Shown here: in pieces, positions 1 through 53,009 of the stretch
Position numbering within the stretch: the stretch's first letter is position 1
Layout: every line of letters begins with the position of its first letter
DNA from: Phycisphaera mikurensis
GTDB taxonomy: Bacteria > Planctomycetota > Phycisphaerae > WQYP01
Direction of reading: 5' to 3'
DNA: 53,009 nucleotides
Assembly: GCA_022730455.1 (NCBI GenBank)
Contig: DZDI01000006.1
Coordinates: forward strand, 1-53,009
Made by a program: the position numbers and the translations under genes
The notes under the pieces: generated by a model
Seen by the model: the letters and a program-made list of their open reading frames with translations, nothing else
Databases searched by the model: none
Told to the model about the DNA's origin: nothing

Positions 1-162
1 GCTTAAATGCAAGGCCTGCGCGAAACTGCATAGGCAGTTCCACGACGACATGGCTGTCGCGGTGGCCAGAACCTCCTTGGCGCATTGAGCGATAACCGCG
101 GTCAAAGCATCGCAGGCGAAGAGGGTTGGCAATTTCATGTTTTCGGTCATACTGTTACTCAT
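1..162 (-). CDS. Partial hypothetical CDS running off the left edge (MSNSMTENMKLPTLFACDALTAVIAQCAKEV...)
   Basis: Open frame on the minus strand from ATG at 162 to the window edge (54 codons, no stop), with a GGAG about 9 nt upstream of the ATG; not in the supplied ORF track because it is open-ended. Confidence 0.35.
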   Translation of the reverse strand, partial: MSNSMTENMKLPTLFACDALTAVIAQCAKEVLATATAMSSWNCLCSFAQALHLS

Positions 163-539
163 GGTGGCGTACTCCTAAAAAAGAACATTCAAAACACAAC
201 TTTAGGTTACGCCGCCTCTTTTACGCCGTCCACAACTTTTGATAGTATCTCGACGGCGACTCTGAAAATGAGTCGGCGAGAGGCTCCAACAAAGTAGACG
301 AACCGGTCAGGGCTCACCCCGCAGGGCGGTGTGCCTTTTGCCCTCCCTCGGCGGCGCGACAGCTTGCCGTACCGCCTTGCCGGGTACGCCCGCGCTGCCG
401 CTGCTTGATGGACGCCAAAAATGCACACCGTCGCAACGCGGCTATTAACCGGGTTGACTCCCCCTGTCGGGGCGGATTGAAATCGGTGCGCCGCAGCCCC
501 CAGAATCTTGGCCGCCGCATTCCCCGGCGTGAAAATGAG

Positions 540-690
540 AATCATTTCCGGTGCTCGGTGGGGGGGAGCCAGTTCACCTCGGAGGCCTTCACCAGCGTAC
601 TGAGAAAAGCCCATGTGGAGGTACATATGGGCGGGCATGATCGCCCGCACAAAAACTTTCTCTTTGGGGAACGCTGTTTGCACGATCGCA
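540..690 (+). pseudogene. Remnant of an IS3-family-like transposase (integrase core, C-terminal part)
   Basis: Translation ...GGSQFTSEAFTSVLRKAHVEVHMGGHDRPHKNFLFGERC... resembles the IS3 OrfB DDE region (GSQFTS..FT..L......M.G.G...DN.F.ER.W) but is truncated and degenerate. Confidence 0.6.
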
Positions 691-732
691 GCTCTGCTTT
701 ATGATGCCGCCTCTTGGCAATGGACGGATCGA

Positions 733-1521
733 ATGCCTAAACGTACCAGCGAACCTCAATGGCTTAACTTCGGCAAAAGCGATGACTACTTCAATTTGGT
801 TCATCGTCCTCTGCAGTGCCTGATTTTCATTGCACCGCTCCTGCTTATCTACCAAGTGGGCATTACACTCCATCCATGGAACCCCAGCGCCACGCATATG
901 CCTAACATCATCGCCTTCATCCTGATGCTTCGATTTTTCAGCCTTTTTGGTGTGGTGGGTAACTATTTTCCTCTTCTGGCGGTTGTGGCCATTCTATTTT
1001 CCTGGCATCTGGCTCGCAAAGACCCGTGGCAGTTCAGGCCCTTTCTTTACATAGCCATGTATGCTGAAAGTTTGCTCTGGGCGGTACCCATGCTGGTCGC
1101 GGCCATGTTGCTGGCCGGTCGATCTCCGGCCCTGCATGCTATTGAATTTTTCGCTCCAGCCCCAAGCCATCTAAGTTGGCAATCGCAGCTTGTACTTTCC
1201 ATCGGTGCCGGTGTTTATGAAGAACTGCTGTTCCGCCTGGTGTTGATCACTATTTTAAATTTTTTACTGGTGGACGTATTCAAACTTTCACTGGCGAAGG
1301 CAATTCCGATCATCATTATTCTTTCAGCAGTGCTTTTTTCTCTCTACCATTACATGGGTGCTGAAAAGCCCTCTTGGGATACTTTCCTCTTTCGGACGGC
1401 CGCCGGTATCTACTTCGCCGCCATATACATATTTCGCGGTTTTGGCGTGGATGTCGGCTCGCATGCTGCCTACGACGTCATAGTGGTCCTGCTGCAACTC
1501 CATGGTAACCACGGTATTTGA
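733..1521 (+). CDS. CPBP-family intramembrane metalloprotease (CAAX protease-like)
   Basis: Multi-TM protein with EELLFR (EExxxR) motif and later SLYHYMG; the ATG at 733 (MPKRTSEPQ) is preferred over the 613 start, which reads through the IS remnant. Confidence 0.75.
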   Translation: MPKRTSEPQWLNFGKSDDYFNLVHRPLQCLIFIAPLLLIYQVGITLHPWNPSATHMPNIIAFILMLRFFSLFGVVGNYFPLLAVVAILFSWHLARKDPWQFRPFLYIAMYAESLLWAVPMLVAAMLLAGRSPALHAIEFFAPAPSHLSWQSQLVLSIGAGVYEELLFRLVLITILNFLLVDVFKLSLAKAIPIIIILSAVLFSLYHYMGAEKPSWDTFLFRTAAGIYFAAIYIFRGFGVDVGSHAAYDVIVVLLQLHGNHGI

Positions 1522-1552
1522 CGCCATGGTGCCCGCGTGTTGACTGGACAGA

Positions 1553-2332
1553 TCACTTAGAAAATTCTCTTGATACCACAAGCCGTGCCCGACCCTTGGC
1601 GATATCGGCTTGCAGCTGCGCTCGCGACTCGGCCGCATGCGGCGAATGGAGTTTCTCCTGCAGGCTGATTAGTTCTCGGCGGATAAATATGGCCATTTCG
1701 TCGGCGCTTAGTCCAACGAGTTGCTCGGCAGGGATGGGCTTGCCATATATCACCCTGATGGGGAAGCATTTTGGCAAAATCCGATTGCGCGACCATGCCT
1801 CAAAGGCACCATCTATAACAATCGGCACGACGGGGACATTGGCCCGGCGAATGATGACGCTCACCGCCGATCCGACCGATCCAATTGCGCCATTTTTGCT
1901 GCGTGTCGCTTCGGGGAATAAATTCAGCAGACGTCCCTGGGTAAGTCGATGGAGTGATTCCCGCATGGCGGTGGCGTCCGATCTCCCACGTTTAATCGGA
2001 AACGCATTGGTTCGCTCCAGCACATACTGGACAAAACCTCCGCGGAAGAGTGATTCCCGCGCCACGAAATGAATTTGACGATACAGCGCAATACCAATCA
2101 GCCATGGATCAAGAAAACTCTGATGATTGGTCAATAGCAGTGCCGCCCCTTTACGGGGAATATTTTCCCGACCATAAATGCGGACACCAAAAAAAAGAAT
2201 GGCACAGAATTGCAGCAGGACTCTGAAGCTGCTCCACAATATCACCTGAACCCACCCGGTACCTTCTCCCCGGTAGACGTACGGTTTGCACGATGAAATC
2301 GCCTCTGGAACTTCAGGTGTTGCGTTGGTCAT
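1553..2332 (-). CDS. plsC: 1-acyl-sn-glycerol-3-phosphate acyltransferase
   Basis: NHQSFLDP (NHxxxxD) and FPEATRS motifs; 4-nt overlap with cmk. Confidence 0.85.
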   Translation of the reverse strand: MTNATPEVPEAISSCKPYVYRGEGTGWVQVILWSSFRVLLQFCAILFFGVRIYGRENIPRKGAALLLTNHQSFLDPWLIGIALYRQIHFVARESLFRGGFVQYVLERTNAFPIKRGRSDATAMRESLHRLTQGRLLNLFPEATRSKNGAIGSVGSAVSVIIRRANVPVVPIVIDGAFEAWSRNRILPKCFPIRVIYGKPIPAEQLVGLSADEMAIFIRRELISLQEKLHSPHAAESRAQLQADIAKGRARLVVSREFSK

Positions 2333-3009
2333 ACGTTTTTATCCTCGGCGCGAATCAATTGTGCCAGCAGCACCGTAACTTCGGATAAATCCATCTCGCT
2401 GGAATCGATGATGATCGCATCCGAGGCCGGCTTCAGTGGCCCTACCGATCGAGACCGATCGCGCTTGTCGCGCACCAATATTTCCTCCAGCACCCGCTCG
2501 TAAGATTCTGTGATCCCCTTGAGTTGAAGTTGGTGCACGCGCCGCCGGGCCCGCTCTCCGGGTTGAGCGTCAATGAAAAATTTGAATTCCGCATCCGGAA
2601 ATGCCACGGTGCCCTGGTCTCGCCCTTCGGTTACTACCGATTCAAGGCGGCTTGCAATAATGCGCTGCCGCCTGACCAATTCCGCCCGCACATCAGGGTT
2701 GTCAGCCGCACAGTAGGTCACCCGTGTTACCTCCGGAAACCGAATGGCACAGGTTACGTCCACGCCATTTAATAAAACCACGGCCGGCTCCACCGTACAA
2801 TCAATTTCCAGCGATGCCTGCTGTGCAATGGCCGTCACCGCGGCAGGTTGGTCGATCACACTGAGTTTCATCGCCTCCCACGCAACGGCTCGGTACATGG
2901 CGCCGGTATCCAGATGGGTAATGCCCAGAGTCCGAGCCAACTCCGCCGCCACTGCCGATTTACCCGATCCCGCGGGCCCGTCTATGGCAATAATCAAAAC
3001 TAAGTCCAC
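2329..3009 (-). CDS. cmk: Cytidylate kinase
   Basis: IAIDGPAGSGKSAVAAELARTLGITHLDTGAMYRA P-loop and CMP-kinase signature; TEGRDQGTVAFPDAEFKFFIDA. Confidence 0.93.
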   Translation of the reverse strand: MDLVLIIAIDGPAGSGKSAVAAELARTLGITHLDTGAMYRAVAWEAMKLSVIDQPAAVTAIAQQASLEIDCTVEPAVVLLNGVDVTCAIRFPEVTRVTYCAADNPDVRAELVRRQRIIASRLESVVTEGRDQGTVAFPDAEFKFFIDAQPGERARRRVHQLQLKGITESYERVLEEILVRDKRDRSRSVGPLKPASDAIIIDSSEMDLSEVTVLLAQLIRAEDKNV

Positions 3010-3190
3010 CCTTCAATGCATGGTTCCAATAGCATGCCACCACTCATCAGTCGTTCGGAACACTTGCCCGACTGCGTTGCCTGATAATTTACCGCGCCGC
3101 CCGATATTTGGCCCTGCTATTACTTGGACAGACTCCATAGGGTGCACGGGGGTAGGAACACGCTACAATCCACGAACAGGAGTACGCACG

Positions 3191-4579
3191 ATGATTGATA
3201 CCGTATTAATTTGGATTGAAAAAAACTCAAGGCGCTGGTTGCATGATTTGCAGCAGTGGTTGGCGATTCCCAGCATTTCAACTGATCCCAACCACGCCGC
3301 CGATGTTAAGGCCGCTGCCGAATGGGCTCAGTATTACCTGCGGACCGCTGGTTTGGATGCGCAACTCATACCGACGGCTCGGCATCCGTGTGTGCTGGCA
3401 ACAACCCCTGGAGACATGTGTCCCAAGGACGCACCGCACGTGGTGATTTACGGCCATTACGATGTGCAGCCGCCTGATCCTCTGGATGCGTGGTCATCGC
3501 CACCGTTTACCCCCACGGTCAATCATGGGCAAATTATTGCCCGGGGGGCGTCGGATGATAAAGGACAGACATTCTGTCACCTAGCCGCCTTGCTTGCATG
3601 GCGTGAAATCGCGCACCAGTTTCCGCTGCGTGTCAGTATACTGCTGGAAGGGGAGGAGGAAATCGGGTCGCCCAATCTGCCCGAAGTTATTAAAAATCTC
3701 AAACCTCAACTGGCGGATGCCTCCACGCTGATCATAAGTGATTCGGCACAGTATGCCCCGGGTATTCCCGCGATCACCAGCGGATTGCGGGGGCTGGTTT
3801 ACTACCAGGTAACGCTTACGGGTCCGGACCGAGACCTGCACAGCGGTGTCTACGGCGGCGCTGTCGCAAATCCGGCCACGGCACTTTGCCAGATTATCGG
3901 CCGACTGCATGAGGCATCCGGACGCGTGACGATTCCCGGTTTTTACGACGATGTCCGTTCGGTCGATGCATCGATTCGGGAAAGCTGGCGACGGCTGCCG
4001 TTTTCCGATGAGCAATTCGCCCAGGAGGTTGGGGTCAACAAGCTCTTTGGGGAGCACGGGTACTCCACCATAGAACGCCGCTGGTGTCGGCCTACGCTTG
4101 AAATAAACGGTCTCACGGCCGGCTTTCAGGGCGATGGCGCTAAAACCATCATCCCCGCTCAAGCGTCGGCCAAAATTTCCATGCGGCTGGTGCCCGATCA
4201 AAACCCTGAGAAAATCAAGGCCGCATTTGTATCCTACTTGCAATCCATGTTGCCTGACGGTGTCAGGATGCGCTTTGAATTATTCGGATCATCGCCGGCG
4301 GTTGTGACGGCCACCAATTCGCCCGCCGTAACCGCTGCGATAAATGCAGCTCGCATTGGATTAGGCGGTGAGCCGGTGATTATTCGAGAGGGTGGGTCTA
4401 TACCCGTGGTGAACTGGTTCCGGCAAGAACTCGGACTGGAAAGTGTACTCCTGGGTTTTGGTTTACCGGATGATAATCTGCATTCGCCCAATGAAAAACT
4501 TGATCTGGACGGCTTCTATGGCGGCATACGCACTTCTGCATTGTTGTTGGACGAGTTATCGCGAGCATTGATGAAATGA
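3191..4579 (+). CDS. M20-family dipeptidase/metallopeptidase
   Basis: VVIYGHYDVQPPDPLDAWSSPPFTP, ARGASDDKGQ, LEGEEEIGSPNL motifs; in-frame ATG at 3191 fits better than the 2744 ORF start, which overlaps cmk. Confidence 0.88.
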   Translation: MIDTVLIWIEKNSRRWLHDLQQWLAIPSISTDPNHAADVKAAAEWAQYYLRTAGLDAQLIPTARHPCVLATTPGDMCPKDAPHVVIYGHYDVQPPDPLDAWSSPPFTPTVNHGQIIARGASDDKGQTFCHLAALLAWREIAHQFPLRVSILLEGEEEIGSPNLPEVIKNLKPQLADASTLIISDSAQYAPGIPAITSGLRGLVYYQVTLTGPDRDLHSGVYGGAVANPATALCQIIGRLHEASGRVTIPGFYDDVRSVDASIRESWRRLPFSDEQFAQEVGVNKLFGEHGYSTIERRWCRPTLEINGLTAGFQGDGAKTIIPAQASAKISMRLVPDQNPEKIKAAFVSYLQSMLPDGVRMRFELFGSSPAVVTATNSPAVTAAINAARIGLGGEPVIIREGGSIPVVNWFRQELGLESVLLGFGLPDDNLHSPNEKLDLDGFYGGIRTSALLLDELSRALMK

Positions 4580-4815
4580 TTATTCATTAACTTAACTTGC
4601 ACGGGCGGGGCCCTTGTTTAGAGGATTAAAAGTCGGCCAACGTGGATAGCTGCTTGGGGCATATTGATCCCCATTTAACAGCGGATTTTTGGCGTCAAAG
4701 CGTAAAACCTGACGTCGGCAGTTTCCCTGTTCGCAAAAGTTTGCTACCATCCGGTTGTGATGGATCACCGCAGAGACATGAAGCCAACGGATATGGCCAA
4801 CAGAGTAAACGGAGT

Positions 4816-5838
4816 ATGCAAATGGAAATTGGAATGATCGGTCTGGGACGAATGGGCGCGAATATGGTACGCCGTCTGCTTAAGGGATCGCACCGATGTG
4901 TTGTATTCGATACTCATCCGGACGCGTGTCGGGCCATGGCGGACGAAGGGGCGGTGGCCGCCGAGTCAATGAAAAAGCTGGTATCGACACTGGCAACGCC
5001 CCGGGCGGTGTGGTTAATGGTGCCGGCGGCGATTGTGGATAAGGTGACTGACGAACTCAGTGGTCTGTTGGCGCCGGGCGACATCATCATTGATGGCGGC
5101 AACTCCTTTTATCAGGATGATATTCGGCGTGGTGCCGCATTGAAAAAGCGGGGTATCGGCTATTTGGATGTGGGTGTTTCCGGCGGCGTGTGGGGGCTTG
5201 AGCGCGGCTACTGCCAGATGATAGGAGGAGAGAAGGAATTCTTTCATCGCGTCGAGTCGATCTTTCAAACGCTGGCTCCCGGCGTAGATGCCGCGCCGCG
5301 CACGCCTGGTCGCGATGGGCAGCCGATGTCGCAGGCGGAACATGGTTATCTTTATTGCGGGTCGGTGGGTGCGGGACACTTTGTAAAAATGGTCCACAAT
5401 GGAATTGAATATGGCATCATGGCCGCTTATGCCGAGGGGCTTAATATCCTCAAGCATGCCGATATAGGGCTCAAACCGCCAACGCATGACTCTGAAACGT
5501 CGCCTCTCTCCAATCCGGAATATTACCAATATCAGTTGGACCTTTCGGCGATAACCGAAGTATGGCGACGCGGCACCGTAATTCAAAGCTGGTTGCTGGA
5601 TTTAACGGCCACGGCGCTGGCTAAAAATGCTACTCTCGCCGATTATTCCGGCCGCGTGAGTGATTCCGGCGAAGGACGCTGGACATTGCATGCCGCCATT
5701 GACGAAGGCGTTCCAGCGCCGACACTTAGCGCGGCGCTCTTTGACCGGTTTGTGTCCCGCAATGCTGCCGAATTTGCCAATCGGGTCATGTCGGCCATGC
5801 GTTTCGAATTTGGCGGTCATAAGGAAAAATCGGTTTAA
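4816..5838 (+). CDS. gnd: 6-phosphogluconate dehydrogenase, decarboxylating
   Basis: MEIGMIGLGRMGANMVRRL Rossmann motif, IIDGGNSFYQDD, HFVKMVHNGIEYGIMAAYAEG; start at ATG 4816 or 4822. Confidence 0.92.
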   Translation: MQMEIGMIGLGRMGANMVRRLLKGSHRCVVFDTHPDACRAMADEGAVAAESMKKLVSTLATPRAVWLMVPAAIVDKVTDELSGLLAPGDIIIDGGNSFYQDDIRRGAALKKRGIGYLDVGVSGGVWGLERGYCQMIGGEKEFFHRVESIFQTLAPGVDAAPRTPGRDGQPMSQAEHGYLYCGSVGAGHFVKMVHNGIEYGIMAAYAEGLNILKHADIGLKPPTHDSETSPLSNPEYYQYQLDLSAITEVWRRGTVIQSWLLDLTATALAKNATLADYSGRVSDSGEGRWTLHAAIDEGVPAPTLSAALFDRFVSRNAAEFANRVMSAMRFEFGGHKEKSV

Positions 5839-5897
5839 TGGCTGCTTACGACAGCAGATTGGTCGTGTTAAGCGTGTCGAATAAATGAGGAATTAAT

Positions 5898-7292
5898 ATG
5901 AACGCAGAGCTATCCGATGTGCTGGTGTTCTTTGGCATCACCGGCGACCTGGCCTACAAGAAAATATTCCCGTCGCTCCAGTCGATGGTACTGCATGGGG
6001 CACTGAATATTCCTGTCATTGGTGTGGCCAAGTCAGGTATGACGATTGACGCCCTGAAAAACCATATCCATGCCTCATTGGTAGAACATGCCAACTGCGT
6101 CGACGAAGGCGCATTCGGGCAACTCTGCGATCAACTCAACTATGTGGATGGCGACTACAAAGACCCCAAAACCTACGAGCAACTTCAACAACAGATTGGC
6201 AATGCCAAGCATCCGCTGTTTTATCTGGCCATCCCGCCGAGTATGTTTTCGGTGGTGGTTGACGGCCTCGCGAAAGCTGGCTGTCATCGTGGTGCCCGAA
6301 TCATGGTCGAAAAGCCGTTCGGGCGCGATCTCAAATCGGCCATTGAATTGAATGAAACGCTGCACCAGCATTTCCCTGAAGCTTCGATATTCCGCATCGA
6401 CCACTATCTTGGCAAAGAACCTGTGCAGAATATTCTCTATTCCCGATTCGCTAATACCTACATCGAGCCGACGTTTAACCGTAATTACATTGCGCATGTG
6501 CAAATTACGATGGCCGAAGAATTCGGCCTCCAGGGCCGCGGCCATTTTTACGAGGAAGCCGGAGCGATTCGTGATGTCATTCAGAACCATATGCTTCAGT
6601 TGGTGGCGTGTCTTGCTATGGAGCCACCGTCACGCCCCCATCCGGATGATATCCGAATCGAACGGGCTAAATTGCTCCGTACCATTCGACCGCTTTCGGT
6701 GGACGATGTCGTGCGAGGGCAATTTCGGGGCTATCATGACGAGGACGGGGTGAGCAAGGATTCCCGCGTTGAAACTTTTGCAGCCGTTCGGCTTTGGATC
6801 GATTCCTGGCGCTGGGCAGGCGTACCCTTTTTTATCCGCACCGGTAAATATCTCCCCATCACCTGTACCGAGGCGATTGTCGTATTCAAGCGGCCGCCCC
6901 AAAATGTGTTTGGCGAAGAAGACCAAGGAAGCCCTAATTCTCTGCGGTTCCGACTTAATCCGCATGTGGTGACCGCCATCGGTACTCGTGCCAAGCAGGC
7001 GGGGGAGGGTATGGTTGGACGCGATGTGGAGCTTATTGCCCAACGCCATAGACAATACGAGCTTGAACCCTACGAGCGGTTGCTTATTGAAGCGATGAAA
7101 GGCGAGTCGGCCTATTTCGCTGATCAAGCCGGGGTAGAGGAGTCTTGGCGAGTGGTTGATCCCGTGCTTGACAATCACCACACCCCCATCAGGATGTACG
7201 ATAAGCACACGTGGGGGCCGTCCGAGGCCTATCAGTTAATCAGCTCCGACGGAATTTGGATCGACCCTGGCGCCGATCGGGACGACGACTGA
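5898..7292 (+). CDS. zwf: Glucose-6-phosphate 1-dehydrogenase
   Basis: FGITGDLAYKKIFPSL, active-site RIDHYLGKEPVQNI; adjacent to gnd. Confidence 0.95.
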   Translation: MNAELSDVLVFFGITGDLAYKKIFPSLQSMVLHGALNIPVIGVAKSGMTIDALKNHIHASLVEHANCVDEGAFGQLCDQLNYVDGDYKDPKTYEQLQQQIGNAKHPLFYLAIPPSMFSVVVDGLAKAGCHRGARIMVEKPFGRDLKSAIELNETLHQHFPEASIFRIDHYLGKEPVQNILYSRFANTYIEPTFNRNYIAHVQITMAEEFGLQGRGHFYEEAGAIRDVIQNHMLQLVACLAMEPPSRPHPDDIRIERAKLLRTIRPLSVDDVVRGQFRGYHDEDGVSKDSRVETFAAVRLWIDSWRWAGVPFFIRTGKYLPITCTEAIVVFKRPPQNVFGEEDQGSPNSLRFRLNPHVVTAIGTRAKQAGEGMVGRDVELIAQRHRQYELEPYERLLIEAMKGESAYFADQAGVEESWRVVDPVLDNHHTPIRMYDKHTWGPSEAYQLISSDGIWIDPGADRDDD

Positions 7293-7371
7293 ATCCCCGC
7301 CTTGTCCGCGCGGCATGCACCTTGAGAGTTGATTTCCCGCCCGAGGGACACTTCACGCTCCACAAGCCATC

Positions 7372-8436
7372 TCAGGCGGTTGAGTGTTCTTCACCTTCGG
7401 TTGTTTCATCTTCCGGGTCTGCTTTTGGCCTGCTCGCTATGGTTGCCATGATGAGTCCGGCGCCATAAAGCGACAGCAAGGGAATATAGATGCTGGCGAA
7501 TGTAAAAATATCGGGCGAAGGCGCAAGAACTACCGCGATAACCGCCAACCCTAAAACGGCATAACGCCACATGGAACGGAATTGTGCCGCCGTCACAATT
7601 CCGATCTTGCTCAGGATAAGCATGACCATTGGCAGCTCAAACGCAAGGCCAAAAATCAAGCACATAATGGTGACGAAGCTCAAATAGTCATGCAGCATGG
7701 GAATAGGCGCAAAAAGAGCCTTGGCGGGCTGTGCGCTCATCTCAAGAAGTTGATGGCCCACATGCATACGAAGCTGCGCATCGGTGGAGTTAAACCACAA
7801 CGACGCCACACCGGGCTTGAAATGAAGGGGATCGTGCGGCAGCATCGGTATCGTTAGTGGATGGACGGATGGCGAGATGGCAGGTGGACTGGTCACTTGC
7901 CGCCCGCGGTACAAATAGGTTTCCCACCAGGTTGGGCGCAGCGGTGGCACCTGCACCTGCTGATTGAATTCCATGATGAATTTGAGCAGAAAAGGCAGAA
8001 TGAGAAAAAAGAAAAATGCCACACCCAGTAAAAACAGTACGGCACTTGGGCCAATGTATTTATAAACAACCTTCCGCTCACGCGGATAAAGCCCCGATGC
8101 CACAAATCGCCAGAACTGATAAATAATCCACGGGCTTGAAATCACCAGACCGGCTTTGAGTGCCGTAGTGAAATATACAATAATTGATCCCAGCGCCTTG
8201 AAATATTGCAAATGCGGTGGATAGCCAGCCCATTTGAGCGCGATCAAATAAGGTTGATACAAAAATTCAATGATACTCACGTCATAATAAAGGCATAGGC
8301 CAATGCCGATCGCCGCACCCAGTATGGCGTAGATAAGCCGCTTGCGCAATTCTGACAGATGGTCACCAAATGACATGGTGGGCAGATCTATACTGCCGTC
8401 CGCTTTTGCTCTACCGATGTTGCGAAATAACGCCAT
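7372..8436 (-). CDS. tatC: Sec-independent protein translocase TatC with an expanded periplasmic loop
   Basis: MSFGDHLSELRKRLIYAILG N-terminus, DYLSFVTIMCLIFGLAFELPMVMLIL; ATG at 8436 with upstream GGAAAGG. Confidence 0.92.
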   Translation of the reverse strand: MALFRNIGRAKADGSIDLPTMSFGDHLSELRKRLIYAILGAAIGIGLCLYYDVSIIEFLYQPYLIALKWAGYPPHLQYFKALGSIIVYFTTALKAGLVISSPWIIYQFWRFVASGLYPRERKVVYKYIGPSAVLFLLGVAFFFFLILPFLLKFIMEFNQQVQVPPLRPTWWETYLYRGRQVTSPPAISPSVHPLTIPMLPHDPLHFKPGVASLWFNSTDAQLRMHVGHQLLEMSAQPAKALFAPIPMLHDYLSFVTIMCLIFGLAFELPMVMLILSKIGIVTAAQFRSMWRYAVLGLAVIAVVLAPSPDIFTFASIYIPLLSLYGAGLIMATIASRPKADPEDETTEGEEHSTA

Positions 8437-8451
8437 AATCCTTTCCGTCAA

Positions 8452-9153
8452 TCACGCAGGGGTGATTTTACCGTCCTCCAGTCGCACCACGCGGTCGGCC
8501 AGTCGTGCAATATCGGCATCATGGGTTACCAGCAACAATCCGCATTTCTGATCCCGCCGTCGCCGAACAAGCAGATCAATGATTCCCTGACCCGTGCGGG
8601 GATCAAGATTACCCGTTGGCTCATCCGCCAGCAGCAGGCTTGGGTGGTTGATGAGCGCCCGGGCGATGGCGACGCGCTGCCGCTCACCACCCGATAATTC
8701 GCTGGGACGATGCTTAAGGCGGCCCCCCAATCCCATATCCGTAAGCATGGATATCGCTAATTTCCTGCCCGGACGGGCCCGGATCAGCGCCTTGTACCAC
8801 GGCGCTGCCACCATCGCCGGTAGAAGCGTGTTTTCCAGCACATTGAGCTCCGGCAGGAGATGATACAGTTGAAATACAAAACCCACATGCTGGTTGCGGA
8901 ACCGGTATGTTTCGAAAAAGCCGCTTCGCAGAATATCCCGGCCCTGGTAAAGCACCGAGCCGGAATCAGGCTTTTCCAATGCCCCGGCTATGTGCAGAAA
9001 TGTGCTCTTGCCTGATCCTGAAGCACCAATCAGCGCAACAAACTCGCCCGGAGCGATCGAAAGCGATGCTCCCGCAAGTACCTGCACATCCTCCGTCCCC
9101 ATGCGAAAGGATTTGTGGATATTCACCAGCTCCAGAAGATTTGCCAAAACCAC
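8452..9153 (-). CDS. lolD: Lipoprotein-release type ABC transporter ATP-binding protein (LolD/MacB-like)
   Basis: Walker [10 protein letters not shown], signature [15 protein letters not shown], Walker [13 protein letters not shown]. Confidence 0.9.
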
Positions 9154-9162
9154 TCCTAATCG

Positions 9163-10869
9163 CTATTCGTACCGCAGGGCATGGACGGGATCCCGGGAGG
9201 CGGCAATCAAAGCCGGGATAATGGCCCCCAGCAGCCCGGCAACGACTGCCAGCGCCGCGATGGTGACCACCGTCTGCGGATTGATCTGATTCGGTATCCG
9301 TGAAAAAATATAGACGCGCCGATTCCAAATGGTGATCCCAAAAATGCGCCAGAGAATATCATCGTGAATCCAATTATCGTGTATCACAAATAACGTACCG
9401 GTTACGACGCCCAGCAAGCTTCCCGCTGAGCTGATCAAAAACCCGTAAAGCACAAATATACTGCCCACGCCGATTTCACTTCCGCCAATCGACTTGATAA
9501 TTCCGATGTCGCGTGTCTTATCGCGGACGATCATAAAAAATATTAAAAATATCACCACAATCACCACCAGGCTCATCATTCCCAGTAAAAAGGTGATTAA
9601 ATCGCGCTCTTTATCGACCGCTGCGATAAATTGCGACTGCTCCTGCAGCCATGTCATCACCGTCAAACCCGTCGATTCCATGCCCGGATGTTTGAGGGCA
9701 TAACGTCGCACCGCCGCCGCTATCTGATCACGTGCGGCATTAACGGCCGATTGTCGCTGGTCATGATGAACCCGAATTTCGATCTCGCTGCATCGCGCCG
9801 GGCGAACGCCTCCGCTCAGCAGATCCTGCTGCTGCATGAAAGCCATTTTCTGCACCACATGAAACGGTGCGTACACCGTGTGCCTATCCACTGTGAAAAC
9901 CTTCGTTCGCGAATCATCCACAATCTGAAATCGATGACTTTGAGGCGTAGCCAGGGTGCTGCTCAACGTAATGGGAACCACAGTTAAAATGACAGGTGAA
10001 AAACGCACTCCGGGCGGGCGATGATAATGACCAAATCGGTCGCGTGTATAGAGCCCGATGTCAATGCCTACCACACAGCCGTATTTGGGTTCCGCCTGTT
10101 TATCGGGATAGTCTCTGAGGGCTTTGGCGGGGGGGGTAAACGTTGGGGCGGGAGGTACGAGCGTTTTTCGGAGCGCAGCGTCATTTTCAATGACCGCATT
10201 GGGCGCCAACTTTTCAACAAATCGCAAATCGCGAAAGACCCGATTCAAGTGGTATTCCGCTTGCCGATAATCTTCACGAGCAATCACCTGCCAGTGCCGT
10301 TGAATATCCGCAATCCATCCGTGGCCCTTAATTGGCTTTAGCTTGCGTATCTCCTTTTCATGTCGGCGATAGATCACCAGCGCTGTTTTGAGTTTGGTCC
10401 TGGCATAGTCTGCCAACTCTTTACCAGTTAGCGGAAAAGCCGCATCCCGCAAATCACGGGCCGCGTCCAAGGGGGCCCGATATTGCCAAAAGAGGCTTTT
10501 GCCGAAGGAACTGACTTTCGACTGCATCGCCGGCTTAATGCCCAATACCTGAACTTCTGCGCTGGTTTGGTATTCAGGCAGATTCATAATGCCATAGGTA
10601 CTTATCACTGGTGCACTCGCCGCTACGCACGGTAGTTTGGCAAGCGATTTCTGCAATCCGGCGTAATGCGGAAAGCCAGCCGCCAACGTACTTTGAATCA
10701 CCACATCGCCCATTAGTTCTTTGCCTGCATCGCGGACGCGATCTACAAAGCCCGTCATGATGCTGTAAACGACTATCAGCATCGAAACGCACAACCAGAC
10801 CGCCAGAATAGGAAATATGACTATTCCCTTGCGCGTCAGATATCGAAAACACAAAAATAGTTTATACAT
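9163..10869 (-). CDS. ABC transporter permease, LolC/LolE-type (FtsX-like)
   Basis: N-terminal TM followed by a large periplasmic domain and C-terminal TMs (MMSLVVIVVIFLIFFMIVRDKTRDIGIIKSIGGS); next to lolD. Confidence 0.85.
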   Translation of the reverse strand: MYKLFLCFRYLTRKGIVIFPILAVWLCVSMLIVVYSIMTGFVDRVRDAGKELMGDVVIQSTLAAGFPHYAGLQKSLAKLPCVAASAPVISTYGIMNLPEYQTSAEVQVLGIKPAMQSKVSSFGKSLFWQYRAPLDAARDLRDAAFPLTGKELADYARTKLKTALVIYRRHEKEIRKLKPIKGHGWIADIQRHWQVIAREDYRQAEYHLNRVFRDLRFVEKLAPNAVIENDAALRKTLVPPAPTFTPPAKALRDYPDKQAEPKYGCVVGIDIGLYTRDRFGHYHRPPGVRFSPVILTVVPITLSSTLATPQSHRFQIVDDSRTKVFTVDRHTVYAPFHVVQKMAFMQQQDLLSGGVRPARCSEIEIRVHHDQRQSAVNAARDQIAAAVRRYALKHPGMESTGLTVMTWLQEQSQFIAAVDKERDLITFLLGMMSLVVIVVIFLIFFMIVRDKTRDIGIIKSIGGSEIGVGSIFVLYGFLISSAGSLLGVVTGTLFVIHDNWIHDDILWRIFGITIWNRRVYIFSRIPNQINPQTVVTIAALAVVAGLLGAIIPALIAASRDPVHALRYE

Positions 10870-10875
10870 GTAGTC

Positions 10876-12402
10876 TCAAGCGGTTGGCGCCGGCGCACAC
10901 CCATCTGCAGCGGGGCGGGCAACAGGCCGAAGCAGGGGAAAAAGCACCACATCCCGAATACTGGTGCAGTTGGTCAGCAGCATGATAAGCCGATCTATGC
11001 CAATTCCCAATCCACCCGCCGGCGGCATGCCATGGCATAGTGCTGTGACAAAATCCTGATCCATTCGCGCCATCGATTCATCTTCCGCCAAACCTGCCAA
11101 TTGAGAGGAAAAAGTCTCATATTGAACCATCGGGTCGTTGAGTTCCGTGTAGGCGTTCGCTAATTCCATGCCTGCCACATACAACTCAAAACGCTCGGCA
11201 ATGGCGGGATCGCCCGGCTTGCGTCGCGTTAAGGGACATAGTCCCGCCGGATAATCATATACGAAGACGGGCCGATCAAAATCTTTCAGGGTCGGCTCGG
11301 CAAGATGTTCAAAAAGTTCGCCCCGCAGTACATCGGCGTCCTTGTTTTCTGTATTCGCCAGCCCGCGCCCATGAGCGACCCGCCGTACCGCGGCCTCGTC
11401 GCTCATCTCCACACCCACGTGTTTAGCGAACAGCTCGCCATAGGCCACGCGCTGGAATGGCGCCGTGTAGTCAATCTGGCGCTCGCCATATGGCAATCGC
11501 ACCAAGCCGTCAAGCCCTTTCGACTTCTCCGCCGAGCGTTTCGCCAGCGTGGCCACCAGCGTCTCCGTGAGTTCCATCATGCCCGCTAAGTCGCTGTACG
11601 CCTCGTAAAGTTCCAGCATCGTAAACTCTGGATTGTGCCGCGTGTCGAGGCCTTCATTTCTGAAATTCCGGTTGATCTCAAAGACCCGCTCCATGCCTCC
11701 CACCAATAATCGTTTCAGAAACAATTCCGGACTCACCCGCATGTACAAATCAATGTCCAGCGCATTGTGGTGCGTCAAAAATGGTCGGGCCGCGGCACCT
11801 CCCGGCGTGGACTGCATCATGGGGGTTTCAACTTCAAGAAATTTCCGATGATGCAGAAATGCCCGGATTTCCGCAATGATTTGACTGCGAGCCTGAAACA
11901 CCGCCATGGCTTCGGGGTTGGCTGCTAAATCCAAATATCGCTGGCGATAGCGCAGCTCGGTATCGGTTAGCCCATGGAATTTGTCGGGCAGGGGTAACAG
12001 GGCCTTGGTGGCAAGGCCAAATCCTGTGGCCCAAATGGTTACTTCGCCTGTGTTGGTGTGTCCTACCTTGCCTTCAAACCACGCAATGTCGCCCAGTTCC
12101 AGCAGCTTGGCTTTTTCCCACTCCGCCGCCAAAACCTGTTTGGTCAGGCCGATCTGCAGCCTTCCCGACGAATCCTGAATCGTTATAAATATCAGCTTGC
12201 CAATGTCGCGCAACAGCATAATGCGGCCCGCCACTTTGGCCACCTGCGTCCCCTCATGCGGTGTCTCATGGGTATGTAACGTGCGGGCATCGGCGGTTGA
12301 CCATAGTCCATCGCATCGTTGCCCAAATGGATCGACGCCTGAGAGCCGCCATTTTTCCAAACGGTTATGCCGTTCCTTAAACTGTGGGTGATCTGAAAGC
12401 AT
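10876..12402 (-). CDS. lysS: Lysyl-tRNA synthetase, class II
   Basis: VAGRIMLLRDIGKLIFITIQD, FRNEGLDTRHNPEFTMLELYEAY, GLGIGIDRLIMLLTN class II motifs. Confidence 0.95.
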   Translation of the reverse strand: MLSDHPQFKERHNRLEKWRLSGVDPFGQRCDGLWSTADARTLHTHETPHEGTQVAKVAGRIMLLRDIGKLIFITIQDSSGRLQIGLTKQVLAAEWEKAKLLELGDIAWFEGKVGHTNTGEVTIWATGFGLATKALLPLPDKFHGLTDTELRYRQRYLDLAANPEAMAVFQARSQIIAEIRAFLHHRKFLEVETPMMQSTPGGAAARPFLTHHNALDIDLYMRVSPELFLKRLLVGGMERVFEINRNFRNEGLDTRHNPEFTMLELYEAYSDLAGMMELTETLVATLAKRSAEKSKGLDGLVRLPYGERQIDYTAPFQRVAYGELFAKHVGVEMSDEAAVRRVAHGRGLANTENKDADVLRGELFEHLAEPTLKDFDRPVFVYDYPAGLCPLTRRKPGDPAIAERFELYVAGMELANAYTELNDPMVQYETFSSQLAGLAEDESMARMDQDFVTALCHGMPPAGGLGIGIDRLIMLLTNCTSIRDVVLFPLLRPVARPAADGCAPAPTA

Positions 12403-12619
12403 GGGTCCTCATCAAAACCAAGTCACGCATTCTAACGGGCTTGCGAACATCCGCAATTTACAATTTTTATTGGAAATGCCCGATGCCCCGATCGCGTATC
12501 GGCAAGGCAGAAAAATCATGATTCCGATGCCCGTCCGTCATTGAAGCGCTCTTGTGAAAGAGCGTAGGTTATATGGGCAGCGGCAAAACGGAGGTAAAAG
12601 CGACGCCAACTTTTCGAAA

Positions 12620-12690
12620 GCGGGCGAAGGGACTTGAACCCTCGACATTCACGTTGGCAACGTGACGCTCTACCACTGAGCTACGCCCGC
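12620..12690 (-). tRNA. tRNA-Gly (anticodon GCC)
   Basis: Reverse complement GCGGGCGTAGCTCAGTGGTAGAGCGTCACGTTGCCAACGTGAATGTCGAGGGTTCAAGTCCCTTCGCCCGC folds as a cloverleaf: 7-bp acceptor, CACGT-TGCCA-ACGTG anticodon arm, GGTTCAAGTCC T arm; CCA not encoded. Confidence 0.96.
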
Positions 12691-12848
12691 GTAATGGAAT
12701 AAAGATTATATCCCATTCCCTATTTCTGTAAACGCCTTCCAAGTCCTCGCGTTCAATCGGTAGCGCCATTTGCCCAAAAGCTACCGCGGATGCGATCACC
12801 GCTGCATGCCGTTACCATAATGTCGACTTGGTTTTATCGGAGGTTACA

Positions 12849-13532
12849 TTGAAATCGGCAGTTGTACTCTTAAGTGGTGGCTTGGATTCCGCCACCATTT
12901 TGGCCATGGCCCGGCAGGATGGGTTTGACTGTTACGCCCTTAGTTTTGATTACGGGCAGCGCCATCGACGAGAACTGCTCGCCGCGGCCGATATCGCTAA
13001 AGCTGCCGCCGTTCGGCAGCACGTCATTCTCAAGCTCGATCTGCGCCAATTTGGTGGATCAGCACTGACGTCTGACATCGCCGTACCCAAGGATCGCACC
13101 GTGCATGACACCGCCGAACAAATACCTGTCACGTACGTGCCGGCCCGCAATACCATTTTTCTCTCGTGTGCCCTGGGGTGGGCGGAGGTGTTACAGGCCG
13201 AAGCCATTTTCGTCGGGGTAAACGCGCTGGATTACTCCGGCTATCCCGATTGTCGTCCGGAATTTATTGCTGCTTTTGAAAATCTGGCAAAAGTCGCCAC
13301 CAAAGCCAGCGCCGTGGATCACCGTCCTGTCCATATCCATGCACCGCTGATTGAAATGAGAAAGGATGAAATTATTTCAGTTGGTTTAAAACTGGGCGTC
13401 GATTATTCCAAAACCTTTTCCTGCTATGATCCCCCTGACGAAACCCATAGTTGCGGGCATTGCGACGCGTGTCAACTGCGGTTGGCAGCCTTTGCAAAAT
13501 TAAACCGAACGGATCCGGTTGCCTATGCGTAA
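12849..13532 (+). CDS. queC: 7-cyano-7-deazaguanine synthase
   Basis: VVLLSGGLDSAT PP-loop and C-terminal CxxCHxC-type zinc site (SCGHCDACQLR); probable TTG start at 12849 preceded by GGAGG. Confidence 0.93.
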   Translation: MKSAVVLLSGGLDSATILAMARQDGFDCYALSFDYGQRHRRELLAAADIAKAAAVRQHVILKLDLRQFGGSALTSDIAVPKDRTVHDTAEQIPVTYVPARNTIFLSCALGWAEVLQAEAIFVGVNALDYSGYPDCRPEFIAAFENLAKVATKASAVDHRPVHIHAPLIEMRKDEIISVGLKLGVDYSKTFSCYDPPDETHSCGHCDACQLRLAAFAKLNRTDPVAYA

Positions 13533-13547
13533 GAGCACGGAGCGCGC

Positions 13548-14243
13548 ATGAAGGTTGCGGAAATATTCACCAGCATCCAAGGTGAGGGCAAACTCACTGG
13601 CGTTCCGAGCGTTTTTGTACGTACCTCCGGCTGTAACCTTCGCTGCGCGTGGTGCGATACGCCGTACGCTTCGTGGCATCCCGAGGGAAACGATCTAAGC
13701 GTTGACGCTGTTGTTCACCAAGTGCGGGTATCGAATATGCAGCATGTTGTGCTGACCGGTGGCGAACCTATGATCCAGCCGCAACTGCCGGAGCTTATCG
13801 GCCAGCTTAAATCGCATGGACATCATATTACGGTCGAGACGGCTGGCACCATCTGGCAGGATGTCGAAATGGATTTGGCCAGCATCAGTCCAAAGCTCGC
13901 CAATTCACGTCCGCCGCTCGAATCGGAGAGAAACTGGAATGCACTTCATGAATCCCGGCGGATAAATAATGCTGTACTCCAGCAGTTTGCGTCATCGGCA
14001 AAAATATCCGATCGGCAATGGAAATTTGTTGTCTCTCAGCCGAATGATATTTACGAAATTGAAACAATCCTGGCGCAGATAGGTTCAGTGGCGGCGCAGG
14101 ACGTTATTCTGATGCCGGAAGGGGTTTGCGAGGTTGAATTAAAGTCCAGGGCGCAATGGCTTACCAAAATTTGTCAATCGAAAAAGTTTCGTTTTGGAAC
14201 ACGATTGCACATCTGGCTTTACGGTAATCGACGCGGGACATAA
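13548..14243 (+). CDS. queE: 7-carboxy-7-deazaguanine synthase (radical SAM)
   Basis: EIFTSIQGEGKLTGVPSVFVRTSGCNLRCAWCDTPYASW; follows queC. Confidence 0.92.
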   Translation: MKVAEIFTSIQGEGKLTGVPSVFVRTSGCNLRCAWCDTPYASWHPEGNDLSVDAVVHQVRVSNMQHVVLTGGEPMIQPQLPELIGQLKSHGHHITVETAGTIWQDVEMDLASISPKLANSRPPLESERNWNALHESRRINNAVLQQFASSAKISDRQWKFVVSQPNDIYEIETILAQIGSVAAQDVILMPEGVCEVELKSRAQWLTKICQSKKFRFGTRLHIWLYGNRRGT

Positions 14244-14392
14244 CCGGTCGGCGTCGCAGCCATGCCAATTGATCGTCGATGAATGTCATCACTGAATCCG
14301 TCGCATACAATGTCGGTGGGGCGGCAACGTGCTGCCGGGCAGCCATCCTCCGGACATACCTGAAGGCCGACAGGGACGGAAGGGCGGTGACT

Positions 14393-14788
14393 ATGACTTT
14401 ATTATTACAAGGAAACGTGGCATTGAAAAAGAAATCCAAACCCAGTTCCCAAACAACAGTCTTGGAGGTTTTTCCCAATCCGCATCCGCATCGCGATTAT
14501 GAAATTGAACATGTTGCGGGTGAATTTACCTCAGTGTGTCCCAAAACCGGCCAACCCGATTTTGGCACCATCACATTTATCTATACGCCCGACCAAGTGT
14601 GCATTGAACTGAAGAGTTTGAAATTGTATTTGCAGACTTATCGCAACCAAGGCATTTTTTATGAAGATGTAACCAACGTCATTTTCGATGAACTGCTTAC
14701 CCGCCTGAGGCCTCGTCGCCTTACCGTTATCAGCGAGTGGACACCCCGTGGAGGGCTGCGCTCCACCATCCGATGCCACTACCCGTAG
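14393..14788 (+). CDS. queF: NADPH-dependent 7-cyano-7-deazaguanine reductase (short type)
   Basis: [17 protein letters not shown] (catalytic Cys), [27 protein letters not shown]; in-frame ATG at 14393. Confidence 0.93.
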
Positions 14789-15109
14789 GAGACTGTCCAA
14801 GCATTAGCAACCTTTTCTCGAGATAAGGCGCTGATAAGTTTCATTATGCGGTGCGGATACATCTACCCCGGATATTTCGTCGGTGCCAGTTGGAGTTATT
14901 GCGGGCTATTGTTGTTGTATTTGTCGACCTTAGGTGGCGCACCCAGCCGGAGGCATATGACCCCGCAGCAGCGTTTGTGCGACGCTGCGTATTGATTGCG
15001 TAAAATCAATTTTTGACTTGCGTATACCGCGTGGTAAGATTGGGCAGGCGGATTACGGCGACTTGAACGCCGATGAAGGCTATCTGATTTTCTTGTTGGG
15101 CGGTGAGTT

Positions 15110-16570
15110 ATGGAACGTACGTGGTCTACCACCGGCTTGCTGCTGGCCATCAGCGTGGTAACGGCAGCCATGTGCACCGCGACCCAAGCCGACACCATCA
15201 TCTTTAAAGGCGGCAAGTCCGTCAGTGGTAATTTTTATCGACAGGGAAGTAGATACGTTATCGAGCCGTATCACGGCGCAGCTTTTTCCGTGCCCGTAAG
15301 TGATGTCACCGGCATTGTACTGGCGCCCAATCCCAATTCTGAAAAGGCCAGAGGGTATCAGTGGGATTTAGTGAAATACAACATCTCTCAATCTGATAAT
15401 CTGCCAAAAATCGAAAATATGCTCAGGCAGTTTATCGCGGCTCATCCGCAATCAACTTTTCTTTCATCTGCCCGGAAGGCGCTGATCAAATATCGACAAT
15501 ATCAAAAACTGCACCTTATTAAAGTCGGGCAGAAATGGATATCGCCATACGCACTGGCGGCGTTAAAACAGGATGTGGACAAAAAACTTCGGGCGGCTGT
15601 GCAACTCTATGAACGCGGACGATTGACCCGGGCGTTAAAGGTTGCCCGTCATGCAACCTTGCAACTTCCGTCTTCGGCGCACGCGTGGGTGGTGATGGGG
15701 GTTATTGAATATCGCCTGAACCGACTATCGTCAGCACGGCAGGATCTGGCCAAGGCCCTTCGCCTAGCCCCTGATAATATTGCCGCATTAAATGATGCCG
15801 CCATATTAAATTTCAAAACACATCAGCAACCTCGATCGCTTGTACTCTTTGGGAAGGCTTTGGCAATCGATGCTGGCAACCGCCAACTGCTGGACAATAT
15901 CTACGCCACGTTGCGGCGCTATAAAGCGGATCGCAAGTCGCCTTTGTTTACCAATTTCCGGCGAAATTTTAAAATGGCGAATCATGCAATGGAAGTCCGA
16001 CTGGCCCGCCGTGGCCTCTATCGCCTCGGTGGCACTTGGGTCAACGCCAAAATTTATAAAAAGGCCGCGGCCAAGCTGACCGCATTTCAAGAACAAAAGC
16101 AGGCGATCCAATCCAGTTACGATAGCGCAGTGCTGGCATTTAAAGCAGTTGAAGCACAAATTCGTCAAACCAACGCCCAAATTGTCAATCTGCAAAACGT
16201 CATTGGCAATTTGCAGGCTCAGCAGAACTTCCTCGCCTATCAAACTGGCTATTACGACTACGGGGCCCAAGCGGCGCTAAGCATGAATTTGGCCACGCTG
16301 GCGCAGGCTCAGGCGCATATCACCCAATTGGAGAACCAACGCATCTCAATTTTGGCCGGTCTTGCCAGTATCCGGGCTCAAGCTAGGGCTTTTCAAAAAT
16401 CGGGCCCCGGTGTCGTTCTGGATGGACGACAGGAAATGCTTTTCCCCCGAAAATTTGCGCCGGTTCCCAAGCCGCTGGCCATGCCCAATCACCTGCTTCG
16501 GCCTCATGCCAGGATACTATCCTCGACACCCCTTGGGCACCGAATCAGGCTCCCGTTGCACCCACGTTAG
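15110..16570 (+). CDS. Secreted TPR-repeat protein with C-terminal coiled-coil
   Basis: N-terminal signal peptide-like segment, TPR-like ALKVARHATLQLPSSAHAWVVMGVIEYRLNRLSSARQDLAKALRLAPDN, then a Gln-rich coiled coil. Confidence 0.65.
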   Translation: MERTWSTTGLLLAISVVTAAMCTATQADTIIFKGGKSVSGNFYRQGSRYVIEPYHGAAFSVPVSDVTGIVLAPNPNSEKARGYQWDLVKYNISQSDNLPKIENMLRQFIAAHPQSTFLSSARKALIKYRQYQKLHLIKVGQKWISPYALAALKQDVDKKLRAAVQLYERGRLTRALKVARHATLQLPSSAHAWVVMGVIEYRLNRLSSARQDLAKALRLAPDNIAALNDAAILNFKTHQQPRSLVLFGKALAIDAGNRQLLDNIYATLRRYKADRKSPLFTNFRRNFKMANHAMEVRLARRGLYRLGGTWVNAKIYKKAAAKLTAFQEQKQAIQSSYDSAVLAFKAVEAQIRQTNAQIVNLQNVIGNLQAQQNFLAYQTGYYDYGAQAALSMNLATLAQAQAHITQLENQRISILAGLASIRAQARAFQKSGPGVVLDGRQEMLFPRKFAPVPKPLAMPNHLLRPHARILSSTPLGHRIRLPLHPR

Positions 16571-16962
16571 TCCAGAATAATTTTAGATGGCGCCGCAGCC
16601 ACGGCTTGTGGTTCGCCGGTTGATGGGTTGGAAACACCCTTATTTATCGCTTCCTGCACCTTGCGCATCAGGTCGGAATAGTCCGCTTGTGCCGCCATGA
16701 GTTTTTGAATCAGCGGGTGGATGGCCATGCTTTGTTGCAAGGATTGATACTTCTGCTTTTCAGCCACTTCAATCGGCTGCATGGAGGCTTCCTTCATGGC
16801 CAGCGTTTCCATTAATTGCTCAAATTCCGAAAGCAAACTCTTGGCGGTAACGTCCAAGTCAATTTGGGCTGTGATCTCACGAAAGGTTTTTACCACGTCC
16901 TGGCTGCCGATTAATGAACCCAACCGCTGGGCCTCATCTAGTAACTTTTGAATGTCTACCAT
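16567..16962 (-). CDS. YlbF/YmcA-family regulator-like protein
   Basis: Short helical protein MVDIQKLLDEAQRLGSLIGSQDVVKTFREI...; ATG at 16962 preferred. Confidence 0.65.
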   Translation of the reverse strand: MVDIQKLLDEAQRLGSLIGSQDVVKTFREITAQIDLDVTAKSLLSEFEQLMETLAMKEASMQPIEVAEKQKYQSLQQSMAIHPLIQKLMAAQADYSDLMRKVQEAINKGVSNPSTGEPQAVAAAPSKIILD

Positions 16963-17261
16963 GCTAATGAATACTCCTGAAATCATTACCAAGCCGGGAG
17001 TATACGGTTTGAAGATAAATTTGCACAATGCCCATTCCGGTAGCCAAAACCCGTGTATGCAGATATTGGACACGCTCAATGGCAAAACCTGCCGGGTACT
17101 TTGCCTTCACGTCCAACGTCGTCACATCTGGTGCATTTAGAGCAATTGCCAGAAGTCTATTGCAATACAGCTCAGGTTTTGACATTGCCAGCGGCGCACG
17201 CAACAACCAAGTTCAGGGCCTGATCCAGTCGTAGCATCAAGTCCTCTCGGTCCTCGGCGGC

Positions 17262-18389
17262 CTACTGCGGCTGCGGCCAGTCTGCTTGGATGAAGCGGCC
17301 GGCTTCCAGTATGGTTTTGCCGTCGGCGTCAATTTTGCATCCAGGTTGACGGAGATCGCATACCATGTCCCAATGCAGTCCACTATTGTTTTTGCCACCG
17401 GTTTCGGGGTATGCGGCTCCGACCGCCGCGTGGCAGGTGCCACCTATCTTTTCATCAAACAAGGTATTGCGGGTGTACTGCTGGATGGAGTAATTGGTGC
17501 CGATGGCGAATTCGCCCAGAGTTCTGGCACCGTCATCCTGATCCAGCATGGCAATGAGAAACTCCTGACCTTTGGCGGCGCGGGCGTCAACCACCCGGCC
17601 ATTTTTAAATACCAGCACAATATCATCGCATTGGCGCCCATGATGGACGGCGGGAAAGCTGTAACGAATCGTGCCATTGACGGCATCTTCCACCGGCCCG
17701 GTGAAGACTTCTCCATCCGGAAAATTTTCATGACCGCAGCAATTGATCCACTTTCGCCCTTTGACGCCCACACGCAGATCGGTGTCTTTGCCAATAACGC
17801 GGATTTCAGATGTTTGGTCCAGATAATCTACCAGCCGCTGCTGTCGTTCCGAAATGGATTTCCAGGCGCTGACCGGATCGGCCAGATGGAGCAATCCACC
17901 GCGGAAGACGAAATCGGCGTACTGGTGAAGTGACATCTCCGCATCCTGGGCCGCGGCCTGCGTGGGGTATTGGGTGCCGACCCACCGCAGTTCGCCTTTG
18001 GCAGCGCGCTCTAAAAAGCGCGTGCTGACGGGGCGGCGGGCCTGCGCGGCCAAGGCCTGCTTTTGAGGATCGACCTGCGAGAGGCTTTTAGTGTTGGAGT
18101 CGCCCCAGAGACCAATGGATACGTCAATGGTTTCCACCAGATATTGACTCACCGGCGACAGATGTGAAAGTTGTTCGGGCGTGGCGACACGGTAGAACGC
18201 CTCCAACATGGCGTCACTTGACATTAACACAAATGGATAGGCACCGGCCGCCAGCACTCGCTCGTTGATGGCTTCAATTAACGGCAAGCCGACGACATCG
18301 CCTTGAATGCGTACCAAGTCCCCTCTTTTCACCCCGGCAGAATAGTGCACCAGAATGTCCGCCAATCTATCCAGACGTTGATCTCTCAT
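17262..18389 (-). CDS. M29-family aminopeptidase
   Basis: LADILVHYSAGVKRGDLVRIQ N-terminus, NFPDGEVFTGPVEDAVNGTIRYSFPA, GTNYSIQQYTRNTLFDEKIGGTCHAAVGAAYPETGGKNNSGLHWDMVCDLR. Confidence 0.9.
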   Translation of the reverse strand: MRDQRLDRLADILVHYSAGVKRGDLVRIQGDVVGLPLIEAINERVLAAGAYPFVLMSSDAMLEAFYRVATPEQLSHLSPVSQYLVETIDVSIGLWGDSNTKSLSQVDPQKQALAAQARRPVSTRFLERAAKGELRWVGTQYPTQAAAQDAEMSLHQYADFVFRGGLLHLADPVSAWKSISERQQRLVDYLDQTSEIRVIGKDTDLRVGVKGRKWINCCGHENFPDGEVFTGPVEDAVNGTIRYSFPAVHHGRQCDDIVLVFKNGRVVDARAAKGQEFLIAMLDQDDGARTLGEFAIGTNYSIQQYTRNTLFDEKIGGTCHAAVGAAYPETGGKNNSGLHWDMVCDLRQPGCKIDADGKTILEAGRFIQADWPQPQ

Positions 18390-18434
18390 GAAATACTTTT
18401 CCTTTCTCTTAATCACCAGTAAATGCCAGATATC

Positions 18435-21335
18435 CTATTGTGTGGTCGCCAGCATGCGACCTAAATTCTCATCAATCCGCTGCCATTCTGCCTTGTAGAG
18501 TTCCAATTGATCACGAATGCCCTGAACGACTTTTTCCGGCGCTTTACTGACAAACTGGTTATTTTCCAATTTACTTCGGCCGCTGGCCATGAGCTTTTCA
18601 ATCTCTGCCCGGCGTTGCCGCAGTTTCTGTATTTCGATGTCGCGATTCACCACGCCAGCCACGTAAATGGTTGCATCGCCCACGACGGCAATGGCGGATT
18701 CGGGAGGTGGAACCATTTTGGCATCAACTTCCAATATGGAGCACTGGCTTAAATTTTCAATAATAGTCCTGCCCAAGGCGACACGTTTGATCATCTCAGC
18801 CGAATCGCATTGAACACGCACAGCAACGACCGTTTTACCGTCCACGTTGTATTGGCTCCGGATATCGCGAATGGCCCGCGTGATTTGCTGCAGCACGCTG
18901 AAGGTTTTGACTGTTTCATGGTCGGCGATGCTGATGGGTTCAGGGAATGCAGATCGGGCCAGCAGATCATTGGGCGATAATCTTTCCCAAATCGCCTCGG
19001 TGACAAAAGGCATGATGGGGTGAAGCAACGCCAGACTGGTGCGCAGCAGATAGTTCAACACCGCCCGAACTTGTGTGTCGCCGCTGCGGATGCGGGCCTT
19101 GGCAATTTCCAGGTACCAGTCGCACACGTCGCCCCAAAAATATTGGTAAAGCGTGGATACAAGGTCTGCAAAGTGGAATTCATCGATACATTGGCGTGCG
19201 TCGCTGATAGCCTTGGATGTTGCCGCTAATATCCATCGATCAGCTAATTCACCTTTAACGGCGAGTTCGGCCGGTGCAACACCCACATAATCCTCTTCAT
19301 TCCCCAGATGGCTGAGAATGAAGCGCGAAGCGTTCCATACCTTGTTGGCAAAATGGCGTCCGGCATCAAACCGGGGGCTGGTGTTTTTGCCAGTCGCGGC
19401 GTCCTTCACCACCGGCAGTCGGATGTCCTGGGTTTCCGTTGCCATGGACGCCAGTGTGTATCGCAACGCGTCAGCTCCATGGCTTTCAACAATGTCCACC
19501 GGGTCCACTCCGTTACCCAATGATTTTTTCATGGGTCGCCCTGACCCATCCTGAATCACCGCATGGATGTAGACCTTGCGGAAGGGAACATGACCGTCGC
19601 AAAACAACCCGAACATCACCATGCGGGCCACCCATAAGGTGAGGATTTCCCGCGCGGTAGAAAGCACCTGGGTAGGGTAGTAGTAAGGCAGCAGTTGGTC
19701 GTCGGGTGCCGGACTGGTGCCTTGCTGCGGCCACCCCATGGTGGATAGAGGCCAAAGTGCAGATGAAAACCAGGTATCCAGCACATCATCATCACGCTGG
19801 ATTTCAATCGCCTGTCGCTCTGCCAGATTTTTAAGGGTGTGGTCAGTGGTCTCAGATCGCGAGCAAATCAGCAAGGCCCCATCCGCCCGTCTCCGTGCAC
19901 CAAACATCTGGGCCTCGGGATCATGAATCTGGAGTACCTTGTGCATCTCATCCGCGGCCGAAGCGGGCGTAGTCCAGACCGGTATCTGGTGCCCCCACCA
20001 TAACTGCCGTGAAATGCACCAGTCGCGCTTTTGTGATAGCCAGTCGGTGTATCCTCTGGCGTAGCGTTCGGGCGTAATGTTTACGCGGCCGTCGGCGACG
20101 GCATCGATGGCGGCTTGCGCCAAGCCAGGGGTGCTGGTCTGATCGCCCAGCCGTACGCCTCCATCCACGTCCCCCATTCGCACAAACCATTGTTCGCTTA
20201 GGTACGGTTCAATGGGGGTTTTGCTGCGGTCGCTGTGACCTACATCATGTTCATGAACGCGGGTTTCGGCGATGAGTCCCAATGTTTCAAGATCAGCAAG
20301 AATCGCCTTGCGGGCGTCGCTTGCAAAACGCTTCCCATGGTAGTCATACGCCGCGCCGTTAAATTGACCGGCGCCATTTTCATTCATACGGCCATCGGGC
20401 GTGAGCAGATTGATTTGTGGCAAATTATGCCGCAAACCTGTGGCGTAATCATTGGGATCATGTGCAGGTGTTACCTTCACAACACCGGTACCAAAATTCA
20501 TATCGACGAGTTGACCGTCGGCGATGATCGGGACGCGCCGTCCAACCAAGGGGACAATAACCTCGCGTCCGATGACCGAGCGATATCGCGGATCATCGGG
20601 ATGAACGGCCACGGCGGTGTCGCCCAGCATCGTCTCGGGGCGGGTGGTGGCGACGATGAGATATTCCGGATCGCCATCACGCCGCTCTGCCAGTGGGTAG
20701 CGTATGGAAGTCATCTGGCCGCGGAGTGTCTCAAAATATATTTCATCATCGGCGACGGCGGTTTTAAGTTGGGCGTCCCAGTTGACCAACCGCCGGCCGC
20801 GAAAGATCAACCCCGCGGCAAAAAGGCGAAAAAAGGCTTCGCGCACGGCGGCGGCGCACGTCTCGTCAAGGGTAAAGCGTGTACGCGACCAATCGCATGA
20901 CGCACCAACGGCCTGAAGTTGACTTAAAATGCGGTTGCCAAAGGTTTCTTTCCACTGCCAAATGCGCCGCACCAGTTCATCGCGGCCCAGATCATGGCGC
21001 GACTTTTTTTCCTTTTCGAAAATGGTTTTTTCCACCACCGCCTGGGTGGCAATACCGGCATGATCGATCCCCGGCATCCAAAGCGTGTCATGGCCCAGCA
21101 TGCGGTGATAGCGAATGAGGATATCCTGAATCGTTGCATTGATGGCGTGCCCGAGGTGCAAAGCACCCGTTACGTTCGGCGGTGGAATGACAATGCTGAA
21201 CCTCTGCTCCGGCGGCTTGCCACCGACCCGGGCACGAAACTGCTCCAGTTCCTGCATCCAACGTTGCCAGACTTGTGATTCCGTCTTGGACGGCTCGTAT
21301 TGCGAGCCGAGTTCATCGTTCACGGTGATCCTCAT
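18435..21335 (-). CDS. valS: Valyl-tRNA synthetase
   Basis: PPPNVTGALHLGHAINATIQD (HIGH region), DWCISRQLWWGHQIPVW, KKSLGNGVDPVD (KMSKS-like), C-terminal coiled coil. Confidence 0.95.
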   Translation of the reverse strand: MRITVNDELGSQYEPSKTESQVWQRWMQELEQFRARVGGKPPEQRFSIVIPPPNVTGALHLGHAINATIQDILIRYHRMLGHDTLWMPGIDHAGIATQAVVEKTIFEKEKKSRHDLGRDELVRRIWQWKETFGNRILSQLQAVGASCDWSRTRFTLDETCAAAVREAFFRLFAAGLIFRGRRLVNWDAQLKTAVADDEIYFETLRGQMTSIRYPLAERRDGDPEYLIVATTRPETMLGDTAVAVHPDDPRYRSVIGREVIVPLVGRRVPIIADGQLVDMNFGTGVVKVTPAHDPNDYATGLRHNLPQINLLTPDGRMNENGAGQFNGAAYDYHGKRFASDARKAILADLETLGLIAETRVHEHDVGHSDRSKTPIEPYLSEQWFVRMGDVDGGVRLGDQTSTPGLAQAAIDAVADGRVNITPERYARGYTDWLSQKRDWCISRQLWWGHQIPVWTTPASAADEMHKVLQIHDPEAQMFGARRRADGALLICSRSETTDHTLKNLAERQAIEIQRDDDVLDTWFSSALWPLSTMGWPQQGTSPAPDDQLLPYYYPTQVLSTAREILTLWVARMVMFGLFCDGHVPFRKVYIHAVIQDGSGRPMKKSLGNGVDPVDIVESHGADALRYTLASMATETQDIRLPVVKDAATGKNTSPRFDAGRHFANKVWNASRFILSHLGNEEDYVGVAPAELAVKGELADRWILAATSKAISDARQCIDEFHFADLVSTLYQYFWGDVCDWYLEIAKARIRSGDTQVRAVLNYLLRTSLALLHPIMPFVTEAIWERLSPNDLLARSAFPEPISIADHETVKTFSVLQQITRAIRDIRSQYNVDGKTVVAVRVQCDSAEMIKRVALGRTIIENLSQCSILEVDAKMVPPPESAIAVVGDATIYVAGVVNRDIEIQKLRQRRAEIEKLMASGRSKLENNQFVSKAPEKVVQGIRDQLELYKAEWQRIDENLGRMLATTQ

Positions 21336-21341
21336 TCAGGT

Positions 21342-22937
21342 TTATGCCTTAGCGGCCGGGATGGCCACGCTGCGCTTTTCCTCATCATGAATTAATCGAT
21401 ACTCAAGTGCATCAACCAGCGCCTGCCAACTCGCCTCGATAATATTTTCAGACACGCCGACCGTTCCAAAAACTCCCTCCGGCGATCGGTATTGGATAAC
21501 CACCCGTACCTTAGCGGCGGATTCGGCGCCCGCATTAACCACTCGCACCTTGTAATCAATCAGGTGCAACTGACCAATGGCCGGATAGATGGGTTCCAGT
21601 GCCCGACGCAGTGCTCCGTCCAAAGCATTAATAGGCCCGTCGCCTTCGGCGGAGGAGTTTATCTCCTGCCCTTTGGCGGCTAAGGTCAGGGTGGCTTTAG
21701 TGGTGGGGGGGGCCTCTGCCGATCGCGACACGGCACAACGGTACGACTTGAGGTCAAAAAACTTACGGTAGCGCCCTATCTGCTTACGGAGGATTAGGTC
21801 AAACGAACCTTCCGCGGCCTCAAATTGATAGCCGTTGGCCTCAAGCTCATTCACCCGCTCCAATACCTTGCGTAATGCCGCGCGATCATTCTCAATATTA
21901 AATTTGCGGCCCGCTTTGGCGGCGACGTTTGAAATACCGGATAATTCAGAGACCAGTATCCGACGCGTGTTGCCCACCAAGGCCGGATCGACATGTTCGT
22001 ACGAACTGGCCATTTTGTTGACGGCGTGCACATGCATGCCGCCCTTATGGGCAAAGGCGCTCACGCCCACATAGGGCTGGTTGTTAATTGGATTTAAATT
22101 GGCGGTCTCAAATACAAACCGCGATACTTCGGTGAGATGCTTCAGCGAACCACCGTGCAGGCAGTCATAGCCCAATTTAATACGCAGGTTGGCGATGACC
22201 GTCGTTAAATCGACATTGCCACAGCGCTCTCCGATACCATTGATGGTGCCCTGCACCTGTGTTGCCCCGGCGGTGATAGCAGCCAAAGCGTTGGCGACGG
22301 CCAGCCCACTGTCATTATGCGGGTGTATGCCAACTGGGATACCCACGGCGGCAATCGCTTCCTTTACGGCTGATTGTATCTGCGATGGCAGGGTTCCGCC
22401 GTTGGTGTCGCACAGGCAGACCAATACGGCCCCGGCACTCGCCGCCGCCTTTACCGTGGCGATGGCAAATGCCGGATTGGCATTGAGCCCGTCAAAAAAA
22501 TGCTCAGCATCATAGACGACCTTTCTCCCTTGCCGTGTGAGATATTCAACTGAATCGCCAATCATGGCGATGTTTTCCTCCAGCGTCACCCCCAGGACGT
22601 CTCGAGCGTGAATATCCCACGTTTTGCCCACCACTGTCACCCATTGCGTCTCGGCGGCAAGCAGGGCATTGAGCCCTACATCTTCTGCGGCTGAAATGCC
22701 TTTCCGGCGTGTCATGCCAAAAGCTGTCAGATGGCTGTTGGCCAGCGAAAGCTCCTTCGCCTGTTCAAAAAAAGCCGCATCTTTGGGGTTTGATAGCGGA
22801 TAACCACCTTCGATAAAATCTACACCCAGATCATCTAGGCGGCGGCAAATTTGCAGTTTATCCTCGACGGAAAACGATACGCCTTCTCCCTGGCTGCCGT
22901 CCCTTAATGTGGTGTCATATATCTCAATACGTTTCAT
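21342..22937 (-). CDS. cimA: Citramalate synthase / 2-isopropylmalate synthase-family
   Basis: IEIYDTTLRDGSQGEGVSFSVEDKLQICRRLDDLGVDFIEGGYP, GIHPHNDSGLAVANALAAITAGATQVQGTINGIGERCGN. Confidence 0.85.
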   Translation of the reverse strand: MKRIEIYDTTLRDGSQGEGVSFSVEDKLQICRRLDDLGVDFIEGGYPLSNPKDAAFFEQAKELSLANSHLTAFGMTRRKGISAAEDVGLNALLAAETQWVTVVGKTWDIHARDVLGVTLEENIAMIGDSVEYLTRQGRKVVYDAEHFFDGLNANPAFAIATVKAAASAGAVLVCLCDTNGGTLPSQIQSAVKEAIAAVGIPVGIHPHNDSGLAVANALAAITAGATQVQGTINGIGERCGNVDLTTVIANLRIKLGYDCLHGGSLKHLTEVSRFVFETANLNPINNQPYVGVSAFAHKGGMHVHAVNKMASSYEHVDPALVGNTRRILVSELSGISNVAAKAGRKFNIENDRAALRKVLERVNELEANGYQFEAAEGSFDLILRKQIGRYRKFFDLKSYRCAVSRSAEAPPTTKATLTLAAKGQEINSSAEGDGPINALDGALRRALEPIYPAIGQLHLIDYKVRVVNAGAESAAKVRVVIQYRSPEGVFGTVGVSENIIEASWQALVDALEYRLIHDEEKRSVAIPAAKA

Positions 22938-23371
22938 TTCGACCTCTTCGGACATTCTCCGACTTCAGCATTTTTATCATACGTGAAATCCGAACGCATG
23001 GCGATTGATCCGACTACCGCTATTCAGAATTAAATTCTGTATAGATGCGGTGCCACGGCGTGCGGAAACCCAACGGAAACCACGAACCTGTCCCGGTAAT
23101 GGCCATCGCAACCTCGGCTATCACTTGAACAGACTCTTAGCTGCTAATACCAGCGCGAACAGGGGGCGTGGTGTAGTTCAACCCGCCTTGTTGCAGCATT
23201 TGAATTCTGGCCGCATCTGTCCGCACAAAACACCTCGAAACAAAACGCTCTTTATTGTACGCATTAGCCCGGCAAAAACAACCCGCGCCCAATTCCTGTC
23301 CTGTCTGCCTTGGGCCAGTTATGTGGCGTGCGGCAGCATCCGGTGAGGCGCTTCCTCTTTGGGCGCCCATG

Positions 23372-23713
23372 CTATCCACGTTTACCGGGTGCCAATTCTT
23401 CAAACCGTCGGCGTGTATCGCGTTCAATTTTTGAGCACACCAGTTCGCAAATTTCAAAAATCATTGGTTCACTGATGGAGTAACGCACCAAATTGCCTTG
23501 GCGCTGCCCATCAATCAAACCGGCATTTCTAAGAATCCCAAGTTGTTTGGATGCATTGGCCTGTTTTAAACCGGTCTTTTCGCATAACTCATTGACATAA
23601 CAGGGATGTCTCTGAAGTGTGTGAAGGATTAACAAACGGCTGTGATCCGCCAACGCGGCAAAGGTTTCGGCAATTGCTTCAAGTTGCGTGTCGTTCATCA
23701 GACTTTTTACCAT
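23372..23713 (-). CDS. ArsR-family transcriptional regulator
   Basis: wHTH: LADHSRLLILHTLQRHPCYVNELCEKTGLKQANASKQLGILRNAGLIDGQRQGNLVRYSI. Confidence 0.88.
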   Translation of the reverse strand: MVKSLMNDTQLEAIAETFAALADHSRLLILHTLQRHPCYVNELCEKTGLKQANASKQLGILRNAGLIDGQRQGNLVRYSISEPMIFEICELVCSKIERDTRRRFEELAPGKRG

Positions 23714-23725
23714 ATCACCAAGCCC

Positions 23726-23754
23726 TTGACAATATCACCATATCGCTATATTGT
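23726..23754 (+). promoter_or_regulatory. Sigma70-like promoter (TTGACA-N17-TATTGT) overlapped by a CAATAT-N12-ATATTG dyad, candidate ArsR operator
   Basis: -35 at 23726-23731, 17-nt spacer, -10 at 23749-23754; dyad 23730-23753; ATATCACCA repeated at 23712-23720 and 23732-23740. Confidence 0.6.
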
Positions 23755-23826
23755 AATTAGATGATATGCGTTTGTCCAGCATGCATGTTCTTGCATAGCG
23801 GCGCTGCGATTTAAGGAGTGTCACTT

Positions 23827-24048
23827 ATGAAGGTTGAAAAGGTTGTTCGATTAATGGCGGGGGCGATGGTTCTCATCAGTGTTTTGCTTGTACTGCTGGT
23901 TAGTCCATGGTTTTTGGTGCTCACGGCCTTTGTTGGACTGAACTTACTCCAGTCCGCATTCACCGGTTTTTGCCCGGCGGAGATGATTCTCAAAAAAACA
24001 TTGGGTGCCAATAAATGTTGTGGTGTCTCGCATACAGACTCACCGTGA
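23827..24048 (+). CDS. DUF2892-like small membrane protein
   Basis: EKVVRLMAGAMVLISVLLVLLVSPWFLVLTAFVGLNLLQSAFTGFCPAEMILKKTLG matches the YgaP-type TM/DUF2892 pattern. Confidence 0.75.
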   Translation: MKVEKVVRLMAGAMVLISVLLVLLVSPWFLVLTAFVGLNLLQSAFTGFCPAEMILKKTLGANKCCGVSHTDSP

Positions 24049-24097
24049 ACGGATGCTGTATAATCTGGTGATTCAAGTAATGGATGGGGCGTGACCA

Positions 24098-25249
24098 ATG
24101 AATAAAAAAGAAATACGCCACCCATTTCGCAAGATGGCAGGAATGGGGCTGGCGGGGCTGGCAATAGCGGGTGTCGTTATTCTGCTGGGTGTCTGGTTTT
24201 TTGTGGCCCGAGGGCCGATGATTGGACCGGGCAGCCAACGCAGCGTTGAGCACGCCATGCCAAAGGGCAGATGGGTAGCCGCACATTACCTTGCTTTGCC
24301 GCGATATCTCCTAGCGGTGGGTACGGTGAGTCCCATCGCACCGGTGAATTTGGCGGCGCGAATTTCAGGGCGGGTAGTGCACGTTCATCTTTTCTCTGGC
24401 GAAAAGGTGCACACGGGTGAAGTGCTGCTTCGCCTTAATCACACCCGGCTTCGTGCCCAGGTGGCTGCCAGTATGGCGATGACTGCCATGGCGCAAGCTC
24501 AACTCAAGCAGGCATTGATTGATCAGCGACGCGACCGCGTTTTGCTTCACAGTGGAGATGTCACCCGTGCCGCCATGGATCTGGCCAACACGGCCGTCGC
24601 TACCGGTCAGGCCGCGTTAGCCAATGCCATTGCGCGTGAAAAAACAGCAAGAACGATTCTCGGCTACACCACGATCTTATCGCCCATCAACGGCATTGTG
24701 ATTCGTAAATTTATAAATGTGGGTGATACCGTCATGCCCGGTGAGGTGCTGGCTGAAATTTATAACCCGTCACGCCTGCAACTCGATGCGACCGTGCGCC
24801 AATCGCTGGCGGAACATCTACGCTTGGGGGAAGGTTTGCCCATCATACTGGCCGCAAGGCGTAACCCCCTCATGGGGATTGTGCGCGAAATTGTGCCGCA
24901 TGTCAGCACGCGCACACGCAGTTTTACCGTTAAAATCGGGGCCAAATTTCCGGCAGGCATCTGGCCGGGGATGTTCGGCCAAGCCCGTGTACCGTTGGGA
25001 ATCCATCGGACTCTGGTGATTCCGACAATCGCCATCACGCACATTGGTCAACTCGCCATCGTGCACGCCATGATGGCCAATGGACCAGCGGTTGCCACCA
25101 TTCAGCCGGGTCGCCATTTAGGCCTGTGGCGGGAGGTGCTTGCGGGCGTATCTGCCGGGCAAAAGGTGTGGATTCCAGCGCGCCAGTTAGGCAACGATCG
25201 CCATCACAAGAGCCGCGCCAATGGTGCGGACCGATCCGATGCAGGTTAA
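24098..25249 (+). CDS. RND efflux periplasmic adaptor (MFP/HlyD-like)
   Basis: Lipoyl/barrel-sandwich motifs: ISGRVVHVHLFSGEKVHTGEVLLRLN, TTILSPINGIVIRKFINVGDTVMPGEVLAEI; one N-terminal TM. Confidence 0.88.
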   Translation: MNKKEIRHPFRKMAGMGLAGLAIAGVVILLGVWFFVARGPMIGPGSQRSVEHAMPKGRWVAAHYLALPRYLLAVGTVSPIAPVNLAARISGRVVHVHLFSGEKVHTGEVLLRLNHTRLRAQVAASMAMTAMAQAQLKQALIDQRRDRVLLHSGDVTRAAMDLANTAVATGQAALANAIAREKTARTILGYTTILSPINGIVIRKFINVGDTVMPGEVLAEIYNPSRLQLDATVRQSLAEHLRLGEGLPIILAARRNPLMGIVREIVPHVSTRTRSFTVKIGAKFPAGIWPGMFGQARVPLGIHRTLVIPTIAITHIGQLAIVHAMMANGPAVATIQPGRHLGLWREVLAGVSAGQKVWIPARQLGNDRHHKSRANGADRSDAG

Positions 25250-25338
25250 TACGGGTACGCGAGGGTATCGAACCCCGGTCAGAAACTTCCATGTGTTGGA
25301 TTTATCAGTGCAGCCAAATATAGAGTGGATGTTGACGA

Positions 25339-28300
25339 ATGGTTGACGCAGGTAACAGTGGCTCATCAACGGAGACCAGAGGACTCGCGGCACAGTTGGT
25401 GCATACATTCCTGCATTCGCGCCTTTCGCTGGTTCTCATTATTGTTTCCTTATTGCTTGGTGCTGCGGCACTTGCCTTGACCCCACGTGAAAAAGACCCG
25501 CAAATTTTAGTGCCCATGGTGGATGTATTCGTTCGTTTTCCAGGACATAGCGCCAAAAGTACGGAGCAATTGGTCGCGACACCGCTGGAAGAGTTGCTCT
25601 ATCACATCAAAGGCGTGGAGGATGTATATTCCACGAGCCGCAGGAATGGAGCGCTGGTGACAGCCCGTTTTTTTGTTGGCCAGGACGTCCAGCGCAGCGT
25701 ACTGAAAATATACCGTGAAATTAATTCGCATCGATCCGTCGTACCATCGGGCGTCACCGGCTGGGTCGTCAAACCGGAAACCATCAATGATGTGCCCATC
25801 CTTACTTTGACGCTCACCGGCCGCGATGCCCCAGCGGTGCTTCTGCGGCAAACAGCAGAGGAACTTTCAGCCCGGCTGGCGGCGGTCAATAATGTTTCGC
25901 GGGCTTATGTGGTTGGGGGCCGGCCACAAGTGGTCTATGTGTATCTGACGGCAGCCAAGTTGAGGGCGTTCCATCTCACGGCTTCTCAGATCAGTCAACA
26001 AATACAGTCGGCGGATATTCGCTCCAGCGCCGGTGACTATGCCAGGAATAATCAGGAGATACAGGTTCTTACTGGCAAGGCCATTCGTAATGCACGTCAA
26101 TTAGGAAGACTGGTGGTATCCGTCTGGCGGCAGCAGCCCGTGTATCTGCGGGATGTGGCGCGTATTGTCGATGGCCCGGCTCAAGTGACATCCTATGTCT
26201 GGCACAGTTGGGGGGCGGCAGCCAGAGTGCCTGAATCGCCGGGCTTTCCGGGAACCGTGCTGACCGGCCACGGCCCGCCGCGCATCCGTCCGGGGCCTGT
26301 ACCGGCCGTAACCATCGCCATTGCCAAAAAAGCGGGCAGTAATGCTGTAGTAGTTGCACGTCAGGTTATCACCAAAGCTCGCCGTCTGGCACGTATGATG
26401 ATTCCGCCCGGCATGCAACTGATTGTCACCCGCAATGCCGGACTTTCCGCCAATGCCAAGGTCAATGGACTGATCGACGGGCTTCTGGCAGCCGTGGTTA
26501 TTGTCATTCTCCTGCTGACACTTACACTCGGATGGCGCGAAGCCGCCGTGGTTACGGTTGCGATTCCTGTGGTCTTCGGTCTTACCCTGGCCAGTAATTT
26601 GATGTTGGGTTTTACCATCAACCGTGTAACTCTTTTTGCTTTGATACTTTCCCTGGGCCTGCTGGTGGATGACCCGATTGTAGATGTCGAGAACATCAGC
26701 CGTCATTTTGCCATGGCTGGCCGCGGAACACGCCGCATCGCCTACGGCGCTATGGTGGAGATACTGCGACCGCTGATTGTCGCTACCCTGGCGGTTATTA
26801 TTTCTTTCATACCAATGTTTTTTATCACCGGCATGATGGGGCCGTACATGCGTCCCATGGCGTTCAACGTTCCGGTAGCGATGTTGATGTCGATGCTCGT
26901 CGCGTTGACCGTTACCCCATGGGTGAGTTTTCATCTGCTTAAAACTCGGCATGCATCGGCGGTGTCAACCCATGGAGAGACTCTCGACCACGCGTCGATT
27001 TCCCATGTCAAAAAGACGCAAAGATACAAGCTCCTTGCTCCCATCATGGATCGCTTGTTTCATAGTCGTCCGGCCCGATGGGGTTTCCTCGGTTTTGTCG
27101 CAGCAGTCACACTGGTATCCATCGCCCTGCCGGCGCTGCGGCTTGTGCCTCTGAAACTCCTGCCATTTGGAAACCAGAGTAGTTTGCTGATTGTTGTCCA
27201 TGCGCCGCGCGGGACCACTCTGCAGGCCACCGATGCGGCCGCCCGTGCGCTGATGGGGCGATTGGAACGCCTCAACGAAACAGTGGATGCGACTGCGTAT
27301 GTGGGTGCCGCAGCACCGATGGATTTCAACGGTTTGGTGCGTCACTATTATCTGCGCACGGATCCGAATGATGCGCAAATTGAGGTCGATCTGGCGGGCA
27401 AAGATCACCGAGCCATGCAGACGCACGCCATTGCCCTGAGTATTCGCAACCGCCTTACGGCCATTGCAAGGCGCTATCATGTTCGCATTCAGGTTGTCGA
27501 GGCTCCGCCAGGACCGCCCGTTCTGGATACCATTGTGGGTGAAATTCATGGCTCACCGTCAACGTCGTATCACCGCATGCAGCTTGCAGCCCGCACGCTG
27601 GAAAAACGGCTCGAACTCGAACCGGGGGTGGTGGATGTGGATGACAGCATCCAGGCTGCGGAAAAACGCAACGTATTTGTTGTTAATAAACGTAAAGCTG
27701 CGCTCGATGGCATAACAACTCACGAAATAGCCGAGACTCTGCGGATGGCGATTACAGGCCAAAAGGTCGGAATCATTCATGCACCGCGCCAGCGGCAACC
27801 GCTGCAGATCATTCTCACCTTGCCGATTTCACGTCATTCCAGCCGTTTCGACCTCGGTAAGCTCTATGTGCGAGGGCGAGGAGGGGCCCTGACACCGATT
27901 GCAGAATTGGGCCATTGGCAAACGCAACAGGCGCGGCAGGCTATTTACCACAAAAATCTTCGGCGCGTGGTTTATGTTTATGCCGACACGGCAGGGCGGC
28001 CGCCAATTAACGCTGTTGTGGATGTTGATGCCGATCGACTTCCGGATGCCAATCATCCTGCTAACCATCGGCTGCAACCGGTGGGTGACGGATGGATTAA
28101 TCTCCACGCCAAACCACGCCCTTTGGCAGGACGAACATTTTTGCATGATGGATCAGGCATTGCCTGGCAGTTACGGCCAGGTGTGCACGTAGATTTCTCC
28201 GGCGAAGGGGAATTGCGCATCACAGAACACGTGTTTCGTGATTTGGGTATTGCATTTGCGGCAGCGATGGCAGGCATTTACGTCCTACTCGTTGCTCAGA

Positions 28301-28785
28301 CCGGGTCATTTTTGTTGCCGGTGGTTATGGAATTGGCTATCCCATTAACCATCCCGGGGGTCATGCCAGGCTTTTTCCTGCTCAATGTGTTTGCCGAGCA
28401 AACCATTTATGGCTACCGCGATCCCATTTTATTCACCGCCACGGCCATGATCGGGATGATTGCCTTGTCTGGTATCGTCACGCGTAACGCCGTGATTCTG
28501 GTGGATTTCATCCATCGGGCCTTGCGCCGCGGCCAACCCCTGCGCGATGCCATCATCGAGAGTGTCGTCGTGCGCATGCGGCCCATTCTATTGACTGCCG
28601 CCGCCGCGATGCTTTCATCAATTCCCATTTTGAGCGATCCGATATTTTCGGGCTTGGCGTGGGCGTTGATTTTCGGTCTTTTCGCATCGACAGTATTCAC
28701 ACTGCTGGTTATTCCGACGGTGTACTGGATCATATTTGCAAATAAACCCGGGCACGGCGTAGACACTCAGATGAGCGAGAGCTGA
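25339..28785 (+). CDS. RND efflux transporter permease (AcrB-family)
   Basis: 1148 aa; TM4 LGLLVDDPIVDVENISRHF, MSMLVALTVTPWVSFHLL, C-terminal GIVTRNAVILVDFI, MRPILLTAAAAMLSSIPI. Confidence 0.93.
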   Translation: MVDAGNSGSSTETRGLAAQLVHTFLHSRLSLVLIIVSLLLGAAALALTPREKDPQILVPMVDVFVRFPGHSAKSTEQLVATPLEELLYHIKGVEDVYSTSRRNGALVTARFFVGQDVQRSVLKIYREINSHRSVVPSGVTGWVVKPETINDVPILTLTLTGRDAPAVLLRQTAEELSARLAAVNNVSRAYVVGGRPQVVYVYLTAAKLRAFHLTASQISQQIQSADIRSSAGDYARNNQEIQVLTGKAIRNARQLGRLVVSVWRQQPVYLRDVARIVDGPAQVTSYVWHSWGAAARVPESPGFPGTVLTGHGPPRIRPGPVPAVTIAIAKKAGSNAVVVARQVITKARRLARMMIPPGMQLIVTRNAGLSANAKVNGLIDGLLAAVVIVILLLTLTLGWREAAVVTVAIPVVFGLTLASNLMLGFTINRVTLFALILSLGLLVDDPIVDVENISRHFAMAGRGTRRIAYGAMVEILRPLIVATLAVIISFIPMFFITGMMGPYMRPMAFNVPVAMLMSMLVALTVTPWVSFHLLKTRHASAVSTHGETLDHASISHVKKTQRYKLLAPIMDRLFHSRPARWGFLGFVAAVTLVSIALPALRLVPLKLLPFGNQSSLLIVVHAPRGTTLQATDAAARALMGRLERLNETVDATAYVGAAAPMDFNGLVRHYYLRTDPNDAQIEVDLAGKDHRAMQTHAIALSIRNRLTAIARRYHVRIQVVEAPPGPPVLDTIVGEIHGSPSTSYHRMQLAARTLEKRLELEPGVVDVDDSIQAAEKRNVFVVNKRKAALDGITTHEIAETLRMAITGQKVGIIHAPRQRQPLQIILTLPISRHSSRFDLGKLYVRGRGGALTPIAELGHWQTQQARQAIYHKNLRRVVYVYADTAGRPPINAVVDVDADRLPDANHPANHRLQPVGDGWINLHAKPRPLAGRTFLHDGSGIAWQLRPGVHVDFSGEGELRITEHVFRDLGIAFAAAMAGIYVLLVAQTGSFLLPVVMELAIPLTIPGVMPGFFLLNVFAEQTIYGYRDPILFTATAMIGMIALSGIVTRNAVILVDFIHRALRRGQPLRDAIIESVVVRMRPILLTAAAAMLSSIPILSDPIFSGLAWALIFGLFASTVFTLLVIPTVYWIIFANKPGHGVDTQMSES

Positions 28786-29027
28786 ATTTTCAAAGGCGTG
28801 ACTGGGGCCATCGTGCGGGATTCAAGCTCCCTGATTGCCAATTCCGCTTGTGATACGTCCATTTGCGGGCTATACTCGCATCTCTTGGGGAGGGGGGGAC
28901 TGAGGTTAGATTGAGCCTCCGGGCCTTCGCAATCGCGCCCTTGGATGACCATCCTTGGTGTGATGGATAACCAAGTGTGCAGTGGGGGGCATTGGTCTTC
29001 AGAGCTTTTTAGAACGGGAGTAGTACC

Positions 29028-29942
29028 ATGCGATCACGTGCCAGCAATAGTCCGTTGTCAGGTGTTGCGACTATCGCAACGGGAGTTCTTGCGGTTGCGT
29101 TTATGGGCGGAACAGGGGTCGTGCGAGCCAGCGTTTCCGTTCCTCAAGCCGCCGATATGGCCTCGGCCTCCAGCGTGGCATACACATCGACCAACTGGTC
29201 TGGCTATGCCGACACGGCGTCCAGTGGATATGCCTTTAATTCTGTTTCCGCTACTTGGACGCAGCCAGCAGTCACCACCCAGTCCTCAAGCAGTTACGTG
29301 GCTGCGTCGTTTTGGGTGGGCCTCGACGGTTTTAGTTCCACTACAGTGGAACAAACCGGAACCCAGGCCGTTATTGGCTCCGGCGGCACGGTAACCTATT
29401 CCGCATGGTACGAGCTTTACCCGCAGGTTGAAATTCCTGTCTTCACTGTCAAGCCCGACGACAAAATCAGTGCGTCGGTGACATATGAATCCGCCACCAA
29501 CCAATTTGCATTCAAAATTACGGATTTAACGAGCGGTGCCTCGTACAGCACTACCGCGGTTGGCACGCAAACATCCAAGGCCCTGCGATCGTCTGCGGAA
29601 TGGATTGTGGAAGCTCCCGAATTTGGCACCAGCAGTGGTAGCTATCAGTTGTCAACACTGGCTGATTATGGTTCGTTCGGGTTTAATAACGCATCGGCGG
29701 GCATAAGCGGAAAAAGCATTAATCAGACCGGTTCCATCAGTGGTGTAAATGCCAATGGCGCAGCAACCTTAAACAGTATTACCCTTGTCGATGGCAATAC
29801 TTTTCAGGCCTTGTCCACGCCGTCCGCCCTGACCAACGACGGTGCCTCGTTTACGACCAACTATGTGCCCGAACCGACATCAGTTGCATTGGTTGGTCTT
29901 TCAGCCATGGGTCTGCTGCTGCTCAGGCGGCGTCGCGCCTGA
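29028..29942 (+). CDS. G1-family glutamic endopeptidase (eqolisin-like) with PEP-CTERM sorting signal
   Basis: STNWSGYA, SFWVGLDGFSSTTVEQTGTQ, YSAWYELYP, SSAEWIVEAPEF; C-terminus VPEPTSVALVGLSAMGLLLLRRRRA; N-terminal signal peptide-like segment. Confidence 0.88.
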   Translation: MRSRASNSPLSGVATIATGVLAVAFMGGTGVVRASVSVPQAADMASASSVAYTSTNWSGYADTASSGYAFNSVSATWTQPAVTTQSSSSYVAASFWVGLDGFSSTTVEQTGTQAVIGSGGTVTYSAWYELYPQVEIPVFTVKPDDKISASVTYESATNQFAFKITDLTSGASYSTTAVGTQTSKALRSSAEWIVEAPEFGTSSGSYQLSTLADYGSFGFNNASAGISGKSINQTGSISGVNANGAATLNSITLVDGNTFQALSTPSALTNDGASFTTNYVPEPTSVALVGLSAMGLLLLRRRRA

Positions 29943-29944
29943 AA

Positions 29945-29975
29945 TAGCTGTTTACCGCTGCGCGGTAAACAGCTA
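29945..29975 (+). terminator. Perfect 14-bp stem / 3-nt loop hairpin just downstream of the glutamic peptidase gene
   Basis: TAGCTGTTTACCGC-TGC-GCGGTAAACAGCTA; no T-tract follows, so intrinsic terminator function is uncertain. Confidence 0.45.
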
Positions 29976-30149
29976 CCGGGGGACAAGACGCTAATGATGG
30001 ATGTCATCTTTTCGCGTGCCCATGGGCTACGGGATCAACTTGAGCCGCTTTTTTTACGAGTGCACGCCGCCGCGCAAGCTCGCGTCGGTCGATGCGGAAC
30101 TCCAGCAGGTGGAACGCGATGTCGCGGCAACACTCCGTGAGGTGACGAA

Positions 30150-31040
30150 ATGGAGATTTATGACAGCCCAGATTGCCTTGTGTTCCGTAGCGGGATCATT
30201 TATGAAGGTACCACTCGGCAGATTTGGGCGCTCTATCCGGCACCTCTGATCCTACCTGCCATCTACAAGGGCATCGACGAACCGGGCTTGGCCTTTCGGG
30301 AAGATGTTTTTGACCCATTGACCCGTATCCGTCGCGGGCGGTTTTATACAGTTATCGGTGGGCAGCGGAGCGGATGCTTCTATCATACCCCTGACGTATC
30401 AAATGGGCCGTATGGAAGGTTACCTGACAGCCGCAGCGGCGACGAATTTAAAGAAGAGGGTAGTGGTCGGATCGCGTATGCCTCTAATGTTGACGCCGCC
30501 CGTAAAGAGATGGTCCAACTGGGGCTCGAAGGTGCGACGACGTTCTGGCGTGTCATCGACGTCGAAAAAAACGTGCACAGGCAGCAGGTGTTCACGCTCC
30601 GCGCAAGATCGCTGTTTGGCGTGCTGCCTGAACTGAGCGGCGAGGTGATGGACAAAGGCACGCGACCTCTCGACCCCGACACATTGGGGCAAGTTCGGAA
30701 ATCAATGGATGGATTGATTGACACCTACCACCGTATGCAGCCCGTGCCGACCGTCGATGCAGCAAGAGAAACGTGCCGAGTCATTCTGGCAAGCTGGATT
30801 GGGCGGGAGGCGAGCGGCAAAGACCTGAAGGACGTGATTGCTCTCATACCCAAGGGCCGGGAGGTTCTTAAACGTGGCGCATACATCGTGAACCGCCTGC
30901 ACCCACGTGCCAAATCTTCCGAACGGGAGAATCAAGCATCCAAAAGAAATGCTCTCCGGGAGCCGAATGATGAGGACGCCGAAACGAGTGTACATCTGGT
31001 CGGCCTAGTTTTGCGTGAAATCGGATGGGGCGGAGCATGA
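30150..31040 (+). CDS. Hypothetical protein of unknown function (296 aa)
   Basis: Long ORF with ordinary composition; C-terminus AYIVNRLHPRAKSSERENQASKRNALREPNDEDAETSVHLVGLVLREIGW; no family recognised; possibly coupled to the frames upstream at 30001-30249. Confidence 0.6.
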   Translation: MEIYDSPDCLVFRSGIIYEGTTRQIWALYPAPLILPAIYKGIDEPGLAFREDVFDPLTRIRRGRFYTVIGGQRSGCFYHTPDVSNGPYGRLPDSRSGDEFKEEGSGRIAYASNVDAARKEMVQLGLEGATTFWRVIDVEKNVHRQQVFTLRARSLFGVLPELSGEVMDKGTRPLDPDTLGQVRKSMDGLIDTYHRMQPVPTVDAARETCRVILASWIGREASGKDLKDVIALIPKGREVLKRGAYIVNRLHPRAKSSERENQASKRNALREPNDEDAETSVHLVGLVLREIGWGGA

Positions 31041-31180
31041 GCCGCGCAGTGTTGCGGGGAGTCCGCGTGACCGAAAAGACCGAACTCAAGACTCGTATTA
31101 TCCAATACCTGCAGGAGATAAACATCATCCCCGTTGTATTAAAGTGGAAGTCTAAACTCAACACGGTTACGCCCCCATAG
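31037..31180 (+). pseudogene. Short ORF resembling the C-terminal tail of an IS630-type transposase
   Basis: 47 codons, ATGA overlap with the upstream ORF; VTEKTELKTRIIQYLQEINIIPVVLKWKSKLNTV resembles the IS630 tail pattern (elk.kI..yi...N..p..fkWk). Recalled pattern, not aligned. Confidence 0.35.
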
Positions 31181-31278
31181 CTAATGATATTTTATTATGG
31201 AATCAGACGACTGGTCGTGTGCCTGACTGGCCGAAGGGTCGTGAACGGTTACCGAAAAGGATTTTGATCACAACATTG

Positions 31279-31343
31279 TTGAGATTTATTCTCACTTCAT
31301 ATATAACTTGGCAATTGCAATAAATGAGAACTGGTCTCATTTA
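31279..31343 (+). promoter_or_regulatory. Sigma70-like promoter flanked by two metalloregulator-type operator dyads
   Basis: TTGAGA (31279-31284)-N17-TATAAC (31302-31307); box 1 TGAGA-TTTAT-TCTCA (31280-31294); box 2 TAAATGAGA-ACTGG-TCTCATTTA (31321-31343). Confidence 0.65.
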
Positions 31344-31378
31344 GATTCGCGTTCAATGTTGTGGTTATGGAGTGACCC

Positions 31379-32698
31379 ATGCCAATAGCTTCCCAAGTGC
31401 ACGAGCCATCATCCGGACTCGGTCCGCCATCCAAGGGCGATGCGTTCAAAAAATCCCGAAATCCCACATCGCCAGGAAAACCAGCTATGCCATTTTGGAA
31501 ATTACTTCTGCTGGTCGCCGGGCCGGGACTGGTGGTCATGCTGGCCGACACCGACGCGGGAAGTGTGATTACTGCAGCCCAAAGCGGAGCTCAATTCGGA
31601 TACCGGCTGCTGGTGTTTCAACTGATTTTGATTCCCATCTTATTTATCGTTCAAGAACTAGCCGTTCGCCTGGGGCTCATCACGCAAAAAGGACATGGCG
31701 AACTGATTAAAGAACATTTTGGCAAGGGATGGGCTTGGCTCTCTGTGTCTACGCTTATGGTTTCATGCGTGGGGGCCCTGCTGACTGAATTTGCCGGCAT
31801 CGAAGGCGTAGGCCAGCTTTTTGGCGTACCACCTTGGATCAGCATCTCCATGACCATACTCTTTCTGGTTATCGTGGTGGCCACCGGCACCTATCGTCAG
31901 GTCGAGGTCGTGGCAATACTCATTGGGCTTTTTGAACTGGCATTTGTGGCCGTGGCAGCCATTTCGCATCCTTCAGTACACGCGATGATCACCGCCATTA
32001 AAAATCAGCCCCTCCGCGATCCTAATTACCTGTTTCTGATCGCCGGCAATGTCGGTGCCGTCATAATGCCTTGGATGGTCTTTTACCAGCAGTCGGCGGT
32101 GATTGATAAAGGACTTAACGAGTCGCACATGCGAGCGGAGCGGGTTGATACTGTGGTCGGTTCAGTTGTTACGCAGATTATAATGGCTGCGGTGCTTATT
32201 CTCGTGGCGGCTACCATCGGCCTTAAGAATCCGGACGCTCAGCTAAATACGGTTCAGCAGATTGCCACTGGCTTGAGTGCCATCTTGGGCAGTTGGTGGG
32301 GCCGGGCCATTTTTTCACTTGGCATGCTGGGCGCAGCACTGGTGGCGACTATTGTAGTTTCACTTACCGCAGCCTGGGGTCTGGGCGAAGTGACTGGATA
32401 CAAACGGTCGCTGGCTCATCACCCATTCGAGGCCCCATGGTTTTACGCCATTTATACCATCGCCTTGTTAATCGGTGCGGGAATTGTGCTATCGGGCATC
32501 AACCTCGTGCGGCTTAGCGTCGGGGTGGAAGTGATGAATGCCCTCTTATTACCGATCGTGCTTGGCTTTTTGTATCTTTTGGCGCTACGCACGCTGCCGG
32601 AGCGTTGGCGTTTGAAGGGCTGGTATGCGTGGCTGGTTGGGGCGGTGGTCATATTAACAGCGCTGACGGGCGTTTATGCGGGCATCGCCGGCATTTAA
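31379..32698 (+). CDS. Nramp-family metal ion transporter homologue, non-canonical TM1/TM6 motifs
   Basis: GPGLVVMLADTDAGSVITAAQSGAQFGYRLL (TM1) and AGNVGAVIMPWMVFYQQSAVIDKG (TM6); multi-TM; GGAG upstream of ATG. Confidence 0.85.
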   Translation: MPIASQVHEPSSGLGPPSKGDAFKKSRNPTSPGKPAMPFWKLLLLVAGPGLVVMLADTDAGSVITAAQSGAQFGYRLLVFQLILIPILFIVQELAVRLGLITQKGHGELIKEHFGKGWAWLSVSTLMVSCVGALLTEFAGIEGVGQLFGVPPWISISMTILFLVIVVATGTYRQVEVVAILIGLFELAFVAVAAISHPSVHAMITAIKNQPLRDPNYLFLIAGNVGAVIMPWMVFYQQSAVIDKGLNESHMRAERVDTVVGSVVTQIIMAAVLILVAATIGLKNPDAQLNTVQQIATGLSAILGSWWGRAIFSLGMLGAALVATIVVSLTAAWGLGEVTGYKRSLAHHPFEAPWFYAIYTIALLIGAGIVLSGINLVRLSVGVEVMNALLLPIVLGFLYLLALRTLPERWRLKGWYAWLVGAVVILTALTGVYAGIAGI

Positions 32699-32883
32699 TC
32701 ACTGAAGCCCAATACAGTAATTCAACTATCCATGAATCAATAGCCTGCCAAGGCGGTTTGGTGCAATCCGGGGAAAAGGAGTATTATCAGACACGCCATG
32801 GCCGTCGGATAGTGATAACGAGCGGTGTTCGTTGGGGCGCCTCGCGGAACTATGGTTGTATTAAGGGCTTACGAGGATCTCAC

Positions 32884-33231
32884 ATGTTTGATTCAATTAA
32901 GGCGCTTTCGCAACTTGGCCCTATGATGGCCAAGGCCAAAGAGATGCAAAGCCGCTTGGCTGAATTTCAGAAAACCTTACCGTTTATTGAAGCGTCCGGC
33001 TCAGCGGACGGTGATTCAGTACGTGTAACGGCCAATGGGCGGTTGGAGATTATGGCCTTTGAATTTGAGCCAGATGCGCCGACAGCGGATATGGCGCGAC
33101 TGGCAGACCTGTGCCGCGAGGCCACCAATGCTGCCTTACGGGCCGTGCAGGCACAGGTGCAGATGAAAATGCAGGAATCGATGGGCGATATTGATATGGG
33201 CGCCATGAGAACCATGCTGGGTCAGGGTTAG
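32884..33231 (+). CDS. ybaB: YbaB/EbfC-family nucleoid-associated protein
   Basis: MFDSIKALSQLGPMMAKAKEMQSRLAEFQ... small protein directly upstream of recR; ATG at 32884. Confidence 0.85.
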   Translation: MFDSIKALSQLGPMMAKAKEMQSRLAEFQKTLPFIEASGSADGDSVRVTANGRLEIMAFEFEPDAPTADMARLADLCREATNAALRAVQAQVQMKMQESMGDIDMGAMRTMLGQG

Positions 33232-33243
33232 AATTTACCAAAG

Positions 33244-33873
33244 ATGCCAGATACCAGACATGCATATAGCGCGGCGGTGAAGTATCTGCTGGACCTTTTC
33301 GGGCAACTACCTGGAATAGGATCACGGTCGGCCGAAAGAATTGTATTTCACATTCTGAAAGGCGACCGAGCAGAGGCGGCCAAACTGGCTGCAGCGATAT
33401 TGGCCGTCAAAGATCAGGTTCGGCATTGCAGCGTATGCTTTCATCTGACCGAGAAAGATCCATGCGATATCTGCGCCAATCCGCAGCGAGAGCATGGGGT
33501 GATATGCGTGGTGGAGCAACCCAAGGACGTATATCAAATAGAAACCACGGGTGCCTATGCCGGTGTGTACCATGTACTTTTAGGGCATCTGGCGCCGCTG
33601 GACGAAATTGGGGCCGATGCTTTAACCATCGATGCCCTTGTCAGTCGTGTGGATGGCAGGGATATTGACGGAAAACGGCTCGTACGCGAGGTCATTTTAG
33701 CGACCAACCCCACCATGGACGGCGATGCGACGGCGCTACTGATTCAAGAAAGACTTGCCCGCAGCGGCGTCATGCTGACCCGACTGGCGCGAGGTTTGCC
33801 TCCCGGAGCGCAAATTGAGCATTCCAACCGGGCCATTCTCCACGATGCCCTTACGGGGCGCGTTAAGATGTAG
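33244..33873 (+). CDS. recR: Recombination protein RecR
   Basis: LDLFGQLPGIGSRSAERIVFHIL, zinc motif CSVC...CDIC, Toprim ICVVEQPKDVYQIETTGAYAGVYHVLLGHLAPL. Confidence 0.95.
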   Translation: MPDTRHAYSAAVKYLLDLFGQLPGIGSRSAERIVFHILKGDRAEAAKLAAAILAVKDQVRHCSVCFHLTEKDPCDICANPQREHGVICVVEQPKDVYQIETTGAYAGVYHVLLGHLAPLDEIGADALTIDALVSRVDGRDIDGKRLVREVILATNPTMDGDATALLIQERLARSGVMLTRLARGLPPGAQIEHSNRAILHDALTGRVKM

Positions 33874-33943
33874 CCGGCCAATTTCCGACGTCGTACAGGT
33901 CTTATCTGGGAGTAGGGAAGAGCACAGCGCGGGGTGGGTGTGG

Positions 33944-35536
33944 ATGAATATCATCTGGATCATATCTAGATACGCAGCACGGCGGCTATTTTTTTCCCCG
34001 GCAACGGCGAATCGTCGGCACAGACATTCTCTGCAATTAGTAACGCTCACCGCCGTTATGGTCACGCTTCTGCTGCTGATGTTTCCTTCACCTCTGTTGG
34101 CGGCAGGACACCGGTTGGAGGCACCTGCGGGCAGAGCCTATCGGCATGCGGCAATTATCACGGTGCATGGTGTGGTGGATCAGATTCAGGTGGTGGCGAT
34201 TACGCGGCGGATTCATCTGGCCACGGAGCGGCACGCATCGCTTTTGATTTTTCGTTTTCGGAGCTCGACGGGGCTGGTCTCGTCGGCACTGCGGGCCGCA
34301 CAGATCATCGCTCAATGTAAAATTGCCACCGTAGCCTATATTCGCTCTCAGGCGATCGGCCCTGCACTGCTGATGGCCGTCGCTTGCAACAAAATTATCA
34401 TGCACCACCATGCGGTCATCGGCGATGGTCAGGTGTTTCAAACGCGCGAAAGACTGGGGTTTACGGCCCGAGCACCTCAACCGCATGGGAAGCTGCTTAA
34501 ATGGCTGTGGCACTGCGCCCGCGTCAATGGATACTCCAAGGTGATATTGGCTGCGATGGTGGATCCAACCGTGGTACTCGATGAGGTAAGTAATCGGCAG
34601 ACTGGCAAAACGGAATTGGTCACGCCCGCAAGCCGCAGGAAGCTCATGCGAGAAACGGTGCAAGGGCATCCGGGCCATCATCCATGGGAATTTGTACGGC
34701 GATTAAAGCCAGCCGGAACTGTGCTGACCCTTTCCGCCAAACGGGCGAGGCAATTTGGGCTCTCCACCGCCACCGTGCGATCACGGTCGGCATTACTGGC
34801 GCAACTCAACGTGACTGCCATTCGTGTGCCAGTTTTGCGACTGGATTTTATGGAACACGCTCTGCGAGTGCTGGTATCGCCGGGAGTGCGATTTTTTTTG
34901 ATTGTGATTCTGGTGATCGCTGGCTGGCTCACGTTGACCCACCCCGGATGGCACGTGCCCATACTGGTTGGATTGGCCGCCTTGGGGGTGCTGCTGGGGG
35001 CGCCGATGCTGACCGGCGTGGGGCAATGGTGGGAGATTATTCTGGCGGCGGTGGGAATTATATTGATTATTTTTGATATATTTCATTTTGGCGGCATCGG
35101 CCTGCTGGCAATTCCCGGCTTTGTACTGGTGCTGATCTGTGTGGGCTTGTCGCTGGTGCCATTGACCGGGGGCTACACATCTTTCAGACCGATGCTCTCG
35201 GCGGCGCAGATCAGCGGTGGAGTGTTGGTGGGCGCTCTTTTATGCGGCATCATCACAACCGTGCTGGGCATTCGATTCATGCATCGACTGCCTGGTGCCC
35301 GGCGGATGGTACTGACACCACCTAAGCCGGCGGCAGGTGCCGCGGCCAACGCGGTGGCCGAGCCATTTACCGGTTGCATCGGCCGGTCAGTTTCAGATTT
35401 AAGGCCCGGCGGGAAGGCAAATTTTGATGGACGATTGACGGATGTAGTCACCCGCGGCGAATATATCGCTGCCGGTACACCGATCATGGTGCTGGGTCGC
35501 ACGCAACAACAATGGCTGGTCCGGGCGATTGATTAA
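33944..35536 (+). CDS. NfeD-family membrane protein with ClpP-like domain (catalytic Ser apparently missing)
   Basis: ClpP-like domain with AYIRSQAIGPALLMAVACNKIIMHHHAVIGD, four-TM segment, C-terminal OB-like IGRSVSDLRPGGKANFDGRLTDVVTRGEYIAAGTPIMVLGR. Confidence 0.8.
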   Translation: MNIIWIISRYAARRLFFSPATANRRHRHSLQLVTLTAVMVTLLLLMFPSPLLAAGHRLEAPAGRAYRHAAIITVHGVVDQIQVVAITRRIHLATERHASLLIFRFRSSTGLVSSALRAAQIIAQCKIATVAYIRSQAIGPALLMAVACNKIIMHHHAVIGDGQVFQTRERLGFTARAPQPHGKLLKWLWHCARVNGYSKVILAAMVDPTVVLDEVSNRQTGKTELVTPASRRKLMRETVQGHPGHHPWEFVRRLKPAGTVLTLSAKRARQFGLSTATVRSRSALLAQLNVTAIRVPVLRLDFMEHALRVLVSPGVRFFLIVILVIAGWLTLTHPGWHVPILVGLAALGVLLGAPMLTGVGQWWEIILAAVGIILIIFDIFHFGGIGLLAIPGFVLVLICVGLSLVPLTGGYTSFRPMLSAAQISGGVLVGALLCGIITTVLGIRFMHRLPGARRMVLTPPKPAAGAAANAVAEPFTGCIGRSVSDLRPGGKANFDGRLTDVVTRGEYIAAGTPIMVLGRTQQQWLVRAID

Positions 35537-35585
35537 CGCGGCCCGACCCCGGCGCGGTGCCAGAATGGCTTGAGGGCTTACCTTC

Positions 35586-36059
35586 ATGGATTTGATCCTT
35601 TCAGTTTTTGCACTACTGGCAGCGGCCGTCATCTGCATCTGGCTGGAATTTGTTGTGCCGTCACACGGCATTCTGGCCGTATGTTTTTTTCTGCTATGTG
35701 TGACCGCTTTGGTGCTTTCGACATTTGTATCAGCAGGTTTTGTTGTCTTGATCGTGATGATTCTTCTGGTAATGATTCCGACGGTCGGATGGTATGGTTT
35801 TCGGTATTACCCCAGCAGCCCCATTGGCCGCCGAATTTTTTTGCGTAAACCACCTCTCTCTCACCCGCCCGCCGCGGATCTGCAGGTTTTTATTAATAAG
35901 ACTGGCGTAGCAGAATCGGTTCTCCGTCCATCCGGCGTGTGCACCATTGAACAACATCGATTTGCATGCGTAAGCGAAAACGCACAAATTGAGGCGGGGG
36001 AAAAAATACGCGTCATCGGTGTGTCGGGTAATTACCTCATTGTTGCTCCGATGGGTTGA
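35586..36059 (+). CDS. NfeD-like short membrane protein
   Basis: Hydrophobic N-terminal half and OB-like C-terminus (GVAESVLRPSGVCTIEQHRFACVSENAQIEAGEKIRVIGVSGNYLIVAPMG). Confidence 0.75.
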   Translation: MDLILSVFALLAAAVICIWLEFVVPSHGILAVCFFLLCVTALVLSTFVSAGFVVLIVMILLVMIPTVGWYGFRYYPSSPIGRRIFLRKPPLSHPPAADLQVFINKTGVAESVLRPSGVCTIEQHRFACVSENAQIEAGEKIRVIGVSGNYLIVAPMG

Positions 36060-36143
36060 TATCTGCCGAATTTGCCATGAAAACGGAGCTCGGTCTGCGG
36101 CATAAACACTACTGGAACGCGGCAGTGGGAACGCCAAAGCCTG

Positions 36144-37772
36144 TTAATGTAAGAAATGCCGAAAGCCGGTAAACACCATGGCCGCTTGTCGTTCGTTGCA
36201 TAAATTGATCGTGTCGGCATCGCGTTTGGACCCACCTGGCTGAATCAACGCGATAATGCCCGCATCGAGCAGCAGTTGCGGGCCATCCGCAAATGGAAAA
36301 AAAGCATCGGACGCTGCGGCGGCACCATTTAATTTATCTGCATGCCCATTTTGCCGGGCCAGCTCGATGGCTAAGCGAGCGCTTGTGACGCGGCTCATCT
36401 GTCCAGCCCCGGCGGCCAGCATCTGGCGATCTTTCACGATCACAATGGCATTGCTCTTAACATGCTTACAGATGCGCCAGGCGATGTGTAAATCGGCCAA
36501 GGTACCGTCAGACGGTTGGGAGGCTGTCGCCACGGAATAGGGTGTAGGGGGTTCGGCATCCACCTGTTGTACCAGAACACCGCCGGAAATGGATGCGAAT
36601 TTTAATGGACGGGCAGTAGATGGGTAGCGATGGTCGGCGGCGGGCACGGCAAGCAGGCGACAATCCGTCCAGCGATGGCGGAGAATGTCCAACGCTTCAG
36701 GTGTGAATTGAGGAGCAATGAGCACTTCAAGAAATTTTTTGCCTGCGACGATCGCTGACGCGGTTACAGCATCGACTAGGCGATTGACGGCCACAATTCC
36801 GCCATAAGCAGCGGTTGGGTCTCCGGCCCAGGAAAGTTCAAAGGCGGCGGCAGGATTGTCGGCCAATGCGCATCCGCACGGGTTGGCATGCTTGATGACA
36901 GCGACTGCGGGCTGGTCAAATTCGGCCGCAAGCGAATAGGCTGCATCCGCATCCAGAAGATTAATGTAGGAGAGTTTTTTGCCGTGAAGCTGGTGCGCCT
37001 GTGCCACGCCGCCAGCATCTTTGCCATCAACGTAGAGGGCGGCGGATTGATGCGGGTTTTCACCATAGCGCAGATCATCGACTTTATGGTAACTGCGGAT
37101 GATGGTGGGAAATAGACCAGCAGTGGCCGGACCGGACTCATCGGTAAAATATTGCGCAGCGAGGTATTCATGAATGGCCGCGTCGTAGGATGCTGTGCGC
37201 GAAAAGGCCCACATAGCCAGATCAAGGCGAAAACGCAGACGGGTGGCACCGGAATCATGACGGAGGTGTTCAACAAGGTTTGTGTACTGCGAAGGATCGG
37301 TGACCACCGCCACACTACGGTAATTTTTTGAGGCTGAGCGGATCATAGCCGGGCCGCCGATGTCAATATTTTCAATGGCATGCGCAAGCGTGGTGTGCGG
37401 ATCAGCAGTTGCTTTTTCAAACGCATACAGATTGACAATCAGCAAGTCTATGGGGCGAATGGCATAAGCGGACAGGGCGGCAAGATGCGAAGGTTCATCG
37501 CGCAAAGCTAAAAGCCCTCCATGGATGGCCGGATGCAGGGTTTTAATACGTCCATCCATCATTTCCGGAAAACCGGTGACCGAGGCAACATCGGTGACGG
37601 GGATGCCGGCCTGGGCAAGTACTTTAGCCGTACCGCCCGTGGAGAGGATTTCTACACCAAATTCCGCGTGCAGTACTTGCGCCAATTCTGCAATGCCAGA
37701 TTTATCGGTGACAGATATGAGGGCCCGTTTTATCGGCACAAGATCAGTGGGGTTCACGAGATAAATCTCCAA
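36144..37772 (-). CDS. purH: Bifunctional AICAR transformylase / IMP cyclohydrolase
   Basis: RALISVTDKSGIAELAQVLHAEFGVEILSTGGTAKVL; DDLRYGENPHQSAALYVDG; AVIKHANPCGCALADN. Confidence 0.94.
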   Translation of the reverse strand: MEIYLVNPTDLVPIKRALISVTDKSGIAELAQVLHAEFGVEILSTGGTAKVLAQAGIPVTDVASVTGFPEMMDGRIKTLHPAIHGGLLALRDEPSHLAALSAYAIRPIDLLIVNLYAFEKATADPHTTLAHAIENIDIGGPAMIRSASKNYRSVAVVTDPSQYTNLVEHLRHDSGATRLRFRLDLAMWAFSRTASYDAAIHEYLAAQYFTDESGPATAGLFPTIIRSYHKVDDLRYGENPHQSAALYVDGKDAGGVAQAHQLHGKKLSYINLLDADAAYSLAAEFDQPAVAVIKHANPCGCALADNPAAAFELSWAGDPTAAYGGIVAVNRLVDAVTASAIVAGKKFLEVLIAPQFTPEALDILRHRWTDCRLLAVPAADHRYPSTARPLKFASISGGVLVQQVDAEPPTPYSVATASQPSDGTLADLHIAWRICKHVKSNAIVIVKDRQMLAAGAGQMSRVTSARLAIELARQNGHADKLNGAAAASDAFFPFADGPQLLLDAGIIALIQPGGSKRDADTINLCNERQAAMVFTGFRHFLH

Positions 37773-37861
37773 TAAAACGAATTAAAACGGAGATGGCCCA
37801 TCGCGTGTCAAGATCTTACACGCGTGCGCTGGCGGCCAATGGAAGCTAAACTCCGGCAGCA

Positions 37862-38983
37862 TCAGTCCAGTGGATAACGGCGCACCAGTGCCATCAGGAA
37901 TCCATCGGTGGAGGACAAATAGATACGCTTTGCCGAGGTGGACTTGGCATAAATACACGGTGTCGAAGCGGCCGCGTGATATACCACATCTCCATCTATC
38001 GGCGAGATGATCAGCAGGCCATGGGCCGTCGCGGCTGCAATGCGTCGGCCTATCCTGCCGACAACGCGCTGCGCACCTGCTACGGGGCCCCATTGTATTT
38101 CACCTGAAGATGGGTTCAGGCACAGCAGGCCAGTCCCGCCGGTGCAGATGAGCAATCGCTTGCCGAACATGACCGGCTGGTGCACCAATCGGCCGGGCAG
38201 GCGGGTGATCCAAGGTGCAATGCCGGTGGTGGCGTTGATAGCGTACAGGTTGTGATTCATGCATGGCACAAAAACCAGGTGGCGGTTGGTGCCTAAAGCG
38301 GCATCGACCGCGCCGGAAAGAATGCGTCGCCAGCCGCTGCTGCCATCGGTGGCGATGTGCCCCCATACATAGCCATTTTGTGATCCGCAAACGAACATAC
38401 CCTTGAGGATCACGGGACGTGATGTAAATGCGTCACCGCGTGAATACTGGGCCCAGTGCATAAAGAGAGGAAGGTGCGGTGAGAGCGCATACATGCGGTT
38501 GTGGTAACTGCCGATGAACATGCGGTCATTGCTGATGACCGGTTGTGTGGATGGAGCAAATTTGAGGGACTGTGATTTAATAACGGTGCCATCGGACTTT
38601 TTAACAATCAGGATTTTACTTCCGCTGACAACCAATAGGCGTTTTTTGCTGTAGTTGACAGGCTCCAGCGTGGCCTGACCGCGGGGGGTGTATTTTTGCG
38701 TCCAGAGAATGGTACCGGACGAAGCTCTAACGCATATAAAATAACCATCGCGAGTGAGCACATAGAGTCTCTTCTGCAAGAGCCACACATGAGCGATGCT
38801 GTCGTGATGGCGTACACCCAGTCCGAGTGGCATTTGCCACAGCACCTTGAGACGGGCCTGGTGCAGGGCAGCGTTCGAGAATGGTATCGACGCCCCCCGT
38901 GTGAGAGTGGTTGTAAAAAGAAAGCAAACCATCACCGTCAGGATGGCTGCGCCGGAGCAACTCCACCGCTTGGTATGCATCAA
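37862..38983 (-). CDS. Secreted PQQ-like beta-propeller repeat protein
   Basis: Signal peptide-like N-terminus; repeats such as SSGTILWTQKYTPRG, TTGIAPWITRLPG, SSGEIQWGPVAG. Confidence 0.75.
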   Translation of the reverse strand: MMHTKRWSCSGAAILTVMVCFLFTTTLTRGASIPFSNAALHQARLKVLWQMPLGLGVRHHDSIAHVWLLQKRLYVLTRDGYFICVRASSGTILWTQKYTPRGQATLEPVNYSKKRLLVVSGSKILIVKKSDGTVIKSQSLKFAPSTQPVISNDRMFIGSYHNRMYALSPHLPLFMHWAQYSRGDAFTSRPVILKGMFVCGSQNGYVWGHIATDGSSGWRRILSGAVDAALGTNRHLVFVPCMNHNLYAINATTGIAPWITRLPGRLVHQPVMFGKRLLICTGGTGLLCLNPSSGEIQWGPVAGAQRVVGRIGRRIAAATAHGLLIISPIDGDVVYHAAASTPCIYAKSTSAKRIYLSSTDGFLMALVRRYPLD

Positions 38984-39217
38984 ATGAGCTCCTCAAGATC
39001 AGTACCTGCACGAACTTCATGCGTACAACGTGTCCACGGGGGAAAAACGCCGTACCGCTATTTAAGCGCCACACGTTTGATCATCCCCGCACCAATAGTA
39101 TCGGAAATCTTAACCGCCGTGATTGAATGGTCAACTGGAATCAACCTGAAGCAAGACATGATCGCTTTTCGGCCTAATCAAATGGGACTGGAGGCAACCG
39201 AGCCGGGGGAGTATCCT

Positions 39218-40108
39218 ATGAGAGAGATGAACATACTGCTTATCGCCAATTCAGCTAAATCGGAGGCCATCGCAGCCGGGCGTCAATTGCTGAAGACTCT
39301 TGCCGCCAAAGAAGGCGTCAGCGTCCGTTATCTGGAAGGTGTAGACCAGGCCTGTCTTGGGGACTTGGCCGACATACCCGATTTAATGGTGCTGCTGGGC
39401 GGCGATGGAACCATCCTGGAAGCGGCGCGCTTTTTGGCCAAATATCAGGTTCCGGTAGTCGGTATTAACTTCGGCAAGTTAGGATACATGGCGGCGTTCA
39501 CGCTGGCCGAGTTCGAATCACACCTGCCTGAGCTGCTCACAGGTAAGTTCAGCATTACCCATCGACTGATGCTTGAAGCGTCCATTTACCGTTACCGGGA
39601 ACCGCCACACACAAACGACGAGGCCACGTCCGGACTGGAACCGGAAACTCGATGCCTCGCCCTAAACGACGTGGTGCTCAACGCCGGTACACCGTTTCGG
39701 ATGGTGGAATTAACCGTACGGGTGGATGATTCAGACACGGCCACGTTCAGGGGAGATGGGATCATCATATCTACGGCATCGGGGTCAACCGGATACAACC
39801 TGTCAGCCGGCGGGCCCTTGATCGCGCCGGATGTTGACGCGATGGTGATTACGCCAATTTGCGCCCACTCACTGTCATTCAGACCGGTGGTGGTTCGCGA
39901 TCAAAGCACCATTGGACTAAAACCGCGACGGTTAAACGAAGGCACTCACATGGTAATGGATGGAGTAGTGGTACATCCGTTGAGTGTCAAACAATACGTG
40001 GTGGTAAAAACGGCGCCGCATCGACTCAAATTAGTGGTGCATCCGCATCAATCCCATTGGGAAGTGCTGGCCAACAAGCTGCACTGGGCGAGTCGGCCAA
40101 CAGCATGA
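39218..40108 (+). CDS. nadK: NAD kinase
   Basis: LMVLLGGDGTILEAARFLAKYQVPVVGINFGKLGYMA; STASGSTGYNLSAGGPLI; in-frame ATG at 39218. Confidence 0.93.
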   Translation: MREMNILLIANSAKSEAIAAGRQLLKTLAAKEGVSVRYLEGVDQACLGDLADIPDLMVLLGGDGTILEAARFLAKYQVPVVGINFGKLGYMAAFTLAEFESHLPELLTGKFSITHRLMLEASIYRYREPPHTNDEATSGLEPETRCLALNDVVLNAGTPFRMVELTVRVDDSDTATFRGDGIIISTASGSTGYNLSAGGPLIAPDVDAMVITPICAHSLSFRPVVVRDQSTIGLKPRRLNEGTHMVMDGVVVHPLSVKQYVVVKTAPHRLKLVVHPHQSHWEVLANKLHWASRPTA

Positions 40109-41895
40109 GTGATAAATTACAGGGCGACCTGAATCAGGTTGGAGCGCTTATGAAAGATCGCAATGTGTCACCATCGACGAACCGTAGAGCCGGGGGTGAT
40201 CCATTCTGGGATAGCGTATTGGATTTTCGATATATTTTCCGCGCGTTTCGCCTGACGATTGAACCCGGGGTGTGGGTACTGGCGCTGCTGGCGCTGGTCA
40301 TTATTTACACCGCCGGCCGTGCCATGGATGGCATATGGGGGCCGCAGGTCTTGTCGGGTGAAATTGCGGCTTTTCACTCCCCAGCCCCCGGTGCCTACCG
40401 GGAGATGATTGTTCAGGATCGACTCAATCGTCAGGCGGCGCTTGCCGAGATGCTGCAAGACTATGCGACGCCGCTGCATTCCAGACAAATTCAGGCCCTC
40501 GAGCATAATCCTCGCGGAGCCTATGACGCGATCGTGGCCGGTATGGAGCGGAACTTCCACCGACGACTGGCGGAGTTGGTCCGGGAGAAGCCAGCGTTAT
40601 CCGCTAATACGCTGCACCGACGGCAGCACCGACTGGCGATGGAATTGCTGGTCAATGTACGGCAGGTACAGAGTACTATCGGCAGGGGCATTTTTGATGC
40701 GGCCATGCATGAGGAACTCAGGCAATTTTCGTATCTGGTTTTCGACGTGCTTAATCCGCTTCGGATTGAATCGACCTCAACGATCACGGCGCCGGGCCAA
40801 GCGCCCACCGGCTATGAAATATCCGTGGCTGCCACGCCGCGTAATTCCAGCGTTGCCTGGCAATCCGATACGGTATGGGGATGCCTCGCCAACATGTTTA
40901 TTACCGTGCCTGAGTGGCTGATTGCCGGAGCGCCTCCGATGGTCGCCAGACCATCACAGAGTCCTGGGCGGTTGGTACTGGTGCGTGCCGCGTATCTGCT
41001 GACAATTATTATATTTTTTCTCATCTGCATCGCCACACTGGCGACGGTCGGCGGAGCCGTGTGCCGCCACACGGCAGCGCGGATGGCTGGCGAAGATCCG
41101 TCGATCATCGCTTCGGTGCGGTTTGCCGTGCGGCGCTTCTGGTTATTTATCCGCGTACCGTTGCTTCCGGTGGGCCTGATATTGGTGTTGGGTATACTGA
41201 TGATTGCCATTTCTCTCATCGGTGCGGTGCCATGGATTGGCCCGATTCTGGTGGGCATCATGTTCATCGTCTTTCTGCTGGGTGGATTCATGATCATGCT
41301 TGTGGTGCTGGGGCTGGCGGGCGGGTTACACCTGATTTATCCCTGCCTGGCAGTGGAGGCATCGGATGGGTTTGATTCCATCAGTCGCAGTTTCAGCTAC
41401 GTTTACAACAGCCCATGGCGGGTGGCCCTGTACACCATCGTGGCACTGATTTACGGCGTGCTGACATGGCTTTTCCTGCTGCTGGCTCTTTATGTGATTT
41501 TGGCGGTGACGCACTGGTGCACCAACATCGGCATGGGATTTTTCGGACTGGAACACGGCGCCTATTCTGGCGTATCGGTCTTGAACACCATCTGGCCGAC
41601 CCCGCAATTTGAACGCTTAATCGGGCCCATTAACTGGTGGGCAATGGGGTGGGGTGAATTGATTGCGGCCCTATTTATTTATTTTTGGCTGTTCCTGCTG
41701 GTGACACTGCTGGGTGCCTATGTGGTGGGTTACTATTTTTCATCCAGTACCATCATTTACATGCTGCTTCGTCGGCACGTGGACGGAGAGCCGCTCAGCG
41801 ACATCGCCTCATTTACAGAAACATCGGATGCGGCTGCATCTCCCGTGGCAGGCACATCTCTGCCACCGGCGGCCGGAGGGCTAGGTCAGATATGA
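40105..41895 (+). CDS. Multi-pass membrane protein of unknown function
   Basis: MSDKLQGDLNQVG start with ATGA overlap with nadK; many hydrophobic helices. Confidence 0.7.
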   Translation: MSDKLQGDLNQVGALMKDRNVSPSTNRRAGGDPFWDSVLDFRYIFRAFRLTIEPGVWVLALLALVIIYTAGRAMDGIWGPQVLSGEIAAFHSPAPGAYREMIVQDRLNRQAALAEMLQDYATPLHSRQIQALEHNPRGAYDAIVAGMERNFHRRLAELVREKPALSANTLHRRQHRLAMELLVNVRQVQSTIGRGIFDAAMHEELRQFSYLVFDVLNPLRIESTSTITAPGQAPTGYEISVAATPRNSSVAWQSDTVWGCLANMFITVPEWLIAGAPPMVARPSQSPGRLVLVRAAYLLTIIIFFLICIATLATVGGAVCRHTAARMAGEDPSIIASVRFAVRRFWLFIRVPLLPVGLILVLGILMIAISLIGAVPWIGPILVGIMFIVFLLGGFMIMLVVLGLAGGLHLIYPCLAVEASDGFDSISRSFSYVYNSPWRVALYTIVALIYGVLTWLFLLLALYVILAVTHWCTNIGMGFFGLEHGAYSGVSVLNTIWPTPQFERLIGPINWWAMGWGELIAALFIYFWLFLLVTLLGAYVVGYYFSSSTIIYMLLRRHVDGEPLSDIASFTETSDAAASPVAGTSLPPAAGGLGQI

Positions 41896-43121
41896 TCAAC
41901 TCCAACTGGATGGCCATCCTGAAGACTCTTTGCGACTTGCCCACCGCCCCATTGCGTGAGGAGCATGTATTGGCGTGGGTTGAGCAGTATATTGCGACGC
42001 TCTCACCAGCGGGCCAGCTAAGTTGTACTTATGATCGCGCAGGCAATCTGCGTGTGGATCACATAGCAGGGGCGGACAGCGAAAGACCTACCGCGCGGCA
42101 CCTGGTGTTTGAATCGCATGCAGATCATCCGGGTTTCCTCACGGGCGAGATGATAAACCGCGGCGAGGGTTTATTGCGGGCAGAGTTTGCAGGCGGGGTA
42201 AAGCCGTCGTTTTTTGCCGGTGCCGGCGTGCGGCTATTCCACCCCGATGGGAAAAATCCATGGTGCTTCGCTGTTGTTGACAGGCCGCCACTGCGCCCTG
42301 CCGATGCAGATACGCTGGATTGCGTGCTTCGGTTGAAACAGCCGGGCATTGACGTGCCGCCGGGTACCATCGGCATGTGGGATTTGCCGGATGCCGCACT
42401 TACAGGCAACTTATTCACAGCCCGAGCTTGCGATGACCTGGCCGGAGTGGCCGCGATGATCTGCATGCTGCATGAGGTTTGCCGGCGCCGCATCTGCCAA
42501 TCATTCACATTGCTCTTTACGCGTGGGGAGGAAATTGGATTTCTCGGTGCCATTGCCGCCATTCAAGCGGAAACCTTAGCCACAGCGCAAAACCGAAAGC
42601 AATGCTGCATCATCGGCCTTGAAGTCAGCCGCGCTTTGCCGCAGGCGGCAATGGGGCTTGGGCCTGTGGTGCGGGTAGGCGATCGTACCAGCATTTTTCA
42701 CTCCGCCTTGACACGTTTTATAAAACTGGCTGCAGATGATTTAATTGACGCATTGCCCGGTTTTCGTTACCAGCGGGCGCTGATGGACGGCGGCACATGC
42801 AACAGCACGGTATTTGATGCGGCAGGATTTGAAGCTGCCGGACTTACGCTCCCACTGGCCAACTACCATAACATGCTCTCGGATGAGCACGCTTGCTCCT
42901 ATGCGGAAATGGCACCACGAACTGGCGATAAAATTGGCAGTGAGGCGATTGGCCCCGATGATTTTACTCATCTCGTGGAGTTAATGGTACACGTGGTCGA
43001 AAAGTTTTCTCATTACACGGGCGACCATCGAGGTTTGCAGGAGCAGTTGGAGAAACGGCTCACGCGCTATGCCGAAAAACTTTACGCCGTTACGCCGCAC
43101 CAACGATGGGAGCATAAATGA
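41892..43121 (+). CDS. M42/M20-clan metallopeptidase (aminopeptidase-like)
   Basis: LVFESHADHPGFL, ARACDDLAGVAAMICML, LLFTRGEEIGFLGAIAA; ATGA overlap with the preceding gene. Confidence 0.75.
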   Translation: MINSNWMAILKTLCDLPTAPLREEHVLAWVEQYIATLSPAGQLSCTYDRAGNLRVDHIAGADSERPTARHLVFESHADHPGFLTGEMINRGEGLLRAEFAGGVKPSFFAGAGVRLFHPDGKNPWCFAVVDRPPLRPADADTLDCVLRLKQPGIDVPPGTIGMWDLPDAALTGNLFTARACDDLAGVAAMICMLHEVCRRRICQSFTLLFTRGEEIGFLGAIAAIQAETLATAQNRKQCCIIGLEVSRALPQAAMGLGPVVRVGDRTSIFHSALTRFIKLAADDLIDALPGFRYQRALMDGGTCNSTVFDAAGFEAAGLTLPLANYHNMLSDEHACSYAEMAPRTGDKIGSEAIGPDDFTHLVELMVHVVEKFSHYTGDHRGLQEQLEKRLTRYAEKLYAVTPHQRWEHK

Positions 43122-44329
43122 CGACACCACCTGCCGCCCAGGCAACACATCCCGATTACCGTTGGATTCATTCACAAGCCCAACTTGCTGAGTATTGCGA
43201 AGAAGTGAAGGATGCCGGTGCCTTTGGATTTGATACAGAATTTATTGGCGAGCGAACCTATACCCCTGAATTATGCCTGATCCAGGTGTGTTCCGCCGAC
43301 CAGGTAGCGTTGATTGACCCGCTGGCAATTGATGATCTTTCGCCACTCGGGCGCCTGATCGGCGATCCGGATGTGGCAAAATATTGTCACGCCGGCAGTC
43401 AGGATATTGCCATTATTAATGAACGTGGCTACACACCGGCCAATGTGTTTGATACACAATTGATGGCGGGGTTGCTGGGCCTGACCTATCCCATTTCATA
43501 CGCCCGGGTGGTGGGCCATGTCTGCGGCGTGCAGTTGGATAAGGCCCACACCTACAGTGCGTGGGATCGGCGACCACTGGCCAGTTCACAGTTGATTTAT
43601 GCCGCTGATGACGTGCGTTATCTGCCGGCCGTATTTGAAAATCTTCGCCAGCGTATCGAGAAGTACGGGCGGAGAGCATGGATGAACGAACTCTGTGCGG
43701 AGGAACTGGAACATGCCATTGCGCCGCCGGATCCTTGCACCTTATGGCTGAAACTCAAGGCGCCACGATCCATGAGCCGCCAGCAGCTCGGAGTGCTGCG
43801 TGAAATGACTGCATGGCGGCAGCAGTTAGCGTATGAACACAATTCCCCCGTACGTGCATTTTTATCAGATTCTGCTATTCGGGATATTGCCAAAATTATG
43901 CCACAAACCATGCCGCAATTATCACGCATTGATGGTATTGCCGAGCAGGAAATGCAATCCTACGGGCCATTTATTCTCGATTTAATTCAGGCCGTTCGGC
44001 AGATGCCGCCCGACCAGTTGCCTGAGGCGACGATTGAACTTCCGGATTCGCTGGAATCAACGCAGTTTATCGAATGGGTATGGGCTGCAGCTCAGGCGAT
44101 CTGTCTGGGGCAAAATGTTTCTACCTGTCTGGTGACCAGTCAGGCGATCATCACCGACTGGGCGATGAAGACACTGGCCGGCGAAGATACCGACCACCAT
44201 GTCCTGATGAAGGGCTGGCGCCGTGAGTGCCTCGGCCAGCCGCTGAAGGATGTTGTCAACGGCCACGCTGCCCTGATCATTGCCATGGATAATAAAGGAT
44301 TCCAAACATCCATGCAGACGAGGGAGTGA
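43118..44329 (+). CDS. rnd: Ribonuclease D (DEDD exonuclease with HRDC domain)
   Basis: AFGFDTEFIGERTYTPELCLIQV; VFDTQLMAGLLG; YAADDVRYL; ATGA overlap with the preceding gene. Confidence 0.9.
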   Translation: MTTPPAAQATHPDYRWIHSQAQLAEYCEEVKDAGAFGFDTEFIGERTYTPELCLIQVCSADQVALIDPLAIDDLSPLGRLIGDPDVAKYCHAGSQDIAIINERGYTPANVFDTQLMAGLLGLTYPISYARVVGHVCGVQLDKAHTYSAWDRRPLASSQLIYAADDVRYLPAVFENLRQRIEKYGRRAWMNELCAEELEHAIAPPDPCTLWLKLKAPRSMSRQQLGVLREMTAWRQQLAYEHNSPVRAFLSDSAIRDIAKIMPQTMPQLSRIDGIAEQEMQSYGPFILDLIQAVRQMPPDQLPEATIELPDSLESTQFIEWVWAAAQAICLGQNVSTCLVTSQAIITDWAMKTLAGEDTDHHVLMKGWRRECLGQPLKDVVNGHAALIIAMDNKGFQTSMQTRE

Positions 44330-44332
44330 GTA

Positions 44333-46204
44333 ATGTGCGGCATTGCCGGTTTTGTCGGTTGGGACTGTCCTCCGGAAGATCGGTGGCACCGTCAGCTTGC
44401 GGCCGGGGCCCGGCAAGCCGATGAGCTGCTCCGTCATCGTGGGCCCGATGGCAGCGGCCAATGGAACAATATGACATCCCCGGGACATGGTGCCTTGGTT
44501 TGGCTGGTGCACCGGCGACTGAGCATTATCGATCATGCTGGAGGCCACCAGCCGATGGACAATGAAGACGGCTCGGTACATGTAGTGTTTAATGGTGAAA
44601 TTTATAATCATCTGGAACTGCGCCGCGAGTTGAGCGATCTCGGGCACTCTTTTACATCCGACCATTGTGATACGGAAGTGCTGGTGCATGGCTGGGAACA
44701 GTGGAAGACCGATTTACCCGGCAAATTGAGGGGGATGTTCGCCTTTGCTCTATGGGATGGCCGACGGGAGGAGTTGTTTTTGGCGCGGGATTATTTCGGC
44801 CAAAAACCGCTGTTCTACACGGTGACCGATCGACGACTGGTGTTTGGCAGCACGCTTCCGTCTGTGCGGTGCTGGCCGGGGGTAGCTGCAGCGGCTTCTA
44901 TTGCATCTCTGAACCGGTATCTGCAAGTCGGCTACCTGCCGCCATCGGAGACGATTTATCGGGATATTAAAAGTGTCGAGCCGGGGACATGGATGCACAT
45001 GGATGGCAATGGCCTGTCCATAGGCGCTTTCTGGCGCCCGGAACAGAGCTTACTGCGGCTCGGCCAGCCATTGGATGTGGTGACGGATGACGATATTCGC
45101 ACGGTGCGCCAGATTATATTTGATGCGGTTGAATCGCAACTGCACGCGGATGTACCAATGGTTGGCTTTTTATCCGGAGGCATTGATTCAGCTTTAGTAT
45201 GCGGTGTGGCGAAGGCATTGAAGCTTGATCGATGCGAGCTGCAGACCGTGACGGTGGGTTTTGACGAAAAAGCCTATGATGAAATGTCTCTTGCCGAACA
45301 GACGGCAGGACGGCTTAACCTGCGACACCATCAATGCTACATCGACATGAAACCATCCGCCATGCCTACGCTGGAATGGTTGATGAAGTATACCCTGGGC
45401 CAACCATTCGCAGACTCCTCCATTTTGCCGACCTATTGGGTGGCGAATGTCGCGCGTTCTTTGGCGCCGTGCGCATTGTCTGGTGATGGCGGGGATGAAA
45501 TTTTTGGCGGGTATGACCGTTATCGCGCAGCGCGAATCCTTGGTAGCGGCCTGCGTTTGCCGGACTGGGGCTACCGGTCTGAACGCATGCGGCGCATGGC
45601 TGTGGCGAGCCGCGGGCAAGGGTGGCAGAAACAATACGCCTCACTTTGCGCCCTTTTTCAACCGTCCGATTTAGCGCCTCTTGGAAACGTTCAAGCCGCG
45701 GGCCGTTATCAGCCTCCATCGAGTTGGGATATTATCCGACAGTGCATGCTCACCGATCAATACTATTATTTGCCGGGAGACGTACTCTGGAAGGTGGATA
45801 GTGCGTCCATGGCGTGCGGATTGGAAGTTCGCAGCCCCTTGCTGGATCATCATCTGGCGGACTGGGCCAATCGGTTCAGCGGCGGCGTGATGATGAACTG
45901 GCGCCGAGGCAAGCTGCTGCTGCGCCGGGCGATGGGAGACTTTTTGCCGCCATCCGTCCAGCGCGGTCCAAAACGCGGTTTTGGCGTGCCGATCGGAGCG
46001 TGGATGCGCGATTCGCTGCGTGCGGACACAGAAGCCATATTATTTTCAAGTGACGCCCTGAATAAAGCTTTGGGCATAGCCCAATTGGTGGAGCACTGCT
46101 GGAAAGAACATCTCGCGGGCAGGCGCGAGCATACGCACCGCATTTTTGCATTACTGATGCTGGAAGTGTGGCACCAACAAAATCGGGACGTGGCCCTGAG
46201 TTAA
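44333..46204 (+). CDS. asnB: Asparagine synthase (glutamine-hydrolysing)
   Basis: MCGIAGFVG with Cys1 nucleophile, RHRGPDGSG, FLSGGIDSALV, LSGDGGDEIFGGYDRY. Confidence 0.94.
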   Translation: MCGIAGFVGWDCPPEDRWHRQLAAGARQADELLRHRGPDGSGQWNNMTSPGHGALVWLVHRRLSIIDHAGGHQPMDNEDGSVHVVFNGEIYNHLELRRELSDLGHSFTSDHCDTEVLVHGWEQWKTDLPGKLRGMFAFALWDGRREELFLARDYFGQKPLFYTVTDRRLVFGSTLPSVRCWPGVAAAASIASLNRYLQVGYLPPSETIYRDIKSVEPGTWMHMDGNGLSIGAFWRPEQSLLRLGQPLDVVTDDDIRTVRQIIFDAVESQLHADVPMVGFLSGGIDSALVCGVAKALKLDRCELQTVTVGFDEKAYDEMSLAEQTAGRLNLRHHQCYIDMKPSAMPTLEWLMKYTLGQPFADSSILPTYWVANVARSLAPCALSGDGGDEIFGGYDRYRAARILGSGLRLPDWGYRSERMRRMAVASRGQGWQKQYASLCALFQPSDLAPLGNVQAAGRYQPPSSWDIIRQCMLTDQYYYLPGDVLWKVDSASMACGLEVRSPLLDHHLADWANRFSGGVMMNWRRGKLLLRRAMGDFLPPSVQRGPKRGFGVPIGAWMRDSLRADTEAILFSSDALNKALGIAQLVEHCWKEHLAGRREHTHRIFALLMLEVWHQQNRDVALS

Positions 46205-46376
46205 TTTGAATCGTCGAGGGCACCGGCGGCAGCACGGGGTTTTTCCGCCGGCGAGCCTGTCCAAGGAATGGATAATGGTAGGGCTGGGACGGCATGGTGA
46301 GTTTTCCCACGTCATTGCGGGTAGAATGAAGGGGGTGGATTAGTTTCCGAATGTTCTGCATGAGGCTCACAACGGG

Positions 46377-48164
46377 ATGGAAATAAGAAATTTCTGTATT
46401 ATTGCCCATATTGACCATGGCAAATCGACACTGGCCGATCGCATTTTAGAACGCACCGGTGCTATTACTGAGCGGGAAATGCAGGCGCAGTTTCTGGATG
46501 ATTTGGACCTGGAACGCGAGCGTGGCATCACCATCAAGGCCAGCGCGGTGACGGTACCACACACGTTTGACGGCAAACAATACATGCTGAATCTGATTGA
46601 TACGCCGGGCCATGTTGATTTTCATTACGAAGTGGCTAAAGCCCTTCAGGCGTGCGAAGGCGCTTTGCTGGTGGTGGATGCCACCCAGGGAGTGCAGGCC
46701 CAGACTGTCGCCAATGCCTATGCGGCTATTGAACAAGGTTTGGAGATCATACCTGTTATTAATAAAATCGATCTGCCCAGCGCCCAGCCCGACGCGGTAG
46801 CGGAGGAAATGGAGCAGGTACTGGGACTTGACGCCCTTTCAGCGGTGCGGATATCGGCCAAAAGCGGCATAGGTATACCGGATTTATTTCAAGCCATCTG
46901 CCAGCGTTTACCAGGGCCGCGCGGCGACGTGAATGCCCCTCTGCAGGCACTGGTGTTTGACAGCAAATATGACGATTACCGCGGCATAGTCGTTTACGTG
47001 CGCGTTTTCAACGGACGGCTGACCATGGGGCAAAAACTGCGATTCATGGGGCAACAGCGTGTGTATCAGGTGACCGGTCTGGGCAAATTCAGCCCGCGTG
47101 CGGTGGCGGTGGAATCCATCGGCGCCGGCGAGGTGGGCTTTGTGGTGGCCAATATAAAAACATTGGGCGATGTCACCATCGGCGACACCGTCACCGATGC
47201 AGTGGTCCCGGCGGCCGAACCATTACCGGGCTACCGGCCTCCCAAACAGATGGTGTACTGCGACTTTTACCCCGGACCGGATACTGAATATACGCAGTTG
47301 CGTGAAGCATTGGAAAAGTTGAGACTTAACGATTCTTCATTCACCTTCGAACCGGAAACATCCGACGCGCTGGGCTTCGGTTTCCGATGCGGTTTTCTGG
47401 GGTTGCTGCATATGGAAATTGTGCAGGAACGGCTGGAGCGTGAACAACATGTCCAAGTGGTTCAGACGGCTCCTACCGTTCCGTATGAAGTGGTTTTGAT
47501 GGATGGCACAGAAAAGGTGATTGACTCGGCATCGGGATTGCCGGACTTAAGCAAAGTTAAGGCTATTCGAGAGCCAATGATTCGAGCGAGTATTATCGTG
47601 CCCGCTGAAAATATTGGTGATATTTCCAAGTTGTGTCAGGAACGTCGGGGAATTTACCGCAAAACAGAATATCTGAGTGCTTCGCGTATTATTATGGAAT
47701 ATGACTTGCCTCTGGCGGAAGTCATTTTTGACTTTTTTGACAAGCTTAAAACGGCCACACGAGGCTACGGCACGCTGGATTACGATCTCATTGGTTTTCA
47801 TGAAGAAGACCTGGTCAAGATGGATATTCTGGTCAATGGCCAACCCATCGACGCCTTGAGTCTCATTGTGCACCGATCCAAAGCGGAATCACGCGGGCGG
47901 GCCATTATACGCAAATTGAAGAGTGAAATTGGCCGCCATCTTTTTGAGGTTCCTCTGCAGGTGGCCATCGGTTCACGGGTCATTGCCCGGGAAACCATCA
48001 GTGCAATGCGAAAAAATGTCACGGCTAAATGCTACGGCGGCGATGTAAGCCGAAAACGAAAATTACTTGAAAAACAAAAAGAAGGTAAAAAGCGGATGAA
48101 ACAGGTGGGACAGGTAGAAATTCCGCAAGAAGCCTTTATGGCCGTGCTGGAACCTGGGGACTGA
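46377..48164 (+). CDS. lepA: Elongation factor 4 (LepA)
   Basis: [51 protein letters not shown]-terminal [28 protein letters not shown]. Confidence 0.97.
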
Positions 48165-48533
48165 CCATGTCCCATATATTATCAGACATGTTCCATGCGG
48201 CCTCTGCTTGAAGTTCGGTTTTAGGAATCCTGGCACACCTTCCTGAACGCCTCTACTGAGTTTTTCTCAACCCACCCGCCGGATTGGTCGATGAGACTCA
48301 TCGGCGTGGCTGGTCATTGGTTGCCGCCGGCTTGGCGTTGATGGTGGTATCGCAGAGCGCCACTGGACATTAGGCGTGTTCAGGCTTTGCGAAAGGGTAC
48401 GCCAATAACCGATTATCTGCGTGCAATACACGGGTATGTTTCAATAAGGTTGATAGGTGGATCCACCCACGTTGAGCGCGCCAATGTTCAGTTTAACTTG
48501 CCGAAGCGTATTTGGAATCCGGAGCCCCGAATC

Positions 48534-49490
48534 ATGAAGCGTGTACCATCCAGAAATAAAGGCTTCACGCTCATTGAACTGCTGGTGGTGATTTCCATTA
48601 TTGCTTTGCTCATCGCCATTCTGTTGCCCAGTTTGGCCAAATCGAGGGAGCTTGCCAACCGTGCGGTCTGTTCAGCCAATGTACGAGGCATTATCCAATC
48701 AATGGTAATTTATGCCCAGAGTAATGAAAATCAATTCCCTACGGTCTTGGCACCCGCCAGCACGACCTACGTAAACGGCGCTGGAAGCCCGACAACCGGG
48801 GTGAGCACCAGCGCCCCGGCGGTGATCAATGCTATTTATGCTACGCCAATCCAGCAGGGAAACGTCATGGCGTGCATGTGGCTTATGGTGCTCGATGGGC
48901 AGATGACACCCAAAAGTTTTATCTGCCCATCGGATCCAATCGCCACCTCCCCATCCGCAGAATATAACAGCACGCAGGAATATTATTCCAATTTTGGAGT
49001 GATCAATGGTGCCGCGAGTACCACCGGTCAAGGCGAAAGCTATTCCATTGCGTGCCCATGGTATGTCACCGGCGGAACCGCTGAAGTGGGCGCTTGGTGG
49101 AATGATAATGCCGCCAGTAGCGACCTGCCGCTGGTCAGTGACATGGCACCCGCTAACGCCGCAGGCAGTAGAAATACCAATCGTATCACCACCGCACCAC
49201 TATCCAACACCTATGGCCCGTACATCTATAATTCAGGCAACCACGATGGGGCCGGCCAAAACGTCGGCTTCGGAGATGACCACGTCTCCTGGGTAACCAA
49301 TCCTTACGTTGGCGAGGCAGGTGATAACATCTTCACCTATATAACGACAACTGCAGGTTCGGGCGGCGGGGCACCCACATCCAGCCAGGCGGCTGTCACC
49401 CTCGGCACGCTGCCATCCATATCGTCGGATAGTCCTCCATTCGATACCGTCATGCTGCCCGTGCGGAACGTCGCCACGGGTGCTTGGTAA
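48534..49490 (+). CDS. Prepilin-type N-terminal cleavage/methylation domain protein
   Basis: KGFTLIELLVVISIIALLIAILLPSLAKSRELANRAVCSANVRGI; ATG at 48534. Confidence 0.88.
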   Translation: MKRVPSRNKGFTLIELLVVISIIALLIAILLPSLAKSRELANRAVCSANVRGIIQSMVIYAQSNENQFPTVLAPASTTYVNGAGSPTTGVSTSAPAVINAIYATPIQQGNVMACMWLMVLDGQMTPKSFICPSDPIATSPSAEYNSTQEYYSNFGVINGAASTTGQGESYSIACPWYVTGGTAEVGAWWNDNAASSDLPLVSDMAPANAAGSRNTNRITTAPLSNTYGPYIYNSGNHDGAGQNVGFGDDHVSWVTNPYVGEAGDNIFTYITTTAGSGGGAPTSSQAAVTLGTLPSISSDSPPFDTVMLPVRNVATGAW

Positions 49491-49520
49491 ATTCAATAAC
49501 CAAAGACTAATTTCTCCTTA

Positions 49521-49557
49521 GCGGTCTGATCTTATCCGGTCAGGCCGCCTCTTTTAT
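49521..49557 (+). terminator. Rho-independent terminator-like hairpin
   Basis: GCGGTCTGA-N10-TCAGGCCGC (9-bp stem with one G-T wobble) followed by CTCTTTTATT. Confidence 0.7.
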
Positions 49558-49588
49558 TGCCTTGTGACAGCCCATCTTTCACGCCAGC

Positions 49589-50719
49589 CTACCGGCACAC
49601 TTCTGTATACAGACCTAATAACCGTTTTGCCATTCGCCCGGGCGTATAGTACGCAGCCCGGCTGCGACCCTCGGAACGAAGTTGATCGGCCACTTGTGTA
49701 TCGGAAAGAACGCGTGCCATAGCAACTGCCATCGCCCGGGAATCTCCCGGATCCGCCAGCAATGCAGCATCACCGCACACTTCCGGCAGACTGGACCGAT
49801 TGGAAGACACCACCGGCACCCCTGCCGCCATGGCTTCAAGCACCGGCAGGCCAAAGCCTTCGTACAGACTTGGAAATACAAACAGCTCGGCACGACGATA
49901 CAGCTCCGACAGATACGCATTACTGACGTAACCAGTGAAGGTTGTGCGATTGGCAATGCCCAGTTGCCGTGCTAGGATTTCTGGCTCAGTGTAGCGACTG
50001 TCGCGGGGGCCAGTGATGAACAACCGGCACGGACGCGAATGTATTTGTAATAATTCGTAAAACGCATGGATCACCCCCGATATATTTTTATATGGCGCGC
50101 GGCGGCTCACCGTCAAAATGAGGGCTTCATCCGCCGGCGGCAGCAGCTCGTTCTGCTGACCGGTGCGACTTGCAGACCGCAATTCAGGCTGATACAGAGC
50201 CGGAGGTACGACGGTGATCCTTCCGGCGGCAGATGGCAACTTCCGGAGGATGTCACGCTGCGAACATTCGCTGACGGTGACAATGTGGCTGGCTGCGCGA
50301 AACTGAATCGCCAACCAGGAACGCCATAGCCATTTGAATTGACTCTTGCGCCCGCCAGCCACGCTATGCGGTAAAACAAGAGGAATCACATCATGGCAAG
50401 TGATGATACTGCGGCAGCGTGCATAAATGGGTGCGTGCGTATCAACCGTATGCAGGCATTTTATCCTGTTGCTTGCCACAATCTGCGGCATCAGTCGTTG
50501 GTGCCGGATGCTCATCGGGTTGCCGGGCAAGTCAATAAACTGAAACAGCGGAGACCGCTCGACGGCTTCCGGCAACTGGTTGCGATGGTTGGTAATAACG
50601 CATATGGTCGCGTTCAGGTTAAGTTCCATCAAACCAGCAAGCAGGCTGTGGGCATACGTGGCAACTCCGCTGCCGGAGTCGCCATACCATCGGGCGTCAA
50701 TCGCGAATGGAGCATTCAC
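49589..50719 (-). CDS. Glycosyltransferase family 1/4
   Basis: ILTVSRRAPYKNISGVIHAFYEL; FVFPSLYEGFGLPVLEAMAAGVPVVSSNRSSLPEVCGDAALLADPGD. Confidence 0.92.
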   Translation of the reverse strand: MNAPFAIDARWYGDSGSGVATYAHSLLAGLMELNLNATICVITNHRNQLPEAVERSPLFQFIDLPGNPMSIRHQRLMPQIVASNRIKCLHTVDTHAPIYARCRSIITCHDVIPLVLPHSVAGGRKSQFKWLWRSWLAIQFRAASHIVTVSECSQRDILRKLPSAAGRITVVPPALYQPELRSASRTGQQNELLPPADEALILTVSRRAPYKNISGVIHAFYELLQIHSRPCRLFITGPRDSRYTEPEILARQLGIANRTTFTGYVSNAYLSELYRRAELFVFPSLYEGFGLPVLEAMAAGVPVVSSNRSSLPEVCGDAALLADPGDSRAMAVAMARVLSDTQVADQLRSEGRSRAAYYTPGRMAKRLLGLYTEVCR

Positions 50720-50755
50720 ATTTCACCCGCTTTTGTCCACTGGCCCCAATACGGT

Positions 50756-51256
50756 TCAGGCAATACGGCCCCTCGGCGAAACAGCTCGCACATAATCGGC
50801 GAAGTCACACTCCGGCAGATGCTCCTCTCGCACCAATTGCCAGTCAGCGATATCAAACCGCGGAAACCATGTATCGATCGGCGAGGCAGTCGGCACGCGC
50901 ACGATGGTCAGGTACATTCTGGTAGCCAGAGGCAGACAGGCGCGATAAATTTCTCCTCCTCCACAGATGAACAATTCTGATTCCCCGGCCGACCGCATCG
51001 ACTCAATAGCGTCGTGGATGCTCCGCCACCATTCCACGCCTGCGATTGAAGCTCCGGACTTATGTGAAATGACCAAATTGCGGCGATGAGGCAATGGCTT
51101 GCCAATGGAATCAAATGTCTTGCGCCCCATTACAACTGCATGCCCTGTAGTCATTTTCTGGAAGCGCCGCAAGTCCGCGGGTATATGCCAGGGAAGCCCG
51201 TTGGCTGCTCCAATCCCATGGTCGGGCGTCATGGCCGCGATAATGCTGATTTCCAT
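50756..51256 (-). CDS. folA: Dihydrofolate reductase
   Basis: MEISIIAAMTPDHGIGAANGLPWHIPADLRRFQKMTTGHAVVMGRKTFDSIGKPLPHRRN. Confidence 0.94.
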   Translation of the reverse strand: MEISIIAAMTPDHGIGAANGLPWHIPADLRRFQKMTTGHAVVMGRKTFDSIGKPLPHRRNLVISHKSGASIAGVEWWRSIHDAIESMRSAGESELFICGGGEIYRACLPLATRMYLTIVRVPTASPIDTWFPRFDIADWQLVREEHLPECDFADYVRAVSPRGRIA

Positions 51257-51290
51257 TTGCTTCACTTCGTATATTCCTCGCATCATATTT

Positions 51291-52154
51291 TCAGACAGCT
51301 ACTTTAAATTTAATGGTAGGATGTGGATCGTAGCCCGTGAGTGTGAAATCCTCATAGCGTAGCTGATCCATCGGTTTCTTTGCGATCGCCAGACGCGGCA
51401 GTGGCTGTGGATCGCGTTGCAGTTGCAGTTGCAATCCCTCCCAGTGATCATATTCCGCCATGGGAGAATCATGGTCGGCGACATAAATATGGGCATCGGC
51501 AATAGTGTGGGCAAAACACCCTGGCGCAAGCCCCGTTTCCTGCGCGATCATTTGTGTGAGGGTGGCGTAGCACGCCAGATTAAATGGAATTCCCAAAGCA
51601 ATATCACCGGATCGTTGCGATAGGTGGCAATTCAGTCGGCCATCAAGCACTTGAAATACGAAGCTGTAATGGCAAGGTGGCAGACGGCTCGCCTGCGCAT
51701 TGCCGGGTTCCCAAGCACTGACCACCAGTCGCCGTGAATTGGGATTGCGTTTAATCTCGCTGATGACATAGGCGATTTGATCAATTTCCTGCACCGGGCA
51801 GAGAGTCTCGCCGGTTTCAGAGATGGGCGCATGGGATTTTTGCACCGGATGGGGGAAACGACGCCAGTATCGGCCGTAGGCTGTCTCCAACTCGCCGTGT
51901 TCATCGGCCCAATCATCCCAAATTTTGGTGTGCTGTCGTAAATCGCGGATGTGCTCCTGACCCGATAGATACCAGAGCAATTCGCGCAGTACGGCAGCAT
52001 AATTCACGCGTTTGGTTGTCAGCAGTGGAAAACCTGCAGCCAAATCTACCCGGTAAAATGCCCCAAAATAACTGACGGTATCAACACCTGTCCGGCTCGG
52101 CTTGCGAACGCCCTTTTCCATCACCATCCGGACCAGATCGTGGTATTCCTTCAT
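51291..52154 (-). CDS. thyA: Thymidylate synthase (ThyA)
   Basis: GFPLLTTKRVNYAAVLRELLWYLSG; SRRLVVSAWEPGNAQASRLPPCHYSFVFQV; LSQRSGDIALGIPFNLACYATL; ATG at 52154. Confidence 0.95.
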   Translation of the reverse strand: MKEYHDLVRMVMEKGVRKPSRTGVDTVSYFGAFYRVDLAAGFPLLTTKRVNYAAVLRELLWYLSGQEHIRDLRQHTKIWDDWADEHGELETAYGRYWRRFPHPVQKSHAPISETGETLCPVQEIDQIAYVISEIKRNPNSRRLVVSAWEPGNAQASRLPPCHYSFVFQVLDGRLNCHLSQRSGDIALGIPFNLACYATLTQMIAQETGLAPGCFAHTIADAHIYVADHDSPMAEYDHWEGLQLQLQRDPQPLPRLAIAKKPMDQLRYEDFTLTGYDPHPTIKFKVAV

Positions 52155-52339
52155 CGCAGTGCAATCCTTCACTATTGCTCTTTGGCATGAAAGGCCTGTC
52201 CGGCTGACATCCGGGCCGACCAACTGAGCCGCGCGGATTGTATACCAATGCGTATGGACTTGCGACCATAAAAAACCATGAATGGGAAAATTTATGCACG
52301 ATGGTGCAGACTCACCGCACCCAACGGTAACGCCGGTGA

Positions 52340-52909
52340 TTTGCAGAGCGTTTCCATGTTGCCGCAAATTTCTACAACAGCCTCGGTGAAACCACCGCAA
52401 CCATCGCCGCCTATGATCCCAGTGTCAATGGCGGCAATCCCACCTCGGATCAAAACCAAACCACAATCTACACCTTTGACGGCCTCGGCGACCAAACCTC
52501 CATGACCGCCGAAGACCCCTCCACCGGCAATCAAACCACCGATTATGTCTATGGCGTCAGTGCCGCCACCGGCAGCCGCATCACCAGCAACGATCTGCTG
52601 TACCAGACCGTCTACCCCAGTTTAGACGGCCAGCCTGCTGGCCGCGTCTCATCGAGCTACGATGCCACCGGCAACGTCATCAGCACCACCGACCGCGATG
52701 GCAACGTGCATCAGTACACCTACGACACCGCCGGGCGGGAAATCAGCGATACCGTTACCACACTCGGCGCCGGCGTCAATGGCAGCGTGCGGCGTATTGA
52801 TACCGCATACAACAATCAAGGTTTGGTGTATCTCCAAACCAGCTACGCCGATACGGCCGGCACACAGATCGTCAATCAGGTGGAAAACATTTATAACGGT
52901 CTAGCATGA
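52340..52909 (+). pseudogene. Truncated RHS/YD-repeat protein fragment
   Basis: Open frame from after TGA 52337-52339 to TGA 52907-52909 encoding FYNSLGETTATIAAYDP...YTFDGLGDQTSM...VSSSYDATGNVISTTDRDGNVHQYTYDTAGREISDT; YD-repeat cadence, no RHS core or start visible. Confidence 0.75.
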
Positions 52910-53009
52910 CTTTACAAGTTATGTGACCTCTTCGGTACGAGATAACCTGAGCAGGGCTGGAGGGGGAATATGATCGACTGCAAGCCTTCCTTCGCAGCGC
53001 GCCGGCGGT

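Follow-up and report, generated by a model that had tools for sequence, protein, structure and literature searches.

Candidate Fur operators at the promoter of an Nramp-type metal transporter gene in a planctomycete

Introduction

The window analysed here, a stretch of 53,009 nucleotides from a planctomycete genome, carries a gene for an Nramp-superfamily divalent metal transporter whose promoter is bracketed by two inverted repeats (dyads) with the same arms. This raises the question of whether the dyads are operators and, if so, which regulator reads them and in response to which metal. A promoter of this kind would be a familiar type of switch in a phylum, the Planctomycetota, that has been little studied: our search of open-licence papers on Fur and iron in Planctomycetes found none describing a Fur operator or regulon in the phylum. 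We argue below, with a probability of about 0.86, that the two dyads are Fur operators, representing a lineage variant of the 7-1-7 Fur box, and that they would repress the Nramp promoter.

Two dyads and a conserved promoter upstream of the Nramp gene

The features of the locus are the following.

31269-31278 and 31354-31363: arms of an outer 10-bp repeat, CACAACATTG and CAATGTTGTG
31279-31284, + strand: -35 element TTGAGA, which doubles as the left arm of operator 1
31280-31294, no strand: candidate operator 1, the upstream dyad TGAGATTTATTCTCA, overlapping the -35 element (read from the sequence)
31302-31307, + strand: -10 element TATAAC, separated from the -35 element by a 17-nt spacer
31321-31343, no strand: candidate operator 2, the downstream dyad TAAATGAGA-ACTGG-TCTCATTTA, just past the expected start site
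31369-31372, + strand: Shine-Dalgarno-like GGAG, 6 nt 5' of the Nramp ATG (read from the sequence)
31379-32698, + strand: Nramp-superfamily divalent metal transporter, 439 aa (Pfam PF01566, E=2e-66)

The sequences and coordinates given for the dyads, the promoter and the outer arms by the sequence-only reading of this locus were all found to be correct when we re-read the window. The arms of operator 2 are perfect over 9 bp. The motif TGAGA-N5-TCTCA occurs twice in the 53-kb window, against an expectation of 0.03 copies, and none of 100 shuffles reached two copies. The two dyads are thus well beyond chance. The motif is also rare in the genome as a whole, where a pattern scan found it at just three places in 3.23 Mb (a draft that is 93% complete). 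A generic promoter scanner missed TTGAGA-N17-TATAAC, for the sole reason that it accepts only -10 elements ending in T.

We compared the locus between the four species of the genus (the host and G001, G002 and G003, together genus g1). The promoter, which had been called strong, is identical in sequence and spacing in all four. Aligning the orthologous upstream regions, a check that had been proposed for the dyads, gave a graded answer. The downstream dyad is a perfect TGAGA-N5-TCTCA at the same place in the four species, while the upstream dyad is complete in the host and G001, and G002 and G003 keep only its left half, i.e. the -35 element. Hence, we regard the downstream dyad as the primary operator. 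The centres of the dyads are 45, 46, 45 and 45 bp apart, when the remnant left half is counted as the upstream site. In G003 the downstream dyad (AAATGAGAATAATTCTCATTT) is two core positions away from the Vibrio Fur consensus, and is a near-canonical Fur box. Beyond the genus, several orthologues of the window Nramp in the family of the host (f1) have no such dyad directly upstream.

The dyads recur in front of iron genes

We then used pattern-based scans of the host genome. The proposal that matches would lie upstream of metal-homeostasis genes was borne out: they precede the window Nramp, an FTR1 iron permease and, with one mismatch, sufB. The third exact TGAGA-N5-TCTCA of the genome is the one upstream of FTR1 (L003, PF03239), whose promoter has the same layout as that of the Nramp gene, with TTGACACTGGGTCTCAA (one mismatch) over the -35 element and TTGAGAATCTATCTCAA past the -10 element, 43 bp apart. 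The sufB promoter carries TTGCGACTTTGTCTCAA, which has one mismatch and abuts TTGACA. This dyad is immediately upstream of the -35 element, a placement that could also suit an activator. A looser, degenerate search of the host genome retrieved 31 matches against 7 for the control, and is too loose to extend the regulon reliably. In two loci (L003 and L113), an OprB-family porin is encoded after FTR1 (identified by Pfam at L113), and the two genes are apparently co-transcribed; the porin is a possible outer-membrane partner for iron entry.

The same genes emerge at the level of the family. In the 18 f1 genomes scanned there are 33 exact WTGAGANNNNNTCTCAW sites, against one for a reversed-pattern control, and 27 of the 33 have FTR1, a window-type Nramp or sufB downstream (counted from the downstream open reading frames). 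In G009 and G011, sufB has single-mismatch copies upstream. In genus g6, FTR1 and a window-type Nramp are adjacent behind one such promoter and apparently form one operon. The architecture of the promoters also recurs: in several species, the Nramp and FTR1 promoters have a first dyad whose left arm is the -35 element (TTGACA or TTGAGA) and a second dyad that follows the -10 element, the dyad centres of the FTR1 promoters being 43, 45, 45, 45, 42 and 36 bp apart.

We extended the scan to 198 genomes of the class: 48 of them contain the strict palindrome, compared with 2 for the control. The loci that we read place it before feoB, sufB, a heme oxygenase gene and the gene of a Peripla_BP_2-family periplasmic binding protein; many other matches fall within genes or upstream of proteins that have no known function. 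Two groups of uncharacterized proteins came up along the way. One is a secreted-looking family of ~310-345 aa with the motif S[IV]YGKxxFPEPF/L, which has an iron-type dyad directly upstream in three genomes (L085, L308 and L309); the L308 protein has no Pfam match. The other is a DUF6662-like or unnamed protein (..FEYEQYVTW..), which a strict dyad immediately precedes in four class genomes (L290, L303, L304 and L305).

Looping and RNA structure are poor accounts of the dyads

The comparison of promoters bears on the suggestion that the two dyads, together with the outer repeat that encloses them, form a looped repression complex. This would fit a promoter bracketed by two operators whose spacing is frequently 45 bp. 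However, a free DNA loop needs more than 45 bp. The spacing varies between 25 and 46 bp across promoters, and in some of them the second site is absent or degenerate, leaving a single one, which makes looping unlikely. As for the outer 10-bp repeat, it exists as described, yet a part for it in the switch is not supported. Composition-matched Markov sequences contain ~5.4 such pairs per window (loop of up to 80), against 11 in the real window when overlapping pairs are counted (local P 0.023), and the repeat is absent from the three same-genus Nramp promoters (G001-G003). Being near chance and not conserved, it is probably not part of the switch, and we left it out of the mechanism. Overall, a looped complex seems to us extremely improbable.

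The downstream dyad might instead act in the RNA, as a 9-bp hairpin of the 5' leader governing translation or termination, since TAAATGAGA-ACTGG-TCTCATTTA would pair in the transcript. But, in these same promoters, the dyad also lies over the -35 element, outside the expected transcript, and it recurs upstream of sufB. Across 38 sites the arms conserve their sequence, without compensatory changes of pairs. There is no terminator-like site at the downstream dyad and no Rfam match either, the only Rfam match in the window being a tRNA at 12619-12690. We consider that an RNA element has hardly any chance of being the right explanation.

The sites resemble Fur boxes

The Fur box of E. coli is GATAATGATAATCATTATC, and Fur boxes are described as 7-1-7 or 9-1-9 inverted repeats. 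The consensus of our 38 sites, TAATTGAGAYT-N-ARTCTCAATTA, has a one-base centre and the 7-1-7 geometry, which is the minimal unit established for B. subtilis Fur (PMC7536154). Like classical Fur boxes, the sites are odd-centred inverted repeats of ~19-23 bp with TGA...TCA outer triplets and AT-rich flanks; they overlap promoter elements of iron-uptake genes, recur before iron-homeostasis genes of the host and its relatives and are found in a genome that encodes a Fur. They also differ from them. Relative to the classical GATAAT / TGATAAT, most f1 sites (TGAGACTNAGTCTCA) have G for T at -4, i.e. TGAGA for TGATA, and C or T for A at -2. Furthermore, f1 promoters often have two well-separated sites, one of which embeds the -35 element. 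The centre of operator 2 in the window, ACTGG, is non-canonical. The Vibrio Fur consensus used for comparison above is AATGATAATAATTATCATT, as quoted in PMC7536154. Variants of this type have a precedent in the Fur regulon of E. faecalis, which lists TGAGAATGATTCTCA and TGAGAACGATTCTCA (PMC6056675): these have the identical TGAGA-N5-TCTCA frame before iron transport genes, although the inner positions differ and the phylum is unrelated.

We then asked what lies upstream of homologues of the transporter elsewhere. A protein search blind to promoters provided 80 Nramp homologues, most of them from other phyla and ~56-65% identical; the 80 include 12 planctomycete-like close relatives, which overlap with the f1 genomes. 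The nearest named relatives of the host genome are metagenome bins of Planctomycetota/Phycisphaerales, including one from the same genus (L200, YP3.bin66). When the 300 bp upstream of each homologue were scored for Fur boxes (maximum score 14), 21% reached at least 13/14, against 0.1% of shuffles, and 10% reached 14/14, against none of the shuffles. The strongest scores were those of Proteobacteria, whose upstream sites match the classical Fur consensus. Textbook Fur boxes were found, for example, upstream of L255 (AAATGATAATAATTATCATTT), L243 (TGATAATGATTATCA) and L217 (TGAGAATGATTCTCA).

Fur is the candidate regulator

The host genome encodes a single Fur (L065), a single member of the DtxR family (L079) and a single Rrf2 protein (L173). 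None is next to the transporter, as had been noted: the flanks that we examined contain an AcrB-type pump, an A4 peptidase, an unidentified open reading frame, YbaB, RecR and NfeD. Fur is our candidate because it fits the target genes, because the DtxR-family protein has an operator of its own and no match in two genomes with dyads, and because the Rrf2 protein is devoid of cluster cysteines.

Nramp genes are classic targets of MntR, and a DtxR/MntR-type regulator, responding to Mn or Fe, could repress the window Nramp as MntR does mntH. The host protein L079 has all three domains and is closest to MntR models. However, wherever an f1 genome includes the other side of the regulator gene, a different Nramp paralogue is found there, and the DNA between mntR and mntH contains TTTGAY-NN-RTCAAA dyads but no TGAGA dyads. 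Two genomes, G008 and G016 (89-91% complete), have no DtxR match, yet have 4 and 3 dyad sites, respectively. The targets FTR1 and suf point to iron, not manganese. We therefore rejected MntR/DtxR as the regulator of the dyads, a role that we judge improbable. What these genes describe is a second metal circuit of the family (L122-L132, L079), in which an MntR-like DtxR protein is divergent from another Nramp. It resembles the window locus in combining a metal-responsive regulator, an Nramp and paired operators ~45 bp apart, and differs from it in the operator and in the Nramp concerned.

An Rrf2-family Fe-S regulator, similar to IscR or RirA, would fit the suf operon, and suf together with iron uptake is a target set of the RirA/IscR kind. 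The outline of RirA sites, TGA-N9-TCA, accommodates TGAGA-N5-TCTCA, and an Rrf2 protein is present in every genome searched. But the cluster-binding loop of the sole host copy is free of cysteines. No copy with cluster cysteines, as in the sister genera, was found in the host genus, even though the dyads are kept there. Moreover, the Proteobacterial orthologues of the transporter have canonical Fur boxes. This candidate was also rejected, on the missing cluster cysteines, and we find it unlikely that such a protein reads the dyads.

This leaves Fur, which is present in 17 of the 18 f1 genomes. The earlier suggestion of a Fur/Mur/MntR-type regulator is partly supported: variant Fur boxes on the promoter gained strong support from the FTR1, sufB and Nramp targets and from the Fur boxes at orthologues of other phyla, and Fur is favoured over MntR. 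L065 matches PF01475 (E=4.8e-21), and its closest solved relative is the Fur of Magnetospirillum gryphiswaldense (E=1.9e-17; 4raz, 4rb1 and 4rb3), which was solved on Fur-box DNA. In the host protein the recognition helix retains its Tyr-Arg, and H88/H90/E101 (E. coli numbering) are also kept. In the genus (L065, G001-G003) the E. coli-type H87 and D89 and the CxxC zinc cysteines are lost, and the HDH site reads AHAH. Because of these losses, metal sensing by the Fur of this genus may differ. The Magnetospirillum protein also lacks the CxxC zinc site but, unlike that of the host genus, which has A at both positions, it keeps H87 and D89. The loss of the HDH aspartate is limited to the host genus, most sister genera keeping HDH.

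A proposed iron switch and the cargo of the transporter

From the targets and the geometry of the promoter, we infer that Fur binds the dyads with iron as the signal, and that the outcome is repression, not activation. When iron is plentiful, the single Fur of the host would bind as dimers at both dyads. At operator 1 it would cover the -35 hexamer built into the left arm, and at operator 2 the region of the start site, so that RNA polymerase could neither load nor start. Direct occlusion would suffice, possibly with cooperative binding, and no contact between the dyads would be necessary. Under iron shortage Fur would leave, and the cell would make the Nramp-type transporter along with the FTR1 permease and the products of the SufBCD operon for Fe-S assembly. 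The analysis provides an operator consensus that can be put to use and a core regulon of FTR1, Nramp and SufBCD, joined elsewhere in the class by feoB and heme oxygenase.

The transporter itself scores well under both NCBIfam cut-offs for the MntH/nramp subfamilies, and its nearest solved structure is EleNRMT of Eggerthella lenta, an NRAMP-related Mg/Mn transporter (7qia, E=2.7e-48, against ~1e-12 for classical MntH). The two share the PW in helix 6 and the loss of the classical proton-coupling histidine, the position of which in TM6 is a Trp in both. They differ in the metal site: the signature is DxxG-TxxA/T in NRMTs and DxxN-A/CxxM in classical NRAMPs (PMC8806188), while the window Nramp lacks the NRMT signature and has DxxS-AxxM (D59-A-G-S62 and A227-V-I-M230), thus keeping the transition-metal methionine. 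DAGS is found in 70 of the 80 homologues and AVIMPW in 79, the latter being partly selected since one of the two patterns used in the search was AVIMPWM. The most likely cargo is Fe(II) or Mn(II), because the methionine is kept and Fur boxes lie upstream in several phyla, and the protein is probably an importer of these ions; the regulation suggests Fe(II). Such regulation ties an NRMT-like branch of Nramp proteins to iron in several phyla and makes its substrate directly testable.

A broader scenario, which we put forward tentatively and think rather doubtful as a whole, is that the variant box TTGAGAYTNARTCTCAA, read in this family by a Fur devoid of CxxC and, in the host genus, with a reduced metal site, coordinates iron import by FTR1 and Nramp with Fe-S assembly. 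The regulator might then respond directly to a signal other than Fe(II), the transporter belonging to an iron-dedicated branch close to the NRMT magnesium transporters.

Other features of the window

Upstream of the transporter locus, the window encodes an acid protease, a peptidase A4 that bears a PEP-CTERM tail (29028-29942), consistent with a planctomycete of acid habitats. Just past its stop codon at 29942 there is a perfect inverted repeat, CTGTTTACCGCTGCGCGGTAAACAG (29948-29972), which is probably a terminator or a similar element.
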